Assembly: GCA_937924525.1 (NCBI GenBank)
Contig: CALDSU010000005.1
Coordinates: 372,001-436,000, forward strand
Direction: 5' to 3'
Length of the DNA stretch: 64,000 nt
Origin: an uncultured Bryobacteraceae bacterium
GTDB lineage: Bacteria > Acidobacteriota > Terriglobia > Bryobacterales > Bryobacteraceae
In this document: positions 1 through 64,000 of the stretch, piece after piece
Layout: each line of letters begins with the position of its first letter
Numbering within the stretch: the first letter of the stretch is position 1
Translations under genes and position numbers: made by a program
The notes under the pieces: generated by a model
Databases searched by the model: none
What the model saw: the letters and a program-made list of their open reading frames with translations, nothing else
What the model was told of the DNA's origin: nothing

Positions 1-2
1 TG

Positions 3-551
3 GAAACGCACTTGGCCGGCTGCCCGGCTTGCGCGGAAGCGGTTCGCGACGCGCGCTTCGCTCTGGCGGTGGTCGAGCGAGCTTCCGAGGTGGAACCGCC
101 CCCGCAATTGACCGCCCTGGTTCTGGCGGAGACGCTGTCGGGCCGTCATGGGCATTTACAGGATTGCCGCCCGGCCCGCAAATGGTTTTCCAGCCTGCTT
201 GCGCCGGTCCTCCAGCCCCGACTGGTGATGGGGATGGCGCTGACCGTCCTTTCGTTTTCCATGATGGCGCGTTGCGCGGGAGTGCCGGTGCGGCAATTGC
301 AAGCTTCCGATCTGGACCCCGCGCGCGTGTGGGCCACGATCGACGATTCGGCCCACCGAGTGTGGACCCGTTCGGTAAAGTTTTATGACAGCCTGCGCTT
401 CGTGTACGAGGTGCAGACCCGGCTGCTCGACTGGACCGAGCAGCAGGATCAGGAGGCGCGGAAGGCCGCCCGGCAGCGTCCGCTGGAAGCGCATCGCTTG
501 CCGCCCGCCGGCGAGCCCGCGCCTCCCGCGGAACAATCTAGTCCGCGTTGA
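3..551 (+). CDS. Anti-sigma factor, zf-HC2 type (5' partial)
   Basis: The reading frame is open to the left edge, so the true start is outside the window. The first visible residues contain His-Leu-Ala-Gly-Cys-Pro-Ala-Cys, the H-x3-C-x2-C signature of the zf-HC2 zinc-binding anti-sigma domain. A single hydrophobic segment follows around visible residues 72-90, then a periplasmic tail ending in a Pro/Glu-rich stretch. This layout is typical of membrane anti-sigma factors that hold an ECF sigma factor at the inner membrane; the cognate sigma gene would be expected just upstream, which cannot be seen. The downstream LiaI/LiaF-like genes suggest an envelope-stress module. The family assignment rests on one short motif plus topology. 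Confidence 0.6.
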   Translation, partial: ETHLAGCPACAEAVRDARFALAVVERASEVEPPPQLTALVLAETLSGRHGHLQDCRPARKWFSSLLAPVLQPRLVMGMALTVLSFSMMARCAGVPVRQLQASDLDPARVWATIDDSAHRVWTRSVKFYDSLRFVYEVQTRLLDWTEQQDQEARKAARQRPLEAHRLPPAGEPAPPAEQSSPR

Positions 552-584
552 CGTTAAAGCAGACAGGAAGCAGGAGAGCATGCC

Positions 585-1253
585 ATGACGACGGATACAT
601 TCCCTCCCGAACCCGTGGTCGGCTATTGCCGGACGTGCGGCGCGGCTTTGACCGAGCGCACGCGGCGCAGCGCCGGCGGGGTGTTGTACTGCGCGGAACA
701 TGTGCCCGTCACGGTTCATCGGCCCGCCCCGCCGCCGGTTACGCCGCCCGCCGACCCGGGCGGGGCCCGCCCCGGCGTGGCGTTTACGCTGGGCCTGATT
801 CCCGGCGTCGGCGCCATTTACAACGGCCAATACGCGAAAGGTCTGATCCACGCCGTGTTGTTCGGACTGCTGCTGAGCATCGCCAGCAGCGACGCCATGG
901 ACGTTCTGGGACCGCTGATGGGCATTCTGATCGCCGCGTTCTGGCTGTACATGGCGTTCGAAGCGCGCCATACCGCCTTGCGCCGGCGGCGGGGAGAGGT
1001 GGTGGATGAGTTCTCCAGCCTGCTCGACCCGCAATCGCGGCAGTCCTACAGCGGCGCGTTGTTGCTCATCTTTCTGGGTATTGTATTTCTGCTCAACACG
1101 CTGGAGATCGTCCGCATCCGGCAGTTGGTGAAGTTCTGGCCGGTGCTGTTGATCGCCGCGGGGATCAGCATGTTGTATTCGAGGATTCGTAGCGAAACGG
1201 CGCCTCCTCCCCCGCCGGATCCGGGTGCGAGTCAGGAGGTTCGTCATGAATAA
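585..1253 (+). CDS. Membrane protein with B-box-like zinc finger and LiaI/LiaF-like transmembrane region
   Basis: This 222-residue protein starts with a C-x2-C ... C-x2-H cluster (residues 15-40, Cys-Arg-Thr-Cys and Cys-Ala-Glu-His) resembling a B-box or zinc-ribbon. A proline-rich linker follows, and then hydrophobic segments from about residue 65 to 130 that begin with a TM2-like Gly-Leu-Ile-Pro-Gly-Val-Gly pattern. The C-terminal pair of helices around 155-200 ends with the Phe-Trp-Pro-Val-Leu-Leu-Ile-Ala-Ala-Gly motif of LiaI/LiaF-like membrane domains. The start has an AGGAG ribosome site at 572-576, eight bases upstream. The 3' end overlaps the next gene by 8 bases. A role in envelope-stress sensing is inferred from the neighbours; no enzymatic function is visible. 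Confidence 0.6.
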   Translation: MTTDTFPPEPVVGYCRTCGAALTERTRRSAGGVLYCAEHVPVTVHRPAPPPVTPPADPGGARPGVAFTLGLIPGVGAIYNGQYAKGLIHAVLFGLLLSIASSDAMDVLGPLMGILIAAFWLYMAFEARHTALRRRRGEVVDEFSSLLDPQSRQSYSGALLLIFLGIVFLLNTLEIVRIRQLVKFWPVLLIAAGISMLYSRIRSETAPPPPPDPGASQEVRHE

Positions 1254-1542
1254 CAATCTGGTGACGGCGATCCGCGGCCCGATTCTGCTTATGCTGGTGG
1301 GCGCGCTGTTCGCGTTCGACCACTTCACTGCGTATTCCATCGGGCGCACGTGGCCGGTGCTCCTGATCGCGGCGGGCATCCTGGCGTTGTGGAGCCGGTT
1401 CACGGCCGCGGCGAATGCCCCGGGCGAGCCGTTCAGCCGGCCGCCGTACCATGCCGCTTCTTCGTTTCCCCCTTCCGCCAGCGTGACCCCGCCGGCGGAA
1501 ACTGCCGGCCGCCCGCCGGTTTCTCCCGGAGGCGCCCAATGA
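1246..1542 (+). CDS. Small LiaI-like membrane protein
   Basis: This protein of 98 residues has two hydrophobic helices (about residues 8-28 and 32-52). The second carries the Thr-Trp-Pro-Val-Leu-Leu-Ile-Ala-Ala-Gly motif that is also found in the upstream and downstream proteins, so the three genes share a duplicated LiaI/LiaF-type membrane unit. The rest is a Pro/Ala-rich, probably disordered tail. An AGGAGG ribosome site at about 1234-1239 selects the ATG at 1246 over an upstream GTG in the same frame. The stop codon overlaps the next start as ATGA, indicating translational coupling. Its biochemical function is unknown. Confidence 0.55.
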   Translation: MNNNLVTAIRGPILLMLVGALFAFDHFTAYSIGRTWPVLLIAAGILALWSRFTAAANAPGEPFSRPPYHAASSFPPSASVTPPAETAGRPPVSPGGAQ

Positions 1543-2876
1543 GCCGCAAGTCGCTGGTGGGCCCGCTGATTCTGATCCTGCTAGGCATCCTGTTTCTCGT
1601 CAACAACCTGTATCCGGATCTCAAGATCTTCACGCAGTTGATCCTGTACTGGCCGTTTCTGCTGATCGCCTGGGGCCTGCTCCGGCTGATCGAAATCCTG
1701 GCCCTGGCGGCGCGCGGCGGACCGCTTCCGGCGCGCGGCCTGTCGGGCGGCGAGATCGCCCTGGTGGTGCTGATCTGCGTGTTGGGAACCGTCACCTACA
1801 CCGCCAAGCGGCACCTGCCGAATATCTCGTTTGGCCGTCTGGGCGTGGAAGCTTTCGGCGAAGCCTTCGAGTACCCGGTCGAGTTGCGCCTGGACGCCGG
1901 ACCCAAACCCCGGGTTGTCCTGGACATTCCGCGCGGCAATGCCCGCGTCACCGGAGACGCCACGGGCGAGGTCCGGGTGGGCGGGAACAAGTCCGTCCGG
2001 GCGCTCGACCAGCGCGATGCCGACCGGATGAACCAGGAGACGGCGCTGCGCCTGGAGCGGGAAGGCGACCGCCTGGTGGTGCGCGCCCAACCCTTGGCCG
2101 GCGAGGGCCGTAATGTGACCGTGAACCTGGAGATCCAGGTGCCCAAGGACGCCAGTATTGAAGCGCGAGGCGGCTACGGGGATTTCGACATCTCCGGGCT
2201 GGACGGCTCCGTCGAAATCGTCAGCGACAACGCCGGCGTAAGGCTGAACCAGATCGGCGGCAATGTGCGGGTGGAGACCAGGCGGAGCGACGTCATCCGC
2301 GCCGTCGGCGTGAAGGGCGACGTAGCGGTCTCGGGGCGCGGCAACGATATCGAACTTGCCGAACTTCAAGGGCAGGCGTCGGTGGAGGGAAGCTTCAGCG
2401 GCGACCTTGTCTTCCGGAATCTGGCCAAACCGCTGCGGTTTGCTTCGCGGAGCACCACCCTGACGGTCGAGCAGGTGCCCGGCAATCTCTACATTGATCT
2501 TGGGGACGTCGAGGGCACGAACCTGGTGGGTCCGATTCAGCTCACCTCCAGGTCGAAGGATCTTCGCCTCAGCGACTTCAAGGGGCCGCTGGCCGTATCG
2601 CTGGATCGCGGCGACGTCGACCTGGATCCGCGGGGGCTTCCGCTCAGCAGGATGGACGTGAGGGTCAAGTCCGGCGATTTGAAAGTGACGTTGCCCGCCG
2701 CCGCGAAGTTCGAACTGGCCGCGCAGACCGAGCGCGGCGACGTGCGGAACGACTTCGGCGACATGCTGGTGCTCCAGACCGAGGGCCGCTCCGCCCGCCT
2801 CGCGGGCCGGACCGGGCCGGGACCCTTGATCCACCTCGCCACTTCCCGCGGCAGTGTGACCGTGCGAAAACAGTAG
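1539..2876 (+). CDS. LiaF-like membrane protein with DUF4097 beta-helix (putative adhesin) domain
   Basis: The 445-residue product has LiaI/LiaF-type helices at residues 6-55, with a Leu-Tyr-Trp-Pro-Phe-Leu-Leu-Ile-Ala-Trp motif, and a further helix near 75-90. A long repetitive domain follows, rich in short Gly-Asp-Val/Ile-Glu strands (about 110-440), as in DUF4097, which forms a right-handed beta-helix or solenoid-like extracytoplasmic surface. The ATG at 1539 overlaps the previous stop (ATGA); the open frame extends further upstream but that part is low quality and overlaps the preceding gene. Family members often sit with sigma/anti-sigma or PspC-like genes. Here it lies between the anti-sigma module and MacB-type permeases, which suggests an envelope role; the exact function is unknown. 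Confidence 0.65.
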   Translation: MSRKSLVGPLILILLGILFLVNNLYPDLKIFTQLILYWPFLLIAWGLLRLIEILALAARGGPLPARGLSGGEIALVVLICVLGTVTYTAKRHLPNISFGRLGVEAFGEAFEYPVELRLDAGPKPRVVLDIPRGNARVTGDATGEVRVGGNKSVRALDQRDADRMNQETALRLEREGDRLVVRAQPLAGEGRNVTVNLEIQVPKDASIEARGGYGDFDISGLDGSVEIVSDNAGVRLNQIGGNVRVETRRSDVIRAVGVKGDVAVSGRGNDIELAELQGQASVEGSFSGDLVFRNLAKPLRFASRSTTLTVEQVPGNLYIDLGDVEGTNLVGPIQLTSRSKDLRLSDFKGPLAVSLDRGDVDLDPRGLPLSRMDVRVKSGDLKVTLPAAAKFELAAQTERGDVRNDFGDMLVLQTEGRSARLAGRTGPGPLIHLATSRGSVTVRKQ

Positions 2877-2944
2877 AGCAGGGCTCGGCTTCCAGTCCTG
2901 TGATCGCGCGGTCCGCCGCGCGCTGCGAACCGCGACCCTTCATC

Positions 2945-4186
2945 ATGACCACCGGCGCCCCGCTGCGAGAATCCATCCTGGTTGCGCTCGACGCCCTCCG
3001 CGCCAGCAAACTGCGCAGTCTCCTCACCCTGCTCGGCATCATCCTGGCCACTGCGACGCTGATCGCGGTCTCCTCGATCATCCACGGCATGGATGTCTAC
3101 ATCGCTACCCAGGTATCCGAGATGGGCGCGGACGGTTTCCGCGTCCGGCGTCTGTTTATGATCGGCCAGTTGGACCCGAAGAAGTTCGCTGAACTGCGCC
3201 GCCGCAGTCCGGAACTGAGCGTGGAGGAATACGAGTACCTCCGCGCACACGCCCGCCTGGTCCGCGAGATCGGCATGGAATCCAGCCGCGTGGCGCCTGT
3301 TCGCTACGGGGACGATCAGGTGGAAGGCGTGCAGGTGACGGGCGTCACCCCCAACCTGGGCGTCATCTCGAACACGCAGACCGCGCAGGGCCGGTTCTTC
3401 GCCGACTCGGAGAATCAGAAACGGGCTATGGTCTGCTTCATCGGCGAAGACATTCGGGAGCGCTTTTTCACGGGACGGGATCCGCTGGGCAAGGAGATTC
3501 TGATCCAGGGACGGCCGTTCCGGATCATCGGCGTCGCGCGCAAGCAGGGTTCCGTGTTCGGCCAGTCGCGGGATAACTTTGTCTGGATCCCGATCGGCAC
3601 GTTCTTCAAAATGTTCGGCGCGCGGACCGGGATCGGCTACAGCGCCCTGGCGCTGGACCGCGCGCGGTTGAACGCCGCGCGGGACGAGATCCGCATGCTG
3701 CTGCGGGCGCGCCGGCATTTGCAGCCGAACGACGAGGACAACTTCGGCATCTTCGGCTCGGATTCCCTGGTGGAAGCCTGGGACCGGCTGACCGGCGTGA
3801 TCGCCGCCACCGCGCTGGCGGTCGTCTCGATCTTCATGGTGGTCGGCGGGGTCGTGATCATGAATATCATGCTGGCGGTGGTGGTGGAGCGTACGCGGGA
3901 AATCGGCATCCGCAAATCGGTGGGCGCGCGGCGGCGGGACATTCTGAACCAGTTCCTGGTGGAATCGTCGGTGCTGTCCGCCAGCGGCGGCGTGATCGGC
4001 GTGGGCCTGGCCTGGGCGATCGCCGTCACCGTGCGCTCGCTGACGCCGGTGCCGATGGAGATGCCCGCGGCGTCGGTGGCGCTAGGCGTGGGATTATCGG
4101 CGCTGGTGGGTCTGTTTTTCGGCGTGTACCCGGCGCGGCGAGCTTCCCGGCTGGATCCCATCGAGGCCCTGAGGTTCGAAACATGA
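2945..4186 (+). CDS. MacB-type ABC transporter permease
   Basis: The product of 413 residues has the MacB/FtsX layout. One N-terminal helix (residues 20-45) follows the Lys-Leu-Arg-Ser-Leu-Leu-Thr-Leu-Leu-Gly motif. A large periplasmic MacB_PCD domain spans about 45-285, and three C-terminal helices carry the Glu-Arg-Thr-Arg-Glu-Ile-Gly-Ile-Arg-Lys signature near 315. Such permeases couple a cytoplasmic ATPase to mechanotransmission or export of peptides, lipoproteins or macrolides. No ATPase gene lies beside it. I chose ATG 2945 because residues encoded upstream do not resemble the family; a GTG at 2900 is also possible. Its 3' end overlaps the next permease as ATGA, so the two are probably made together and may pair as a heterodimer. 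Confidence 0.8.
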   Translation: MTTGAPLRESILVALDALRASKLRSLLTLLGIILATATLIAVSSIIHGMDVYIATQVSEMGADGFRVRRLFMIGQLDPKKFAELRRRSPELSVEEYEYLRAHARLVREIGMESSRVAPVRYGDDQVEGVQVTGVTPNLGVISNTQTAQGRFFADSENQKRAMVCFIGEDIRERFFTGRDPLGKEILIQGRPFRIIGVARKQGSVFGQSRDNFVWIPIGTFFKMFGARTGIGYSALALDRARLNAARDEIRMLLRARRHLQPNDEDNFGIFGSDSLVEAWDRLTGVIAATALAVVSIFMVVGGVVIMNIMLAVVVERTREIGIRKSVGARRRDILNQFLVESSVLSASGGVIGVGLAWAIAVTVRSLTPVPMEMPAASVALGVGLSALVGLFFGVYPARRASRLDPIEALRFET

Positions 4187-5433
4187 GGCTGGCCGAGTTT
4201 CGCATTGCCGCCCAGATGGCGTTCGCCACCATCCGGGAGCACAAACTGCGCAGCCTGCTCACGGTGTTGGGCGTCATCATCGGCACCGGCACCGTCATCG
4301 CGGTCGGGTCGGTGATCGCGGGCGTGGACGCCACTATCGCGGACGTGGCGCGGAGTTTCGGACCGCGTACCGCGTTTGCGTTCCAGTTCAACATCGGCTT
4401 TCGCGGGAATATCACAGGCGAGGAATGGAGGCGCAAGCCGCTGACCTACGAGAACGCCCTGGCGCTCGCCGAACGCTGCCCCTCGGTCGAGCAGGTGGCG
4501 CCGTACCTATTCAGCCCCAACCTGTTTCGAGGCCGCTTCAACGACCGCGCCCGCTTCCGGGGCAACGATGTCTTCCGCATTGAACTGGTCGGGACGGTGG
4601 AAGGCTACGCGGAGGACGGCACCGAGCGGATGCTGCATGGCCGGTTCTTCACGGAGATGGAAAACCAGCGCCGCCAGCCCGTGGTCGTGCTGGGCGAGGA
4701 CCTGTACCAAGGCCTGATGCAGGGCGAGGACCCCGTGGGCAAACTGGTAGATCTGAACGGCAAGCAGTTTGCGGTAGTGGGGGTGATGGCCCGCCGGGCG
4801 GCGTCGCTTCCCGGCCAAGAAGACCTGCGGGCAGTCATCCCTTATTGGACGATGCGCAAAATGTTTCCCGCGGCCGAGCAACTTCTGCTGGTCATCATCG
4901 CGCGGCCGGGCCTGCTGGCGCAGGCGTTGGACGAAGCTGCGGGCGTCCTGCGGCAGGAACGCCGCCTGGCCCACGACGCGCCGGACAATTTTTGGATCTC
5001 CTCCGGAGACCGCATGGTGGAAGATTTCCGCGACCTCACCGCGATGGTGGCGCTCGTGATGGTGGTTCTCAGTTCGATCGGCCTGCTGGTCGGCGGCATC
5101 GGCGTGATGAACATCATGCTGGTATCGGTCACCGAGCGCACGCGGGAGATCGGGATTCGCAAGGCGGTGGGCGCGCGGCGTAGTGACATTGTGGCGCAAT
5201 TTCTGACCGAGGCGGTGGTCCTGACCGGTTGCGGCGGACTGCTCGGCATGGCTGGCGGTTGGCTGGTTTCCGTGGCCGCGCGGCTGGTCTTCCCCACGCT
5301 TCCCACCGCCGTGCCGCTGTGGGCGGTAGCGCTGGGTTTCACGGTCTCGGTGGCGGTGGGCTTGTTTTTTGGCATCTGGCCCGCGCACAAAGCGGCGCGT
5401 CTGGATCCGGTGGTGGCCTTGCGGTATGAGTGA
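4183..5433 (+). CDS. MacB-type ABC transporter permease
   Basis: This second permease of the pair has 416 residues and the same architecture as the upstream gene: N-terminal helix with the Lys-Leu-Arg-Ser-Leu-Leu-Thr-Val-Leu-Gly motif, a periplasmic MacB_PCD domain (about 45-275), and three C-terminal helices with Glu-Arg-Thr-Arg-Glu-Ile-Gly-Ile-Arg-Lys-Ala-Val-Gly-Ala. The similarity of the two proteins suggests tandem duplication and a heterodimeric transporter. Its start overlaps the previous stop by four bases and its stop overlaps the following epimerase gene by eight. No ATP-binding subunit is encoded between 1 and 6.3 kb, so an ATPase must come from elsewhere. Confidence 0.8.
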   Translation: MRLAEFRIAAQMAFATIREHKLRSLLTVLGVIIGTGTVIAVGSVIAGVDATIADVARSFGPRTAFAFQFNIGFRGNITGEEWRRKPLTYENALALAERCPSVEQVAPYLFSPNLFRGRFNDRARFRGNDVFRIELVGTVEGYAEDGTERMLHGRFFTEMENQRRQPVVVLGEDLYQGLMQGEDPVGKLVDLNGKQFAVVGVMARRAASLPGQEDLRAVIPYWTMRKMFPAAEQLLLVIIARPGLLAQALDEAAGVLRQERRLAHDAPDNFWISSGDRMVEDFRDLTAMVALVMVVLSSIGLLVGGIGVMNIMLVSVTERTREIGIRKAVGARRSDIVAQFLTEAVVLTGCGGLLGMAGGWLVSVAARLVFPTLPTAVPLWAVALGFTVSVAVGLFFGIWPAHKAARLDPVVALRYE

Positions 5434-6286
5434 CCTGGTTGTCCTGGGCTGCGGGTATACGGGACGGCGGGTGGCCGAGCGGTGGCTGCGGCGCTTCCCG
5501 GACGCCCGCGTCGTGGTGACCACCCGGCATCCCGCCCGCCTGGCGGCGCTAGCGGAGGCCGGGGCGCGGGTGCTGGCGCTCGACGCGCTGGACCCGGCGG
5601 CGCGGCGGGCGCTCGCCGAAGCAGCGCCTGAGGGGTGCGCGGTGCTGCATTCGGTTCCGGTCGTCGCGGAGGGGGGCGTCCCGGCCGACCCCACGCCGGC
5701 GCTGCTGGAAGCGTTGCGGGACCGGCCTTCTCGCCTGGTCTATTTGTCCACCACGGGCGTCTACGGCGACGCAGTCGAGGTGGACGAGCGGACTCCGGTT
5801 GCGCCCCGCACGCCGCGCGTGCGTCTCCGGGTGGAGGCGGAGCGGGCCGTGACCGCGGGTCCCTGGTCGAGTCTGATCCTGCGCCCGGCGGCGATCTACG
5901 GTCCCTGGCGCGGTGTGCACGCCGCCATGCGCCGCGGCGAGTTCCGGCTGGTGGAAGGTGGGCAGCATTTCATCAGCCGGATTCACGTCAGCGACCTGGC
6001 CAGCCTGACGGAGGCTGCTCTGTTGTCGCGTCTGCAAGGCGCCTACCCCGTCGCCGACGACGAGCCCGCCGCTTCGGAGTCCGTCGCCCGCTTTTGCGCC
6101 GAACTGCTGGGGCTGCCAATGCCGGACTCGATTCCGCGGGACCAGGTCAGCGAAACCCGCCGGGCCAACCGGCGCGTGGACGGCCGGGCGATCCGCCGTC
6201 TGCTGCATGTGCGGCTCGACTATCCCAGCTACCGCACCGGCATTCCCGCCAGCCTGGCCGCCGAGCGGGACGGCACGGAGGAGTGA
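5426..6286 (+). CDS. NAD(P)-dependent epimerase/dehydratase-like protein
   Basis: The 286-residue product is an extended-SDR Rossmann protein. The N-terminal nucleotide loop reads Gly-Cys-Gly-Tyr-Thr-Gly (residues 8-13), matching G-x-G-x-x-G. A Tyr-Leu-Ser-Thr-Thr-Gly-Val-Tyr-Gly segment near residues 110-118 matches the catalytic region of extended SDRs related to YeeZ. A later Leu-Arg-Pro-Ala-Ala-Ile-Tyr-Gly-Pro motif is also typical. The canonical Tyr-x3-Lys is not clear, so catalytic status is uncertain. The ATG at 5426 overlaps the permease gene by eight bases. Its substrate cannot be predicted, and its link with the permeases may only be transcriptional. Confidence 0.7.
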   Translation: MSDLVVLGCGYTGRRVAERWLRRFPDARVVVTTRHPARLAALAEAGARVLALDALDPAARRALAEAAPEGCAVLHSVPVVAEGGVPADPTPALLEALRDRPSRLVYLSTTGVYGDAVEVDERTPVAPRTPRVRLRVEAERAVTAGPWSSLILRPAAIYGPWRGVHAAMRRGEFRLVEGGQHFISRIHVSDLASLTEAALLSRLQGAYPVADDEPAASESVARFCAELLGLPMPDSIPRDQVSETRRANRRVDGRAIRRLLHVRLDYPSYRTGIPASLAAERDGTEE

Positions 6287-6330
6287 TCGGCGGAACCTGG
6301 CGGGGCAGGCGCAGTTCGGTCCGGCGGACT

Positions 6331-7065
6331 TCACCGCTGGCTCAACCCGCCATCCACGGCCACCACCTGCCCGGTGATGAACGTCGTAGCCGACAGGAAG
6401 AAAGCCACCGCTTCGGCCACCTCATCGGCGGCGCCGGCGCGGCGGGCGGGCGTGGCGCGGATGAAATCCTGGACGTCGGGAGCGCCGATTTCCTCGAAAG
6501 GAATCACGCCGGGGGCCACCGAGTTGACCGAGATCTCCGGCGCCCAAGCCTTGGCCAGCGCCCGGGTCAGCATCACCACGCCGGCTTTGGAAGCGCAGTA
6601 GTGCGCATGCTCGGCCCAGGGACGCAGCGCCCCGAGCGAACTGATGTTGACGATGCGGCCCCCGCCTTGGGCCTGCATCCGTTTCGCCGCCTCCTGGCAG
6701 CAGAAAAACGTCGCCTTCAGGTTGACGTCGTGGATGTAGTCCCAATCGGCCTCGGTGATCTTGAGCGGATCGAAGCGGGTGAAGCGGGCGGCGTTGTTGA
6801 CCAGCCCGTCGAGGCGGCCAAAGTGGGCCTCCACGCGCGCAAACAGGCCGGCAATCTCGGGCACGCGGCTCAGGTCGGCCTGGAAGACGGGTACGCCGCC
6901 GCACGCGGCCGCCGTGTCCCGGGCTTCGGCGGCGCGGCTGCCGTAGTGAATGGCCACGCGCGCGCCCCGCGCGGCCAGGTACCGGGCGATGCCGGCGCCA
7001 AGGCGCCGCGCCGCGCCCGTCACCAGCACCACTTTACCCGCGAGATTCGAGGGAATGGTCTCCAT
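6331..7065 (-). CDS. SDR-family oxidoreductase, pteridine-reductase-like
   Basis: The 244-residue product is a classical short-chain dehydrogenase. The cofactor loop Thr-Gly-Ala-Ala-Arg-Arg-Leu-Gly lies at residues 16-23, Asn-Asn-Ala at 90-92, Ser143, and the catalytic Tyr156-x3-Lys160. The Ala-Ala-Arg-Arg-Leu-Gly form of the loop is characteristic of pteridine reductases (PTR1/FolM-like) that reduce dihydropterins with NADPH, although FabG-like activity cannot be excluded. It is the last gene of a six-gene minus-strand operon and its start lies inside the end of the MFS gene (32-base overlap). Its role in the operon is not obvious. The SDR family call is secure; the substrate is not. Confidence 0.75.
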   Translation of the reverse strand: METIPSNLAGKVVLVTGAARRLGAGIARYLAARGARVAIHYGSRAAEARDTAAACGGVPVFQADLSRVPEIAGLFARVEAHFGRLDGLVNNAARFTRFDPLKITEADWDYIHDVNLKATFFCCQEAAKRMQAQGGGRIVNISSLGALRPWAEHAHYCASKAGVVMLTRALAKAWAPEISVNSVAPGVIPFEEIGAPDVQDFIRATPARRAGAADEVAEAVAFFLSATTFITGQVVAVDGGLSQR

Positions 7066-8338
7066 ATTCCTCCTCCACCGCCGCGCGGGCCGGCATGTCC
7101 GGCTCGCGCAGCCAGCCCTTCCGCATGGCCCACCACCAGTAGAGCGCCGTGGTCGTGCTGAACCCGCCCGCCCACAGCCCGATGGTCCGCGGACTGGTGA
7201 ACTGCGAAGCGATCCCCGCGATCATCATGGACACCAGCATGGTCGACCACACCAGGGACTCGAGCGTGGTGAAGACCCGCCCGCGGAACTCCCCCGCCAC
7301 GTGCTCGAGCAGCTTGCCCCAGTTGAGCACCGACGCGACCGCGATGGCGAGCCGCGACAGCGCAATGAACACCAGCGCGAGCCAGAACTGCCGCATCTGG
7401 CTGAACACCATGTACGCCGCGCCGTGAATGAAATAGCACACCAGCACCACGCGCACGTATTGCGCGAAGCTCAGGTGCCGGCCGATGCGGTGCGCCACCG
7501 TTCCCCCCAGAATCAGGCCGATGCCGGCGAATCCCCAGATGACTCCGATGCCGGCCGCGCCTTTCTTGAAGACCAACTCGCCGAACAGGCTGAACAGAAT
7601 CTGCGCGGCGCCCCCGCCGGAGGCCCAGCCGATCCCGGCCAGCGCTACGGTCAAAACCAGAGTCGAGCGCTTCAGGTAGCGCAGCCCCTCGACGTAATCG
7701 TTCCAGGGCTGGACCACGCCCCCGCCGCCACGCTCGCCGGCGACTGCTCGCGCTGCGCCGCCGGGCAGCCGCATCCGGGAGATCGACCAGGCCGAAAACA
7801 GGAACGACCAGGCGTTGAGCACGAACGCCCCCTCATAGCCGAGTTGATGCACGCTGAGGCCGGCCGCAAACGTCCCAATGGTGAGCGTGGTCCACTGCGT
7901 GGTTTGCGTCACCGCGTTGGCCGTGTGCAGTTCGGCCGGCGTCGTAATGGCGGGCAGCAACGCCGAGCGCCCGCTCGTGAAAAACGGGGAGGCGAACATC
8001 AGCATCCCGCTCAGCACGTACAGCAGCCAGTGGCCCTGCTCGCGAACCGTGAAGATGAATCCGAGCGCGATGAAGAAGCGCACCAGGTCGGACCAAATCA
8101 TGACCTTGCGGCGATCCAGGCGGTCGAGGAGCACGCCCGCCACCGGCGCGGCGAGCACGGCGGGCAGCGCGCGGGCCAGCATTACGCCGCTCACCACCAG
8201 CCCCGAGCCCGTGCCTTCCACCGCCAGGCTGAACACGGCGATGTTGTTGAAGTGGTCGCCGATTTCGGTCACCACCTGTCCGAACCACATGCGCCGGTAG
8301 TTGGCGTTGGTGCGGAGCAGTTCGGCAAACGCGGCCAT
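7034..8338 (-). CDS. MFS transporter (EntS/MFS_3-like)
   Basis: This 434-residue protein has about 12 predicted membrane helices and the family features of the EntS/MFS_3 exporter group, beginning with Asn-Tyr-Arg-Arg-Met-Trp-Phe-Gly-Gln at residues 11-19. The Leu-Leu-Asp-Arg-Leu-Asp-Arg-Arg-Lys loop between helices 2 and 3 is the usual MFS motif A. The ATG at 8338 lies one base from the end of the DMT transporter gene; the frame is open a little further upstream without a plausible start signal. It may export a small metabolite. It is cotranscribed with an acyl-amino-acid module, so amino-acid derivatives are a possible cargo, but that is inference. Confidence 0.75.
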   Translation of the reverse strand: MAAFAELLRTNANYRRMWFGQVVTEIGDHFNNIAVFSLAVEGTGSGLVVSGVMLARALPAVLAAPVAGVLLDRLDRRKVMIWSDLVRFFIALGFIFTVREQGHWLLYVLSGMLMFASPFFTSGRSALLPAITTPAELHTANAVTQTTQWTTLTIGTFAAGLSVHQLGYEGAFVLNAWSFLFSAWSISRMRLPGGAARAVAGERGGGGVVQPWNDYVEGLRYLKRSTLVLTVALAGIGWASGGGAAQILFSLFGELVFKKGAAGIGVIWGFAGIGLILGGTVAHRIGRHLSFAQYVRVVLVCYFIHGAAYMVFSQMRQFWLALVFIALSRLAIAVASVLNWGKLLEHVAGEFRGRVFTTLESLVWSTMLVSMMIAGIASQFTSPRTIGLWAGGFSTTTALYWWWAMRKGWLREPDMPARAAVEEEYGDHSLESRG

Positions 8339-8339
8339 T

Positions 8340-9269
8340 TCAGCTCCGCTCCGCGAGGTAAACGCCCGCACAGATCACCGCGCCGGAGGCCAGCACCGGG
8401 AGCGTCAGGCGCTCGCCCAGGGTGATCGCGGCCAGCAACGTGGCCAGCGGCGGCTGCAAGTACGCCAGCGCCGCCAGGCGCGACGCCGAGGTGTGCCGCA
8501 AGGCGTACGAGAAGATCAGGTACGCCAGCACCGACGGAAAAATCGCCATGTAGAGGACGCTCAGCCAGGCCGAGACGCTGATGGCGCTCCAGGCGAAGCC
8601 GCGCCAGATCCACAGCGTCGCCGGCAGCAGCAGCACGGTCGCGCCCACGTACGCGCTGGCCGTTATCGTCACCGCGGCCTGATGGCGGGTGATCGGTTTC
8701 CCCCACACCGCGAACCCGGCGAACAACAGGCCCGAGCAGAAGATCAACGCGTCACCGGTGAAGGACGCCGCTTTGGCCGCAGCGGCCGCGCGCTCCGGCC
8801 AGAATTGCAGCATCAGGACCCCGGAAGCCGCCACCAGCATGCCGGCCACGCGGCGCGGCGTCAGCTTCTCCCCACCCACCAGCCGGGCGAGGACCAGCAC
8901 CAGGATCGGATTCAAGGTCACGAGAAAAGCGGCATGGGCCACGCTGGTGTATTCCAGGCCGACGATGAAGAGCATCTGGTTGCCGGCAATGCCCAGCACG
9001 CCGACGGCGAGCAGGCGCGGCCACTCCCGGCGGGCGGGCCAGCGCGCGCCGCCCTGGCGGCGCTGCCACCAGAACAGCGGGAGCACGAACGCCGCGGCCA
9101 GTTCGATCCGCAGCACCGCCGCCAGCGTGCCCGGCAGTTGCCGCACCGCGTACTTGCCCACGATGAAGTTGCCGGACCAGAACAGCAGCATGGCCGCGAG
9201 CAGGAAATACAGCCAGCCGCGGGAAGGGGCGGCGGAAGCCGCCCGGGATGCAGCCGGATCGCCTTCCAT
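8340..9269 (-). CDS. EamA/DMT-family transporter
   Basis: The 309-residue protein has ten predicted membrane helices arranged as two EamA repeats, starting with Phe-Trp-Ser-Gly-Asn-Phe-Ile-Val-Gly-Lys-Tyr in the first helix and followed by a short cytoplasmic C-terminus. Members of the drug/metabolite transporter family export amino acids, nucleotide precursors or other metabolites across the inner membrane. The start codon overlaps the stop of the upstream enolase-superfamily gene by one base, and the stop lies next to the MFS start. Clustering with the GNAT and NSAR-like genes makes amino-acid or acyl-amino-acid efflux plausible, but the cargo is not shown by the sequence. Confidence 0.75.
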   Translation of the reverse strand: MEGDPAASRAASAAPSRGWLYFLLAAMLLFWSGNFIVGKYAVRQLPGTLAAVLRIELAAAFVLPLFWWQRRQGGARWPARREWPRLLAVGVLGIAGNQMLFIVGLEYTSVAHAAFLVTLNPILVLVLARLVGGEKLTPRRVAGMLVAASGVLMLQFWPERAAAAAKAASFTGDALIFCSGLLFAGFAVWGKPITRHQAAVTITASAYVGATVLLLPATLWIWRGFAWSAISVSAWLSVLYMAIFPSVLAYLIFSYALRHTSASRLAALAYLQPPLATLLAAITLGERLTLPVLASGAVICAGVYLAERS

Positions 9270-10393
9270 CAGGTAACCGCTTCCTCCCGCACCGTCACCG
9301 CCTTCAGAAAGTCGTGGTCAAGGTCATAGCCGAAGCCTGGCGCCGCACTCACCCGAATGGTTCCCTGCGGCGTCGTCTCGATGGCGGGCCAAATCAGGTC
9401 CCGCCGCCAATAGCGCCGGCTGGCCGAAACATCGCCGGGCAGAGTGAAGTTCGGGAGCGTGGACAGGGCGACGTTGTGCGCCCGCCCGATGCCGGATTCC
9501 AGCATGCCGCCGCACCAGACCGGGACGCCCGCCGCCTGCGCCACGTCGTGCACCCGCCGCGCTTCGGCGAAACCGCCTACGCGCCCCAGCTTGATGTTGA
9601 GGATCGCGGCCGCCCGCAGCCGGATGGCTTGCTCGGCCTGGTGGGCCGAGCGGATGCACTCGTCCAGACAGACCGGCGTCCGGAGTTTCGCCGCCAGCGC
9701 GGCGTGGTCGATGATTTCGTCGTGGCCGAGCGGCTGCTCGATCATCATCAGGTAGAACTCGTCCAGTCCGCGCAGGCGGTCTGCGTCGGCGAGCGTATAC
9801 GCCGAGTTGGCGTCCACCATCAGGCGGATGGCGGGGAAGCGGTCCCGGACGCGTCGCACCACGTCCAGATCCCAGCCGGGCTTGATCTTCATCTTGATGC
9901 GCTGGTAGCCGGCGGCCAACTCGAGGGCGATCTTATCGAGCAGTTGCTCCACCGAGTCCTGGATGCCGATGGAAACGCCGCAGGGAATCTCCCGGCGCAC
10001 CCGGTCCGCCGGCAAGTCCTGGTTAACCAGCTGCCAGAGCGGGAGCCCTTTTTGCCGGGCCTCCAGGTCCCAGACCGCCGCTTCCACGCCGCCACGCGCC
10101 ATCAGATGGCCGCGAATCTGCGCGGTGAGCGGAGCCACTTCCCGGGCCGACGCCAGCTCCCGGCCCAGCAGCCGCGGCGCCACGTAGTCCATGACAATCG
10201 GCCAAACTGAGCCGGTCCACTCCTCGTTGTAGAACGGGTTTTCCCCCGCGGTGACCTCGCCCCATCCGGAAAGGCCCTCGCCACACGCCTCCACCAGCAC
10301 GATGTCCCGGTGATAGGTGCGGCCAAAGCTGGTCTCGAAGAAGTGGACGAGCGGCAGGCGCACCTGGCGCAGGATCAGGCGTTCAATCTTCAT
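9269..10393 (-). CDS. o-Succinylbenzoate synthase / N-succinylamino acid racemase (enolase superfamily)
   Basis: The 374-residue protein is a muconate-lactonizing-subgroup member of the enolase superfamily with the full OSBS/NSAR catalytic set: Lys167-x-Lys169, metal ligands Asp194, Glu219 and Asp244, and Lys268, at the spacing of characterised N-acylamino acid racemases. OSBS makes o-succinylbenzoate in menaquinone synthesis; close relatives racemise N-succinyl amino acids, and many do both. No other men gene is present. The gene directly upstream is a COG3375-type GNAT acyltransferase, the known partner of NSAR in the pathway that converts D- to L-amino acids by succinylation, racemisation and desuccinylation. 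NSAR activity is therefore the better guess. ATG 10393 was chosen; it lies eleven bases inside the GNAT gene. Confidence 0.8.
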   Translation of the reverse strand: MKIERLILRQVRLPLVHFFETSFGRTYHRDIVLVEACGEGLSGWGEVTAGENPFYNEEWTGSVWPIVMDYVAPRLLGRELASAREVAPLTAQIRGHLMARGGVEAAVWDLEARQKGLPLWQLVNQDLPADRVRREIPCGVSIGIQDSVEQLLDKIALELAAGYQRIKMKIKPGWDLDVVRRVRDRFPAIRLMVDANSAYTLADADRLRGLDEFYLMMIEQPLGHDEIIDHAALAAKLRTPVCLDECIRSAHQAEQAIRLRAAAILNIKLGRVGGFAEARRVHDVAQAAGVPVWCGGMLESGIGRAHNVALSTLPNFTLPGDVSASRRYWRRDLIWPAIETTPQGTIRVSAAPGFGYDLDHDFLKAVTVREEAVT

Positions 10394-11129
10394 GGGCGAA
10401 TTCCCCCAGCAGGTAGGTGCCGGCCTCGGCGGACCGTTCAAAGCCGACCACCGCCAGGCCCCGCGCGAACGCTTCCCCGAAGCCCTGCTCCAGTTGCTGC
10501 TGGATCTCACGGGCGCGCCCAGGTTCGCGCCGGCGAATCTCGCCGATATCGGCGGGCACGGAAAGGCGCGTGTGAATCTCCCGCGGCGGAGGTTCGCCCG
10601 CGAGGATGGCCCCCACCCGGGGATGGTCCAACCACCACTCGGCCACCAGCCGGTCGGTGGGCAGGCCGCCGTGTAAAAAGCTGGCCGTGATGCCGTACTG
10701 GTTGGGCACATACCGGCGCACGATCGCGCCGAGCCGTTCGATGTTGAAGTAGGCGTTCTTGAGCTCCAGCGGATCGAAGGTCCACTCGACGAGCGCAATG
10801 CCGGCGGCGCGGGCGATCTCCCGCTGGCGGAGCTTCATCTGCCGCCCCAGCCCGTGGTTGGCGTACTCGGGCAGCACCCCCAGCATATGGCTGTGGAGAT
10901 AACTGAGCGGCGGGCCGCCCGGCCGCTGTTTCAGGCCGGGAATCGCCAGCAGAAAGCCGACCATGCGGTCGCCGTCGTAGGCGCCCAGCGCGTGGCCGCC
11001 CACCTTGGACGCCACCACAAACAGCCGCACCGGCAGCAGTTCGACGTCCGAGAAGCCCCAGATCTCGCGTTGCAGTTCGACGGCCCGTTCGTATTGTTCC
11101 CGGGTGGTGAGGATCTCCAGGCGGATCAT
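10383..11129 (-). CDS. GNAT-family acyltransferase (COG3375 type)
   Basis: The 248-residue product resembles the predicted acetyltransferases of COG3375. The acetyl-CoA-binding core occurs around residues 40-120, with a His-Met-Leu-Gly-Val-Leu-Pro-Glu-Tyr strand and a Asn-His-Gly-Leu-Gly-Arg-Gln-Met pyrophosphate loop. The Trp-Thr-Phe-Asp-Pro-Leu-Glu segment is characteristic of this group. In bacilli, a protein of this family succinylates D-amino acids ahead of N-succinylamino acid racemase. Here the racemase-like gene follows with an eleven-base overlap, supporting the same role. The start overlaps mazG as ATGA. An L-specific desuccinylase is not seen in the operon. Confidence 0.7.
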   Translation of the reverse strand: MIRLEILTTREQYERAVELQREIWGFSDVELLPVRLFVVASKVGGHALGAYDGDRMVGFLLAIPGLKQRPGGPPLSYLHSHMLGVLPEYANHGLGRQMKLRQREIARAAGIALVEWTFDPLELKNAYFNIERLGAIVRRYVPNQYGITASFLHGGLPTDRLVAEWWLDHPRVGAILAGEPPPREIHTRLSVPADIGEIRRREPGRAREIQQQLEQGFGEAFARGLAVVGFERSAEAGTYLLGEFAHED

Positions 11130-11941
11130 GGTGCGGCTCCCGGCTCGGCGCGCTTGGCCTCCTGCCATAGCGCTTCCAGTTCGTCCATGCCGCATTCCTC
11201 GATGGACTTGCCCTGCGCGGCCAGACGGGCCTCCAGGTGGGCGAAGCGCCGGCGGAACTTGGCGTTGGTGCGCCGCAGCGCCTGTTCGGGATCAACCTTG
11301 ACGAAGCGCGCCAGGTTGACCAGGACAAACAGCATGTCGCCCAGTTCATCCTCGAGGCGCGTGGTTTCGGCCCCCGCCGCACGCTCCGCCTCGAACTCGC
11401 GCAGTTCCTCGTGGAGTTTGTCCACCACCTGGCCGGCGTGCTCCCAGTCGAAGCCTGCGCCGGCGGCGCGGGAGGCGATCTGCTGGGCCTCTACCAGCGC
11501 GGGCAGGTGGCGGGGCACGCCGTCGAGCAGGCCGCGGGGGCTCGTGCCCTTCTCCTGGGCCTTGACCTCGTTCCAGATGCGTTTGACGTCGGCGGCGTCG
11601 CGCGCCTCGCCCCCGCCGAACACGTGCGGATGGCGGCGGAGAAGCTTTTCGTTGATCGCATCCAGGGCGTCGCCGACGGCGAAGTGGCCGGCCTCGCGCG
11701 CCATTTGGGAAAAGAAAACCGCTTGCAGCAGCAGGTCGCCCAGTTCGCCGCGCAACTCGTCCCAGTCGCGCCGGTCGATGGCGTCCATCACCTCGTATGT
11801 CTCTTCGAGCAGGTAGGGCTTGATCGTGTCAAAGGTCTGCTCGCGGTCCCACGGACAGCCGCCCGGGGCGCGAAGCCGCGCCATCAGCTCGACCAGAGTT
11901 TGAAACTTGGCGCCCGCGGCCGGGGCATCCGGAGAGGACAT
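11126..11941 (-). CDS. mazG: Nucleoside triphosphate pyrophosphohydrolase MazG
   Basis: The 271-residue product contains two MazG modules. The first begins with Leu-Arg-Ala-Pro-Gly-Gly-Cys-Pro-Trp-Asp (about residues 24-33) and continues with the Glu-Glu-Thr-Tyr-Glu and Glu-Leu-Gly-Asp-Leu-Leu-Leu-Gln motifs that hold catalytic magnesium. The second has Leu-Glu-Asp-Glu-Leu-Gly-Asp-Met-Leu near residues 205-215. MazG hydrolyses nucleoside triphosphates to monophosphates and pyrophosphate, for house-cleaning of abnormal nucleotides and in stringent-response control. Its length fits full-size MazG. It is the first gene of the minus-strand operon and is divergent from the DUF1844 gene; the 85-base space between them must hold both promoters. 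Confidence 0.92.
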   Translation of the reverse strand: MSSPDAPAAGAKFQTLVELMARLRAPGGCPWDREQTFDTIKPYLLEETYEVMDAIDRRDWDELRGELGDLLLQAVFFSQMAREAGHFAVGDALDAINEKLLRRHPHVFGGGEARDAADVKRIWNEVKAQEKGTSPRGLLDGVPRHLPALVEAQQIASRAAGAGFDWEHAGQVVDKLHEELREFEAERAAGAETTRLEDELGDMLFVLVNLARFVKVDPEQALRRTNAKFRRRFAHLEARLAAQGKSIEECGMDELEALWQEAKRAEPGAAP

Positions 11942-12026
11942 GGATATCCAGTGGGTTGCCGGCGAATGCGGCAAGTATTGTCACTGTAGCATGGGCGGCG
12001 CGCGGTGCGTTGTACACTACCTAGTA

Positions 12027-12317
12027 ATGAGCGAAGCGGACGCGTCCGCAGCGGCGCGGGAGCTGCCGCCGCCGACGTTCGAGTTTCTGGTCTGGTCGCT
12101 GCGGTTGCAGGCCGAGGCGGCGTTGGGGATGTATCCGGAAGCGGATGGAGACCTTCCGCAAGCCGACGTGGACTTGGCCAGACACACGCTGGAGCTGATG
12201 GCGATGTTGGAAGAGAAGACCCGCGGCAACCTGACCCTGGAGGAGAAGCGGCTGCTCGAAAACACGCTGACCGAGTTGCGGTTCCGCTTCGTCCAGGCCA
12301 CGGGCGCATCGCGATGA
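12027..12317 (+). CDS. DUF1844 domain protein
   Basis: This protein of 96 residues matches the pattern of DUF1844: an N-terminal helix after Pro-Pro-Pro-Thr-Phe-Glu-Phe-Leu-Val-Trp-Ser-Leu, then Asp-Leu-Ala-Arg-His-Thr-Leu-Glu-Leu and a C-terminal Leu-Thr-Glu-Glu/Leu-Arg-Phe helix. The family is small, cytosolic and of unknown function, common in Acidobacteriota and related phyla. A TACACT hexamer at 12013-12018 could be a -10 element, which would make a nearly leaderless transcript; no convincing -35 was found. The stop overlaps the next start as ATGA, so it is coupled to the phosphodiesterase gene. Confidence 0.75.
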   Translation: MSEADASAAARELPPPTFEFLVWSLRLQAEAALGMYPEADGDLPQADVDLARHTLELMAMLEEKTRGNLTLEEKRLLENTLTELRFRFVQATGASR

Positions 12318-13108
12318 GCGACAACGGCACCCCCTCCCGGATCCGGATTACGGTGCTGGGGTCAGGCACCAGCGTCGGCGTCCCCACCATCGGGTGCGAC
12401 TGCGCGGTGTGCCGGTCCGCCGATCCGCGCGACCAGCGGCTGCGGCCCTCCATCGCCATCCGCTACGCCAGGCGCTGCGTGCTAGTGGACACCACCCCGG
12501 ACTTTCGCACCCAGGCGCTGCGCGCCCGCCTCGAACGCCTGGACGCCATCGTGTACACCCACGAGCACGCCGACCACATCATGGGGCTCGATGACGTCCG
12601 TCCGTTCAACTTCCGCCAGCGGGGACCGATTCCGGTCTACGGACCGGAAGCCGCTATCGAAGCCATCCGCCGCTCCTTCGGCTACATCTTCGAGAACCAC
12701 CATCCCCAGTCGTCGATTCCCAAGCTGGAGACGCGTCCGGTGGACAGCGCCTTCGAAGTCTACGGGCTCTGGTTTGAGCCGATTCCGCTGCGGCACGGGC
12801 GCGGACTGGTCTACGGTTACCGGTTCGGAAACGCGGCGTACCTGACCGATCACAGCGAAATCCCCGAGGAGTCCCTGGCGCGGCTGGAAGGGTTGGAGGT
12901 GCTGTTCCTCGACGCCCTGCGGCACAAACCGCACCCGACCCACTCCACGGTAGAGCGCTCCCGGGGCTACGTAGAGCGGCTGCGACCCAAGCGGGCGTTC
13001 TTCACCCACATCTGCCACGACCTGGGGCACGCGCGCACGGAGGAGTTGCTGCCGCCCCATATCCGGCTCGCCTACGACGGGCTGGAGATTGAGGTGCCCT
13101 TCCCATGA
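12314..13108 (+). CDS. MBL-fold metallohydrolase, PhnP-like phosphodiesterase
   Basis: The 264-residue product has the metallo-beta-lactamase fold. A Gly-Ser-Gly-Thr-Ser-x-Gly-Val-Pro N-terminal motif is typical of the PhnP/RNase Z-like group, followed by the metal-binding His-Glu-His-Ala-Asp-His near residues 80-85, a Leu-Thr-Asp-His segment, a Leu-Phe-Leu-Asp-Ala-Leu-Arg block and a C-terminal His-Ile-Cys-His-Asp-Leu-Gly-His. A cysteine pair near residues 28-33 (Cys-Asp-Cys-x2-Cys) resembles the zinc site of PhnP-like phosphodiesterases. It probably cleaves cyclic or nucleotide phosphodiesters; without phn genes nearby the substrate is unknown. It is translationally coupled at both ends by four-base overlaps. 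Confidence 0.82.
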   Translation: MSDNGTPSRIRITVLGSGTSVGVPTIGCDCAVCRSADPRDQRLRPSIAIRYARRCVLVDTTPDFRTQALRARLERLDAIVYTHEHADHIMGLDDVRPFNFRQRGPIPVYGPEAAIEAIRRSFGYIFENHHPQSSIPKLETRPVDSAFEVYGLWFEPIPLRHGRGLVYGYRFGNAAYLTDHSEIPEESLARLEGLEVLFLDALRHKPHPTHSTVERSRGYVERLRPKRAFFTHICHDLGHARTEELLPPHIRLAYDGLEIEVPFP

Positions 13109-14076
13109 GTCCGCGGGTGTACCGGCATCTGGAGGAGATCCCGGCCGACTTTGGGCCTTGCGCGCTGTCGATTGGCAACTTCGACGGCGTGCACGAGGGG
13201 CACCGGGCGCTGTTGCGGCAGGTGGTCCGGCTGGCGCGGCAGCAGCCCGACTGGAAAGCGTCGGTGCTGACCTTCCATCCGCATCCGGCCACAGTGGTGG
13301 CGCCGGCGCGCGCGCCTTTGTTGATGACGACTCCGGAACAGCGAGTGGCCCTCATGGCCGAAACGGGCATTGAACAGGTGATGATTCTGCCCTTCGACCA
13401 GACGCTGTCGCGCCTCAGCCCGGAGGAGTTTGTGCGGTCCATCCTGGTGGAGCGTCTCCAGGCGCGGGCGGTGGTGGTGGGCCACAATTTCCGGTTCGGC
13501 TACCGGGCCGCGGGCGATACGCGGGCGCTGGAAGAACTGGGCGTGCGGTTTGGCCTGCAAACGCACGTGATGGACGTCATCGCCTTGCGGCATTGGGCCG
13601 TCTCGTCGAGCGCGATTCGCGAGGCGGTGCGCGCCGGCCAGGTTTCCCGCGCCGGCCGGATGCTGGGGCGGTGGTTTGCGCTGGAAGGCCAGGTGGTCAA
13701 AGGGTTCGGCATCGGCTCCCGGCAAACGGTGCCGACCCTCAACTTGGCCGCCGAGACGCAATTGCTGCCCGCGCATGGCGTCTACATCACGCGCACGTCG
13801 GACCTCAGCGACGGCCGCCGCTGGGAATCGGTAACCAACGTGGGCCGCCGCCCTACCTTCCAAGGCGAAGCCGTCACGGTGGAAACGTTTCTGCTCTCCG
13901 CGTTCGACGGCCGGACGCCGGCCCGGATCCGGGTGGAGTTCCTGTGGCGGCTGCGGGGCGAGCAGAAATTCGAAAGCCCGGAGGCGCTGAAAGCGCAAAT
14001 CGCCCGGGACGTGGCGCGGGCGCGCCGCTATTTCGCCCTCCGCGGGAAAGCGGCGGCGCTTCGCAAAATGGCATAA
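13105..14076 (+). CDS. ribF: Bifunctional riboflavin kinase/FAD synthetase
   Basis: The 323-residue product has the standard RibF layout. The N-terminal FAD synthetase domain (about 15-185) carries Ser-Ile-Gly-Asn-Phe-Asp-Gly-Val-His-Glu-Gly-His and a Gly-His-Asn-Phe-Arg-Phe-Gly motif, followed by Val-Ser-Ser-Ser-Ala-Ile-Arg. The C-terminal riboflavin kinase domain contains Gly-Ser-Arg-Gln-Thr-Val-Pro-Thr-Leu-Asn-Leu and ends normally. It phosphorylates riboflavin to FMN and adenylates FMN to FAD in the cytoplasm. The start overlaps the phosphodiesterase stop (ATGA), so there is no room for an FMN riboswitch directly upstream. The call is firm. Confidence 0.95.
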   Translation: MSPRVYRHLEEIPADFGPCALSIGNFDGVHEGHRALLRQVVRLARQQPDWKASVLTFHPHPATVVAPARAPLLMTTPEQRVALMAETGIEQVMILPFDQTLSRLSPEEFVRSILVERLQARAVVVGHNFRFGYRAAGDTRALEELGVRFGLQTHVMDVIALRHWAVSSSAIREAVRAGQVSRAGRMLGRWFALEGQVVKGFGIGSRQTVPTLNLAAETQLLPAHGVYITRTSDLSDGRRWESVTNVGRRPTFQGEAVTVETFLLSAFDGRTPARIRVEFLWRLRGEQKFESPEALKAQIARDVARARRYFALRGKAAALRKMA

Positions 14077-14135
14077 TGAAAGGCAGTCCCACCACAGTCC
14101 GACTGCCAATAGGAACCGACAAAGGAGAGATTCCC

Positions 14136-15143
14136 TTGAGTTTGACGCCAGGAAAAATCGCCCACCTAAAGAAGCTGTCCAACGAGTCCGGCGTGATCGC
14201 GGCCGCGGCGATGGATCAGCGCGGCAGCCTGCAAAAGTCGATTGCCGCGGCGAAAGGAATCGACAAGAAGGCCGTCACCGACGAGATGATGAGCGAGTTC
14301 AAGACCGCGGTGACCAAGATCCTGACGCCCCACGCCAGCGCGATTTTGCTGGATCCGGAATGGGGCATGGAGGCCGCCAAGGCGCGTTCTTCCAATGCGG
14401 GGCTGCTGCTGGCCTACGAACAGAGCGGCTACGACAACACGCAGCCCGGACGTCTGCCGGACCTGTTGCCGCACGTTTCGGCGTATCGCATCAAGCAGTG
14501 GGGCGCCGACGCGGTGAAAATTCTGATCTACTACACCCCGTTCGACGACGCGGCGGTGAACGATATCAAGCACGCGTTTATTGAGCGCATCGGCGCGGAA
14601 TGCGTGGCCCAGGACATCCCGTTCTTCCTCGAATTCGTCGGCTACGATCCCCAAGGCGGGGACGAAAAAGGCATCGAGTACGCCAGGATCAAGCCCGAAG
14701 TGGTGCGCAAGAGCATGGAGGAGTTTTCCAAGGCGCACTATCACGTGGACGTGCTGAAAGTGGAAGTGCCCATCAACGCCGAGTACGTGGAAGGTTCGAG
14801 CGTGTTCAAGGGCCAGGCCGCCTATACCTGGGCCGAAGCGCTGGATCACTTCCGCGCGTGCGCGGCGGTGGCCACCAAGCCGTTCATTTATCTGAGCGCC
14901 GGCGTCAGCAACGCGCAGTTCACCGAGAGCCTGCGGATGGCGGGCGATTCGGGAACAGACTACTCCGGCGTTTTGTGCGGCCGCGCCACCTGGAAAGAGG
15001 GCATTCCCGTCTACGCCAAACACGGCGTGAAGGCTTTGGAGGACTGGCTGTCCACCGAAGGCGTGAAGAACATCAACGCGGTGAACGACGCGATCAAGAC
15101 CGCCAAACCTTGGTACCAGAAGCTTGGGATCCCCAAGCCGTAA
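14136..15143 (+). CDS. Tagatose 1,6-diphosphate aldolase, LacD family
   Basis: This 335-residue class I aldolase is full length for LacD (about 325 residues). It shows Ala-Met-Asp-Gln-Arg-Gly near residue 25, Leu-Leu-Asp-Pro-Glu-Trp-Gly near 71, Ala-Asp-Ala-Val-Lys-Ile-Leu at 124-130, and Val-Asp-Val-Leu-Lys-Val-Glu-Val-Pro, in which Lys208 should form the Schiff base. The C-terminal Ser-Ala-Gly-Val-Ser and Leu-Cys-Gly-Arg-Ala-Thr-Trp motifs bind phosphate. It splits ketose 1,6-bisphosphates to dihydroxyacetone phosphate and glyceraldehyde 3-phosphate. A strong AAAGGAGAG site at 14121-14129, seven bases before TTG 14136, favours that TTG over an in-frame ATG at 14075. No lac or tagatose genes are nearby, so it may act on fructose bisphosphate or another ketose. 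Confidence 0.88.
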   Translation: MSLTPGKIAHLKKLSNESGVIAAAAMDQRGSLQKSIAAAKGIDKKAVTDEMMSEFKTAVTKILTPHASAILLDPEWGMEAAKARSSNAGLLLAYEQSGYDNTQPGRLPDLLPHVSAYRIKQWGADAVKILIYYTPFDDAAVNDIKHAFIERIGAECVAQDIPFFLEFVGYDPQGGDEKGIEYARIKPEVVRKSMEEFSKAHYHVDVLKVEVPINAEYVEGSSVFKGQAAYTWAEALDHFRACAAVATKPFIYLSAGVSNAQFTESLRMAGDSGTDYSGVLCGRATWKEGIPVYAKHGVKALEDWLSTEGVKNINAVNDAIKTAKPWYQKLGIPKP

Positions 15144-15257
15144 CGCCCACCAAGTTACGAATCGAAAACAAAGGGGCGTTTCGGATGATGATCTTCTGGA
15201 CGCCCCGCCGGTTTGCGGTGTCCTCGCCCGCGCTGGCGGACCAGTCGATCCTGGTGG

Positions 15258-16466
15258 TTACGCCTGCTTACGGTCGAAAGAGGGCACTTTCATCGTCTCG
15301 CCGCCCTTCAGCGAGGACTGATGCGCCACGATGCCGGGTACCGTCATCGCCAGCGATTCGTAAATATCGATCTCCGGCTCCCGATCTTCCACCAGAGCGT
15401 TGATGAACTCGGCGCTGATAAAGATCGCGCTGCCGCCGTGACCGCTTTCGTGGCGCATGGAGGGCGGCAAGGCTTCGCTCATCCAGTACTTGGGGAACTC
15501 AATCGGCTTGGGCTGGCCGAAACGCTCATGCCAGATATCGCTGTGGATGCGCGGCAGGGCCATGTAAAGCGTGCCCTTTTCCCCGAACCACCTTGCCTGT
15601 TCGCCATCCGCCGCCACTTCCCAGAACACGTTGCAGCGCGTCATGTGGCCCTGGTTTGTCTCCATCAAAGCAAATTGGTTTGCGAAGGGATTCTGGTAGC
15701 GGTTCTCCTGATAGCGGTAGTTGGGATGGTCCGGCCCCCAGCCGAGACAATTCAGCTTGACGATGCGTTCTTTCGTGACGCCGACCAGGAACCCCAGGGA
15801 GTGCGTGGGATAGAGCATCGGCGGCAGTCCCTTGCGCCAGCTCTCCGAGCCGTCAGGGTTGTACCACAGCGACCGCGGGTTATTCTGGAAGCGGGTCGCG
15901 GGAAAGTCGTGGTAATACTCAAGCTCACTGTAGTGGATTTCGCCGAAGCCGCCCTTCTTGTACAAGTCGCGCGCGTAGATGCATCCCGTCCGGTAGTAGC
16001 TGGACTCGGCCATCATGTAGCGTAGCCCGGTCTTCTCTTTCGCTTCCTTAAGTTGCTGGGCTTCTTCCAGCGTCATGCAGGCGGGCACCGCCGAGAGCAC
16101 GTGCAGGCCGTGGTGAAAACATTGGAGCACGTGTTTGGCATGGTCCTGCGCCCCGCTGAACACCGCCACCGCGTCGAAGGTGTTGCGGGCCTTCAGCATC
16201 TCATCGAAGGAATTGTAGACAGCGTCGAGTTTGTAGTAATCTCGCAACCGCTGGCGGCGGCCCTCGTAAAGATCGGTGGCCGCGGTCACCACGCAGTTGG
16301 GGTGTTCGTGGAAATGAAAGGTCGCGCCAAAGCCGCCGCCTAAAACGGCCAGGCGGATCTTCTTGGCTTGGGGTGCGGACCAGGCTTTCCAATTGGGAAG
16401 CAGGGCGGCGGCGCTGGCCGCCGCCGTGGCGCTAACGAACTCTCGGCGTGTATGGTTGTTGAGCAT
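15258..16466 (-). CDS. Gfo/Idh/MocA-family oxidoreductase, Tat-exported
   Basis: The 402-residue product starts with a twin-arginine signal (Arg7-Arg8-Glu-Phe followed by an Ala-rich hydrophobic stretch to about residue 32). A Rossmann NAD(P)-binding domain comes next (Ala-Val-Leu-Gly-Gly-Gly-Phe-Gly near 49-56), then the alpha/beta dimerisation domain with a Ser-Glu-Leu-Glu-Tyr-Tyr-His motif. Members of this family oxidise sugars, inositols or glycosides; the Tat-exported group is expanded in Acidobacteriota and Planctomycetota, with folded cofactor carried across the membrane. The ATG at 16466 directly precedes the twin-arginine segment. It stands alone between the aldolase and the TonB receptor, and its substrate is unknown. 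Confidence 0.85.
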   Translation of the reverse strand: MLNNHTRREFVSATAAASAAALLPNWKAWSAPQAKKIRLAVLGGGFGATFHFHEHPNCVVTAATDLYEGRRQRLRDYYKLDAVYNSFDEMLKARNTFDAVAVFSGAQDHAKHVLQCFHHGLHVLSAVPACMTLEEAQQLKEAKEKTGLRYMMAESSYYRTGCIYARDLYKKGGFGEIHYSELEYYHDFPATRFQNNPRSLWYNPDGSESWRKGLPPMLYPTHSLGFLVGVTKERIVKLNCLGWGPDHPNYRYQENRYQNPFANQFALMETNQGHMTRCNVFWEVAADGEQARWFGEKGTLYMALPRIHSDIWHERFGQPKPIEFPKYWMSEALPPSMRHESGHGGSAIFISAEFINALVEDREPEIDIYESLAMTVPGIVAHQSSLKGGETMKVPSFDRKQA

Positions 16467-16526
16467 AAAAAGTCTCCGGCATGGGCGCATCTGGCGCCCG
16501 GCTGCGCGCGGGCTCGCAGAAGCGAG

Positions 16527-19500
16527 CTAGAAGGACAGGCGCAAAGCAATCTGCACGATCCGCGGGGCCCCCGCGCTGGTAATCCGTCCAAACAGGGGGC
16601 TGATTACCGTCGTGGTCGGCGGGCTCAGTCGCACCGCGTTAAACAGATTGAAAAACTCTCCGCGGATTTGCAGCGTCATTCTGTCGTGGAACGGCACGTT
16701 CTTGAACGCGGAGTAGTCTACATTCCACACCCCAGGCCCCCGCAACTGGTTCCGGCGTCCGTTGCCGAACGTTCCGGGAGCGTTTACCGTAAAGGCCGAC
16801 GTGTCGAACCAGCGGGTGATCTTCTCGCCTCGGCTGCGCGAGCCAGAAAGTCGCCAGTCACGGCCGTCGTAGTCCGCCCATTGGCCCCCCACGCCGGACA
16901 GCGCGTTGTCGAGTCCGCTAAACACGGTCAAGGGGGGACCGCTCTCGGCCACGAAGATGAAGTTGCTCTGCCACCCGCCCAAGAGGTGCCGGACCAGGGC
17001 CGGCTGGCCGCGCAACGCCGGGTGATCGACAATGCCGCTCGCCACCAGGCGATGCCGCAGATCGAAATCCGAGTCTCCCAAGTTGTCGTTCTGGTTGAAC
17101 GGGTTCGGGCCCCCGTAGTTGCCGTCGATCGAGCCGTTCGATGCAACGTCGATCGAATGCGCCCAGGTGTAATTCGCCAGCACGCTGAAGCTGCGCGCAT
17201 AGCGTTTCTGCAGCGTGAGCTGCATCGACTGGTAGCTGGACTTGCCGCCGGCGTTCCCAAGTTGCAGACCTCCGATATTGGCATGGATACGCCGCTCGTT
17301 GATGTTCGCCGCCGTGGCGCCGGGACCATACAGCGCCGGATTCACCTCAATCGCGTTGATCAGTTTGGTGCCCTTACTTGCGACATAGGCCGCGCGAAGC
17401 AGGAAGTCGTGCGAGAGTTGCTGCTCCACCACCATGTTCCAGTTCTGCATGTAGCCGGTCGGGATCTCGCGGGCGGGCAGCGCCCAGGTGCCAAACCGGT
17501 TGAAGCGGAACTCCGGCCCGGGGATGATCGGCGACGGGTCGAGGACCGGCCCGCCTGCGTATGGGTCGGAGAGTTGAAACGGGCCCACGAAGTTGGCTTG
17601 CCGCACGAAGGGCTCGCCTTGCGCCGTCCGGTTGTTCAGGATCGACGCAAGCTGGTCGAAGAAGATGCCGTAGGCTCCGCGGATGACCGTCTTCGGCCGG
17701 AGTTGATAAGCAAAACCGAAGCGGGGCGCCAGGTTGTTCCGGTCTGGCCGGATGATCGTGTTCTCCAGACCCGCATCGCCCAGGAAAACCAAGCCGCGCG
17801 GAGCATTCGGGTAGACGCGGGATTGGAGCCCCGGCATGAACGTCGCTCGCTTCCGCTGGTCCTCCGTGTAATCCCACTTTGGATCCCACCGGACCCCCAG
17901 GTTGAGCGTGAGCCGGCTCGATACCCGGAAATCATCCTGGAAATACATAGCCGGGAAACGGTTGCGAAGGGTCCAACTGGAGAACGATTGCTGCCGCCAG
18001 CTCGCCCCGCGGCCCAACAGAAACTCGGCGAAGGCGTTACCTGCGTTCGCCCGGCCGGGGTCCGAGAGCATCTGTCCGTTAAAGCTCGCCACTCCGCCGC
18101 TCAGCCAGTAGCTGGCGATATCCAGCAGATAGAAGCGAATCTCCCCTCCAAACCGGATATTGTGTTTGCCGCGAATCCAGTTGACGTTGTCCTGAACCAT
18201 GAGCGTCGTCTGGGGCGCATAGTAGCCCAGCCCGATCCCGATGCCCGACCAATTACTGATGCCCACATCCATGGTCGGGAAGCCGCGCACGCTCTGCATG
18301 CGGCTGCCGAATTGGTCGAAGGACACTCCGGCAAGCTGCGCGGAAGGCTCCGCGCGCGGCGTGGACCGGTGAAACGTGATGCCCAGCTCATTCAGCGCGC
18401 GCGGCGTCAGAGTCGACGTATGGTTAATCGTGGCATTGTGGACATTGGCGAACTGTCCGGTGACCACGTAGAGCAGGTTGCCAGGAATGGTGATCCACGG
18501 CCGGTCGTACTTCAACAGGAAGTAACGGAGGGTCAGCCGCTGGCGCTCGTTGAAGTGGTGATCGCCCCGAACCACCCACTGATCGTCATCTTCGATGTTG
18601 GAAGGCGTGCCAAAGCGAAGTTGATAGGTGGGATCCGCCGAGGAAGGAATAAACTCCAGAATTCGGCGCGATACCGGGTCGAACCTGCTGACTGGGATCC
18701 GGTTTTCCGGAAAATAGGTCGTGGGCGCCAGCGGGTCGCGGATACGCCCGGTGCCGTCAGGCCGCAGCCAGGACGAGAAGTCCCCCTGCTTCATCGCGTC
18801 GCTGGGCGTCGTGCGCAGCACGCCCGGCGTGGCCACCCGCTGCCGCGTGCCTTGATACCCAAAGAAAAAGAAAGTCTTATCCCGGCCATTGTACAAGCGG
18901 GGGAGCAGAACGGGTCCGCCAAGGGTGCCGCCGAACTGGTTGCGCTTCAGCGCGTCGCGGCCAGTGAAGGTATTGGCGGCGTTCATTTTAAAATTGCGCA
19001 GGAAATTGAACGCCGACCCGTGGAACTGGTTGGTGCCGCTCTTCGTCGTGACGTTCACCACGCCCCCAACGCCCCTTCCGAACTGCGCGTCGAACGAACT
19101 CGTTTGAATGCTCACTTCTTGCACTGCGTCGGGGTTTGGGTAGGGTTCGGAAATATTGGTGTAGAGATCGTTGTTCGAATTGTTGTCGAGCAGATAGTTG
19201 GTGGCGTTGCCGCGCGACCCGTTGATCGAAACAGGGATGGCGTAGCCGCCTCCGGCTACCGTATTGATCTGCCGGAAATTGCCCGCCGAGCCGCGGTCCA
19301 CGATGCCGGCGTTGAGCGTCATCAGTTGGAGCACGTTGCGCCCGTTCAGAGGAAGTTCCTCAATCCGGCGGCGGTCCACCACCTGCACCAGGGTGGAGGA
19401 ACTGGCCTGCACCATGGCTGCGGCATCGGTGACCGTGATGCTCTCCGCCGCGGCGGCTATCTGGAGCCGGGCATCCACCTGCACGTTCGTATTCGCTTGA

Positions 19501-19796
19501 AGCGTGACGTTGGCTTGACGGAACCGTTGAAACCCGTCTTTTTCCACCGAAATTTCGTACTGACCCGTCGGCAGGAGGGGCAGGACGTACTTCCCGTCGG
19601 CAGCCGTGTTCATCGAACGCGTCAGGTTGGTTCCGAGGTTAGTGGCGACGACGCGAGCATCGGGAACCGCCGCTCCCGATGCATCCGTAACTGTTCCCTG
19701 AATGGTTCCCGTCGCCTGGCCGTAACACACGGCTGTGCAAGCGAGGATTGTTGAGAAAATCCACGAAAAACGAGAAATTTCGTCATTCCTCCCCAT
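16527..19796 (-). CDS. TonB-dependent receptor with carboxypeptidase-regulatory domain (Oar-like)
   Basis: The protein of about 1,090 residues is an outer-membrane receptor. A signal peptide (ending Cys-Tyr-Gly-Gln-Ala) is followed by a carboxypeptidase-regulatory Ig-like domain with Gly-Thr-Ile-Gln-Gly-Thr-Val-Thr-Asp-Ala-Ser-Gly-Ala and Gly-Lys-Tyr-Val-Leu-Pro-Leu-Leu-Pro-Thr-Gly. A plug domain follows with Ile-Glu-Glu-Leu-Pro-Leu-Asn-Gly-Arg-Asn and Gly-Val-Gly-Gly-Val-Val-Asn-Val, then a long beta-barrel ending in an aromatic-terminal Leu-Arg-Leu-Ser-Phe. Such Oar-like receptors are abundant in Acidobacteriota and import oligosaccharides or export proteins. The start is uncertain: ATG 19796 fits the signal peptide best, but in-frame ATG codons at 19811 and 19859 are possible. 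Confidence 0.88.
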   Translation of the reverse strand: MGRNDEISRFSWIFSTILACTAVCYGQATGTIQGTVTDASGAAVPDARVVATNLGTNLTRSMNTAADGKYVLPLLPTGQYEISVEKDGFQRFRQANVTLQANTNVQVDARLQIAAAAESITVTDAAAMVQASSSTLVQVVDRRRIEELPLNGRNVLQLMTLNAGIVDRGSAGNFRQINTVAGGGYAIPVSINGSRGNATNYLLDNNSNNDLYTNISEPYPNPDAVQEVSIQTSSFDAQFGRGVGGVVNVTTKSGTNQFHGSAFNFLRNFKMNAANTFTGRDALKRNQFGGTLGGPVLLPRLYNGRDKTFFFFGYQGTRQRVATPGVLRTTPSDAMKQGDFSSWLRPDGTGRIRDPLAPTTYFPENRIPVSRFDPVSRRILEFIPSSADPTYQLRFGTPSNIEDDDQWVVRGDHHFNERQRLTLRYFLLKYDRPWITIPGNLLYVVTGQFANVHNATINHTSTLTPRALNELGITFHRSTPRAEPSAQLAGVSFDQFGSRMQSVRGFPTMDVGISNWSGIGIGLGYYAPQTTLMVQDNVNWIRGKHNIRFGGEIRFYLLDIASYWLSGGVASFNGQMLSDPGRANAGNAFAEFLLGRGASWRQQSFSSWTLRNRFPAMYFQDDFRVSSRLTLNLGVRWDPKWDYTEDQRKRATFMPGLQSRVYPNAPRGLVFLGDAGLENTIIRPDRNNLAPRFGFAYQLRPKTVIRGAYGIFFDQLASILNNRTAQGEPFVRQANFVGPFQLSDPYAGGPVLDPSPIIPGPEFRFNRFGTWALPAREIPTGYMQNWNMVVEQQLSHDFLLRAAYVASKGTKLINAIEVNPALYGPGATAANINERRIHANIGGLQLGNAGGKSSYQSMQLTLQKRYARSFSVLANYTWAHSIDVASNGSIDGNYGGPNPFNQNDNLGDSDFDLRHRLVASGIVDHPALRGQPALVRHLLGGWQSNFIFVAESGPPLTVFSGLDNALSGVGGQWADYDGRDWRLSGSRSRGEKITRWFDTSAFTVNAPGTFGNGRRNQLRGPGVWNVDYSAFKNVPFHDRMTLQIRGEFFNLFNAVRLSPPTTTVISPLFGRITSAGAPRIVQIALRLSF

Positions 19797-20182
19797 TAAA
19801 CGGCAGTTCATTCCCGTGTAAGTTGGTTCGACTTTATCCGAGACGGACGCAAGATTCAAGGAGAGTGGTGTCGATCAAATCCAGCTAATTGGACGACTGC
19901 CAGTAGGCCGCAGCGTATTGCCGCCAGCGCCGGAAGTGGGAAAGGTCTCGCCCATCTCCTTTTTGCTGAACACATTGGAAGCCGAACCGGTCGAGCATCT
20001 TCCGGCGGATGCCTGACCGGCGAGGATCGGTTCGAGGGGACCCTCCGTTCCCTCTGGGACCCATCCCCTGGAGAAGGGCGCCGGCTTAGCCTTGGGAGGC
20101 TATCGCCGCAGCGCTTGTCCTGGTTCATCCTGCAGTCAGGCAGGGACGCTCTTCAAGGCGGCCGGCCTCAAGAAGGAGTTTG
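19797..20182. other. Intergenic region upstream of the TonB receptor
   Basis: This stretch of about 390 bases separates two divergent genes. Apart from the weak 59-codon frame described separately, I see no RNA gene or clear promoter hexamers. It presumably contains the promoters of the receptor (minus) and of the small Lys-rich peptide (plus). Confidence 0.5.
19885..20064 (-). CDS. Possible 59-residue ORF upstream of the TonB receptor
   Basis: The minus strand between the receptor and the Lys-rich peptide gene contains one open frame of 59 codons, from ATG at 20064 to TAG at 19885. The product is basic at the N-terminus and aromatic-rich at the end (His-Phe-Arg-Arg-Trp-Arg-Gln-Tyr-Ala-Ala-Ala-Tyr-Trp). 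I recognise no domain, and there is no obvious ribosome site. It could be a small regulator of the receptor, a degraded gene end, or chance. It is listed because the surrounding 380 bases hold no other minus-strand gene. Confidence 0.2.
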   Translation of the reverse strand: MGPRGNGGSPRTDPRRSGIRRKMLDRFGFQCVQQKGDGRDLSHFRRWRQYAAAYWQSSN

Positions 20183-20329
20183 ATGAACATGAGAACTTTG
20201 GCGACGATCGCTGTGCTGGGCGCACTCGCGCTTCCCGTGACCTTCGCGGCGAACCCGCAGGCCCAAACCCAGCAGGAGCAAAAGAAGAAGGAAGAAAAGA
20301 AGAAGAAAACAGAAAAGGACAAGAAGTAG
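20183..20329 (+). CDS. Small secreted Lys/Glu-rich peptide (48 residues)
   Basis: This short gene encodes 48 residues. The first 22 form a good signal peptide (Met-Asn-Met-Arg, then a hydrophobic core, then Phe-Ala-Ala), followed by a Gln-rich linker and a very charged tail in which 10 of the last 15 residues are lysine. An AGAAGGAG ribosome site at about 20171-20178 sits five bases before the ATG, and a strong hairpin follows the stop. Together these support a real expressed gene. Similar tiny signal-peptide plus Lys/Glu tail proteins occur in Acidobacteriota, but I know of no function. The tail could bind anionic envelope polymers, nucleic acid or metals; that is speculation. Confidence 0.6.
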   Translation: MNMRTLATIAVLGALALPVTFAANPQAQTQQEQKKKEEKKKKTEKDKK

Positions 20330-20345
20330 CGATTTCCTCCTGGCG

Positions 20346-20384
20346 CCGCCGTTCCGGGCTCTCGTCCCCGCCCCGGAACGGCGG
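20346..20384. terminator. Strong hairpin between convergent genes
   Basis: A perfect 13-bp inverted repeat (20346-20358 pairing with 20372-20384, arm CCGCCGTTCCGGG) encloses a 13-base loop. It lies 17 bases after the Lys-rich peptide gene and 27 bases beyond the end of the response-regulator gene, so it can end transcription in both directions. There is no clear T-run on either side, so it may be a Rho-assisted or GC-type terminator or protect mRNA 3' ends. Confidence 0.6.
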
Positions 20385-20410
20385 TCGCGCTTGCCCCAGC
20401 CCGGGTCCTT

Positions 20411-21055
20411 TCAATCCGCCAGCCCGTTCTTAATCGCGAAGCGGACCAGTTCCCCGGTGCTATGAAGATTCAGTTTCTCCATGATCTTTCCCCGGTGCGC
20501 TTCCACGGTGTAGACGCTCAGCTTCAGGCGGTTAGCGACTTCTTTGTTCGTTCTCCCCTCTGCGATCAATTGCAGCACTTCCCGCTCGCGGCTGGTCAAC
20601 AGGTCGACGGGGTTCCCGACGTGCTTGCGGTAGGCGCTCAACACGGCGTCGGAGACCGCGGGGGCCAGGTAACCTTCTCCGCGCGCTACGGCCCGGATCG
20701 CGGCCAGCAGTTCGTCTTCGGCGCCTTCCTTCAGCACGTAAGCGCGCGCTCCCGCGCGGAGAATCTCCCGGACGTAGACCGAGTCCTTATGCATGCTCAA
20801 AGCGACTACGCGCGTGCGGGGGGAGACTTCTTCAATGCGCCGCGTGGCTTCGATGCCATTCAGTTCGGGCATGGAAACATCCATCACGACAATATCCGGC
20901 TTGAGCGTCGCAGCCAGTTCCACCGCTTCCCGCCCGTTGGCGGCCTCTCCCACGACCTCCAAGTCCGCCTGGGTTCGCAGGATCAAGCGAAAACCCTGGC
21001 GAACCACCGCATGGTCATCGGCGAGCAAGATTCTCGTCTTTCGATTCTGCGTCAT
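20411..21055 (-). CDS. NarL/FixJ-family response regulator
   Basis: The 214-residue product has a receiver domain (residues 6-125) with acidic Asp13-Asp14, phospho-acceptor Asp59 in Val-Val-Met-Asp-Val-Ser-Met-Pro, and a conserved Lys near 109. A LuxR-type helix-turn-helix follows (about 148-210) with Leu-Thr-Ser-Arg-Glu-Arg-Glu-Val-Leu-Gln-Leu-Ile-Ala-Glu-Gly and Asn-Lys-Glu-Val-Ala. Phosphorylation by the adjacent kinase should trigger DNA binding. Its start overlaps the kinase gene end by 41 bases, an unusually long overlap that still fits a coupled two-component pair. The target genes are not evident; the neighbouring TonB receptor is a candidate. Confidence 0.93.
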   Translation of the reverse strand: MTQNRKTRILLADDHAVVRQGFRLILRTQADLEVVGEAANGREAVELAATLKPDIVVMDVSMPELNGIEATRRIEEVSPRTRVVALSMHKDSVYVREILRAGARAYVLKEGAEDELLAAIRAVARGEGYLAPAVSDAVLSAYRKHVGNPVDLLTSREREVLQLIAEGRTNKEVANRLKLSVYTVEAHRGKIMEKLNLHSTGELVRFAIKNGLAD

Positions 21056-22328
21056 GATCAGGATGCCAGTAGGGTACTGCTACCTCAATTCTGACTCCGC
21101 CGAGATCCGAAACGCCAACCTTGAGCGACCCGTGCGCCTGGTGGGCGCGCGCCCGCATGCCGATCATCCCAAGGCTCGGCTTGGAAGAGGACGTCCCGGC
21201 CGGCAGGCCGCGCCCATTGTCCTCGACGAGGAGACGCACGCTTGCTCCGTCAACCCGCAACGAGGCGCGCACGCGGGTAGCACCGGCGTGGCGGGCCACG
21301 TTCGTCAAGGACTCCTGGGCGATGCGGAACAACTGGGTTTCGGTGTCTTCCGCCAGGCGGCCGGTCAGATTGGAATCATACTCGGTCTCGATTCCCGTGC
21401 GCTGCTGGAAGCGTTCCAGCAGCCACCGGAGGCCCGCGTCGAGTCCCAAATCGTCCAGGATCACGGGGCGCAGCAGTTGGGACAACTCGCGGACACTGCG
21501 GATGGCCTCCTCCAGCAGCCGGGTATAGTCGGGTCGGCGGGCCGCGAACTCCTCCGGGGTGATCATGCTCAACGTGGCCTTCAGGCCGGTGAGCGACTGG
21601 CCTAGTTCGTCATGCATCTCGTGGGAAAAGCGCCGGGCCGCCGCTTCTTGACCCTGGAGCATGTGCCAGGAAACGCGCGCCAGTTCGGCGCCTTGAATCT
21701 CCAGACGCCGGAACGCGTCATTGGTGACTTTCAGCGCGAGCAGGGCGCAGGCCGCCGCCAGCAGGAAGCATCCCGCCAGCAGCCAGCCTGACCGGCCAGC
21801 CAGCTCCCGGGACTGCTTCTCAATGGCCGCCTCGACGCGAGCCTCCCGCTCTGAACCGGCTTTGATCAAGTCGCCCGCAAGGAGGACAAACCGGTTGTGC
21901 CGCGCTAGCAGTTCTTCTATTTCGTCGATCGTGGCCGGGGGCTGGGCGAGCGACTCGCGGACCGCTGCCGCGAAGTCCTGCGACGCGCCGGTGAGTTGTT
22001 TCCAGAGCGCCGCATCGTCCACGCCGAGCTCCGCCAGGCGCTTGATCTCCGAAGCACCGGATTCGACTTCCCGCAGGACTTCGTCGGCGTCGAGCGGGCG
22101 CCCCGATCCGCGCAGGAAGATCCGGAACATTACGTCGCTCATCCGGCGCTGCTCGCGGTCCAACGCGTCCAGCAGGTTGCGGTCGAGAAGCTGGGCGCGC
22201 ACCAGCGCCGCCGCGTTGGCTTGAATCTCGACGGTCTTCTGGAAACCCAGATACGCAACCGCCGCCAGGAGCAGGATCAGCAGGCCGAAACCGGTTCCCA
22301 GGACGCCCAACACCTGTTTGCGGTTCAT
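21015..22328 (-). CDS. Membrane sensor histidine kinase (HisKA_3, NarX/DegS type)
   Basis: The 437-residue protein has helices at about 5-28 and 180-202 flanking a 150-residue periplasmic coiled-coil sensor with no recognisable ligand domain. The HisKA_3 dimerisation motif Ser-His-Glu-Met-His-Asp-Glu-Leu-Gly-Gln follows, with His239 the likely phosphorylation site. The HATPase domain has Glu-x2-Thr-Asn-Val-x-Arg-His-Ala-x-Ala and Asp-Asn-Gly-Arg-Gly-Leu. It autophosphorylates and passes phosphate to the NarL-type regulator encoded downstream. The signal is unknown. A possible promoter lies so close to the ATG that the transcript might be almost leaderless. Confidence 0.92.
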   Translation of the reverse strand: MNRKQVLGVLGTGFGLLILLLAAVAYLGFQKTVEIQANAAALVRAQLLDRNLLDALDREQRRMSDVMFRIFLRGSGRPLDADEVLREVESGASEIKRLAELGVDDAALWKQLTGASQDFAAAVRESLAQPPATIDEIEELLARHNRFVLLAGDLIKAGSEREARVEAAIEKQSRELAGRSGWLLAGCFLLAAACALLALKVTNDAFRRLEIQGAELARVSWHMLQGQEAAARRFSHEMHDELGQSLTGLKATLSMITPEEFAARRPDYTRLLEEAIRSVRELSQLLRPVILDDLGLDAGLRWLLERFQQRTGIETEYDSNLTGRLAEDTETQLFRIAQESLTNVARHAGATRVRASLRVDGASVRLLVEDNGRGLPAGTSSSKPSLGMIGMRARAHQAHGSLKVGVSDLGGVRIEVAVPYWHPDHDAESKDENLARR

Positions 22329-22337
22329 CCGTCCCGT

Positions 22338-22366
22338 AGTATAGGGATATTCTAGAGGCGTGTCCC
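22338..22366 (-). promoter_or_regulatory. Candidate promoter of the two-component operon
   Basis: On the minus strand, GGGACA at 22366-22361 and TATACT at 22343-22338 are separated by 17 bases, matching sigma70-like -35 and -10 elements in four and five positions. Transcription would start about seven bases downstream, leaving only a few bases before the ATG at 22328. Confidence 0.35.
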
Positions 22367-22717
22367 TCCCCCGAAACCGGGATCAGGGAAGGCCACTTTG
22401 CCGGGAGGCCGCGCAGGAGCGGACTCGAGTAGAGGCGGCAGGATCCGAGCGGCGAGCTTCGCAGGCGCGGCGGCTGCCTTTGCTCTGCGGTCGCGGCGGT
22501 CGTTGGGATCGGGCGCGTTCCCACGGCTGTTACCCGTACTTCGCGTTCGTGCTGCTGCGGGCGCTGGTGCTTTGGAATGCGTGGCCTGAGAAGACGACGC
22601 TGGTCAGCGCCGGTTTTACCAGTTCGTCTGTTCTGAAGCGGTCCCCGGAAGCCGACGTCGGGCAAGGCGGGGACTTACCCCGGGACGCGCGGAAAAACAT
22701 TCGCGGGGCCAGAGAAG

Positions 22718-22745
22718 TTTGGCTCCGCGCGGCCACTGTTATAAT
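22718..22745 (+). promoter_or_regulatory. Candidate recA promoter
   Basis: A perfect TATAAT -10 box occupies 22740-22745. A weak -35-like TTTGGC lies at 22718-22723 with a 16-base spacer. Transcription would start near 22752, some 38 bases before the recA start, and the leader contains the AGAAGGAG ribosome site at 22773-22780. Confidence 0.55.
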
Positions 22746-22789
22746 CGGGACACGCCCCACCAAGTGCCAGCTAGAAGGAGCATCCCCGC

Positions 22790-23875
22790 ATGATGGACAG
22801 CAAAGAGCGAGCGCGGGCCCTGGAAGTCACGCTCGGCCAGATCGAAAAGCAGTTCGGCAAGGGATCGATCCTGCGGCTGGGCGCGAAAGACGCGATTATT
22901 CCGGTAGCGGCCATTTCCACCGGGTCCATCTCCCTGGACGCCGCTCTCGGCGTGGGCGGTTTCCCGCGGGGACGCATCAACGAGATCTTTGGCCCGGAGT
23001 CTTCGGGGAAAACCACCATCGCCCTCCAGGTGATTGCGGAGGCGCAGAAGGTCGGCGGGATGGCGGCGTTTATCGATGTCGAGCACGCGCTGGATCCCAT
23101 TTACGCCCGCAAGCTGGGCGTCGATGTGGACAACCTGTTGGTGTCGCAGCCCGATTACGGCGAGCAGGCGCTGGAGATCACCGGCGCGCTGATCGGCTCC
23201 GGTTCCATTGACGTGCTGGTGGTGGATTCGGTGGCGGCGTTGGTCCCCAAGGCGGAACTCGACGGCGAAATGGGCGATTCCCACATGGGCGTGCAGGCGC
23301 GGCTGATGTCGCAGGCGCTGCGCAAGCTCACCGGCATCGTGTCCAAGTCCAAGACGTGCCTGATTTTCATCAACCAGATCCGCGAAAAGATCGGGGTGAT
23401 GTTCGGCAATCCGGAGACCACGACGGGAGGCCGGGCTTTGAAGTTTTATTCCTCCGTCCGCGTCGACATCCGCCGCATCGCGGCGATTAAGGACGGCGAT
23501 ACGGTGACCGGCAGCCGCACCAAGGTGAAGGTGGTCAAGAACAAGTGCGCGGCGCCCTTCCGCGAGGCTGAGTTCGACATCATCTACGGCGAGGGGATTT
23601 CGCGCGAGGGCGACCTGCTGGATCTCGGCGTGGCGTTCAACCATGTCGAGAAGAGCGGCTCGTGGTTCAGCTACAAAGGCGAGCGGATCGGCCAGGGGCG
23701 GGAAAACGCCCGCCAGTTCCTGAAGGATCATCCCGAGATCCGCGACCGCCTGGAGACCGAATTGCGGCGGCAATTGGGTCTGCCGACCCAGGAACCGGTG
23801 GCCGAAGCCGCTGTCGCGGCGGGGAACGGCGCCAAGGCCGAACCGGCCCGCGCGCCAGCCGCGCGAGGCCGCTAG
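22790..23875 (+). CDS. recA: Recombinase RecA
   Basis: The 361-residue product is a standard RecA. It has the N-terminal Gln-Ile-Glu-Lys-Gln-Phe-Gly-Lys-Gly segment, Walker A Gly-Pro-Glu-Ser-Ser-Gly-Lys-Thr-Thr at residues 68-76, Walker B Leu-Val-Val-Val-Asp-Ser near 140-145, and the L1/L2 DNA-binding loops with [10 protein letters not shown]. The C-terminus is Ala/Pro-rich instead of the acidic tail seen in E. coli. It forms ATP-dependent filaments on single-stranded DNA for homologous recombination and SOS induction. A good ribosome site precedes ATG 22790, though a second ATG follows immediately. Confidence 0.97.
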
Positions 23876-23896
23876 CTGCTCCGCGCCGACTAGCGG
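23869..23896. terminator. Small hairpin spanning two convergent stop codons
   Basis: CCGCTAG at 23869-23875 pairs with CTAGCGG at 23890-23896. The repeat contains the stop codons of both recA and the convergent methyltransferase gene. With a 7-bp stem, no T-run and a 14-base loop, it is a weak terminator candidate. Confidence 0.3.
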
Positions 23897-24555
23897 ACGG
23901 CGTAGCCCGCCAGGTGAGGGCCCACCAGGGGCAGCGGGGCGCGGAAGAACGTGGCTTCGATTTGAGCAAAGCCGGCGGCGGCGAGCGCCGCGCCGATGTC
24001 GCGGTGCGGCTGGCAGCCGTCGAAGACGGCCTCCCACAGCGGCCTGACCAGGCGCTGCGCGGCGGCGCGCCAACGGGACTCCGGTTCGGCGATGTGTTCG
24101 ATGAAGACGAACCGTCCGCCAGGCTTCAGCACGCGCCCGATTTCCTGCAGGGCCTGTCCCAGGTCGCGCACCGTGCAGAGCACCAGGGTGCTGGTGACGG
24201 CGTCCAGGCTTGCGCCGGCGAAAGGCAGCGTTTCGGCGACGCCAAGGTGGATCCGTGCGCCGCGCAGTCCCGCGGCGGCGGCTTTGCGCTCGAGCAGGGG
24301 ATGCAGGCAGGGATTCGGTTCCACTCCCGTCCACTGCACAGCCGGGGAGTAATAGTTCAAGTTGACGCCGGCGCCAGGCCCGATCTCCGCGATGTTCCCG
24401 CGCAAGGGCCCGAAGAGTCGCCGCTTGCGCGCCGCAACCGCCCGTTCATAATGGGGCAGGCCGTGCGCCAGCATGCGGGCGTGGAGGCGCAGGCACCAAG
24501 CCGCGTGGTGCAGCGGCGCGAATCCCGCTTCGGGCAGCGACGGGCAACAGGCCAT
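23890..24555 (-). CDS. Class I SAM-dependent methyltransferase
   Basis: The 221-residue product has the class I methyltransferase fold: motif I Ala-Glu-Ile-Gly-Pro-Gly-Ala-Gly at about 55-62, Gly-Val-Glu-Pro-Asn-Pro (motif II acidic loop), Ser-Thr-Leu-Val-Leu-Cys-Thr-Val (motif IV region) and Leu-Lys-Pro-Gly-Gly-Arg-Phe (post IV). The region between about 140 and 190 resembles the UbiE/Methyltransf_11 group. It probably transfers a methyl group to a small molecule or lipid. ATG 24555 starts the protein with Met-Ala-Cys-Cys-Pro; the open frame continues further upstream with unlikely sequence. It is convergent with recA and its substrate is unknown. Confidence 0.8.
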   Translation of the reverse strand: MACCPSLPEAGFAPLHHAAWCLRLHARMLAHGLPHYERAVAARKRRLFGPLRGNIAEIGPGAGVNLNYYSPAVQWTGVEPNPCLHPLLERKAAAAGLRGARIHLGVAETLPFAGASLDAVTSTLVLCTVRDLGQALQEIGRVLKPGGRFVFIEHIAEPESRWRAAAQRLVRPLWEAVFDGCQPHRDIGAALAAAGFAQIEATFFRAPLPLVGPHLAGYAVR

Positions 24556-24628
24556 GCGCGCTTCAGCATAGCAGCGCGGCGCCCGGGGGGATGTCAAACT
24601 GTGGAGAAGAGCTTTTCGCCGGACACCT

Positions 24629-25831
24629 ATGCCGCTCGCGCTGGTCTTTGTCATGCTGTGTTCGCCGCTCGCGCAGGCGGCGGAGCGCGCCCGCATTCCC
24701 TGGGACATGGAGACGCTCGCGGCGGTTCCCGCCGCCCACGCCGCCGCAGGGTTTGACGAGCCGGGCGTGAAGGCGGTGTTTCTGGAGGGGCCTCCCTGGA
24801 AGGGACGGCGGACTCGCTTCTTCGCGTGGTACGCTGAGCCGGAGCCGCGCCTGGGCCCGAAGGCGCCCGGCATGGTGCTGGTCCACGGCGGGGGCGGAAC
24901 AGCTTACGCCGAATGGGTCCGGATGTGGGTCCGGCGGGGTTACGCCGCGATCGCGATGGACACGTGCGGCAGCACGCCCAAGCCCAAGGACGGACCGTGG
25001 CGGCTGGACCGGGCGCGCCACGAGGATGGCGGACCGGACGGCTGGGGCGGCTTCCCGCAGGTGGACGAGCCGCCGGAAGACCAGTGGCCGTATCACGCGG
25101 TGGCGAACGTGATCCTGGCCCATTCTTTTCTGCGCTCCCTGCCCGGAGTGGATCCCAAGCGCATCGGCATTACCGGGATTTCCTGGGGCGGATACCTCAC
25201 CACGATCGCCGCCAGCGTCGACCCGCGATTCCGGTTTGCCGTCCCCGTCTACGGCTGCGGCTTTCTGGGAGAGGATTCAGCCTGGACGGGCGTTTTCGAA
25301 AAGATGGGCGCGGACCGGGCGAAGCGGTGGCTGGAGCTGTGGGATCCGTCCCGCTATCTCCCCCTGGCGCGCCTACCCTTTCTGTGGATTAACGGCACCA
25401 ATGATTTCGCCTACCCGCTATCTTCGTGGCAAAAATCGTACCGGCTGCCCCGCGGACCGCGCTGGCTAAGCCTCCAGGTTGAGATGAAACATAGCCATCC
25501 GGACGGCGCCCGGCCGGCCGAGGTTTTCGCCTTCGCCGACGCCATGACGCGGGGCTGGCAGCCGTTGCCGCGCATCACGCGCGTGGAACGGCAGGGGCGC
25601 ACGCTGCGCCTGCGCTACCGGAACGAGCTGCCGATCGCGGGGGCGACGCTGCACTGCACGACCGATACCGGGCCGTGGCAAAAACGGAAGTGGACGGATT
25701 ACGAGGCGCGATGGGACGGCCGCGCGCGCACCGTCGAAGCCGACTGGCCGGCGAACGCCCAGGCTTGTTTCGTGAATCTGCGCGATCCCCGCGGGTTGCT
25801 GGTGAGTTCCGAACACCTGGAGGGCGAATAG
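24629..25831 (+). CDS. Secreted alpha/beta hydrolase, acetyl-esterase-like
   Basis: The 400-residue protein has a signal peptide (residues 1-17, ending Ala-Gln-Ala-Ala). The alpha/beta-hydrolase core shows an oxyanion-region Leu-Val-His-Gly-Gly-Gly-Gly (84-90), an Ala-Met-Asp-Thr-Cys-Gly strand near 110, the nucleophile elbow Gly-Ile-Ser-Trp-Gly-Gly with Ser185, and a late His (near residue 290, in Lys-His-Ser-His-Pro) that may complete the triad. The C-terminal 100 residues look like a beta-sandwich extension. It resembles AXE1/dienelactone-hydrolase-type esterases that act on acetylated glycans or dipeptides. The substrate is not determined. Confidence 0.75.
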   Translation: MPLALVFVMLCSPLAQAAERARIPWDMETLAAVPAAHAAAGFDEPGVKAVFLEGPPWKGRRTRFFAWYAEPEPRLGPKAPGMVLVHGGGGTAYAEWVRMWVRRGYAAIAMDTCGSTPKPKDGPWRLDRARHEDGGPDGWGGFPQVDEPPEDQWPYHAVANVILAHSFLRSLPGVDPKRIGITGISWGGYLTTIAASVDPRFRFAVPVYGCGFLGEDSAWTGVFEKMGADRAKRWLELWDPSRYLPLARLPFLWINGTNDFAYPLSSWQKSYRLPRGPRWLSLQVEMKHSHPDGARPAEVFAFADAMTRGWQPLPRITRVERQGRTLRLRYRNELPIAGATLHCTTDTGPWQKRKWTDYEARWDGRARTVEADWPANAQACFVNLRDPRGLLVSSEHLEGE

Positions 25832-25872
25832 GCGGCGCGGTTTATGCTGGTAGGAGCTTTCCCCACGCAACG

Positions 25873-27921
25873 ATGACTGGCACTGAAAACCCCCTGCTGT
25901 CGATTGCTTTCGAGATCCCGTTTGACCGGATCCGCGCCGAGCACGTGGAACCGGCGTTCGACGAACTGCTGGCGGACGCAGCCCGGCGTCTGGAGGCGGT
26001 GGCTGCGCTGCCCGGGGAGCGCACGTTCGCCAACACGATGCTGGCCTACGAGGCCATCACCGAGCGCCTCGATTATGCCTTGAACATCGTCCGGCATCTC
26101 GAATCGGTGGCGACGTATCCGGAACTGCGCGCCGCCTACAACGCGATTCAGCCCAAGGTGAGCGAGTTCTACTCCTCGATCCCGCTCCACGACGGTCTGT
26201 GGCGGGCGATCCAGAGCTACGCGGACACTCCGGAGGCGGCGACACTGACCGGAACGCGGAAGCGGTTCCTCACCAAGACGTTGGACGCTTTCAAACGCGC
26301 CGGCGCCGACCTGCCTCCCGAGGACAAGAAACGCCTGGCGGAGCTGGACGTGGAACTGTCCACGCTGACCACCAGGTACGGCGAGAATGTGCTGGATTCG
26401 ACCAATGCGTTCTCTCTGCTGATTACCGAGGAAGCCCAACTGGCGGGTCTGCCCGAGAGCGCGCGCGTGGCGGCGCGGGAAAGCGCCGAGGCCAAGGGCC
26501 AAACCGGCTGGCGGTTCACCCTGCAAGCGCCCAGCTACAACGCGGTCATGACCTATCTGGACGATGCGGGCATCCGGGAGAAGATGTACCGCGCCTACGT
26601 CACCCGCGCGGCGGGCGGCGAGCACGACAACACCGCACTGTTGCCGCGCATCCTGGAGTTGCGGCGGGAGAAAGCGCGCCTGCTGGGTTTTGCGGACTTC
26701 GCCGATCTGGTAATCGAGGACCGCATGGCCCACACGGGCGAGCGGGCGCTCCGCTTCCTCGAAAATTTGCGGGATCGCACGGTCGAGGCGTTCCGGCGCG
26801 AAAACGAGCAGCTCCGCCGGTTCCGGCGCGGCGTGGATCCGGACGCGCCCGAGACGCTGCAACCCTGGGACATCGCCTACTGGGCGGAAAAGCAACGGAT
26901 CGCGCTGTACAACTTCGATGAAGAAGCGCTCCGCCCGTATTTTCCGCTGGAGCCGGTGGTGGCGGGCATGTTCGAGATCTTCCGCCGGGTGTTCGGCATC
27001 CGGGTGGCCGAGCGCACGGGCGTGCCCACCTGGGATCCGCAGGTGCACTACTTCGAGATTCACGACGAGGCGACGGACGAGTTGCTGGGCGCGTTCTACG
27101 CCGACTTCTACCCGCGCGAGAACAAGCGCGGCGGCGGCTGGATGGATGTGTTTCTTACCGGCATCCCGCGCGAAGCCGGCGGCGTCCTGCCCCACCTGGG
27201 TTTCATCTGCGGCAATCTCAACCCGCCGGCTGGAGGGAAACCCGCGCTGCTGACCCACCACGACGTCGAGACGATCTTCCACGAATTCGGCCACCTGCTC
27301 CATCACTGCCTCAGCCGGGTGGAGATCCGGTCGCTGGCGGGAACGAACGTGGCCTGGGATTTTGTCGAGTTGCCGTCGCAGATCCTCGAGAACTGGTGCT
27401 GGGAACGGGAGTCGCTGGACCTGTTCGCGCGGCACTGGGAGACCGGCGCGCCCATCCCGGAAGACCTGTTCGCCGCGATGCGGCGGGCGCGAACTTACCG
27501 CGCGGCCAACGCCCAGATGCGGCAGTTGAGCTTCGGGATTGTCGACCTGCGGTTGCATCGCGAGTGGGACCCGGGGCGGGACGGCGACGTGGTCAGCTAT
27601 GCGCGGCGGCTGTTGAACGAGTTTTCCCCGGCGCCGCTGCCGCCGGAACACGCCATGATCGCTTCGTTTACGCACCTGTTTGCCTCCCCGGTCGGGTATG
27701 GGGCCGGCTATTACTCGTACAAGTGGGCCGAGGTGCTGGACGCCGATGCGTTCAGCCGGTTTCTGGAAGCAGGCATCTTCAACCGCGAGGTCGGCCTGGC
27801 GTTCCGCCGGGCGGTGCTGGAGCGCGGCGATAGCTGTGACCCGGCCGAGTTGTATCGCGAGTTCATGGGGCGTGATCCCGATCTCCAGCCGCTGCTGATC
27901 CGGCTGGGCCTAGCCGCTTAG
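25873..27921 (+). CDS. prlC: Oligopeptidase A (M3 metallopeptidase)
   Basis: The 682-residue product is full length for M3A oligopeptidases. Near the middle of the C-terminal catalytic domain is the zinc-binding His470-Glu-Phe-Gly-His474 motif, followed by the third ligand Glu499 in Phe-Val-Glu-Leu-Pro-Ser-Gln. The conserved Tyr-Ala/Tyr-Tyr-Ser-Tyr-Lys-Trp-Ala-Glu-Val-Leu block lies near residues 616-627. It degrades short peptides, including signal-peptide remnants, in the cytoplasm. The ATG at 25873 gives the normal N-terminus Met-Thr-Gly-Thr-Glu-Asn-Pro-Leu-Leu. It is separated by seven bases from the YqiA-like gene, probably cotranscribed. Confidence 0.92.
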   Translation: MTGTENPLLSIAFEIPFDRIRAEHVEPAFDELLADAARRLEAVAALPGERTFANTMLAYEAITERLDYALNIVRHLESVATYPELRAAYNAIQPKVSEFYSSIPLHDGLWRAIQSYADTPEAATLTGTRKRFLTKTLDAFKRAGADLPPEDKKRLAELDVELSTLTTRYGENVLDSTNAFSLLITEEAQLAGLPESARVAARESAEAKGQTGWRFTLQAPSYNAVMTYLDDAGIREKMYRAYVTRAAGGEHDNTALLPRILELRREKARLLGFADFADLVIEDRMAHTGERALRFLENLRDRTVEAFRRENEQLRRFRRGVDPDAPETLQPWDIAYWAEKQRIALYNFDEEALRPYFPLEPVVAGMFEIFRRVFGIRVAERTGVPTWDPQVHYFEIHDEATDELLGAFYADFYPRENKRGGGWMDVFLTGIPREAGGVLPHLGFICGNLNPPAGGKPALLTHHDVETIFHEFGHLLHHCLSRVEIRSLAGTNVAWDFVELPSQILENWCWERESLDLFARHWETGAPIPEDLFAAMRRARTYRAANAQMRQLSFGIVDLRLHREWDPGRDGDVVSYARRLLNEFSPAPLPPEHAMIASFTHLFASPVGYGAGYYSYKWAEVLDADAFSRFLEAGIFNREVGLAFRRAVLERGDSCDPAELYREFMGRDPDLQPLLIRLGLAA

Positions 27922-27928
27922 GATTCCC

Positions 27929-28558
27929 GTGCGTTACCTCTACTTGCATGGCTTCGCCTCCGGCCCCACCTCCTCGAAGGCGGCGTACTTCCGCGAGCGC
28001 TTCGGCGAATGGGGCCTCGCCCTGGAGGCGCCGGATTTGACCAGCGGCGATTTCGCGCACCTGACCATCACCAGCCAGCTTGCCGTGGTGGAACGGACGC
28101 TCGCCGGGCAGGCCGCCTGCCTGATCGGATCCAGCCTGGGCGGTTACCTGGCCGCGTTGTACGCGGCCCGTCATCCCGAGGTCGCGCGCGTCGTGCTGAT
28201 GGCCCCGGCGTTCGGGTTCGCGCGCCGCTGGCCGCTGCGCCTGGGCGAGCAGGCGGTTCAGCGCTGGCGCGAGACGGGCTGGCTGACCGTCTACCACTAC
28301 GCCCGCAAGGCGGAGGCCCGCGTGCACTACGCGCTGCTGGAGGACGGGCTCCGCTATGAGGATTTCCCCGCGGTGGCCCAGCCCGTGTTGATCTTTCACG
28401 GGACCCGCGACGAGGTGGTGCCGGCATCCTTCAGCCAGGACTTCCGCGCCCTGCATCCGCACGCCGAGCTGCGCCTGCTCGATTCCGGACACGAGTTGAC
28501 CGACGTGCTGGAGCCGATGTGGCAAGAGACGCGCCGCTTCCTGCGCCTGCGCGCCTGA
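27929..28558 (+). CDS. YqiA/YcfP-like alpha/beta-hydrolase (esterase)
   Basis: The 209-residue product is a compact alpha/beta hydrolase of the YqiA group. It starts Met-Arg-Tyr-Leu-Tyr-Leu-His-Gly-Phe-Ala-Ser-Gly-Pro, has the nucleophile motif Gly-Ser-Ser-Leu-Gly-Gly near residues 68-73, an Asp-Glu-Val-Val-Pro region near 155, and the catalytic His in Asp-Ser-Gly-His-Glu-Leu near residue 187. YqiA hydrolyses short acyl esters, including palmitoyl-CoA in vitro, in the cytoplasm. The start is a GTG at 27929, seven bases after the oligopeptidase stop, so it probably belongs to the same transcript. The natural substrate is unknown. Confidence 0.82.
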   Translation: MRYLYLHGFASGPTSSKAAYFRERFGEWGLALEAPDLTSGDFAHLTITSQLAVVERTLAGQAACLIGSSLGGYLAALYAARHPEVARVVLMAPAFGFARRWPLRLGEQAVQRWRETGWLTVYHYARKAEARVHYALLEDGLRYEDFPAVAQPVLIFHGTRDEVVPASFSQDFRALHPHAELRLLDSGHELTDVLEPMWQETRRFLRLRA

Positions 28559-28617
28559 CCGGGACGAAGCCGGGCGGATCGTGGACGGCGGGACGAAATG
28601 CTGAGACAATCTCGAAC

Positions 28618-29181
28618 ATGATGCTTGCGCGTGTACGCATTCTGCTGCTGTGGGGATTGATCGTCTGCCCGCCGCTGGCGGCCCAGTTCGATGAGTTCTA
28701 TGCGGAGGTGCCCTACGTTCCCACCCCGGAGGAGGTTGTCCGGAAGATGCTGGAGGTCGCCGAGGTGAAGAAGACCGACGTCGTCTACGACCTCGGCTGC
28801 GGCGACGGGCGCATCGTGATCATGGCGGCCAAGGAATTCGGCGCCCGGGGCGTGGGCGTGGACATCAACCCCGAACGCATCCGGGAGGCGGAGGCCAACG
28901 CCAGGAGCGCCGGAGTCGACGGGCGCGTGCGCTTCGTGGAATCGGACCTGTTCAAGGCGGACATCCGCGAAGCCTCCGTGGTGACGATTTACCTGTTGTC
29001 CACCGTAAACCTCCGCCTCCGCCCGAAGCTGCTCAAGGAGCTCAAGCCCGGCACGCGGATTGTTTCCCATCAGTTTGATATGGGCGAGTGGGCCCCCTTG
29101 AAGAAAGTGGAAGTCGGCACCCGGACGCTGTACCTGTGGACGGTTCCGCAGCAGCCCCCGGCGTTCGCGGACGGCAAATAG
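28618..29181 (+). CDS. SAM-dependent methyltransferase with N-terminal signal peptide
   Basis: This 187-residue protein has an N-terminal hydrophobic segment (Leu-Leu-Leu-Trp-Gly-Leu-Ile-Val, residues 9-17) ending in Ala-Ala-Gln, which looks like a signal peptide. A class I methyltransferase core follows: Val-Tyr-Asp-Leu-Gly-Cys-Gly-Asp-Gly-Arg (motif I, near residues 59-68), Gly-Val-Asp-Ile-Asn-Pro (acidic loop) and Val-Glu-Ser-Asp-Leu-Phe. The fold is normally cytosolic because SAM is; a signal peptide on it is odd but recurrent in deltaproteobacterial and acidobacterial genomes. Either the hydrophobic segment is a membrane anchor or the protein is periplasmic. The start is one of two adjacent ATG codons; 28618 is used. 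Confidence 0.72.
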   Translation: MMLARVRILLLWGLIVCPPLAAQFDEFYAEVPYVPTPEEVVRKMLEVAEVKKTDVVYDLGCGDGRIVIMAAKEFGARGVGVDINPERIREAEANARSAGVDGRVRFVESDLFKADIREASVVTIYLLSTVNLRLRPKLLKELKPGTRIVSHQFDMGEWAPLKKVEVGTRTLYLWTVPQQPPAFADGK

Positions 29182-29194
29182 CGGCCGCGTTCGC

Positions 29195-30523
29195 TTAGCG
29201 CGTCTCCAGCGCGAGCACGGTCGCGATCGGGTCGGGCGTCACGCCCGCGGGCGAGATGGATAACCTGCCGCCCTGCTGGGTGAACCGCAGCGTTTGGTTG
29301 CCGGCAAGCGCACGCACCCGCGCAACTTTGGCGGTCAGACCTTCCACCACCAGGTTTTCCGCCGGCCACGGCCAGACGTGCAGGTAAATGGTTTTCCCTT
29401 TCGCGGTAGTTTTGCCAAGCGGCAGGTTCTGAAGCGGACCGTACGTGGTGCCGTAGATGGCCTCGCCGTTCACTTGCAGCCAGGCGCCGATGGCGCGCAG
29501 GCGTTCCTCGAATTCCGGTTGGATCGTCCCCTCGGGGGTGGGGCCGACATTCAGCAGGAAGTTCCCGCCGCGGCTGGCGATCTCAATCAACGTGCGGATC
29601 AGTTCCGCCGCGGATTTATACTGCGTGTCGTTGCGGTTGTAGCCCCAGGTCTGGTTGATCGTCATGCAGGTTTCCCAGGGCTGGAACCGGTCCGGCGGCG
29701 GCGGCGCCGATTCCAGACCCCGGTCGTTGGGATCGGTATTGCCCACTTTGGCGCCTTTCACGGGAATGCCGCGCGGCAGGCGCTGCTCGGGCGTGACGTA
29801 GTCGCCGGTGAGCCCGATGCGGTTGTTGATCAGCGTCCGCGGCTGCAATTCGTGAATCAGCTTGTGGAAACGCGTGCCGGCATACTTTTCCTGCTGGCTG
29901 AGCCCGTCGAACCAGATGACGAAGACGTCGCCGTACCGCGTCAGCAGTTCGCGCAATTGCAGGTCCATGTACTCGAGATAAAGCGGCCATTCCGGACGCC
30001 AGGGCTCGCCGTTCCAGTTCTCGCTCACCGGCTTGCTGGTGTCGCGGAAGCCCGGATGGTCCATGTCCGGCGGGGAGTAGTAAAACCCGAGCGGCATCTG
30101 CTCTTCGCGCGCCGCTTCCGCGAGCATGGCGAGCACGTCCTTGCCGTACGGCGTGCGCGTGATCTTGTACCGGGTGTAGAGCGAATCGAACATGCAGAAC
30201 CCGTCGTGGTGTTTGCTGGTGATCACCATGTAGCGCTGGCCGGCGGCCTTGGCCAGGCGGACCCAGGCGCGCGGATCGTATCGCACCGGGTTGAACCGCT
30301 GGGGCAGGGCGCGGTACTCGGCCTCGGTAATGCCGGCGGCCTGCGGGCGCAGGAGCGGCCAGGAGGCTTCCACGCTGGCCAGCGAGTACGGCCCCCAGTG
30401 GATGAACATGCCGAACTTGGCGTCGTGGAAGCGCTGGAGGCGCTCGGCCTGGAGGGCGTCCGCGCTCCAGGCCGCGACGGCCGCGGCGCAGGCGGTCAGG
30501 ATCAGGCGCAGGAAAGAGAGCAT
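29195..30523 (-). CDS. Alpha-L-fucosidase, GH29
   Basis: The 442-residue protein has a signal peptide (about 1-20) and a GH29 catalytic barrel. Visible family motifs are Gly-Met-Phe-Ile-His-Trp-Gly near residue 38, Thr-Ser-Lys-His-His-Asp-Gly-Phe near 102-109, Tyr-Tyr-Ser, and Trp-Phe-Asp-Gly, in which Asp206 is the expected nucleophile. A short C-terminal beta-domain follows. It hydrolyses terminal alpha-linked L-fucose from glycans with retention of configuration, in the periplasm or outside the cell. ATG 30523 is preferred over an in-frame GTG three codons upstream. It is convergent with the methyltransferase and adjoins other secreted glycan-associated genes, suggesting complex-glycan use. 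Confidence 0.92.
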   Translation of the reverse strand: MLSFLRLILTACAAAVAAWSADALQAERLQRFHDAKFGMFIHWGPYSLASVEASWPLLRPQAAGITEAEYRALPQRFNPVRYDPRAWVRLAKAAGQRYMVITSKHHDGFCMFDSLYTRYKITRTPYGKDVLAMLAEAAREEQMPLGFYYSPPDMDHPGFRDTSKPVSENWNGEPWRPEWPLYLEYMDLQLRELLTRYGDVFVIWFDGLSQQEKYAGTRFHKLIHELQPRTLINNRIGLTGDYVTPEQRLPRGIPVKGAKVGNTDPNDRGLESAPPPPDRFQPWETCMTINQTWGYNRNDTQYKSAAELIRTLIEIASRGGNFLLNVGPTPEGTIQPEFEERLRAIGAWLQVNGEAIYGTTYGPLQNLPLGKTTAKGKTIYLHVWPWPAENLVVEGLTAKVARVRALAGNQTLRFTQQGGRLSISPAGVTPDPIATVLALETR

Positions 30524-30596
30524 AGCTGGCACCCGCGTTGATTATAGGTCCCGGCCGGGCACGGGGCAAGGCTCCTCACGCGCCGGAGGTCTGGAT

Positions 30597-31805
30597 TCAG
30601 ATCCGGATGCGGTCGAAGGGCGGCAGCGGCCCGCGCATGAACCGCGATTGGCGCGCCGCGCGGTAGCGCACCTCCAGGTGCGGGGTTTCGACCCGGCGTC
30701 CCCCGCGGAACGAGGAATCCATCAGCGCTTCGATGGCGCCCGTCGCCAGCAGCGTGCGCTCGGGCGGGTAAAACTCACGTCCCTGCACGATGGTTTGCTC
30801 GACCCAATAGCTCAGCCCGTTGCCGTGGCTCCACGGGCGGCCCCATTGCGTCAGGAAGGAACAGGCTACAGGTGCGGCGCGGCCCGCGATCCGCGCGGCG
30901 AAGCCGGCCTGTTCGGTCATGCCGCTCAGCATGAAGAGCGCGCCCTCCAGGCCGCTGCGGTAGCCGAGGCGGAAAAGCAGCGGCTGTTTGACGTGATCTT
31001 CCAGGCGGCCGCGCTTGACGGTGTCGTCGTGCCGCATGGCCTCTTCGGCCAGGTCGCGCGCCCACGGGTTGGCGGCGCTCCATTTCCACACGTCGTCGCC
31101 CTCCAGGCACTCGACCCAGCGCAAACCCGTCTCGCCGCCCCGGCGCCGCTCGACCATGGCCTGGAACACTTCGACGCCGTGGTAGCCGTAAGCCTCTTTC
31201 GGGCCGTAGAAGTAGCCGGCCGCTTGTGCGACCGGCGTTTCCAGGTCCAGTTCGAGCGGAGGGCGGCGCCAGGTCAACGTCAGCGATGTGCCCGCGATCA
31301 GCGGGAACCGCAGTTCGCGCGACCAGTCCACCATCTGCTTGGCCTTCTTCCACTCCGTGGAAAAGTGCTTGTCGACGAACGTGGGCCATGCCCGCCCGGT
31401 CTCGCGGTACACGCGCACGATCTGCTCCATCAGTTCGTAACGCGGATACAGCTTCTGGCCTTTCTCGTTGTTGGGGTAGTCGCCGTGCTCGCCGATCAGA
31501 ACGACGCCGCGCACGCCGGGCGTCCGGACGGCGGCGGCCGCGGTGGGCGTCAAGGGAATGCCGTACCGGGCGGCCTCGGCTCGCCCGATGTCGTTGGCGG
31601 GCGTCTGTTCCAGGTACATGGCCGCGATCTCTAACCGCGAGGCATGCGGCCGGCCTTCCCAGTAGAATCCGCGGAGCATGTTGCCCAGAAAAACGTCGGC
31701 GTGCGAGTTGCGGAAATAACAGGTGACGATGGCGGCGACCTTGGTGCGGGGCGTCGCGGCCCAGGCTGCGGCGCCGGAGGCGGCCAGAAAAGAACGGCGG
31801 TCCAT
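30597..31805 (-). CDS. Tat-exported conserved protein of unknown function
   Basis: The 402-residue product begins with a twin-arginine signal (Arg3-Arg4-Ser-Phe-Leu, then an Ala-rich core ending near residue 18). The remainder has alpha/beta character with Tyr-Phe-Arg-Asn-Ser-His-Ala-Asp, Gly-Glu-His-Gly-Asp-Tyr-Pro and Val-Asp-Lys-His segments. I recognise no catalytic motif with certainty. Proteins of this kind occur in Solibacter- and planctomycete-like genomes beside DUF1080 and Gfo/Idh/MocA genes. It lies between GH29 (same strand) and the divergent DUF1080 gene, so a role in glycan breakdown is plausible but not shown. Confidence 0.6.
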   Translation of the reverse strand: MDRRSFLAASGAAAWAATPRTKVAAIVTCYFRNSHADVFLGNMLRGFYWEGRPHASRLEIAAMYLEQTPANDIGRAEAARYGIPLTPTAAAAVRTPGVRGVVLIGEHGDYPNNEKGQKLYPRYELMEQIVRVYRETGRAWPTFVDKHFSTEWKKAKQMVDWSRELRFPLIAGTSLTLTWRRPPLELDLETPVAQAAGYFYGPKEAYGYHGVEVFQAMVERRRGGETGLRWVECLEGDDVWKWSAANPWARDLAEEAMRHDDTVKRGRLEDHVKQPLLFRLGYRSGLEGALFMLSGMTEQAGFAARIAGRAAPVACSFLTQWGRPWSHGNGLSYWVEQTIVQGREFYPPERTLLATGAIEALMDSSFRGGRRVETPHLEVRYRAARQSRFMRGPLPPFDRIRI

Positions 31806-31855
31806 GCACCTGGATTCTATCCCGCCCGGGCCGCCCGGTGCGCGACAATGGGTCG

Positions 31856-32578
31856 ATGACCCGCAAGCAACGCGTCCGCCTGGCGCTCTGGCTGATTTCC
31901 CTCGCGCCAGGGGCGCGGGCGCAGCCGGAACCCCCGGCGGTGGATCCCGGAGGGCCGGGGCGGCCGCCTTCGGACGCCATTGTCCTATTTGACGGCAAGA
32001 GCCTCGCCGAATGGGTGCATGAAGACGGGAGCCCCGCCAAATGGACCATCGCCGGCGGGGCGCTGGTCTGCAAGAGCGGCACGGGGCACCTGTATTCCAA
32101 ACGCCGCCACGGCAGCGCGCAGATCCACGTGGAGTTCGCGACGCCGCTGATGACGGAGGCCACCAACCAGGCGCGCGGCAACAGCGGCGTGTATCTGCAG
32201 AACCGGTATGAGATCCAGATCCTGGATTCCTACCGGAATCCCACCTACGCCGTAGGCGCCGCCGGAGCGGTCTACGGCCAGTACGCGCCGCTGGTCAACC
32301 CTAGCCGCCCGCCTGAGCAGTGGCAAACCTACGACATCATCTTTCACGCTCCGGCCTGTGGCCCGGACGGAAAGGTGACCCGCCCGGGAACGGTGACGCT
32401 GCTCTACAACGGCGTCCTGGTGCAGGATCACGTGGCGCTGAAGGGCGTGACGGGCGGAGGCGCGGGAGACGACCTCTGCAAACCGGGTCCGCTGATGCTC
32501 CAGGATCACTTCCACCCCGACGTGAAGGAGACGTTCTTGCGGTTCCGGAACATCTGGTTCCGCCCGTTGCCGGATTAG
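31856..32578 (+). CDS. DUF1080 (3-keto-disaccharide hydrolase-like) protein
   Basis: The 240-residue protein has a signal peptide (to about Ala-Arg-Ala-Gln, residue 23) and one DUF1080 beta-sandwich domain. It begins with Leu-Phe-Asp-Gly-Lys-Ser-Leu-Ala-Glu-Trp and contains Gly-Asn-Ser-Gly-Val-Tyr-Leu-Gln-Asn-Arg-Tyr-Glu-Ile-Gln-Ile-Leu-Asp-Ser, the family's hallmark, plus Pro-Leu-Met-Leu-Gln-Asp-His. Some DUF1080 proteins cleave 3-keto-glucosides made by Gfo/Idh/MocA dehydrogenases, which fits the Gfo gene immediately downstream on the same strand. The ATG at 31856 is favoured over an earlier GTG-type start. Secretion and the pairing support a glycan-oxidation module; substrate is unknown. 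Confidence 0.82.
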   Translation: MTRKQRVRLALWLISLAPGARAQPEPPAVDPGGPGRPPSDAIVLFDGKSLAEWVHEDGSPAKWTIAGGALVCKSGTGHLYSKRRHGSAQIHVEFATPLMTEATNQARGNSGVYLQNRYEIQILDSYRNPTYAVGAAGAVYGQYAPLVNPSRPPEQWQTYDIIFHAPACGPDGKVTRPGTVTLLYNGVLVQDHVALKGVTGGGAGDDLCKPGPLMLQDHFHPDVKETFLRFRNIWFRPLPD

Positions 32579-32653
32579 GGGGCACCCGTGATGCCGGCGG
32601 CTTGAAGGCCGGCGGCAGGCCAATTGCATGGGCATCGGCGGAGAAGTATGCCG

Positions 32654-33853
32654 ATGGAACCGAACGCCGAACGCCGGACGTTTCTGACAGCCTCCGCCAG
32701 TCTGGTTGCGCTGAAGCCCGCGCTGGTCTTTGGCAGCCAGGCCAACTCCACGATCGAGGTGGGGTTGGTGGGCGCCGGGGGGCGCGGCAACTGGATTGCG
32801 CCATTCTTCCCCGAATACACAGGCGCGCGCGTCGTTGCCATCGCCGATGTCGTTCGGGATCATCTCGATAGCACCCGCGCCCGGCTCCACGTCGACCCCG
32901 CGCGGGCCTACTACGGACCGGACGCATACCGGGAGTTGGCCGAGTCGAAGGTGGACGCGGTGGTCATCGAAACGCCGCCCTACTTTCACCCGGAACACGC
33001 CGCGGCGGCGGTGGGAGCGGGCAAGCCGGTTTTCCTGGCCAAGCCGGTGGCGGTGGATGTCCCCGGATGCAAGAGCATCGCGGACAGTGGGCGAAAAGCC
33101 GCACAGAAACGGCTCTCGTTCTGGGTGGATTTCCAGACCCGCGCGCAGGCGGTATTCCAGGAGGCCGCCCGCCGGGTGCACCGGGGGGACATCGGAAAAC
33201 CGGCCATGGCGCAAGTGTATTACTACGCCGGACGCCCGTCGAAAAACAGAGGCCGGCCCGGCATGGACCCCGGACTGCGCCAGACGCTGAACTTCTACAT
33301 GGACCGGGTGCTGGGCGGGGACATCATCGTCGAGCAGAACATTCACGTCATCGACGTCGCCAACTGGATGTTAAACAGCCACCCCGTGCAGGCGCACGGC
33401 GCGGGCGGGCGCACGGACTGGTCCGGCACCGACTACGACGCCGGGGACGCCTTCGATCACTTCACCGTGAATTACTGGTATCCGAACGAGGTGCACGTTT
33501 CCTTCAGCTCGAACCAGTTGACCCGCAGCTTCGGCGACCTGTGCGTGCGGTGCTTCGGCATCAAAGGCGCGGCGGATCTCCACTACGGCGGCCTGGTGCG
33601 GATCGTGGGCGAACACGCCTGGCTGGGCGCTGAGAAGGACGACACCTTCCGGCAGGGCGCCATCGAAAACGTCAAGGCTTTTATTGCCAGCATCCGTTCC
33701 GGCAAGCCGATCAACAACGCGGACGTTTCGGTGGAGAGCAACCTGACGGCAATCCTCGGGCGGATGGCGGCGTACCAGCAACGCATGGTGACGTGGGACG
33801 AAATGATGCGGTCCACCGAGCGGTACGAAGTGAATCTGAAGCTGGCCTGGTAG
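32654..33853 (+). CDS. Gfo/Idh/MocA-family oxidoreductase, Tat-exported
   Basis: The 399-residue product carries a twin-arginine segment (Arg7-Arg8-Thr-Phe-Leu) and a Rossmann loop Gly-Leu-Val-Gly-Ala-Gly-Gly-Arg-Gly at about 37-45. A Gly-Lys-Pro-Val-Phe-Leu-Ala-Lys-Pro motif, the family's Glu/Ala-Lys-Pro signature with catalytic Lys, lies near residue 120, followed by the C-terminal dimerisation domain with Ile-Val-Glu-Gln-Asn-Ile-His. It should oxidise a sugar moiety with bound NAD(P). Ribosome site GGAGAAG at 32640-32646 has proper spacing for ATG 32654, so that start is preferred to ATG 32648. It follows the DUF1080 gene by 75 bases and probably acts together with it. Confidence 0.88.
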   Translation: MEPNAERRTFLTASASLVALKPALVFGSQANSTIEVGLVGAGGRGNWIAPFFPEYTGARVVAIADVVRDHLDSTRARLHVDPARAYYGPDAYRELAESKVDAVVIETPPYFHPEHAAAAVGAGKPVFLAKPVAVDVPGCKSIADSGRKAAQKRLSFWVDFQTRAQAVFQEAARRVHRGDIGKPAMAQVYYYAGRPSKNRGRPGMDPGLRQTLNFYMDRVLGGDIIVEQNIHVIDVANWMLNSHPVQAHGAGGRTDWSGTDYDAGDAFDHFTVNYWYPNEVHVSFSSNQLTRSFGDLCVRCFGIKGAADLHYGGLVRIVGEHAWLGAEKDDTFRQGAIENVKAFIASIRSGKPINNADVSVESNLTAILGRMAAYQQRMVTWDEMMRSTERYEVNLKLAW

Positions 33854-33959
33854 AAGTCGCTTCCTTCCGGCCCGGCGGGGACTTTGCGCCCTGACGGAGG
33901 GCCACCGGCTTCTGCGAGTGCTCCAGAGCATCAGCGGCGCACGGCCAGAAGCGGATGAG

Positions 33960-35183
33960 TTAGTGAATCGTACGGGTCTTGCGGTTCAGATAGTCCATCA
34001 GCAAGTACTGCCCCAGGTTGTAGGGCGTGGTGAAATACGCCTTTCCCCGGCAGATTTCGGTGACTTTCTGCACAAAACTGACCAGACCGTAATCGCTGGC
34101 GAGCATGAAGGTATTGATCAGAATGCCGCGCTTCTTACAGCGGTTCACCTCTTCGAGCGTCTTCGCGATCACCAGCGGGTCCAGGCCAAACGCGTTGCGG
34201 TAGATCCGCCCGTCGTCCAGCGTGAGGCAGGACGGCTTGCCGTCGGTGATCATGACGATCTGCTTCATGTCCTTGCGCTCCTGCTCGAGCAGGCGCTGGG
34301 CCAGGATCAGGCCGTCCCGCGTGTTGGTGTAATACGGGCCCACCTCGACGCGGGCCAGCTTGGCGAGGGGCAACTCTTCCGCTGAATCGTGAAAAAGGAC
34401 GCAGCGTAACGTGTCGCCCGGATACTGGGTGCGGATCAGGTGGGCCAGCGCCAGGGCGACTTTCTTGGCGGGAGTGAAACGGTCCTCTCCATACAGGATC
34501 ATGCTGTGACTGCAATCGAGCATGAGGACCGTGGCGCAGGAACTCTGGTACTCGCTCTGGTTGACCTGGAGGTCGGAGTATTCCAGGCGGATGGGCACAC
34601 CCAAGCCTTCGCGTTGAATGGCGGCGCGCAGGGTTTCCGTAATGTTCAGGTTGAGCGTGTCGCCGAATTCGTAAGGCTTGGTGGAGCCGGCGGATTCGAT
34701 TCCAGTCGAGAGGTCACGCGTGTCGTGCCGTCCGAAACTCGCGCGCCCCAACGACGCAAGCAGATCCTTCAGCGTTTTGAAACCAAGAAAATCCAGAGAC
34801 TTGTCCGTAATTTCGAAGTGCACCGGCGCGTCGGACGGTCCGGCGGCGCCGGTCTCGGCAGGGTCTCCCGGGTTGAGATACCCTTCGTCCACCAGTTTCT
34901 GGATGAGCCGGTCCAGAAGCTGCTGCATCTCCTCTGGGCTGAGGCTGGCGAGCCGCTCCCTCATCGGATCCCGCCCGGAAGGCGGGAACAGCTCGCCCCG
35001 CTCGAAGGCTTCCTGGAGCGCGCGCCGCAACCGTGCGAGAGTGTGCGGGTCCCCTTCGTAGAAATTCATGTACGGGGAGTAGAAACCGCTCTGGAGAAAG
35101 TAATCGGACAGCGCGCGGAGCAGGTCCTCCGCGTCGATCCCGAAATCCTCGCCCGTGTACTGCGAATAGTGGATGCGTTTCAC
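33960..35183 (-). CDS. VWA-domain protein partner of MoxR ATPase
   Basis: The 407-residue protein has an alpha-helical N-terminal half (about 1-200, with a Leu-Ser-Pro-Glu-Glu-Met-Gln-Gln segment) and a C-terminal von Willebrand A domain. Its metal-ion-dependent adhesion site reads Asp223-Cys-Ser-His-Ser227, followed by a later Thr-Asp-Gly near residue 308. The layout resembles the VWA component of magnesium-chelatase-like or CoxE/YehP systems, in which a MoxR AAA+ ATPase remodels or inserts metals into a target protein. The MoxR gene lies 63 bases upstream on the same strand. No signal peptide is present, so it is cytosolic. The client protein is unknown. Confidence 0.8.
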
Positions 35184-35246
35184 TCGGCCCCCCGCGGAGC
35201 GTGGCTTCCGGGAGACTGGCTGGCGGGCCAGTTCCCGGTTGGGTGA

Positions 35247-36743
35247 TCAGTTGAACTGGCGCCGGGAGCGCGGCCGGCCGCCTTCTTCCTTGGGCGCCGC
35301 CTCCCGAGGCTTCTCGCCGGCGACGAACCCGAGTTCCTCGCTGCGGGAGATGCGCCGATGGGCGTACAGACCCTCCAAAATGAACTCCGCCGCGGAGGCT
35401 CGCAGGGCGTCGGATTCGTTCACGCCAAGCCCCAGGGCCGCGACTTTCTCCATCAGTCCTTGGATGGCGCCCAACTCGCGGACCATGGCGGCGGCGGCCA
35501 GGTCGGCATCCAGCCGCAACGAGCCGCCCAGGTCGAACCACTGCACGATTTGCCCGACGTTTACGCCCTCGAAGTAAGAGTTGTAGACGCGGCCGACCGC
35601 GCCGCGGATCAGTTCGCGGGCGACGGTATCGCCGCCTTTCAGTTCCCCCTCATACTCGAGCTCGATCTTGCCGGTGATGGAGGGCAGCGCCGCGTACAGA
35701 TCGACGACCCGGGGCACCGCCTGACCGTCGCCGCAGGCGAGCGCCCGCCGTTCGGCGTTCGACACCACGTTTTCCAGTACGGTGATCGGCAGCCGCTGCG
35801 ATACGCCTGATCGCTTGTCCACTTTCTTTTCCTCGCGCGCGAGGAAAGCCAACTGCTCGACGGTCTCCCGGATGAAGCGAGGAATATGAATCTCCACCGG
35901 CGAAGGACGCCGCGTCCAGGCTTCCTGCTGCGTGATGGCGATGCCCTGCTCCAGCGCGAGCGGATAGTGCGTGCGGATCTCGCTGCCAATGCGGTCCTTG
36001 AGCGGCGTGATGATCTTGCCGCGCGCCGTGTAGTCCTCCGGATTTGCGGTGAACACCAGCAGGACATCGATGGGCAGACGGATGGGGTAGCCCTTAATCT
36101 GCACGTCGCCCTCCTGCATGATATTGAACAGCCCCACCTGGATCTTACCGGCCAGATCGGGCAGTTCGTTCATGGCGAAGATCCCGCGGTTGGCGCGCGG
36201 CAGCAGGCCGTAGTGGATGGTGAGCTCGTCGGCGAGTTCGTGGCCGCCCCGGGCAGCCTTGATGGGATCCAGATCGCCAATCATATCGGCAATGGTCACA
36301 TCGGGGGTCGCCAGTTTCTCCACGTAGCGGTCCTCGCGGTGCAGCCAGGCGATCGGCGCGTTGTCGCCCGTCTCGGCGATCAGGTCCCGGGCGGGGCGCG
36401 AAATCGGGCGGTAGGGATGGTCGTGAATCTCCGAGCCGGCGATATACGGCGTCCATTCGTCCAGCAGATTCGTCAGCATCCGGATCAGGCGCGTCTTGGC
36501 CTGGCCGCGCAGCCCCAGCAGGATGAAGTTGTGCCGGGAAAGGATGGCATTGATCACCTGCGGGATGACCGTGTCGTCATAGCCGACGATGCCGGGGAAC
36601 AGCGGCGTCTTCTGCTGGAGACGGCAGATCAGGTTCTCACGGAGTTCATCTTTGACCCCGCGCGCAGCCAGCCGCTCTTCGGAGAACTGGCTCTTGCGCA
36701 GGGCGCCAAGGGTGCGCGGGTAGTCCGGAGGTGCCTGGGTCAT
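35247..36743 (-). CDS. MoxR-family AAA+ ATPase (magnesium-chelatase subunit I-like)
   Basis: This 498-residue ATPase has a Walker A motif Gly77-Leu-Arg-Gly-Gln-Ala-Lys-Thr84, a Walker B-like Ile-Phe-Ala-Met-Asn-Glu segment, a sensor-1 Phe-Thr-Ala-Asn-Pro-Glu-Asp-Tyr, and a helical C-terminal domain. The BchI/MoxR-type ring is expected to work with the downstream VWA protein on a metal-protein or complex-assembly substrate. The ATG at 36743 overlaps the stop codon of the SUMF1 remnant (TGATG), showing former or present translational coupling. A TACAAT hexamer on the minus strand at 36773-36768, 25 bases upstream, may provide its own promoter. Confidence 0.85.
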   Translation of the reverse strand: MTQAPPDYPRTLGALRKSQFSEERLAARGVKDELRENLICRLQQKTPLFPGIVGYDDTVIPQVINAILSRHNFILLGLRGQAKTRLIRMLTNLLDEWTPYIAGSEIHDHPYRPISRPARDLIAETGDNAPIAWLHREDRYVEKLATPDVTIADMIGDLDPIKAARGGHELADELTIHYGLLPRANRGIFAMNELPDLAGKIQVGLFNIMQEGDVQIKGYPIRLPIDVLLVFTANPEDYTARGKIITPLKDRIGSEIRTHYPLALEQGIAITQQEAWTRRPSPVEIHIPRFIRETVEQLAFLAREEKKVDKRSGVSQRLPITVLENVVSNAERRALACGDGQAVPRVVDLYAALPSITGKIELEYEGELKGGDTVARELIRGAVGRVYNSYFEGVNVGQIVQWFDLGGSLRLDADLAAAAMVRELGAIQGLMEKVAALGLGVNESDALRASAAEFILEGLYAHRRISRSEELGFVAGEKPREAAPKEEGGRPRSRRQFN

Positions 36744-37204
36744 CACGCCGCCTCGAAAGACGTGCGCTCATTGTAGCAGAGGGTTTTTCGCGCCGGTCCC
36801 GCTGGGCGGGCGAGGCCGCCGATCCCCGAGGGCAACGTCTCGCCTGCGCAACGAAACCCGACCCAGGCCGCTCGCGTTTCGGGACTCGCCGAGGAACGCC
36901 GGGTGTGGGTCACGAAGGCGCCCGGCTCCAGCCAGCCGCCTCCGCGCACGACTCGTTGTTGTGCTGCGTCCGGTCCGCGGGAGGCGACGGCTTGATGCAC
37001 CCGATACGCGTGCGGGTCATACCAGTCCGCCACCCACTCCCAGGCGTTGCCCAGCAGGTCGTGCACCCCTCAGGCATGCGCGCGCTTTTGCCCAACTGGC
37101 TTCGTACCGTTGCCATTGCGGGCGATCCGCTGGTCATCCTCGGCCGGCTTCCGTGCGCCGCTCCTTGCCGCAGGCGGCGGGCACGTCGCTTGCCAAAATC
37201 TACG
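36743..37204 (-). pseudogene. Decayed formylglycine-generating-enzyme-like (SUMF1) gene
   Basis: The minus strand encodes the C-terminal part of a SUMF1/FGE-sulfatase domain: Gly-Asn-Ala-Trp-Glu-Trp-Val-Ala-Asp-Trp-Tyr-Asp, Arg-Val-Val-Arg-Gly-Gly-Gly-Trp and Trp-Val-Gly-Phe-Arg-Cys. In the same frame further upstream, Gly-Thr-Lys-Pro-Val-Gly-Gln-Lys-Arg-Ala-His-Ala precedes a TGA at 37072-37070 and then Gly-Val-His-Asp-Leu-Leu. Family members have Trp at that spot (Asn-Ala-Trp-Gly), so TGG to TGA is the likely change. The frame is closed again near 37205, and the N-terminal two-thirds of the domain is absent, so this is a pseudogene. Its residual 3' frame ends in the start codon of MoxR. A functional remnant starting at GTG 37066 is unlikely. 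Confidence 0.7.
36768..36773 (-). promoter_or_regulatory. Candidate -10 box for the MoxR gene
   Basis: TACAAT on the minus strand is 25 bases upstream of the MoxR ATG and inside the read-through tail of the SUMF1 remnant. No convincing -35 box was found, so this is a tentative site. Confidence 0.3.
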
Positions 37205-37306
37205 TCACAAAAATTAAAGAAATTGGATGGGATACTTTGCGAACGCGGCTAGGCATTTGAGCTAAGAGGCGGACACCCGAGGCGTGAGCCCGACGATCCT
37301 GCGCCG

Positions 37307-38362
37307 CTACCGAATCAGCATGCAATCGCCGTACGAATAGAACCGGTACCGCGCCGCGACGGCGTGGCGGTAGGCCTCCAGGACAAACTCCTTGCCAGCG
37401 AAGGCCGCCACCAGCAGCAGCAGGCTGGTGGAGGGCAGATGGAAGTTGGTCAGCATCGCGTCCACGCCCAGGAACTGGAAGCCGGGGTAAATAAACAAGT
37501 CTGTCTCGCCGTGGCTGCGGCCACGATAGAGCGTCTCGATCGTGCGGACGCTGGTGGTGCCCACGGCGATGCGCCGGTCCGCCGCGCGGATCCGCCGTTC
37601 CTCCTCGGTCGCGACCGTGAAGGTTTCCGCGTGCAGGCGGTTTTCTTCCACCCGGTCGGCGTGCAGGGGCTGAAACGTGCCCAACCCCACGTGCAGCGTC
37701 ACGTATGCCAGCCCGGCGCCAGCCCGCTGGCAGTCCTCCAGCACCGCGGGGGTGAAGTGCAAACCGGCGGTGGGCGCGGCGACCGAGCCGCGCTCGCTGG
37801 CGTAAACCGTCTGGTACCGCTCGCGGTCCGCGGGCTGGTCGGGCCGGTGAATATACGGCGGCAGGGGAACGTGGCCTACGCTGTCCAGCGCGGCGTAGAT
37901 GTCGCCTTCGCCCGCAAAGCGAATGGTCCGTTCGCCAAACTCGCGATGTTCCAGAATTTCCGCTTCCAGTTCCGCTCCGAAGAAGATCCGTTCGCCGACT
38001 CGCATTTTGCGTCCGGGCCGGACCAGGGCGTCCCAGGTGCGCGCATCGGCGCTGCGCGGGCGCAGCAGAAAAACTTCGACACGCCCGGTCAGGTTCTGCC
38101 AGCGCTTCGGATTGTGTTTGCCGACCGGCAGGGCGCGGACGCCCGCCCGGCGGCCGTACAGCCTCGCGGGAAACACCTTGGAATTGTTCAACACCAGGCA
38201 ATCGCCCGGCTGGAGGTAGCCGGGCAGATCGCGGAAGACGCGGTCTTCCCACGTCTGACGTTTTCGGTCCAGCACCAACATGCGCGAGGCGGCGCGGTCG
38301 GCGAGCGGCTGCTGCGCGATCAGCTCCGGGGGCAGGTCGTAGTGGAAATCAGCGAGATTCAG
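37307..38362 (-). CDS. queA: S-adenosylmethionine:tRNA ribosyltransferase-isomerase QueA (CTG start)
   Basis: The 351-residue enzyme adds the ribosyl part of SAM to preQ1-tRNA, giving epoxyqueuosine. It opens with Leu-Ala-Asp-Phe-x-Tyr-Asp-Leu-Pro-Pro-Glu-Leu-Ile-Ala-Gln, then Arg-Met-Leu-Val-Leu-Asp, [16 protein letters not shown] and the C-terminal Met-Leu-Thr-Asn-Phe-His-Leu-Pro-Ser block. No ATG, GTG or TTG lies near the conserved N-terminus; a TTG at 38440 would add 26 alien residues that overlap the previous gene. A CTG at 38362, coupled to the upstream stop (CTGA) and preceded by GAGG eight bases upstream, gives the canonical N-terminus. The CTG start is inferred. Confidence 0.92.
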
Positions 38363-38940
38363 GGCCCGGGCCTCAAGTCCCGCAAGACGGGGTAAAACTG
38401 CACGAACACGTTGTCGATCGCGCCGTGCTGGCGGTGACAATCCCAGCAGGCTTCCCTGGGAAAAGCCTTGGCCTCCGCGAGGGCTTTGCCCTCCGGTCCG
38501 ATGAAGTTGAAGTAGGCCCAGCCCTCGGGATAGCGCGCGGTGTCCTTCACCGCGACCTCAATGCCGACCAACTGGTCCTGAAACGTCCCACGGCGGTTGA
38601 TCGAGGCATGGGTCGCTCCGCGAACCACCTCCATGACGAGCATGGTTTTGTCGGGGAACTGACCGGTGGCGGCGAAGCGGCGGTACGCTTCCCGGGGCAG
38701 GTAGATGTTATGGAACCGATCGTGTTTCGGCGGCGGCGCGCCTTCCCGGTAGCCCATGTTGAGGTTCGCCCCCACGAACATCCACTCGCGGTAGCCTTCC
38801 GGCCGGACGAGTTGGCCGTCCGGGCGGTACCGCGGCTGTGGCGCGGGCGATTCAGGCAGCGCGAGTCCCGCCCCGAGCAGCGCCAGAGCCAGCGCCCGCC
38901 CGCTTCGGCGAAGTTGTGCTCCCCTCCTGCGGCTTGCCAT
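38359..38940 (-). CDS. Cytochrome P460-family protein
   Basis: The 193-residue secreted protein has a basic N-terminus and hydrophobic signal (about 15-30). A P460 domain follows with [10 protein letters not shown], Phe-His-Asn-Ile-Tyr, Glu-Val-Val-Arg-Gly-Ala, and near the end a single haem c site Cys165-Trp-Asp-Cys168-His169. Cytochrome P460 proteins oxidise hydroxylamine or nitric oxide in ammonia oxidisers, while many soil homologues have unknown roles. The stop overlaps the start of queA. No ammonia-oxidation genes are seen, so a role in NO or peroxide handling is an inference only. Confidence 0.82.
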
Positions 38941-38978
38941 CCAACAAAATGATACTGGACAATAAAGGTTACCCCAAC

Positions 38979-40364
38979 ATGGCCAGACAATACTCGCTCA
39001 CGCCCCGCCGCGTCCCGCCGGTGGATACCCAGTACCGCAGGATCGTCACCGAGATCCCGGTTCCCGAGTCGATTCCCATCCTCGAAAAGCTGCATCGTTA
39101 TGAACCGGTGGCGATGCAGGGCCAGCCGCCCATTATTTGGGACCGCGCCGAGGGGTTCCAGGTCGCCGACCGCTGGGGCAACCGGTGGATCGATTGGTCG
39201 TCGGGCGTGCTGATCACCAACGCCGGCCACGGCCGGCAGGAAATCGTGGACGCCGTCGTCCGGCAGGCGCAATCCCATCTGCTGACCAACTATTGCTTCC
39301 CGAGCGAAATCCGCGCGCAGTTGGTGGAGCGCATCGCCCATCTGCTGCCTGCGCCGCTCAAGAAAGTCTTCCTGCTGACCACCGGTTCGGAGACGGTGGA
39401 ATGCGCCATCAAGCTCTGCCGCACGCACGGCGTCAAACTCGGCGGGCGGGAAAAGAATGTCATCGTTTCCTACGAGAAGGCGTTTCACGGACGCACACTG
39501 GGTTCGCAGCAGGCGGGCGGCATTCCGGCGCTCAAGGAGTGGATCGTGAACCTGGATCCCGGCTTCGTACAGATTCCGTTCCCGGACGGGTTCTGGACAG
39601 AAGATACGTCGTTCGCCTGCTTTGAGCGGCGCCTGGCGGAGCGGGGCGTGACGCCGGCCCAGGTAGCCGGGGTGGTGCTGGAGACTTACCAGGGCGGCAG
39701 CGCCGCGTTTGCGCCCGTGCCCTACATGCAGGCCTTGCGCGAGTGGTGCACGCGGCACGGCGCCCTGCTGGTCTGCGACGAGGTCCAGGCCGGTTTTGGA
39801 CGCTGCGGCAAGATGTGGGGTTTTGAACACTACGGCATCGTGCCGGACCTGACCTGTTTCGGCAAGGGGATTTCCAGTTCGCTGCCTATCGCGGCGGTGG
39901 CGGGCCGTCCCGACGTGATGGACTTGCACCCGCCCGGCAGCATGACCTCGACGCACACCGGGAATCCGGTCTGTTGCGCCGCCGCGCTCGCCTCCATCGA
40001 CTTGGTGATGCGGGAGAACCTGGCGGGGAACGCGCGCGTGATGGGCGAGCTGATGCACCGCAAGCTGCATGAGTTGAAAGCGCGCACTCCACAGATCGGG
40101 TGGGTGGACGGCAAGGGCCTCGTCGCCGGCGTCACATGCGTCAAGCCGGGGACCAAAGACCCGGATGGAGATCTGGCCTGGGAAGTGGTGCGCGGCTGCA
40201 TCGAGCGGGGCGTGTTGATGTTCTCACCGGTCGGATTCGGAGGCGCCACCGTCAAGATCTGCCCGCCGCTGGTGATTCACGAAGAGGCTTTGCGGGAAAG
40301 CCTGCAAGTGCTCGAGGAAGCCTTCGCCGAAGCCACCGCCGCGGTGTCGGCCGCTGCGGTGTGA
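38979..40364 (+). CDS. Class III PLP-dependent aminotransferase
   Basis: The 461-residue protein is a fold-type I transaminase of class III. It shows Ser-Gly-Val-Leu-Ile-Thr-Asn-Ala-Gly-His near residue 73, Thr-Thr-Gly-Ser-Glu-Thr-Val-Glu-Cys-Ala, Leu-Leu-Val-Cys-Asp-Glu-Val-Gln-Ala-Gly-Phe-Gly-Arg, and Cys-Phe-Gly-Lys-Gly-Ile-Ser, whose Lys binds pyridoxal phosphate. The group includes 4-aminobutyrate and ornithine/diamine aminotransferases. The ATG at 38979 is chosen; an upstream ATG at 38949 is possible. It is divergent from the cytochrome gene and alone in its transcription unit. The exact amino donor is not predictable from the sequence. Confidence 0.85.
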   Translation: MARQYSLTPRRVPPVDTQYRRIVTEIPVPESIPILEKLHRYEPVAMQGQPPIIWDRAEGFQVADRWGNRWIDWSSGVLITNAGHGRQEIVDAVVRQAQSHLLTNYCFPSEIRAQLVERIAHLLPAPLKKVFLLTTGSETVECAIKLCRTHGVKLGGREKNVIVSYEKAFHGRTLGSQQAGGIPALKEWIVNLDPGFVQIPFPDGFWTEDTSFACFERRLAERGVTPAQVAGVVLETYQGGSAAFAPVPYMQALREWCTRHGALLVCDEVQAGFGRCGKMWGFEHYGIVPDLTCFGKGISSSLPIAAVAGRPDVMDLHPPGSMTSTHTGNPVCCAAALASIDLVMRENLAGNARVMGELMHRKLHELKARTPQIGWVDGKGLVAGVTCVKPGTKDPDGDLAWEVVRGCIERGVLMFSPVGFGGATVKICPPLVIHEEALRESLQVLEEAFAEATAAVSAAAV

Positions 40365-40537
40365 CGCGCGTTTGAAACAGACCGGCGCCGTTGGCTGGTT
40401 GTTTCTGGCCGAGCCAAACCAGTGGCGTATTTCGGGCAGTGGTTCTTCGCACCACGGGAAGAGCGGGGACGCCGGCGCACTCCGCGTTCTCCCCGGTGGC
40501 GCAACCGGAAAACCACATGGCCCGGCGCCGGGCAGTC

Positions 40538-40566
40538 TGTTATCATTTTAACGGGTGTTGATAACA
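40538..40566 (+). promoter_or_regulatory. Putative palindromic operator of the toxin-antitoxin operon
   Basis: The 8-bp arm TGTTATCA (40538-40545) is exactly mirrored by TGATAACA (40559-40566) with a 13-base spacer, so their centres are 21 bp apart, two DNA turns. The right arm ends on the A of the antitoxin ATG, and the left arm overlaps a TATCAT -10-like sequence (40541-40546). Ribbon-helix-helix antitoxins typically bind such repeats and repress their own operon, so this is a likely operator. Confidence 0.6.
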
Positions 40567-40790
40567 TGATCCGGACCCAGATCAGCCTCGACGAACAGGA
40601 ATATGCCCTTGCGAAGGAAGAGGCCAAGGCGTTGGGTCTCTCGTTGGCGGAGTTTGTCCGGCGCGCGGTGCGCGAGGCACTGCCTCCCCGGGGCGAGGGG
40701 CCTTGGATGAGATTCGCCGGGCTGGTGGAGACTGGCGACTCTCGTTCCAGTCAGTCCGTCGACGAGGTCGTTTATGGCCAAAAGGACTGA
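40566..40790 (+). CDS. Ribbon-helix-helix antitoxin (VapB-like)
   Basis: The 74-residue product starts Met-Ile-Arg-Thr-Gln-Ile-Ser-Leu and continues with the helices Glu-Tyr-Ala-Leu-Ala-Lys-Glu-Glu and Leu-Ser-Leu-Ala-Glu-Phe-Val-Arg-Arg-Ala-Val-Arg, the signature of ribbon-helix-helix transcription repressors. Its flexible C-terminal tail probably wraps around the toxin. The start lies in the palindromic operator, and the gene overlaps the PIN-domain toxin gene by 17 bases. Such antitoxins neutralise the RNase toxin and repress transcription as a complex. Together with the downstream gene it forms a complete type II module. Confidence 0.85.
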   Translation: MIRTQISLDEQEYALAKEEAKALGLSLAEFVRRAVREALPPRGEGPWMRFAGLVETGDSRSSQSVDEVVYGQKD

Positions 40791-41178
40791 CTGCTACGCG
40801 GACACCTCAGCGTTCATCGCGTTTCTGGATCGATCGGATAGCTTCCACGCCCTGTTCGTGCGTCTATTTTCTACGCCGCCGCCACTTTACACCTCAGCGC
40901 TGGTTGTCGCGGAGGGCCATGGGTGGTTTCTCCGCCGCTACGATCAGCACCGGGCCGTTCAATTCCTGGCGTTCCTGGATGCGCTGCCGGGCTTGACCAT
41001 CGTGGGTTTCGACGCACCCGAGTTGGTCAAGGCGGGCCGTCTCGTGAAAAAGTTCGCCGATCAGCGGCTGACCTTAGCCGATGCGCACGGACTGGCCATC
41101 ATGCGAGACCTCCGGATCGGTTGTTGTTGGTCAACTGACCGCCATCTGAGCTTGGAGGGCGTCCCTTTGGTCATTTGA
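40774..41178 (+). CDS. PIN-domain RNase toxin (VapC-like)
   Basis: The 134-residue protein is a PIN-domain ribonuclease with all expected acidic residues: Asp10 (Ala-Asp-Thr-Ser-Ala-Phe), Glu47 (Val-Val-Ala-Glu-Gly-His), Asp103 (Leu-Ala-Asp-Ala-His-Gly-Leu-Ala) and Asp122 (Ser-Thr-Asp-Arg-His). These coordinate magnesium and cut specific RNAs; VapC toxins usually target tRNA or rRNA. The start is inside the antitoxin gene, so translation is coupled. All catalytic positions are intact, so the toxin is probably active when released. The module stands alone without other mobile-element signs. Confidence 0.87.
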   Translation: MAKRTDCYADTSAFIAFLDRSDSFHALFVRLFSTPPPLYTSALVVAEGHGWFLRRYDQHRAVQFLAFLDALPGLTIVGFDAPELVKAGRLVKKFADQRLTLADAHGLAIMRDLRIGCCWSTDRHLSLEGVPLVI

Positions 41179-41450
41179 GAGCCCGTGTCGAGAATCCCGC
41201 CCGTTCGCCGCGGCGGAACGATCTTGGGCTTGACCTGCCAGCGCCAATGATCCCGCGCCGCCGGCGCCGGTCGTCCTTCCGGATGCCGGCGAGCCAGGCG
41301 GGGCGGCGCTGGTTGTCGTGGCGGCTCTGCTACATGAGCGATGACCGCCCGGATCCGGTTGGGGTTCCTGCTGCGGGACTCGCGCCGGTAAGCATTCCGC
41401 AGCAGCGGCTGGCGCCCGCCGCGCCCAATTCGTGATACAACACCTGGGTC

Positions 41451-42167
41451 ATGCTCTTCTGGCTTCTCCTGGCAATCTGGCCGGCCTCGGCCGCCGAACC
41501 GTATCGCATTTATCGCACTCCGTCCCGCGTGACGGTCGATGGCAAACTCGACGAGAAAGCGTGGACGCAGGCGCCGCCCGTGGGGCCTTTCACCTTCAAT
41601 TGGCGTCAAGGGGGCGAGCAGGAACAGACCGAAGCCAAGTTGCTGTGGGATGACAAGAATCTATATGTTTCCTGGCTCTGCCACGACCGTCACATTTCCG
41701 CCCGGGAACGGCAGCGGCACGGGCCCGTTTCGCGCGACGACTGCGTGGAGATCTTTCTGAGCCCGAATCCGGCGAAGGTCCGCAATTACTATACGTTTGA
41801 GATCAACGTCATTGGCACAATGTTGAACCGCTGCCGAACGGACTGGTGGACCGGGCCGCCGACCTGGGAACCGGAAGGCGTTCGGTACCGGACGTCGCAC
41901 CACGGAATGGAACGAAAGGACGAGTCGCCGGACGATCGCGCCTGGGTCGTGGAAATGGCGGCGCCGCTGCGCAACTTCGCGCGAGACGCCGCGCACACGC
42001 CGCCGCGCGACGGCGATGAGTGGCGGCTGAATCTCAATCGGACGGGCGGCGTGACCAACCCGCAGCACAGCACGTGGTGGCCGATCGCTCCGCCGGCGCG
42101 GTCGTTTCATACTCCCGAGTCCTTCGGCCCGGTCGTGTTCATCGCGCGCAAGCCGCCCCGCCGCTGA
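41451..42167 (+). CDS. Secreted CBM9-like carbohydrate-binding protein
   Basis: The 238-residue product has a signal peptide (residues 1-15, Ala-Ser-Ala-Ala) followed by a single CBM9/DOMON-like beta-sandwich. It contains Val-Asp-Gly-Lys-Leu-Asp-Glu-Lys-Ala-Trp, Lys-Leu-Leu-Trp-Asp-Asp-Lys-Asn-Leu-Tyr-Val-Ser, Asp-Asp-Cys-Val-Glu-Ile-Phe-Leu-Ser-Pro, and Trp-Arg-Leu-Asn-Leu-Asn-Arg. These match the CBM9 family common in Acidobacteriota, where it often stands alone and may bind extracellular glycans or participate in outer-membrane enzymes. No catalytic module is present. The adjacent convergent membrane gene is unrelated, so its partner is unknown. Confidence 0.78.
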   Translation: MLFWLLLAIWPASAAEPYRIYRTPSRVTVDGKLDEKAWTQAPPVGPFTFNWRQGGEQEQTEAKLLWDDKNLYVSWLCHDRHISARERQRHGPVSRDDCVEIFLSPNPAKVRNYYTFEINVIGTMLNRCRTDWWTGPPTWEPEGVRYRTSHHGMERKDESPDDRAWVVEMAAPLRNFARDAAHTPPRDGDEWRLNLNRTGGVTNPQHSTWWPIAPPARSFHTPESFGPVVFIARKPPRR

Positions 42168-42184
42168 AGAGCGGGAGAAGAGCT

Positions 42185-44227
42185 TTATTTGAGAATGCGG
42201 AAGAGATTGCTGTAGTCGTCGGTCCAGACGCGGAACTTTGCATTGGACTGGTAGGCGACGGCGGCATTGCGAATCGCGGGCCGCTGAAAGAAGCCTGGGT
42301 CGCCCGACACGAGCATCCAAGTACAGCCGAATACGGCGGGGTCGGCTTCGTCGTCCTCCGTGTCGATCACCACGAATGATTTCCCGCGGAGGGAGCAGAC
42401 CGCGGCCACTACCGGCCGCAGGTCCAGATACCGGTTCGAGATGTGCACGGCCAGCACGCCGCCTGGTTTGAGATGGCGGAAGTAGAGGTCGAAGGCCTCG
42501 CGGGTAAGCAGGTGAACCGGGATCGAGTCGCTGGAGAAGGCGTCCATGGCCAGGATGTCGAAGGACTGGTTGGACTCGTTTTCGAGCGAGAGGCGGGCAT
42601 CGCCGAGGACGATGTGGATCTCGGCTTTGGAGTCGCGGAGGTATTGGAACTGGGAGCGGGCGAGCTCCGCCACCAAGGGGTTGATTTCGTAAAAGCGATA
42701 GCGGTCGCCGGGCTTCCCGTAGGCGGCCAGGGTGCCGGCGCCGAGTCCGACCACGCCGACGTGCAGGGGTTGGAGGTGAGGGTAGTGGAGCAGGGCGCGG
42801 CCAATCCCGGAATCGTAGCCGTAGTAGGTGAGCGGCTTGGAGCGGCGGGACGCGGCCAGGTACTGTTCTCCATGGGTGATCGTGCCGTGCGTAAGCTGGC
42901 GGCGGACGCCGAAAGCAGAATCCTCGTCTTCGACTCGGAGGCCGCCGTAGAAGTTGCGCAAGGCGACGCGGACACCGCCGGCGCGCCGGCCGATGAGGTG
43001 GAGCAGCGAAAGATTGAACGCCACGTGGAGGACCAACAGCGCTGCCCAGACGAAGCGGCGGGGGATTGCCGGGGGCGGGAACGAGGGATCGCGGCGCAGC
43101 AGGATCAGCACCAGCGCGGCGGCGGCGGCAAGGGAGACGGGGAGTTCGAAGTAACCGCGGAAAAGCCGCGGCGCAAGGATGCCGGCAAATAATCCGCCGC
43201 AAGCGCCGCCGATCGCCACGCTGAGATAGAACAGCGTCAGGTGGCGCGGCGCGGGCTTGAGCCGCACCAGTTCGCCATGGCAGACCATGCAGCAGGCGAA
43301 CAAGCCGGATACAAAAAGCGGGATGGCGACTTTGATCGGCAGGTTGCCGGACTCGGCTTGCAGCGCGTAGACCATCGCGCCCAGCAGCACGGCAAATAGC
43401 CGCAGAAACCAATCGCGGCGGTACCAGTGCGCCGCGTCGAAGCAGAGAATGAAGCTCAGCAGGTAGATGGCCAGGGGGAGGATCCAGAGGAAGGGGATCG
43501 CGGCGACATTCTGCGAGATATGGTCCGTGATGGACAGCATGAGGCTGGAGGCGCAAGCCGCCAGCGCGGTCCAGACGAGGAGGCGAAGCAAGGAGGGTTT
43601 GGCGGCTTCCGGCGACGTATCTGCGTGCGGCGGAGGGAAATCGTGGCGGCGCGCCTGGAAAGCCGCCCAGCCAGCCAGCACGGCGAACCCGAGATACGAA
43701 ACGGACCAGAGGGCGGCCTGCTGACGGATGTTCAGGAACGGCTCCACCAGCGGCGGATAGCTGAGGAGCGCAAGCATGGATCCGGTGTTGGATAGAGCAT
43801 AGAGCCGGTAAGGAGAGCGTCCGGACATCCCGGGGTCGCGCGCGAACCAGGCCTGCACGAGCGGGGCGGTGGCAGACAGCAGGAAATAAGGCAAGCCGAC
43901 CGTGACGGCCAGCAGGAGCAGAATGCGCGATGCGGGTTCATCGCCGGGGGCGGGCTTCCAGGAGGCGGCAGGCATGACCGGCAGGAAGGCCAGGCTCGCC
44001 GCCAGCAACAAGATATGCACGAAAGCCTGGCGGCGAGGCGACAGGTAGCGGTGCAGCGCGTGGGCGTAGCCATATCCAGCCAGCAGCACCGCCTGGAAGA
44101 ACAGGAGGCAGGTGCTCCAGACCGCAGCGGCGCCGCCGAACCACGGGAGAATCGACTTGGCCAGCAGCGGCTGCACCTGAAACAGGAGGAAAGCGCTGAG
44201 GGTGACGGTAAGAGCGTACCTAAGCAA
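42185..44227 (-). CDS. Fused spermidine synthase-like protein with N-terminal membrane domain
   Basis: The 680-residue protein has about ten membrane helices in the first 410 residues, beginning Phe-Leu-Leu-Phe-Gln-Val-Gln-Pro-Leu, then a C-terminal spermidine-synthase-like methyltransferase/aminopropyl fold with Gly-Val-Val-Gly-Leu-Gly-Ala-Gly-Thr-Leu and Met-Asp-Ala-Phe-Ser-Ser-Asp-Ser-Ile-Pro. Fused proteins of this type are common in soil bacteria, and whether they make polyamines is unproven. The Met-Asp-Ala-Phe-Ser motif replaces the Asp-Asp of true spermidine synthases. It is convergent with the CBM9-like gene and downstream of the acyl-CoA dehydrogenase, with a six-base gap. Confidence 0.82.
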   Translation of the reverse strand: MLRYALTVTLSAFLLFQVQPLLAKSILPWFGGAAAVWSTCLLFFQAVLLAGYGYAHALHRYLSPRRQAFVHILLLAASLAFLPVMPAASWKPAPGDEPASRILLLLAVTVGLPYFLLSATAPLVQAWFARDPGMSGRSPYRLYALSNTGSMLALLSYPPLVEPFLNIRQQAALWSVSYLGFAVLAGWAAFQARRHDFPPPHADTSPEAAKPSLLRLLVWTALAACASSLMLSITDHISQNVAAIPFLWILPLAIYLLSFILCFDAAHWYRRDWFLRLFAVLLGAMVYALQAESGNLPIKVAIPLFVSGLFACCMVCHGELVRLKPAPRHLTLFYLSVAIGGACGGLFAGILAPRLFRGYFELPVSLAAAAALVLILLRRDPSFPPPAIPRRFVWAALLVLHVAFNLSLLHLIGRRAGGVRVALRNFYGGLRVEDEDSAFGVRRQLTHGTITHGEQYLAASRRSKPLTYYGYDSGIGRALLHYPHLQPLHVGVVGLGAGTLAAYGKPGDRYRFYEINPLVAELARSQFQYLRDSKAEIHIVLGDARLSLENESNQSFDILAMDAFSSDSIPVHLLTREAFDLYFRHLKPGGVLAVHISNRYLDLRPVVAAVCSLRGKSFVVIDTEDDEADPAVFGCTWMLVSGDPGFFQRPAIRNAAVAYQSNAKFRVWTDDYSNLFRILK

Positions 44228-44233
44228 ATCGCG

Positions 44234-45403
44234 TCACCTATAAGCGCCAATCCCGGTGACGCGCTCGCCGATGACCAGCGCATGGATGTGGTCGGTGCCC
44301 TCGTAGGTTTTGACCGTTTCGAGGTTGCACAAGTGGCGCATGATCGGGTACTCGTCCACGATGCCGTTGGCGCCCAGCAGATCGCGAGAGAGGCGCGCGA
44401 CTTCCAGGGCAATGGCGACGTTGTTGCGCTTCATCATGGAAACATGCGCCGGCTCGAGTTTGCCCTGGTCCTTTAGACGGCCGCCGTGAATCGCGAGCAA
44501 TTGGGCCTTGGTGATTTCGGTGATCATCCAGGCCAGTTTCTCCTGCACCAGTTGATGGGAAGCGATGGGCCGGTCGTCAAACTGTTTGCGGAGCAGCGTA
44601 TACTGGCGCGCGGTTTCATAGCAATCCATCGCCGCGCCCAGGACGCCCCAAGCGATCCCGAAACGCGCTTGCGTGAGACAGGACAACGCGGCTTTCAGTC
44701 CCACCGCACCGGGCAAACGGGCGGAGTCGGGGACCCGGCAGTCCGCCAGGGAAAGGCTGGAGGTCACCGACGCCCGCATGGAGAGCTTGCCGTGGATGTC
44801 GGAGGTGGAGTAGCCGGGCGTCCCTGTCTCAATCAGGAAGCCGCGAATGCCGTCAGGGGTCCGGCCCCAGACCAGCGCGACATCGGCCACGGATCCGTTC
44901 GTGATCCAGGTTTTTTCCCCATTGAGGATCCAGTCGCCACCGTCCGGGCGGGCGGTGGTCCGCATGCCAGCCGGGTTGGAGCCAAAGTCCGGTTCCGTGA
45001 GTCCGAAGCAGCCGATCGCCGAGCCGGACTGGAGGCGAGGCAGCCACCGCTGCTTTTGCTCATCGGAGCCGTAAGTCAGGATGGGGTACATCACCAGGGC
45101 GCCTTGCACCGAGACGAAGCTGCGCAACCCGGAATCGCCGCGCTCCAACTCCTGCATGATCAGGCCATATTCGACGTTCGACATCCCCGCGCAGCCGTAG
45201 CCCTCGAGGTTGGCGCCGAGGAATCCCAGGCGGCCTAAATCTGGAATCAGGGACTTGGGGAAAAAGCCATCCCGGTATGCTTCGCGGATGAGGGGAAGCA
45301 CCTGCTCGTCCACGAATTGGCGAGCCATCTGGCGCACCAGGAGCTCTTCTTCGGAAAAAAGGGAGTCGATGTGGAGGTAGTCAACGCCTCGAAAGGTAGG
45401 CAT
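44234..45403 (-). CDS. Acyl-CoA dehydrogenase, glutaryl-CoA dehydrogenase type
   Basis: The 389-residue flavoenzyme is full length. It has Phe-Gly-Leu-Thr-Glu-Pro-Asp-Phe-Gly-Ser-Asn-Pro-Ala-Gly-Met near residue 133, Trp-Ile-Thr-Asn-Gly-Ser near 166, and the catalytic base Glu368 in Lys-Thr-Tyr-Glu-Gly-Thr-Asp-His-Ile-His, the motif and position characteristic of glutaryl-CoA dehydrogenase. It oxidises and decarboxylates glutaryl-CoA to crotonyl-CoA in lysine/tryptophan breakdown and passes electrons to electron-transfer flavoprotein. ATG 45403 gives the normal N-terminus. It starts a two-gene unit with the fused spermidine synthase. Related acyl-CoA substrates cannot be excluded. Confidence 0.87.
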   Translation of the reverse strand: MPTFRGVDYLHIDSLFSEEELLVRQMARQFVDEQVLPLIREAYRDGFFPKSLIPDLGRLGFLGANLEGYGCAGMSNVEYGLIMQELERGDSGLRSFVSVQGALVMYPILTYGSDEQKQRWLPRLQSGSAIGCFGLTEPDFGSNPAGMRTTARPDGGDWILNGEKTWITNGSVADVALVWGRTPDGIRGFLIETGTPGYSTSDIHGKLSMRASVTSSLSLADCRVPDSARLPGAVGLKAALSCLTQARFGIAWGVLGAAMDCYETARQYTLLRKQFDDRPIASHQLVQEKLAWMITEITKAQLLAIHGGRLKDQGKLEPAHVSMMKRNNVAIALEVARLSRDLLGANGIVDEYPIMRHLCNLETVKTYEGTDHIHALVIGERVTGIGAYR

Positions 45404-45546
45404 GGCCGTGCTCGGAGGATGGCTGAATATGAGGACCGCGCTGACTTCATTTTACGCTGGTCGCCTGGTTCCCGCAGTCGGGAGGAAGTTGAGGTGCGAG
45501 GAATCGCCGCGGCAAGCCACTACCTTTCCAGGAGCACAGGCGCACC

Positions 45547-47580
45547 ATGAGGTTTCTCCTTTTCTTTGTTCTGCTCGCCGACGGCCTCGGCTTGGCGCAG
45601 ATCTACGGTGGCTCAACCGCGCCGCCGGTGGACCCGCTTCAGGGGGCGTACGAAGCGTTGGGGCGAAAGCAGTACGACGAGGCGGTTCGCTTGTTTCAAG
45701 AAACCTTGCGGACGATGCCGGAGCGGACGGAAGTACGAAAGGATCTGGCGTACACCTACTTGAAGATCGGGGAGAACGAACTGGCCCGGGAGCAGTTTGG
45801 CGAGGTGATGAGGACGAGGACCAACGACTACCGGGCGGCGCTCGAATATGCATTCCTGTGTCATGAAACCGGCGAGCGAGCGAAGGCCCGAAGGGTGTTC
45901 GACCGGGTGCGGAGGACCGGAGATCCCGAATCGCGGGTGACCGCCGAGCAGGCGTTTCAAAACATCGATCAGGCGCTGGGAGAGGGGATCGCCCGTTGGT
46001 CGAAGGTGGCGGAAGCGAATCCGGCCGATTTCATGGCGCACCTGGAGCTGGCTCGCTTGGCAGAGGAGCGTGATGAGTCGGAACTGGCGGCACGGCACTA
46101 TGAAGCGGCGTGGCGGCTGAAGCCGGCGGAGCGGAACCTGATAGTGCGGCTGGCCGTCGTCTGGAAGGCGCTGAATCGCACAGACATGGCTACGGCGGCG
46201 CTGCTTGCGGCGTCGCGCGGTCCGGCGTCGCGGGCAGCGGAGGAAGCTCGCGAACTGTTGCCGGCCCGGTACCCCTACGTTTACGAGTTTCGTCTGGCCA
46301 TAGAGTTCGAGCCGGACAATCTGGAGTTGCGGCGAGAGCTGGCGTTCCTGTTGCTGGCCATGGACAAACCCAGCGAAGCAGAGAAAGAGTTTCGGGCAAT
46401 CCTGGAGCGCGCGCCTGACGACTTGTTGACCAGCGCACAGCTCGGGTTGATGTATTTCTCGCGGAATGAAAAGACCCGCGCTGAGCCGCTGTTGGCGAAA
46501 GTGCTGGCCGGACCGGACGAGGTGCTGGCCAACCGGGTGCGCGCGGCGCTGAAGCTGCCGCTGGAGAGGAAGCACCCGGATGCCGCCAGCGCCGCCGATG
46601 CGCTGACGAGCGACGCCAAGATATTAGCGGAGAAGAGCTTGCAGAAGGGATATCTCGCGGACGCCCTGCGCTACCTGAGGGCGGCCCACGAGGCGGATGC
46701 GGCGGATCCTTGGGTGATGTTGAAACTGGGTTGGACGTATAACGTTCTGCACCAGGATCGGGAGGCGCTGCACTGGTTCGACCTGGCGCGGCGAAGCGGG
46801 GACCCACGCATTTCAGCGGAGGCCCGCAAAGCTTACGAAAGCCTGCGGCCGGAGTATGCGCGGTTCCGGACCACAGTGTGGACATTTCCGCTCTACTCGT
46901 CGCGCTGGCGTGACGCGTTCTCCTATAGCCAGGCGAAAGTGGAGATGCGGGTGGGCAGGCTTCCGCTGCGGCCGTATCTGTCGCTGCGCGTGATGGGCGA
47001 TGTGCGGCACACGACAGGCGGTCCGATTCCTCAATATCTCTCAGAAAACGCAGCTATTTTCGGGCTTGGCTTGGCCACGCGTACGTGGCGGGGTTTAACG
47101 GCGTGGGCGGAAGCCGGTTCCGCGCGGACTCTGCGCCGCCCGCAACCGGGCGCGGGAAAGATGGTTCCGGACTATCGAGGCGGCGTTTCGTTCGCCCGGG
47201 GGATCGGCCATGGCATCGGGGCGGCGGGCTGGTTTTACGAGTTGAACAGCGACGCGGTGTTCATCAGCCGGTTCGGCAATGATGTCCTGTTTTACCTCCA
47301 GAACCGGGGCGGGTGGTCCCTGGGATCGGCCAAGCTGTTGGGCGGTTTGGAAACGCAGTTGTACTTGGCGGCGAATGTGGTCGCGGACGCGAAACGGGCG
47401 GCGTGGGCGAATTTCGGTGAACTGGGCCCCGGCCTGCGATTTCGGTGGCCCTTTTTGCGGAAGGGCACCGTGCTTTTCGTCGAGGCGCTTCGAGGAGCTT
47501 ACACGGTGGACCAAGGGGGGGTACGAGCGGCTCAATACTATGATCTGCGCGGAGGGGTCTGGTATGCGTTCACGCACTAG
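45547..47580 (+). CDS. Outer-membrane TPR/beta-barrel protein (PgaA/NfrA-like)
   Basis: The 677-residue protein has a signal peptide (1-17), a superhelical TPR region (about 30-430, with tandem repeats such as Ala-Tyr-Glu-Ala-Leu-Gly-Arg-Lys-Gln-Tyr-Asp-Glu-Ala), and a C-terminal beta-barrel domain (about 450-677) with Tyr-Ser-Gln-Ala-Lys-Val and aromatic-rich strands. TPR domains plus a beta-barrel resemble PgaA, BcsC and the N4 receptor component NfrA, which pass exopolysaccharide through the outer membrane. The next gene overlaps by 17 bases and encodes a PgaB-like barrel protein, supporting a polysaccharide-secretion role. No synthase gene is adjacent. Function is inferred from architecture. 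Confidence 0.68.
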   Translation: MRFLLFFVLLADGLGLAQIYGGSTAPPVDPLQGAYEALGRKQYDEAVRLFQETLRTMPERTEVRKDLAYTYLKIGENELAREQFGEVMRTRTNDYRAALEYAFLCHETGERAKARRVFDRVRRTGDPESRVTAEQAFQNIDQALGEGIARWSKVAEANPADFMAHLELARLAEERDESELAARHYEAAWRLKPAERNLIVRLAVVWKALNRTDMATAALLAASRGPASRAAEEARELLPARYPYVYEFRLAIEFEPDNLELRRELAFLLLAMDKPSEAEKEFRAILERAPDDLLTSAQLGLMYFSRNEKTRAEPLLAKVLAGPDEVLANRVRAALKLPLERKHPDAASAADALTSDAKILAEKSLQKGYLADALRYLRAAHEADAADPWVMLKLGWTYNVLHQDREALHWFDLARRSGDPRISAEARKAYESLRPEYARFRTTVWTFPLYSSRWRDAFSYSQAKVEMRVGRLPLRPYLSLRVMGDVRHTTGGPIPQYLSENAAIFGLGLATRTWRGLTAWAEAGSARTLRRPQPGAGKMVPDYRGGVSFARGIGHGIGAAGWFYELNSDAVFISRFGNDVLFYLQNRGGWSLGSAKLLGGLETQLYLAANVVADAKRAAWANFGELGPGLRFRWPFLRKGTVLFVEALRGAYTVDQGGVRAAQYYDLRGGVWYAFTH

Positions 47581-49642
47581 GTGGCTCGGATGGGCGGCGC
47601 TGCTGGCGGTGATGGGCGCAGGGGCCGCGGAAGGCGAGGTCAACCATCCGCGCCGCACCGGCTATTTTTTCCATGTTTCCCCCGGGATGCCAGGAGCGTG
47701 GCCCGCGGTGCTTGGCTCCATCGGGTTGAAACCGGGACCGGCAGAGTCTGCCGCGATGATTGTGTTGCGGCCGGGAACCGAGGCTTCGCCCCGGTGGGCC
47801 GAGGCGGTGGAGCGGGGAGCGTACGTGGTGCTGGAGGGCCAGAGTCTCGCCGCGGAGATGTTTGGGTTTCGCGGCGTGCCGGAGCGGGTGCGGGTCCGCC
47901 GGTTAGAGGAGGCGCGCCGGCCCGATCTGTTGATCGTGTGGGAGCGGGAGGCCGAACTGGCACGATCGGTGGCGCCTCCGGCCGCCCGAGTATTTGCGAA
48001 GGACAAATGGTCCGGAGCGCCGCTGCTGGCAGGTTATCGAAAAGGCGCGGGCGGCGTGTTGTGGTTAGCGACGGATCCGGGCGAGCGTGGGTACGAGCGG
48101 TTTCCATATTTGCTCCACGCGCTGCGCGACCTGGGTTTCGATCCTCCTTTTGAGGCACGAGACCTTTGGGCGTTTTTCGATTCCTCGTACCGCCTTCGCA
48201 TTGACCCGGACTATTTCGCTCGGCGGTGGCGCGCGGCGGGGATCGCAGGCCTGCATGTCGCGGCCTGGCATTTCTTTGAGCGGGACGCCGGCCGGGACGC
48301 CTACCTGGAGAAATTGATCCGTTCGTGCCATCGCGAGGGCATCGCCGTGTACGCCTGGCTGGAGTTGCCGCATGTGAGCGAGCGTTTCTGGACGGATCAT
48401 CCGGCCTGGCGAGAGAAAACCGCGGATCAGAAGGATGCGCATCTGGATTGGCGCAAGCTGATGAATCTGGCCAACCGGGACTGCGCGCGGGCGGTGCGGA
48501 CCGGTATAACAGATCTGATACTCCGCTTTGCGTGGGACGGCGTGAATCTGGCGGAGTTGTACTTCGAGTCGCTGGAGGGTCCGGCGAATCCGTCAAGGTT
48601 CACGCCGATGAACACCGAGGTCCGTGCCGAGTTTGAGCGCGAAGCCGGATTTGATCCGCTGGCGCTGTTTCAGGGAGCGTTTGAAGCTGGCCGGATGCGG
48701 CAGTTCCTGGACTATCGGGTTCGGCTGGCGCGCCGGATGCAGCGTGAATGGCTGACCGCGCTCGAGGAACTGCGCGGTCAGCGGCCGGACCTCGACATCG
48801 TGCTCACGCACGTCGATGATCAACTGGACGTCCGGATGCGCGACGCGATCGGCGCAGATTCTGCGGGGCTTTTGCCTTGGGTGGCCGAGCGGGGGTTTAC
48901 GTTCCTCGTGGAGGATCCCGCCACGGTGTGGCACTTGAGCCCGGAGCGATACCAGGAGCTCGCGCGAAGGTATGAGAGCGTAACGACCGATCGGAAGCGG
49001 ATTGCCGTGGACATCAACGTGGTGGAACGGTATCAGGACGTGTATCCGACGAAGGTGCAAACAGGTTTAGAGTTGTTTCAGTTGCTGCACGCCGCGAGTT
49101 CGGCGTTCGCTCGCGTGGCTCTGTATTTCGAGAAGTCGATATTGCGTGACGACCTCCCCTTTTTGCCCGCAGCCACTGCGGTGGCGGACAGGGTGCGGCT
49201 TACGGAACAGGGTTTGGAGGTGGAGACATCGAGGGCGCTGTACGTGCGTTGGCGTGGCGGAGCAACCGTGAACGGGAGGCCCTGGCCTCTGGGCGATGGG
49301 GAGAGAGTTCTGCTGCCGGCCGGGTCGCACCGGGTTAGCGTCGGCGCCGATGTCGGGTTCAGGGTCCTGGATTTCACCGGGGAGGTAGTGACAGCCGAGT
49401 TTTTCCCGCCTTCCGGGATCCGCTTGGAGTACGAGAGCCAAAGCCGTACTTTTGCGGCGTTGTCGCGGGAGCCAGTTGTTTTTCGGTTGGACGGCGAGGT
49501 CAGCTCGAGCATCGTGGATGGGCGGGAAGGGAGGTGGGTGATCTCCTTGCCAAGAGGAAGGCACGTGGTGGAGATGGTCGCTGGGGAGGGATTGAACACG
49601 GGCTCCTCGGAAGTTCCTCGGAATAGGAAGCCGGAGATCTGA
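47564..49642 (+). CDS. Secreted TIM-barrel protein, GHL/PgaB-like
   Basis: The 692-residue product has a signal peptide (1-24, ending Gly-Ala-Ala-Glu-Gly), an unassigned N-terminal domain, and then a putative alpha/beta TIM-barrel from about residue 210. Its segments Ile-Ala-Gly-Leu-His-Val-Ala-Ala-Trp-His-Phe-Phe, Gly-Ile-Ala-Val-Tyr-Ala-Trp-Leu-Glu-Leu-Pro-His and Phe-Ala-Trp-Asp-Gly-Val-Asn resemble the glycosidase-like domain of PgaB and related DUF family proteins. A C-terminal beta-rich domain follows. It may trim or bind an exopolysaccharide in the periplasm. A GGAGGGG site before ATG 47564 and the 17-base overlap show coupling with the outer-membrane protein. The catalytic residues are not identified. 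Confidence 0.6.
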   Translation: MRSRTRWLGWAALLAVMGAGAAEGEVNHPRRTGYFFHVSPGMPGAWPAVLGSIGLKPGPAESAAMIVLRPGTEASPRWAEAVERGAYVVLEGQSLAAEMFGFRGVPERVRVRRLEEARRPDLLIVWEREAELARSVAPPAARVFAKDKWSGAPLLAGYRKGAGGVLWLATDPGERGYERFPYLLHALRDLGFDPPFEARDLWAFFDSSYRLRIDPDYFARRWRAAGIAGLHVAAWHFFERDAGRDAYLEKLIRSCHREGIAVYAWLELPHVSERFWTDHPAWREKTADQKDAHLDWRKLMNLANRDCARAVRTGITDLILRFAWDGVNLAELYFESLEGPANPSRFTPMNTEVRAEFEREAGFDPLALFQGAFEAGRMRQFLDYRVRLARRMQREWLTALEELRGQRPDLDIVLTHVDDQLDVRMRDAIGADSAGLLPWVAERGFTFLVEDPATVWHLSPERYQELARRYESVTTDRKRIAVDINVVERYQDVYPTKVQTGLELFQLLHAASSAFARVALYFEKSILRDDLPFLPAATAVADRVRLTEQGLEVETSRALYVRWRGGATVNGRPWPLGDGERVLLPAGSHRVSVGADVGFRVLDFTGEVVTAEFFPPSGIRLEYESQSRTFAALSREPVVFRLDGEVSSSIVDGREGRWVISLPRGRHVVEMVAGEGLNTGSSEVPRNRKPEI

Positions 49643-49730
49643 ACAGTCCGCTTAACGTGTTGTTTCGTTAGTAACCTAGAAGGATGCGGTTGACGTTGAT
49701 AGCCCTTTCCCCTTAGGATGCAGATAGGTC

Positions 49731-50132
49731 ATGGCCGACCCAGCGGTACAGACTCCGACGCCAGACATCCCCGACAAGCTGTACTTTCGCATTGGCGAGG
49801 TCAGCGGACTGGTTGGGGTGGAGCCGTATGTACTGCGATATTGGGAATCTGAATTTCCGCAGCTTTCCCCGAAGAAGTCCGGGACGGGGCACAGGCTCTA
49901 CCGAAAGAGGGACGTTGAGCAACTCCTGAGAATCAAGCACTTGCTCTATGACCGGCGCTTTACGATTGAGGGTGCTCGGCAGGCGCTGCAGGAGGAGGCA
50001 AGGGCGCCTCAGCGGAAACGCTTGGCCAAGTCGGCGCTTCCTGCGGGACAGCAAGGGAGTCTGTTTGATTCGGAGTTGGTGACGCTCATTCGGCAGGAAT
50101 TAAGGGGCATCCTCCAACTCCTGCGCGACTGA
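49731..50132 (+). CDS. MerR-family transcriptional regulator
   Basis: The 133-residue product has an N-terminal MerR helix-turn-helix: Tyr-Phe-Arg-Ile-Gly-Glu-Val-Ser, then Val-Leu-Arg-Tyr-Trp-Glu-Ser-Glu-Phe-Pro-Gln-Leu, the Arg-Leu-Tyr-Arg-Lys-Arg-Asp-Val wing and the Leu-Leu-Tyr-Asp-Arg-Arg-Phe-Thr-Ile-Glu-Gly-Ala-Arg helix. The C-terminal tail is short and Gln/Leu-rich. MerR proteins of this class act as dimers with a coiled coil and twist promoter DNA; no effector-binding cysteines are seen. It is convergent with parB. Orthologues of this type are common in Acidobacteriota and Deltaproteobacteria next to integration-factor or tRNA genes; its target is unknown. Confidence 0.83.
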   Translation: MADPAVQTPTPDIPDKLYFRIGEVSGLVGVEPYVLRYWESEFPQLSPKKSGTGHRLYRKRDVEQLLRIKHLLYDRRFTIEGARQALQEEARAPQRKRLAKSALPAGQQGSLFDSELVTLIRQELRGILQLLRD

Positions 50133-50152
50133 GGGTTTGGCTTGGGCGGCGG

Positions 50153-51043
50153 TCAGGCTGGCGCGTCGCCGAGGATTGCTGCGTAGATCCGGTCCAGGTC
50201 TTCGGAGGAGTAGTACTCGATTTCGATCCTTCCCGACGAACCAGACCGGGAAACAATGCGAACTCGTGTGCCCAGAGCCCGCTCCATGGCCTCGATGGCG
50301 GCGCGCACATTGGGGTCCAACGCTGCGGTTTCTTTTGGGGTCTTCGGGCGTCTCGGTTCCGTGAGGCGTTGCGTGAGGCGCTCAGTCTCTCGCACCGACA
50401 TGCCTTGAGCAACCACCTTTTCGGCCACTTCGCGCTGCGTAGATTCAGGCAGGCCGACGAGGCAGCGGGCGTGACCAGGCGACAGGCGTCTTTCACCAAC
50501 AAGTTGCTGGATATCGCTGGGTAGTTGAAGCAGGCGAAGAAAGTTCGTAATAGTGGTGCGGTCTTTGCCCGTCCGGCGGCCAACCTCTTCCTGGGTCAGG
50601 TGGAGGTCGACAATCATGCGCTGAAAAGCCAAGGCGGCTTCGATGGGGTTAAGGTCTTCCCGCTGGATGTTCTCGACAAGGGTTACTTCGAGGAGCCGGT
50701 CGTCGGGAATGTTCTGGACGATGACCGGAACCTTGTCGAGGTTGGCGAGCTGGGCTGCTCGCCAGCGGCGCTCTCCGGCGACAAGCTGATATCGGCCGCC
50801 GTTCTGGCGGACGACGAGCGGTTGCACGATGCCGTTGGCGCGGATAGACTGCGCAAGCTCGTCGAGCCGGTCCTGAACGAAAATACGTCGGGGCTGTAGC
50901 GGGTTGGGGTCGATGTCACCAATCGGCAACTCGCGAGGCGTCTGGGTGGTCGAAAAGCCGGCATCCACGGCAGGCCGTTCCGGGAGGAGGGCGCTGAGCC
51001 CCTTACCGAGCACTTTGCGTGGCCCGTCGGCTGGTTTGCTCAT
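50153..51043 (-). CDS. parB: Chromosome partitioning protein ParB
   Basis: The 296-residue product has Lys-Gly-Leu-Ser-Ala-Leu near residue 13, the ParB-N motif Pro-Arg-Arg-Ile-Phe and Gly-Glu-Arg-Arg-Trp-Arg-Ala-Ala (CTPase box 2 style) near 86-93, [16 protein letters not shown], the helix-turn-helix Gly-Arg-Thr-Gly-Lys-Asp-Arg, and a C-terminal dimerisation region. ParB loads at parS, spreads by CTP-dependent clamp sliding, and works with ParA to segregate the chromosome. The gene overlaps parA by 41 bases, and parS sites lie upstream. ATG 51043 gives the standard Met-Ser-Lys start. Confidence 0.95.
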
Positions 51044-51797
51044 TCTCCAGGATCTCCTTGGCGAGGCGGATGTAGCTCTCGGCTCCGCGGGAGCGTACAT
51101 CGTAAGCTAGGATAGGCTGGCCAAAGCTGGGCGCTTCAGCCAAGCGGATGCTTCGAGGGATGACGGTTCTGAAAATTTCGTTTTCAAAAAATTCGCGGAG
51201 GTCATTGGCTACCTGGCGGGCGAGATTCGTGCGGTCATCATACATAGTCAGGAGGATCCCTTCAATTTCCAACGGGTGGCCAAACGATTCCTTGATGCGG
51301 TCGATGGTGCCGATGAGTTCGGAAATGCCTTCGAGCGCGAAGAACTCGCATTGAATGGGGATCAGCACCGAGTCGGCTGCGGAAAGCGCGTTGATTGTGA
51401 GCAGGTCCAAGGCTGGAGGGCAGTCGATCAGGATATATCGGTACAGGCTGCGAGCGTTCGCCAGGGCATGGCGGAGTTTGAACTGACGCTCGGGCAGTTC
51501 AACAAGCTCAATATTGGCGGCGGCCAGGTTTTGATCGGCTGGAAGCAGGGAGAGCCCCTGAAAAGCGGTAGGAATGACCGCATCCTGAATGGGGTGGGAA
51601 CCAAGCAGGACTTGGTAGGTGGTCAGGCGGTCGGGGTCTTTGTCAATGCCCAAACCGGTTGTGGAATTTCCTTGCGGGTCCGAGTCGACAAGCAGGACTT
51701 CGAGATCATTGGCGGCCAGCGCCGCAGCAAGGTTGATCGCGGTGGTAGTCTTCCCGACACCACCTTTCTGGTTGGCGACGGCGATGATTTTTCCCAA
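51003..51797 (-). CDS. parA: Chromosome partitioning ATPase ParA (Soj)
   Basis: The 264-residue Walker-type ATPase has a deviant P-loop Lys11-Gly-Gly-Val-Gly-Lys-Thr-Thr18, [11 protein letters not shown] near residue 35, and Ile-Leu-Ile-Asp-Cys-Pro-Pro-Ala near 120. The Leu-Thr-Met-Tyr-Asp-Asp-Arg-Thr region and the C-terminal Arg-Ser-Arg-Gly-Ala-Glu-Ser-Tyr match Soj/ParA. It binds DNA non-specifically as an ATP dimer and is displaced by ParB. The 41-base overlap with parB couples their translation. Upstream on the same strand are the parS sites, rsmG and mnmG, the conserved replication-segregation block. Confidence 0.96.
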
Positions 51798-51855
51798 GTC
51801 AACATGCTATCACAGGGTCGCTGTGGTCGGATCGCTCGGCGCACGGCGCTGAGGA

Positions 51856-51871
51856 TGTTTCACGTGGAACC
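51856..51871. other. parS-like ParB-binding site
   Basis: TGTTTCACGTGGAACC matches the bacterial parS consensus (TGTTTCACGTGAAACA type) with mismatches only in the right half. It lies 58 bases upstream of parA and 35 bases from a second, perfect half-palindrome, in the expected origin-proximal parAB neighbourhood. Confidence 0.75.
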
Positions 51872-51896
51872 TTCGTCGGAATGCCAAATCCTGATG

Positions 51897-52469
51897 TCAG
51901 GACAGCGTTTCACGTGAAACAGTCACGAGGAAGCGACCACCTCCCCATGGGAGAGCGACGCGTGAGCACTCCCGGGGAATCACCTCCCGCCCCCCGAGAA
52001 AAGCCACCGCAGGAGCGAGCTTGAAGATGAAAGGCTGAAGCTCGGCCCACGAAACCGCCCGGGAAACCGCCCAATCGAAGGTATCCTTGACTGCCTCTCC
52101 CCGCTCTGCCAAAACCCGAATGTTCGGTAGCCCCCGCGACGCTTCGCGAAGGAACACTGCCTTCCTCTGATGCGACTCAATCAGCGTCACCAGGCATTCA
52201 GGGCGCAGCATCGCGAGCGGAATTCCCGGGAAACCTGCTCCGGAGCCAACATCCGCCACACGCAGGCCCCCAGGTGGCAACCATCGTGCCAGAAAGGCCG
52301 ATTCCCCGAAGTGACGCACGGCTGCTTCCTGCTCGTCCACAATCCGCGTCAGGTTGAGCTTCCGATTCCAACGCTGAACCGACGCCCAGTGGGCTTCGAA
52401 TGCCTCCAGCTCCGCACCGGTCAGGGGACAATGCGGCGCCACCAATCGCAGCAGCCAATCACGAAGCAC
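51897..52469 (-). CDS. rsmG: 16S rRNA 7-methylguanosine methyltransferase RsmG (GidB)
   Basis: The 190-residue product is RsmG, which methylates N7 of G527 in 16S rRNA using SAM. It shows Trp-Asn-Arg-Lys-Leu-Asn-Leu-Thr near residue 34, His-Phe-Gly-Glu-Ser, [12 protein letters not shown] (motif I), and a Leu-Ile-Glu-Ser acidic loop. Its last residues are encoded by a parS palindrome. The start overlaps the end of mnmG by 11 bases, the classic mnmG-rsmG pair. The length is normal for the family. Confidence 0.94.
51907..51920. other. parS site inside the 3' end of rsmG
   Basis: GTTTCACGTGAAAC is a perfect 14-bp palindrome matching the parS core. In the minus-strand reading it encodes Val-Ser-Arg-Glu-Thr, the end of RsmG. 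The same DNA therefore serves as coding sequence and ParB-binding site. Confidence 0.85.
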
Positions 52470-54273
52470 GCTGCAAACTCACATAGACATCAAGAAGGGC
52501 TACCGCCGCCGGCGTCACCCCGGGAATCCTCCCCGCTTGGCCAACGGTGCGTGGCTCCACACGCTCCAACTTCTCAATCACCTCCCGCGAGAGTCCCGGG
52601 ACGTCACGGTAGCGGAACCCTCCCGGAATCGCTTTTGCCTCTGCCTCCTTGAGCCGCCGGATCTGCCGCTCCTGCTGAGCGATGTATCCCGAGTATTTCA
52701 CCTCAGTCTCCACCGTCGCCAGGACCCCGCGTACGGGCGGTTCCCCCAGGACCTCCTCAACCCACGATTCCAGTTCCTCGATCTTCGATTCCGGCCGTTT
52801 CAACCACTGCGCGAGCCGCCCCCCGCTCAGCGCCAGGAGTAGTTTCTCCTTTTGCTCGATCTTCTTCTGGTACAACTTCCAGCGAGCATCGCATACAAGA
52901 CCCGCCTGGCGGCCGATGCCAGTGAGACGTTCGTCAGCATTGTCGATTCGCAGGTGGAGACGAAACTCGGCTCTCGAAGTAAACATCCGGTAAGGCTCGT
53001 CGGCGCCCTTGCTCACCAAGTCGTCGATCAGGATTCCCGTGTAGCCGCTGACGCGGTCCAGCACCAACGGGTCCATCCTACCAAGCTTGCGGCATGCGTT
53101 GATGCCCGCGATCAACCCCTGGCAGGCGGCCTCCTCATATCCGGAGGTGCCGTTGATCTGTCCAGCCAAGAACAAATTCTCAATCTTCTTAACCTCAAGA
53201 GCATGGGTTAGCTCACGAGGATCAATCGCGTCGTACTCAATGGCGTAACCAGGCCGGATCATCTCCGCTTTTTCCAGTCCTGGAATGGAGGCGACCATCG
53301 CCGCCTGGACGTCGATCGGCATGCTCGTCGACATCCCATTTACATAGATCTCATTCGTATCCAATCCTTCCGGTTCTAAAAAGATCTGGTGGCGCTCCTT
53401 GTCGGGGAACTTGACGAACTTGTCTTCAATCGATGGGCAATAGCGCGGTCCAATCCCTTCGATCTGCCCACTGTAAAGGGGAGACCGGTGAATCGCTGAA
53501 TAAATAATGTGCTTGGTCGCGGGGGTAGTGTAAGCCAGGTGGCAGCAAATCTGCGGCCGGTCGATCCGGTCGGTGAGAAACGAGAAAGGCGTTGGCTCCG
53601 GGTCGCCGGGCTGCTTTTCAAAGCACGACCAGTCGATGGTTCGGCCATCCAACCGTGGGGGCGTACCGGTCTTCAGACGCGTCCACGACAGCCCGAGTGT
53701 CCGCAACTGGTCACCCAGCAGGTTTGCGGGCGCCTCCCCATTCCGCCCGCAACTGTACTTCTGGTCACCGACGTGCGCTAACCCATTCAGAAAGGTTCCG
53801 GTCGTGACGACCACGGCGCCCGCGTACAACTCGCGGCCATCTCGGAGTTTGACACCTGAAATTCTTTTTCGTCCGCCCGGGAGATCGCTCAGCGCCAGCT
53901 CGGCTACCTCTGCCTGCCGGATGCGCAAGTTTGGCTCCCGCTCCAGCACCTCTTTCATCTTGAAACGGTAAAGCTTCTTGTCGCATTGCGCCCGCGGCGA
54001 CCACACGGCCGGGCCGCGGCTGGTGTTGAGCAGGCGAAACTGTATGCCAACCGCGTCCGTGACCTCGCCCATCACCCCGCCCAGCGCGTCGATCTCCCTT
54101 ACCAGGTGGCCCTTCGCAATCCCACCCACCGCCGGATTGCACGACATTTGGGCGATCAAGTCCGCGTTCATCGTGACGATCGCTGTCCTTAGGCCTAACC
54201 GCGCGCACGCGCGCGCCGCCTCGCATCCCGCATGACCGGCGCCAATTACGACCACGTCGTATCGGTTCTGCAT
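52459..54273 (-). CDS. mnmG: tRNA uridine 5-carboxymethylaminomethyl modification enzyme MnmG (GidA)
   Basis: The 604-residue FAD/tRNA-binding protein has the N-terminal dinucleotide-fold [10 protein letters not shown] near residue 12, [14 protein letters not shown], Thr-Gly-Thr-Phe-Leu-Asn-Gly near 153, [10 protein letters not shown] and Pro-Gly-Tyr-Ala-Ile-Glu-Tyr-Asp. With MnmE it installs the cmnm5 group at wobble uridine 34. The full-length C-terminal helical domain is present. It is divergent from purD with only 37 bases between them and leads the mnmG-rsmG-parA-parB order. Confidence 0.96.
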
Positions 54274-54310
54274 GGAGGTCCCTGTTTGCGCGTATCCTTA
54301 TTGTATCGTC

Positions 54311-55558
54311 ATGAGAATTCTGGTCATTGGGAGCGGCGGTCGCGAGCATGCTCTCGCCTGGAAACTGGCCCACAGTCCGGGCGCCGAAGTTTACGCTGCT
54401 CCAGGAAATCCGGGCACCGCCCAAGTCGCGGTCAATCTGCCGCTCGCTGGCGCCACCCCCAAACATTATCTGGAGGCCGCCCGCGCGGCAGCCGTCGACC
54501 TTACGGTCGTGGGCCCCGAAGCTCCCTTGGTCGAGGGAATTGTCGACCTTTTCCGCGCCGAGGGCCTCCGCATCTTCGGCCCCCCCGCCGCCGCGGCAGC
54601 CCTGGAAGGCAGTAAGCTCTACGCGAAGCGGTTCTTCGAGCGGCATGGCATCCCGACGGCCCGGTTTCAGGCGTGTGAGAACGCGGCCGAAGCCATCGCC
54701 GCGCTGAGCCGGTTTCATTATCCCGTGGTCGTCAAGGCGGACGGCCTGGCTGCCGGCAAAGGCGTCGTCATCGCCCAGGATGAAAGCGAGGCTCGCGCCG
54801 CGATTACCTCCCTCGGCAACCGTCTTGTGCTGGAGGAATTCCTCCAGGGAGAGGAACTCAGCTTCATCGCCATCTGCGACGGCGTCACCGCCCTCCCCCT
54901 CGAGCCCAGCCAGGATCACAAACGGGTCTTCGACAACGATCAAGGACCCAACACCGGCGGCATGGGCGCCTACTCGGATTCTCGGCTACTGTCTGCCCTC
55001 CAACGCGATCAGATCTTAGAAACCATCATCCTCCCCACCGTCCGGGCGACTCGGTTCACCGGTTTCCTCTATGCCGGCCTCATGATGACCGGCGACGGGC
55101 CGAAGGTGCTCGAGTTCAATGTCCGCTCCGGCGACCCTGAAACCCAGCCCCTGCTGCACCGCCTGCAATCTGGCTTGGCCGAAGTGCTCTGGGCCGCTAC
55201 GGAACAGAACCTTCACAGCCAGCGCTTGGATTGGTCCCCAGAACCCTCCGTTTGTGTTGTGCTGGCTTCTGGAGGGTACCCTGGCGCCTACCAAACCGGC
55301 GCGCCGATTTCCGGAATCGCCGAAGCGGAGACTACGGGCGCGATGGTGTTCCACGCTGGTACCCGCCAAGGACCTGCTGGTCTCGAGACCGCGGGAGGCC
55401 GCGTCCTCGGAGTAACCTGCTCCGGCCCCACCCTCGCCGCCGCCATCGATCACGCCTACGCCGCCGTGCGTTGCATTCATTTTCGGGGCGCGCACTACCG
55501 TACCGACATTGGCCGGAGGGGGCTCAGCCGCTACAATGAGGGAAGCGTGGGGACGTAG
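54311..55558 (+). CDS. purD: Phosphoribosylamine-glycine ligase PurD (ends inside a tRNA gene)
   Basis: The 415-residue ATP-grasp ligase joins glycine to phosphoribosylamine, the second step of purine synthesis. It has Gly-Ser-Gly-Gly-Arg-Glu-His-Ala-Leu at residue 7, Val-Val-Lys-Ala-Asp-Gly-Leu-Ala-Ala-Gly-Lys-Gly-Val, Pro-Asn-Thr-Gly-Gly-Met-Gly-Ala-Tyr, and Leu-Glu-Phe-Asn-Val-Arg-Ser-Gly-Asp-Pro-Glu-Thr-Gln. ATG 54311 gives the typical Met-Arg-Ile-Leu start. The reading frame ends with TAG at 55556-55558, which lies at positions 8-10 of the following tRNA-Arg gene. The last dozen residues extend slightly past the family's usual end. Confidence 0.95.
   Translation: MRILVIGSGGREHALAWKLAHSPGAEVYAAPGNPGTAQVAVNLPLAGATPKHYLEAARAAAVDLTVVGPEAPLVEGIVDLFRAEGLRIFGPPAAAAALEGSKLYAKRFFERHGIPTARFQACENAAEAIAALSRFHYPVVVKADGLAAGKGVVIAQDESEARAAITSLGNRLVLEEFLQGEELSFIAICDGVTALPLEPSQDHKRVFDNDQGPNTGGMGAYSDSRLLSALQRDQILETIILPTVRATRFTGFLYAGLMMTGDGPKVLEFNVRSGDPETQPLLHRLQSGLAEVLWAATEQNLHSQRLDWSPEPSVCVVLASGGYPGAYQTGAPISGIAEAETTGAMVFHAGTRQGPAGLETAGGRVLGVTCSGPTLAAAIDHAYAAVRCIHFRGAHYRTDIGRRGLSRYNEGSVGT
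55509..55537 (+). promoter_or_regulatory. Candidate tRNA-Arg promoter within purD
   Basis: TTGGCC at 55509-55514 and TACAAT at 55532-55537 are separated by 17 bases, a reasonable -35/-10 arrangement. The predicted start is near 55544-55549, the first base of the tRNA. The promoter is embedded in the purD coding end. Confidence 0.5.
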
Positions 55559-55625
55559 CTCAGATGGATAGAGCAGCCGCCTCCTAAGCGGCAGGCCGGC
55601 AGTTCGAATCTGCCCGTCCCTACCA
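55549..55625 (+). tRNA. tRNA-Arg (anticodon CCT)
   Basis: A complete 77-base cloverleaf is visible. The acceptor GGGGACG (55549-55555) pairs with CGTCCCT (55615-55621) with a G-T first pair. The D-arm starts with GCTC, the anticodon stem GCCGC/GCGGC flanks the loop CTCCTAA (55581-55587) with anticodon CCT, and the T-arm GGCAG-TTCGAAT-CTGCC is followed by A and an encoded CCA (55623-55625). It reads AGG codons. Its first ten bases overlap the end of purD. Confidence 0.95.
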
Positions 55626-55723
55626 CTCCGCCTTTTCTATTTGCGCGGGCGAAAACCCTTCCGATACAATTTCTTCATTCTCCGATCTGAGTGACTTGAT
55701 CGAGGAGAAGGAGCACTCCGCCC

Positions 55724-57100
55724 ATGTTCCGATTGGATGCTGACAAAGCGGTTCATTTCTGCGATGGTCTGCGGCGGCGGGATTTCTTCCACGCCGGTAC
55801 GCTCTCTCTGCTGGGCCTGGGACTACCCGAGTGGTTCGGCTGGAAGGCTCGCGGGGCGGTCGACCGCTCCAAGGACGTCAACTGCATTCTCCTGTTTCTC
55901 GTGGGCGGTCCCTCCCAACTCGACACCTGGGACATGAAGCCCAACGCGCCTATCGAGATCCGCGGCCCCTATCGTCCGATCAAGACCAACGTCGCCGGCG
56001 TGGAAATCTCCGAGAACTTCCCGCGGATGGCAAAGCATGCGGACAAATACGCCATCGTCCGCAGCGTCCACCATACGGCGGCCGCCGTTCATGACACGGG
56101 CCACCAGATGATGCAGACCGGCCGCTTGTTCCAGGGCGGCATCGAGCATCCCCATATCGGCTGCGTGTTATCGAAACTCAAAGGCCCGCAGGGTGACGTC
56201 CCGGCGCACGTCCTGCTGCCTCGTCCCATTGGCAACACGGGGGGAAACATGCCCCACGGCCAGAGCGCGGGCTACCTCGGCAAGACGCACGACCCGTTTG
56301 TCCTGAACGCCGATCCGTCTGACCCCAACTTCCGCGTGCCCGATATGTTCCCTTCGGAGTATCTCTCCGCCCTGCGCGTGGACCGCCACAAGAACTGGCG
56401 CGAGCTGGTCGACCGTACCGTCAGCCGGTTTGAGACTTCCCCGGACGCCCGTCTGCTCGATTCTACTTTCCATCAGGCGTACACGCTCATGTCTTCTCAG
56501 AAGGCGCGCGACGCTTTCGAGTTGTCCCGCGAGCCCGAAGCCGTCCGTGAGAACTATGGCTTGAACCGTTTCGGCCAGAGCTGTCTCCTCGCCCGTCGGA
56601 TGATCGAGGCGGGAGTGCGTTTCGTCACCATCAACATGTTCGAGACGGTGTTTGATGAAATCACCTGGGACGTCCACGGCTCGAAGCCCTTTAGCCCGCT
56701 TTCGTGCTACCGCGACCTGGTCGGCCCCATGTTTGACCACGCCTACAGCTCGTTGCTGGAAGACCTGCACAATCGCGGACTCCTTGGCAACACGCTGGTC
56801 GTCGCCACGGGCGAGTTCGGCCGTACTCCTAAGGTCAACCCGGCGGGCGGGCGCGATCACTGGCCGCAGTGCTGGTCGATGCTCATGGCCGGAGGTGGAG
56901 TCCAGGGCGGCCAGGTCATCGGCTCTTCCGATGACATCGGCGCCATGCCCAAAGACCGTCCCGTCACGCCCAGCGAGGTGGCGGCGACGATCTATCATGC
57001 GCTGGGTATCCCGCTCGACCATGAACTGCCGGGCGCGCAGGGCCGGCCCATCCGCGTCGTCGATCACGGAACCGAGCCGGTTCGTGAACTGTTTGTCTGA
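55724..57100 (+). CDS. DUF1501 protein (Tat-exported)
   Basis: The 458-residue protein is a DUF1501 family member. Its N-terminus contains a twin-arginine region (Arg-Arg-Arg-Asp-Phe-Phe) followed by a hydrophobic stretch, then the Asn-Cys-Ile-Leu-Leu-Phe-Leu-Val-Gly-Gly-Pro-Ser-Gln-Leu-Asp-Thr-Trp-Asp motif. It also shows Arg-Ser-Val-His-His-Thr, Thr-Gly-His-Gln-Met-Met-Gln-Thr-Gly and Val-Ala-Thr-Gly-Glu-Phe-Gly-Arg-Thr-Pro, which belong to the alkaline-phosphatase-like fold. In Planctomycetota and Acidobacteriota it is usually followed by a DUF1549/DUF1553 or PPC-domain gene. Here that neighbour survives only as a fragment. Ribosome site AAGGAG precedes the start. Confidence 0.85.
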   Translation: MFRLDADKAVHFCDGLRRRDFFHAGTLSLLGLGLPEWFGWKARGAVDRSKDVNCILLFLVGGPSQLDTWDMKPNAPIEIRGPYRPIKTNVAGVEISENFPRMAKHADKYAIVRSVHHTAAAVHDTGHQMMQTGRLFQGGIEHPHIGCVLSKLKGPQGDVPAHVLLPRPIGNTGGNMPHGQSAGYLGKTHDPFVLNADPSDPNFRVPDMFPSEYLSALRVDRHKNWRELVDRTVSRFETSPDARLLDSTFHQAYTLMSSQKARDAFELSREPEAVRENYGLNRFGQSCLLARRMIEAGVRFVTINMFETVFDEITWDVHGSKPFSPLSCYRDLVGPMFDHAYSSLLEDLHNRGLLGNTLVVATGEFGRTPKVNPAGGRDHWPQCWSMLMAGGGVQGGQVIGSSDDIGAMPKDRPVTPSEVAATIYHALGIPLDHELPGAQGRPIRVVDHGTEPVRELFV

Positions 57101-57120
57101 AGCTCTCTCGAAAGCGCCGA

Positions 57121-57540
57121 CGCCAACGCTCTGGGTCTGTTTTCGCGGACGGGATCAACGCGAATCGACAGATTCCGGGTCTCCGGCTCTATTTACCCAC
57201 CGGTTTCGCCGTGGGAGACTTCGTGCCGATCGGGGAGGAAATTGTCCGGGTCGAGGCCATGCCTCGCACTCCGGATGACGACTTCCGTTTTGAACAGTTC
57301 GGCGGCCGCCGGCTGGGCTTTTTCGACACCACCCCGGAAGCCCGCGCGGTGGATTCGTCCACCTGCAAAGTCCAGATCCTCCCCGCCGGAGCGCGGCCCG
57401 CGCCCAATGGCCTTCCCCTTGTGCGCCTGACGTTCCGCAACGACGATGCGGGTCCGGGGAATGGAAACGACTCCCGCCTGCGCTTCACCGCCCCCGCCGA
57501 CGGCGAGTATCTTGTCCGGTTGAACGATGTTCGCGACTGG
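57121..57540 (+). pseudogene. Fragment of a PPC-domain (pre-peptidase C-terminal) protein
   Basis: On the plus strand, just after DUF1501, an open stretch encodes Leu-Arg-Leu-Tyr-Leu-Pro-Thr-Gly-Phe, Gly-Phe-Phe-Asp-Thr-Thr-Pro-Glu-Ala-Arg-Ala-Val, Asn-Gly-Leu-Pro-Leu-Val-Arg-Leu and Ala-Pro-Ala-Asp-Gly-Glu-Tyr-Leu-Val-Arg-Leu-Asn-Asp-Val-Arg-Asp. This matches the PPC region of planctomycete/Solibacter secreted proteins that neighbour DUF1501 genes. There is neither a start with signal peptide nor the usual continuation; coding-like third-position GC ends near 57540, where an opposite-strand gene begins to make sense. It is therefore a truncated remnant, cut at both ends. Confidence 0.6.
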
Positions 57541-58503
57541 TCGGGAGGCCACTGCCTCTTCCACCAAACGCCGGGCCGTTGCGTAGCGGACCTGCCGGCT
57601 CAGGCGACTGAGTTGCGCGACCGCCTCCGGACCCGAGATGGCCGCCAGCACGTGCACGCAGGCATGGCCTGCTATCTGCGACACCGCCCCATGGTTCGGA
57701 ATCTTCCTCAGGCATTGCTCGGCAAAGCCAGCGATCACCCCGCACAGCTCGCCGTCCGCGCACTCGGGCAGGAACCACAAGAGCCCGCGCTGCACGCCCG
57801 CCTCCTCCGGGGTAATTTGAATCCCCGGTTCGCCAGCCGCAGGCCCCATAAGCAGCCAGCGGCGCACGATCGCCCGGAACGCTTCCCGCCCGATTGCCGC
57901 GACCAGCGCCGCCGAGGTATCCCGCCACTTCCGGGAAGGCTCGGCTTCCGCCAGCGCAGTCGCCTGCTGAATCACGCTCGTCCACGCAGCCTGGTTCGGC
58001 AACCTGCTGATTTCTTCGTAGACGTTCCGGGTCCAAGGACCGAGCGCCTGCAACTCCGGTTTGGAAACTCCCCTGGCGCGCTCCAGCAGTTCATCGATCC
58101 GGCGGATCAGGGCCCGCGCCTCCGCGTACATCTCCCACTCGACCAAGGCGGACCGCAAGACGCCGCAGGCGTCCGTCATTCCAGGCGCCTCCAGCCGCCC
58201 TTCCGCCAGACGCAGCACGGCGGCCACGGGCGACATCTCGTACGGAATTCCCGCGCTGAGACGCACCAACTCCGCCTCCTCTTCATCCCGCCACGGCAAG
58301 CGCCGGCGCAGCATCCGGCCGGCCGCCGCGCCGGCGCGCAGACACTCGAGGACAAACGACTTCTGAAGCTCCGCGTCGGCCTTCTGGAATGCCGCCGCGG
58401 ATTGCTCCCCGATCTCTCCGAGTTGGTCGAACGAAACCTGCTGCGCCCTGGCGGAAAGCTGCTCCACCACCGCGCGGATTTCATCAAGGCCTGTTACTTC
58501 CAC
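57193..58503 (-). CDS. Truncated DUF4132/MolR-like protein
   Basis: The first 320 of 436 residues look genuine: helical repeats with Asp-Glu-Ile-Arg-Ala-Val-Val, Arg-Trp-Leu-Leu-Met-Gly-Pro, Gly-Leu-Leu-Trp-Phe-Leu-Pro-Glu and Ala-Val-Ala-Gln-Leu-Ser-Arg-Leu-Ser-Arg-Gln-Val-Arg-Tyr-Ala-Thr-Ala-Arg-Arg-Leu, as in the HEAT-like front half of DUF4132 (MolR/YehI-type) proteins, which usually exceed 1,000 residues. After about residue 320 (near 57540) the sequence is just the antisense of the PPC fragment. The gene has therefore lost its C-terminal half, including the DUF4132 domain proper. The start is GTG 58503, six bases after the GG-ending small protein gene. It is probably non-functional. Confidence 0.5.
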   Translation of the reverse strand: MEVTGLDEIRAVVEQLSARAQQVSFDQLGEIGEQSAAAFQKADAELQKSFVLECLRAGAAAGRMLRRRLPWRDEEEAELVRLSAGIPYEMSPVAAVLRLAEGRLEAPGMTDACGVLRSALVEWEMYAEARALIRRIDELLERARGVSKPELQALGPWTRNVYEEISRLPNQAAWTSVIQQATALAEAEPSRKWRDTSAALVAAIGREAFRAIVRRWLLMGPAAGEPGIQITPEEAGVQRGLLWFLPECADGELCGVIAGFAEQCLRKIPNHGAVSQIAGHACVHVLAAISGPEAVAQLSRLSRQVRYATARRLVEEAVASRPVANIVQPDKILAVGGGGEAQAGVVSIPRTRIVVAERQAHKGKAIGRGPRSGGEDLDFAGGRIHRAGFRGGVEKAQPAAAELFKTEVVIRSARHGLDPDNFLPDRHEVSHGETGG

Positions 58504-58509
58504 CGGTGC

Positions 58510-58905
58510 TTAACCCCCGATTAGCGGAACCAACCTCAGAAAGGTAATCTCACTGCCCGACGCGACCTCCACGGGTTCCTCGAGCGCCAGCGCCTGCCGC
58601 TCGCCAAGCAGCAGGATCACCCGCTGGGCTTGAAACGCCTGGCAGGCCCTCCGGAATTGCTCTTCAACGTCCAAGGGCGGCTGGTTTAGCGATCGCTCGC
58701 CGTTCAGCAAGCGTTCCTTCTCGTCCCGCTCGACCAGGACGGGAGCGGCCACGGCCGGCGACGCCTGGACGCGGGCCGCCTCCTGCTCCACGCACCGGCG
58801 GATCAGCTCGCGAACCGTGGGCGGCGCGGGCTCCAACCACATCTCGAAAGCTGGGCCCCGGGCGCGCCCGGGGATCTCGTCACGTACGCGCACCATGACG
58901 GCCAT
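58510..58905 (-). CDS. Beta-grasp-like small protein ending in Gly-Gly
   Basis: This 131-residue protein begins with two strands (Met-Val-Arg-Val-Arg-Asp-Glu-Ile and Phe-Glu-Met-Trp-Leu), then helix Val-Arg-Glu-Leu-Ile-Arg-Arg, a variable insertion, and ends Val-Ala-Ser-Gly-Ser-Glu-Ile-Thr-Phe-Leu-Arg-Leu-Val-Pro-Leu-Ile-Gly130-Gly131. The final strand with Gly-x-Glu-Ile-x-Phe ... Pro-Leu-x-Gly-Gly strongly resembles MoaD, ThiS and ubiquitin-like proteins, whose C-terminal GG is adenylated and conjugated or thiocarboxylated. Similar short proteins occur beside DUF4132 genes in other bacteria. No E1-like, E2-like or JAB gene is in the window. The fold is inferred from pattern, not alignment. 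ATG 58905 is the start. Confidence 0.5.
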   Translation of the reverse strand: MAVMVRVRDEIPGRARGPAFEMWLEPAPPTVRELIRRCVEQEAARVQASPAVAAPVLVERDEKERLLNGERSLNQPPLDVEEQFRRACQAFQAQRVILLLGERQALALEEPVEVASGSEITFLRLVPLIGG

Positions 58906-59011
58906 AAGCCCTCCCGATCGCTCCTATCGGCGGAAATGGTCCCCGGGAATAGGTTCCATCGCCAGCCTCAGGAACTTCACTGTTTTGTAACCACCCTGGC
59001 AGGGGGATGGA

Positions 59012-60223
59012 CTACGCCTTCCGCAACACCAGCACTGCGTTCAGCCCGCCGAATGCAAAGGAATTGGAAAGCGCGTACTCGACCTCCGCGGCGCGCCCCT
59101 GGTTGGGAATCACGTCCAGATCGCATTCCGGGTCGGCAGCGCTGAAATTCGCCGTCGGGGGTAAGAAGCCGTCGCGTAATGCGAGCAGCGTGGCGACCGC
59201 CTCGAGCGCGCCCGCGGCGCCGAGGGCGTGCCCGTGGATCGCCTTGGTGGAACTCACCGCCAGCCGGTCCCCGTGCGCGCCAAACACCTCCCGAATCGCG
59301 GCGCATTCGGTGGCGTCGTTGGCGGAAGTGCCCGTGCCGTGGGCGTTGATGTAACCGACGGCTTCGGGCGGCACGCCGGCGTCCTCGAGCGCGGCGGCCA
59401 TCGCCCGCAGCGCGCCGTCCTTGGCGGGTTGCGTCAGATGGTGCGCATCGGCCGACATGCCGAAGCCGCTGACCTCGCCATAGATGCGGACGCCTCGCGC
59501 CCGGGCGCGCTCCAGCGGTTCCAGCACCAGCATCGCCGCGCCCTCTCCCAGGATCATGCCCTTGCGGTCTCGCGAGAAGGGCCGGCACGTGTCCGGCGAC
59601 ACGACCCGCATCGCCTCCCACGCCTTCAGGTGCCCCAGACTGAAGGGCGCTTCGCTGCCTCCCGTTATGGCCAGATCCGCCACGCCGCTCCGCAGCATCC
59701 AGAGCGCGTGGCCGATGGCATGATTCGCCGAAGAACAGGCCGTGGAAACGGTAAAGCAGGGTCCCGTAACACCCAGATCCATGCTGATGTGGCTGGCGCC
59801 GGCGTTGGCCATCACCCGCGCTACCGTCAGAGGATGCACCCGGGGCCGGTTCTTCTTGTACAATTCGACGAATTCGCTGTCTTCGCTGCTCTGACCGCCC
59901 ACGCAGGAGCCTGTCACAATGGCCGTGCGTCCCCGCAGTTCCGGCGTCCAGGCAATCCCCGCGTCGCGAACCGCCTCGCGGGCCGCCACTACCGCGAACT
60001 GGGCGAAGCGGTCCAGAAAGTCGATCTGCTTCGGCTCGAAATGCGCCAGCGGATCGAAGCCGCGCACCTCCGCCCCATGGGCAAAGCGCAGGGCGCCCGG
60101 CTCGACGCACTGGAGCGGCGCAATGGCGCTGCGTCCCGCGCGCACCGACTCCCAGAACGTGCCGGAGGACAAGCCCGCCGCGGATATCACTCCCACGCCG
60201 GTGACAGCCACCCGCTGCCTCAT
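59012..60223 (-). CDS. Beta-ketoacyl-ACP synthase II (FabF-like)
   Basis: The 403-residue condensing enzyme has the complete triad: Cys163 in Ser-Thr-Ala-Cys-Ser-Ser, His295 in Asn-Ala-His-Gly-Thr-Gly-Thr, and His332 in Ile-His-Gly-His-Ala-Leu-Gly-Ala-Ala-Gly, with supporting Lys327. It elongates acyl-ACP with malonyl-ACP. The adjacent ACP gene overlaps by four bases (ATGA), so they are made together. Because the cell's main fab genes are not here, and the unit also contains a polysaccharide deacetylase, this is more likely a specialised lipid or polyketide-like synthase than the housekeeping FabF; the product is unknown. Confidence 0.9.
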   Translation of the reverse strand: MRQRVAVTGVGVISAAGLSSGTFWESVRAGRSAIAPLQCVEPGALRFAHGAEVRGFDPLAHFEPKQIDFLDRFAQFAVVAAREAVRDAGIAWTPELRGRTAIVTGSCVGGQSSEDSEFVELYKKNRPRVHPLTVARVMANAGASHISMDLGVTGPCFTVSTACSSANHAIGHALWMLRSGVADLAITGGSEAPFSLGHLKAWEAMRVVSPDTCRPFSRDRKGMILGEGAAMLVLEPLERARARGVRIYGEVSGFGMSADAHHLTQPAKDGALRAMAAALEDAGVPPEAVGYINAHGTGTSANDATECAAIREVFGAHGDRLAVSSTKAIHGHALGAAGALEAVATLLALRDGFLPPTANFSAADPECDLDVIPNQGRAAEVEYALSNSFAFGGLNAVLVLRKA

Positions 60224-60489
60224 GACGGGAGCGCGACACCTTCCTGGCCGGACCCCTCAATCAATCCCCGCACTCCGTCGACAATATCGCGGAGGCTCCG
60301 AATCGACTTCGCTTGCTCATCCGGGATGGTGATGTTGAACTCGTTTTCCAACGCGAACAGAATGTTCACGCCGTCCATCGAGTCGATTTCCAGCTCGGCA
60401 AATGAGCGATCGATCGACAGCTTGTCGCGCGGCAGTTTTTGGGTGGCCGCGATCACGTCCAGGATCCGTTCCGTCAGGTCTTCGGACAT
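60220..60489 (-). CDS. Acyl carrier protein
   Basis: This 89-residue protein has the four-helix ACP pattern with Ser37 in Glu-Ile-Asp-Ser-Met-Asp-Gly, the phosphopantetheine attachment site. Helix 1 is Leu-Thr-Glu-Arg-Ile-Leu-Asp-Val-Ile, helix 2 follows the Ser, and helix 3 is Leu-Arg-Asp-Ile-Val-Asp-Gly-Val. It carries intermediates to the adjacent FabF-like enzyme. The start overlaps the deacetylase gene by 16 bases and the stop overlaps the synthase gene by four. Ile rather than Asp-before-Leu variants mark it as an alternative, not the main fatty-acid ACP. Confidence 0.88.
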   Translation of the reverse strand: MSEDLTERILDVIAATQKLPRDKLSIDRSFAELEIDSMDGVNILFALENEFNITIPDEQAKSIRSLRDIVDGVRGLIEGSGQEGVALPS

Positions 60490-61190
60490 ACCATCGAACT
60501 CAACGTAGCAAATTCAAGACCCCGCTGGCGCAGCCGGGGGATCAACATCCGCACCGCCTCCAGCGTGGCCGAGATATCGGGAGCGGCGGCTAACTCCCGG
60601 CCATCATGCAGGCAGAGGATCGCGCCTGGACCGGCGCCCTGGGCGACCCGCCGCGCCACGCGCTCGGCGTCAAGTTTCCAGTCGCGGCCGATCACCGTCC
60701 ACATCACCCCCCGGAGGCCCGCTTCCCGCTGAATGCGGCGCAGCCCGAACCAACGAACTCCATAGGGGGGCCGGAACCAGCGGGGCGCGGCGCCCGCCGC
60801 CTGCGCGATCACCTCCTGCGCCCGCCGAACTTCTCCGGCGATGAAACGGGCGGACTTGAACGCAAACAGCGGATGAGAATAGGAGTGGTTGCCGATCTCA
60901 TGACCCGCCGCCGTGATCGCCGCCGCCACCCGCGGATGGCGCTCGACGTTCGCGCCGCACAAAAAGAAGGCGGCCGGTACGCGTTCCTTCTCGAGCATGT
61001 CGAGCAGGCGCAGCGTGCCGGGCGTGGGACCGTCATCGAAGGTTAACGCGACGCGCGGTTCGCGGCGCGAGCCCCGGTACACAGACGGCGCCAGCCAGGT
61101 AGCCGAGCGACCCCGGACCGCATACGTCATCAACGCGGCCACCGATCCCGCCGCTCCCGCAACGCCGAGCGCCGCCTCCGCCGGAATCAC
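60474..61190 (-). CDS. Polysaccharide deacetylase (CE4)
   Basis: The 238-residue protein has a short hydrophobic N-terminus (possible signal or anchor) and a CE4/NodB domain. The Thr-Phe-Asp-Asp-Gly-Pro motif lies at about residues 50-55, the metal-binding His-Ser-Tyr-Ser-His near 105 and Arg-Pro-Pro-Tyr-Gly near 141, with a C-terminal Leu-His-Asp-Gly. These support metal-dependent removal of acetyl groups from N-acetyl sugars of peptidoglycan, chitin or exopolysaccharide. The GTG at 61190 overlaps the Ldh2 gene stop (GTGA). It lies in one operon with an ACP and ketosynthase. Confidence 0.82.
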   Translation of the reverse strand: MIPAEAALGVAGAAGSVAALMTYAVRGRSATWLAPSVYRGSRREPRVALTFDDGPTPGTLRLLDMLEKERVPAAFFLCGANVERHPRVAAAITAAGHEIGNHSYSHPLFAFKSARFIAGEVRRAQEVIAQAAGAAPRWFRPPYGVRWFGLRRIQREAGLRGVMWTVIGRDWKLDAERVARRVAQGAGPGAILCLHDGRELAAAPDISATLEAVRMLIPRLRQRGLEFATLSSMVCPKT

Positions 61191-62266
61191 GCCGTCTCCA
61201 CCCGCTCGTGTGGCGCCGGCGGCGCAATGCCCCACCTGTCCGCAAAGGCCAGCAGCCCGTTCCAGGTGCCCGCTTCCAGCGGAATGCCCTCGCGGCGCCG
61301 GCGCTCCTCGGCGCGCCACTCCGGCTCTCCCGCCACCAGCACTTCCGTATAGCCCTTGGCGGGCGGCGTGTTCTTGATCTCTCGAATCAGCCAGTCCATC
61401 CGCGCCTGAAACTCGCGCAGAGGCAGGAAACGCTCGATGTCGATTCCCAGAAAACATTGGCTGGCGCGGAACGGCCTTCCGCGGAACCGTAAGCCGCCCA
61501 CCTGGGTCGCCATCGCCCCCCCTCCCAGCACCCCGCACAGGATCTCGACCATCAGCGCCAGTCCGCTGCCCTTATAGCCTCCCAGCGGCGAAATCAAACC
61601 CTCGTACGCGGTGCGAGTATCCGTGGTGGGCACGCCATCGGCGTCCATCGCCCAGCCCGGCGGAATCTGCGTTTGGCCGTTGACCATGGCCTTGAAGATG
61701 CGATTCGCGGCCACCGTCGTCGTCGCCATATCCAAGAGAAAGGGCCGCTCGGCGCCGCCAGGCGCCGACATACAAATGGGATTCGTGCCGACGCGTCCCT
61801 CCTTGCCCTGCCACGGCGGCACGATGGGAGAAGCGTTACAGAACACCGCGCCGATCAGCCCCTGCGCCGAGTATTTCTGCGCCCAGAACGCCGCCGCGCC
61901 GAAATGGTTCGATTCGCGCGCCACCACCAGGCTCAGCCCGTGCTCCCGCGTCAGCCGGACGCCGTGGTCGGAGCACCGGTCCGCCACCACTTGCCCCAGC
62001 GCATTGCCGCCGTCATAGAGCAGGCATCCGCCCATCTCCGATACCACGCGGCCTTCCCCCAGCGGATCGATCTCCCGGCGTTCGATCTGTTCCAGGTAGA
62101 AGAGCAACAGGTGAACTCCGTGCGAGTCCACGCCGCGCAGATTGGCCGATACCAACGACCGGGCGGTCAGCGCGGCCGCTTCCGGCGGCACTCCCGCGGC
62201 GCGAATCAGCGCGCGGGCGAATCCCTCGAGATTTTCCGCGGAGAGGACGTAGGCTGGCTCCGGCAT
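61187..62266 (-). CDS. Malate/L-lactate/ureidoglycolate dehydrogenase (Ldh2 family)
   Basis: The 359-residue product belongs to the Ldh_2 family (NADPH-dependent oxidoreductase fold unrelated to classical LDH). It shows Asp-Ser-His-Gly-Val-His-Leu near residue 49, Ala-Arg-Glu-Ser-Asn-His-Phe-Gly-Ala-Ala near 116, Gly-Thr-Asn-Pro-Ile-Cys near 154, Asp-Met-Ala-Thr-Thr-Thr and Gly-Tyr-Lys-Gly-Ser-Gly-Leu-Ala. Members oxidise malate, sulfolactate, ureidoglycolate or similar 2-hydroxyacids. It is the first gene of the minus-strand operon deacetylase-ACP-ketosynthase, with a four-base overlap at its end. Its true substrate is unknown. Confidence 0.85.
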   Translation of the reverse strand: MPEPAYVLSAENLEGFARALIRAAGVPPEAAALTARSLVSANLRGVDSHGVHLLLFYLEQIERREIDPLGEGRVVSEMGGCLLYDGGNALGQVVADRCSDHGVRLTREHGLSLVVARESNHFGAAAFWAQKYSAQGLIGAVFCNASPIVPPWQGKEGRVGTNPICMSAPGGAERPFLLDMATTTVAANRIFKAMVNGQTQIPPGWAMDADGVPTTDTRTAYEGLISPLGGYKGSGLALMVEILCGVLGGGAMATQVGGLRFRGRPFRASQCFLGIDIERFLPLREFQARMDWLIREIKNTPPAKGYTEVLVAGEPEWRAEERRRREGIPLEAGTWNGLLAFADRWGIAPPAPHERVETA

Positions 62267-62304
62267 CGGTCCTCTTGAGTGTATCGTCCCCCTGAGTTCG
62301 CTGC

Positions 62305-63903
62305 TCAGTTCATGAACTGGAACGCATACAATTTGGCTGAACGCATCTGGACGCGCAGCCGCACCGGTTTCCCCGCCAACGCGGAAACATCGGCCCGGCC
62401 GGACCAGGTCACCGGCAACCGCACGCGGTTGCCGGTGAGTTGGTCCGCGTCGTGCATGGTGTAACCCGGTATCGGTTTGCCGGACGCCTCCAGGATCTCC
62501 ACCCGCGCGACGCCGCCTGCGGAGGTATCCAGGTTCAACTCGAGCCGGGAGCCAGTGAACCGCAGCGGCGGCGTCATGAACCACGCGCCCTCATAGTCCG
62601 CATCGGCCGACATGAATCCGTCCAATCGCAACACCGCCCGCGAGATGTAGTATTCATCCCGCTCCGCCAGCGGATCGCGGCGGTATGCATGATCGTGGTT
62701 GGCGCCGGTGTAGTAGATCCACAGTTCATCGCCCATGCGCACCGGGCGCAGGACCGGATAGATCCACTTGGAGTCGAACGAGCCGTCCGGCCCGGTACGG
62801 AGAAAGGGCTGCCGGGGAAGCGGCCGCGAAAAATGACGGCCGTCGCGGCTCACCGCCAGTTGAATATCCCCTGTGGAAGGCCAGGAATGCACGCCACTGT
62901 CCCGCCAGTGGTGAAACACCGGAACCAGCGCTAGGTAGACTCCCTCGTAAGGAAACACCCCAGGACCATAGAAATCCAGCGGCGAGGTCGGAGTCAGGAC
63001 GGCGTCCTCGCCAGCGGTCTGCCCGGCTTGTCGCCTCTCCCGCGGCGGCAGGACGTCCTCGCCCCGCACTTCGACGTTCGCAGGATTGATGGAGAGCGCG
63101 GGCGCCGCGGCAAGGTCCCGTTCATCGGGCTCCAACGCCATGGCGAAGCTGTCCCAGTGAATCAGGTCATCCGACTCGTTGTAGGACGCCATCCGCGCGC
63201 CGAACCCGGCCTTTTCCCGCACCCACTCCCGGGAGTAGCCGACATAGCGGTTCACCCGGGGATCCCAAAACCAGGACGGCTGCGTGTCCGCCGCGCGCAG
63301 GCCGGTCATCAATCGCTCGTCCAGGAACCACTTCAGCCCGTCCGCCGAGTACCACAAGCGGTGCGGCCCGCGCAGGCCGCTGCCCGGTTTGGGGTAGTTC
63401 TTCATCCAGGACTTATAACGCCGCTCCGGCGGGCAGTTTGGATTGTCGTCCCGCCACACGGTGGCGCCGCCCACCGAGATCAGTTTGGGGTCGTGCGGGA
63501 GCACCAGGTTGTTCTCGCGGGAACCGTTCCGCTCCACGAGTCCCAGTTTCGGCTTCCGGAAGATCTTGCCATCGTCCGACTCCGCATAAGCCATGCCGAG
63601 GAACGGCGGGTTCTGTCCAGGCTGGTGCTCTCCGGCCAGCACGTTGTACCAGAGCCGGATCTTGCTCTCCTCCTGCACGACCGTGTGGTAGCTGCCGAGC
63701 CGCGCGTCGCGCTCCCAGGGAGCATCCGTGGTGACCAGTTTCTCCCGCGTCGGATGGGGAGGGTTCACCACCAGACGAACACCTTCGGACATCTCGATGA
63801 ACTTCTGATCAATGAAAAGCTGCTTCCGGGAGCCTACGTCGATAGGGCTTTCCGCGGAGGCTAGGAAGACCAGAGTGAAGAGGCAGGCGAGGTATCGGGA
63901 CAT
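62305..63903 (-). CDS. Secreted beta-propeller-like protein, GH43/GH32-like
   Basis: The 532-residue protein has a signal peptide (residues 1-17, Ala-Ser-Ala-Glu-Ser). Repeated strand patterns such as Trp-Tyr-Ser-Ala-Asp-Gly-Leu-Lys-Trp and Ile-Gln-Leu-Ala-Val-Ser-Arg-Asp-Gly-Arg-His-Phe-Ser-Arg-Pro are typical of five-bladed propeller glycosidase-like proteins (GH43/GH32/GH117 region), with a C-terminal beta-sandwich that ends Ala-Phe-Gln-Phe-Met-Asn. The catalytic acid residues cannot be assigned by eye, so it may only bind glycans. It is on the minus strand upstream of the Ldh2 gene with a gap of 38 bases, perhaps in the same transcript. The 97 bases to its right hold nothing recognisable. 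Confidence 0.6.
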   Translation of the reverse strand: MSRYLACLFTLVFLASAESPIDVGSRKQLFIDQKFIEMSEGVRLVVNPPHPTREKLVTTDAPWERDARLGSYHTVVQEESKIRLWYNVLAGEHQPGQNPPFLGMAYAESDDGKIFRKPKLGLVERNGSRENNLVLPHDPKLISVGGATVWRDDNPNCPPERRYKSWMKNYPKPGSGLRGPHRLWYSADGLKWFLDERLMTGLRAADTQPSWFWDPRVNRYVGYSREWVREKAGFGARMASYNESDDLIHWDSFAMALEPDERDLAAAPALSINPANVEVRGEDVLPPRERRQAGQTAGEDAVLTPTSPLDFYGPGVFPYEGVYLALVPVFHHWRDSGVHSWPSTGDIQLAVSRDGRHFSRPLPRQPFLRTGPDGSFDSKWIYPVLRPVRMGDELWIYYTGANHDHAYRRDPLAERDEYYISRAVLRLDGFMSADADYEGAWFMTPPLRFTGSRLELNLDTSAGGVARVEILEASGKPIPGYTMHDADQLTGNRVRLPVTWSGRADVSALAGKPVRLRVQMRSAKLYAFQFMN

Positions 63904-64000
63904 CGGCTTGACTGTATCCCATCTGCCTCCCGCCCGCCACCTTGCCCCTTCGCCCGTTTCCGCGTCCCGTGTTCAGACCGGCGGCCTCAAACGTCCAGGT

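Follow-up and report, generated by a model that had tools for sequence, protein, structure and literature searches.

Operons for the conjugation of ubiquitin-like proteins (Ubls) carry genes for E1, E2 and/or JAB proteins (PMC1779556, PMC13373217). DUF4132 (YehI/MolR) proteins are a long-standing family of unknown function. The names "MolR" and "YehI" were absent from the main text of PMC1779556 and PMC7159879, and a literature search found neither DUF4132 together with "ubiquitin-like" nor DUF5724 or DUF7737. The closest described case is DR_A0165 of Deinococcus radiodurans, published as a peptide encoded by a small ORF, in the context of oxidative stress, and judged to occur in Deinococcus only. 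In the cited parts of that report, DR_A0165 rises with H2O2 and irradiation, its deletion leads to higher H2O2 resistance, sensitivity is increased in the complemented strain, which overexpresses it, the product binds thioredoxin Trx1 (encoded by the neighboring gene), and its predicted structure is similar to MOCS2 and SAMP1, i.e., MoaD-like (PMC9650054). A set of 157 proteins copurified with DR_A0165, from N- and C-terminally tagged forms; the same parts of the report make no mention of its GG end, a pairing with DUF4132, or a wider family (PMC9650054). Elsewhere, DRA0165-DRA0166 is given as a putative DdrO-controlled operon, with the DRA0166 protein increasing after mitomycin C and not in an irrE mutant (PMC8533742, cited parts). 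On the site upstream of DR_A0165 the cited parts of the two sources differ, a DdrO site being reported in PMC8533742 and stated to be lacking in PMC9650054.

The window, i.e., the whole stretch of 64,000 nt that was analyzed, contains on the reverse strand (58510 to 58905) an ORF of 131 codons that starts with ATG, stops with TAA, and encodes a predicted Ubl with a helical insert and a C-terminal Gly-Gly (ORF, family profile, homologues, AlphaFold, and Foldseek/VIA). Its C-terminal sequence is GSEITFLRLVPLIGG, the two terminal glycine codons (58513 to 58518, reverse strand, read from the sequence) lying immediately 5' of the stop codon. The AlphaFold model, built on a 50-row alignment (mean pLDDT, 81.8; pTM, 0.77), had the beta-grasp topology beta-beta-alpha-beta-beta, with strands at residues 3 to 10, 19 to 24, 96 to 100, and 119 to 124, a helix at 31 to 48, and a helical insert at 62 to 92; the part around residues 50 to 70 was poorly ordered. 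The GG tail had a pLDDT of <50, as expected of a flexible tail. The first Foldseek matches were Ubl domains, MoaD, NEDD8, ubiquitin, SUMO, and the Ras-binding part of PI3K chains, the best E value being 0.011 and none <0.001, so the fold likeness is remote. With VIA, the model aligned to MOCS2 (5mpo_B; Z, 8.2; 3.6 A; 80 aligned residues) and ubiquitin (4nnj_B; Z, 7.5; 2.3 A; 75 aligned residues), with the highest Z values (8.4 to 8.6) for one chain in U11 snRNP structures; these values are moderate, yet most rows were ubiquitin-like. A sequence search of the PDB with the Ubl returned no match. By its model, the window protein is thus a predicted ubiquitin-like beta-grasp protein, and the original prediction, which had read beta-grasp-like strands, a helical insertion in the middle, and a Gly-Gly end from the 131-residue ORF, was borne out on each of these points, including the superposition on MoaD (here MOCS2) and ubiquitin that it had proposed.

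Relatives of the Ubl were sought in several collections. A single-sequence search gave matches in 6 of 101 genomes, a 5-row profile in 14 of the 237 genomes from the window's taxonomic family, and a 12-row profile in 3 of 396 genomes of a phylum sample (the window's own genome included each time), the last count indicating that the gene is sparse. The single-sequence match in genome G042 was set aside because it runs across a stop codon and looks unrelated. When 84,980 species were searched, 293 stretches matched the pattern; 170 of them encoded relatives, and 80 of these loci were kept for analysis. Recurrence on the scale of the family and species searches goes far beyond chance. The 80 loci belong to Acidobacteria, actinomycetes, cyanobacteria, Bacteroidetes, Planctomycetes, Verrucomicrobia, Chloroflexi, Chthonomonas/Capsulimonas, and proteobacteria; the actinomycete loci include Streptomyces, Nonomuraea, Actinomadura, and Micromonospora, and Deinococcus sequences were added separately from the 80. 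The Ubl belonged to no Pfam family (12 members compared) or NCBIfam family (5 members compared), matched no PHROG below an E value of 0.1, and had no match to PF02597 (ThiS/MoaD) at E values up to 5 or 1; the four PF02597 matches of the host genome lie elsewhere and do not include it, and hhalign gave its profile a probability of 3.6% against a ThiS/MoaD profile of 14 relatives. PADLOC gave no match for six proteins, a plasmid search with the window protein gave none, and 45 pattern matches in viral contigs contained no relative. In phages, DUF4132 had no match at 1e-3; one DUF4132 protein had a PHROG match at an E value of 5e-9. With members in at least nine bacterial phyla, this is a new, unnamed, and widespread family of predicted ubiquitin-like proteins.

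The original prediction had named conservation of the terminal GG among homologues as a test. Of 100 distinct members that end at a stop codon (the window's included), 95 had exactly this end, and five were exceptions. In the first set of 89 such sequences, among which are the window protein and two partial sequences, 87 ended in GG, the exceptions ending in GGIR (L003) and AGSYW (L103). Eleven further sequences (four from Deinococcus, one each from Novosphingobium and B. finegoldii, and five from genomes of another class of the window's phylum) comprised eight with GG and three ending in AGNY, AGSFW, and SGRLW. Apart from GGIR, then, the tails without GG were of the form AG-x-aromatic or SGRLW, and the four members that carry them look like one branch. 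Members of this branch were observed in the window's phylum (L145, L146, and L147) and in B. finegoldii (L133:419-838). Two of its loci (L128 and L133) adjoin genes for DUF5724-DUF4132-DUF7737 proteins, a partner type that also pairs with GG-ending Ubls (L127 and L129). The aromatic-tailed Ubls are possibly trimmed precursors or a noncovalent form. Members of the family differ in the codons used for the two glycines and for the stop and in the spacing to the next gene; GG is therefore not a by-product of gene overlap and appears to be kept by selection on the protein.

A same-strand DUF4132 gene was adjacent to the Ubl in 71 of 80 loci (directly downstream in 60, upstream in 12), partner identity being assigned by ORF homology clusters and checked against Pfam in a subset. 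The partners scanned carry PF13569, and full-length ones also a C-terminal DUF7737; in one (L034), the first frame stops after PF13569. At the nine other loci, the DUF4132 gene was adjacent and divergent (L040), near the Ubl (L065 and L084, with tandem Ubl copies intervening in L065), or reduced to a remnant (L095); the Ubl lay at a contig end in L022 and L078, and no DUF4132 gene was present at the locus in L047, L082, and L091. The tandem copies, two full and one partial, stand ahead of the DUF4132 gene in a Verrucomicrobiia genome (L065:8396-11245). Three consecutive DUF4132-cluster genes follow the Ubl in Hymenobacter (L088:10469-18434), and in Actinomadura (L061, L079, L094, L096, L099, and L100) the usual order is reversed, two tandem DUF4132-cluster genes preceding the Ubl. 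By ORF clustering, any third gene family was limited to at most 18 of the 80 loci. Ten hand-picked neighboring proteins (a cytochrome, an acetyltransferase, two methyltransferases, a glycosyltransferase, an AAA/STAND-like ATPase, LepA, a 2-oxoacid dehydrogenase subunit, and two proteins that matched no family) and protein kinases near the Ubl in L029 and L071 share no theme.

Among the 237 family genomes, DUF4132 was found in 16, DUF7737 in 14, and the Ubl in 14; Ubl and DUF7737 occurred together in 13 and each alone in 1 (Fisher test, P = 2e-19). The genome with the Ubl alone (G031) had no detected DUF4132, and its Ubl follows genes for a MoxR-like ATPase and a vWA protein (L126:2024-5200) that are not close to E. 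coli YehL/YehP; in the genome with DUF7737 alone (G048), the contig start cuts the DUF7737 gene. No Ubl was found near the DUF4132 genes of two genomes without DUF7737 (G066 and G145), and E. coli YehI and a WGR-bearing Allorhizobium protein had neither DUF7737 nor a Ubl at the locus. An exception is Acetobacter, where DUF4132-DUF7737 is present with no recognizable Ubl adjoining. Divergence of Ubl and partner was correlated (r = 0.81 over 56 pairs; ≤0.25 in 1,000 permutations), a value to which shared species history contributes and which may reflect coevolution, shared descent, or both. Sequence similarity, synteny, and co-occurrence together show that the Ubl and the DUF4132-DUF7737 protein form a two-gene module. 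The statement in the original prediction that similar small proteins lie beside DUF4132 genes elsewhere thus held as a recurrent link, but for the DUF7737-ending type of DUF4132 only.

The model of one partner (L026; 767 amino acids; pLDDT, 90.8) consisted of an alpha-solenoid (residues 1 to 341) and a mixed alpha/beta half (342 to 767), and 50 of the 51 positions invariant among 44 Ubl-locus sequences fell in the latter. A DUF7737 block (G697, Y702, H705, G707, S708, P734, D754, and D759 in L026 numbering) was kept in at least 43 of the 44 Ubl-locus proteins and in five of five further DUF7737 proteins. Among eight proteins without detected DUF7737 (six by Pfam, that of G145 by a DUF7737 search, and that of Rhodococcus only by the end of its profile match), the block was unaligned in seven, and the eighth retained H705 and P734 only. 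Eight other residues (W441, H479, P480, P503, Q506, R509, W547, and E621) were kept in all eight, which suggests a core common to both DUF4132 types; in the D. radiodurans partner, two of these positions are changed (W441 to F and E621 to Q). On this pattern, the common core would have an enzymatic role, and DUF7737 would be the part that deals with the Ubl. In a fold search with DUF4132, nearly all matches listed fell on the solenoid half (1 to 341), which the search in effect covers, and no solved enzyme fold matched; a PDB sequence search gave seven chains with E values of 0.03 or worse, mostly designed helical proteins.

In the window, the gene that begins 6 nt past the Ubl stop is a 3'-truncated DUF4132-like gene (57193 to 58503, reverse strand; 436-codon ORF; tblastn). 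It matched residues 61 to 384 of an 817-amino-acid DUF4132 protein (tblastn E value, 3e-41), the homology covering the N-terminal part and ending at about 57442. PF13569 and DUF7737 are lost, so the gene is truncated and has no Pfam match, and its description as a broken DUF4132-like neighbor proved accurate. Behind a DUF1501 gene (55724 to 57097), a gene remnant (window 57101-57530) meets the truncated gene tail to tail; the convergent fragment on the forward strand (57211 to 57530, ends approximate) has a weak PPC-domain match (Pfam E value, 2e-4, below the curated cutoff). The simplest reading would be a deletion that removed the 3' ends of two convergent genes, and the junction may alternatively stem from misassembly. 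An intact DUF4132-DUF7737 paralogue lies 430 kb from the window gene, at about 861.9 to 864.5 kb of contig C5 (L124:5921-8488), and is the genome's only DUF7737 match. Since this 862-kb copy is complete and not the missing half, inversion or translocation was rejected as the cause of the break. The paralogue adjoins a large gene, presumably dnaE, and no Ubl stands next to it.

Because the adjacent partner is broken, the window Ubl would either serve the paralogue in trans or be a relic that is being lost after deletion of its partner. The relic reading, which is compatible with any mechanism and counted apart from them, is on the unlikely side: it fits the truncated neighbor and the divergence of the window copy from other members, for example, at the NGF motif, against which stand the intact Ubl ORF with its GG end and the intact paralogue as the sole DUF7737 match.

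No ThiF-type E1 was found in the window, as the original prediction had said of activating enzymes. The search for E1 and JAB genes elsewhere in the host genome, which it had suggested, revealed two ThiF-type E1s on contigs other than that of the Ubl, one a ThiS-ThiF-rhodanese fusion adjoining a JAB gene and a PALP-family gene and the other a stand-alone ThiF-type protein. PF00899 E1-like proteins were present in all 16 Ubl genomes tested, at 45 places, of which 3 (two in G217 and one in G541) were on the Ubl's contig and all more than 300 kb away. E1s were also present in 11 of 14 control genomes and are nearly universal, which makes their presence a weak test. Across 82 loci, tblastn at 1e-4 found no gene similar to the host's two E1s and no match to one JAB query, a search that reaches close relatives only.

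The reading to which we tentatively give most weight, at roughly 45%, is that the Ubl acts as a carrier or modifier and that the DUF4132-DUF7737 partner makes use of the Ubl's GG tail, with the E1 supplied in trans. The module would then operate in the manner of the MoaD-MoaE and ThiS-ThiG pairs. A general ThiF/MoeB-type E1 from another locus would adenylate the flexible GG tail, the activated tail (thiocarboxylate or adenylate) would enter the conserved C-terminal half of the partner, which would use it or hand it on, and the N-terminal alpha-solenoid would bind the substrate. In this genome, the partner served in trans would be the intact paralogue (C5:861.9-864.5 kb), unless the Ubl is the relic described above. 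The beta-grasp fold with its disordered tail, GG in 95 of 100 members, the adjacency to DUF4132 in 71 of 80 loci, the co-occurrence with DUF7737 and its conserved block, and a ThiF-type E1 elsewhere in 16 of 16 Ubl genomes all point to a carrier or modifier, as do the MOCS2/SAMP1-like prediction and the Trx1 binding of the D. radiodurans member in the cited parts of PMC9650054. Against it stand the E1-positive controls (11 of 14), the lack of a ThiS/MoaD match of the profile, the changed W441 and E621 in D. radiodurans, the Acetobacter locus, the single GGIR copy, and the AGSYW, AGNY, AGSFW, or SGRLW ends of one branch. That branch, which lacks the second glycine, is a real countersignal to a GG-dependent mechanism. 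The modification or conjugation system envisaged in the original prediction was accordingly upheld in its fold, its conserved GG, and its DUF4132 link but not in the function of the GG itself, given the lack of a nearby E1, the branch without the second glycine, and the missing profile link to ThiS/MoaD. It is rather unlikely, though conceivable on the same evidence, that DUF4132-DUF7737 proteins would constitute a new class of Ubl-dependent transferase or ligase, with the dedicated Ubl as their only specific partner and a housekeeping E1 borrowed.

The main rival, which we consider possible if somewhat doubtful, is that the Ubl is a noncovalent regulatory or structural subunit, with the GG tail lodged in a groove on the partner's surface, so that activation would not be needed. 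The recurrent pairing with one partner, the lack of an activating enzyme nearby, the correlated divergence (r = 0.81 over 56 pairs, shared species history contributing), and the retention of a DUF5724-DUF4132-DUF7737 partner by the aromatic-tailed branch (L128 and L133) are consistent with such a subunit, against which stands the conservation of GG as the exact last residues across at least nine phyla. A GG held right up to the stop is characteristic of tails with a functional carboxylate, and a docking peptide rarely requires an exact end.

Attachment of the GG tail to many cytosolic proteins, with the DUF4132-DUF7737 protein as a ligase of a new type or an E1-like enzyme, is improbable: the Ubl fold with a free GG, the many invariant polar residues of the partner, and the stress induction and 157 copurifying proteins in D. 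radiodurans (PMC9650054, cited parts) are in keeping with it, but those proteins copurified with the N-terminally and the C-terminally tagged form alike, and the C-terminal tag covers GG, so they do not demonstrate conjugation, and there was no E1 near the Ubl (16 genomes), no JAB relative (82 loci), and no solved enzyme fold matching the partner in a search that effectively covered its solenoid half.

DR_A0165 (SEP068184) is by profile a member of the Ubl family (E value, 2e-21), ends in RLTALAGG, and lies upstream of DR_A0166, which encodes a DUF5724-DUF4132-DUF7737 protein; on this similarity, it belongs to a family wider than Deinococcus. A DdrO-type/RDRM-like site, GGTTATGCTATTTACATAAC, was observed upstream of DR_A0165 (L129:1734-1862). 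When 79 of the 80 loci were searched for LexA or RDRM-like boxes upstream of the Ubl gene, there was one match for the Gram-positive box (0.35 expected), one for a second pattern (0.23 expected), and none for three others. These counts therefore do not support DNA damage control as a general feature of the Ubl.

The Ubl and the DUF4132-DUF7737 protein suggest an unrecognized two-part bacterial system. The original observation was correct, and its reach is wider than first described; a GG-dependent mechanism is what we infer. A dedicated GG-tailed Ubl partner gives a direct handle on the DUF4132 family and divides it into two types, and the isolated Deinococcus phenotype of DR_A0165 becomes a case of a widespread module that is accessible in harmless, genetically tractable bacteria. 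If a new Ubl-dependent enzyme class is real, at least nine bacterial phyla would share a minimal ubiquitin-like system of two genes, with a use in stress physiology in Deinococcus.

Compared with known systems, the module shares with Bil, Bub, and the types 6a to 6e operons of Iyer 2006 a small beta-grasp protein, often glycine-ended, and, unlike them, its loci have no E1 (16 genomes and 82 loci) or JAB relative (82 loci). YehI/MolR-type DUF4132 proteins have the PF13569 core in common with the Ubl partners, whereas their operons carry MoxR or DUF5682, vWA, and SWIM genes and have neither DUF7737 nor a Ubl (E. coli and Allorhizobium). To ThiS/MoaD (PF02597) with ThiF/MoeB, ThiG, and MoaE, the Ubl is alike in its beta-grasp fold, flexible GG, and carrier-plus-partner logic; unlike them, it has a helical insert, and its partner has no MoaE or ThiG domain. 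Closest is DR_A0165/DR_A0166 of D. radiodurans, with the same Ubl family and the same pairing and with a partner of the longer DUF5724 type.
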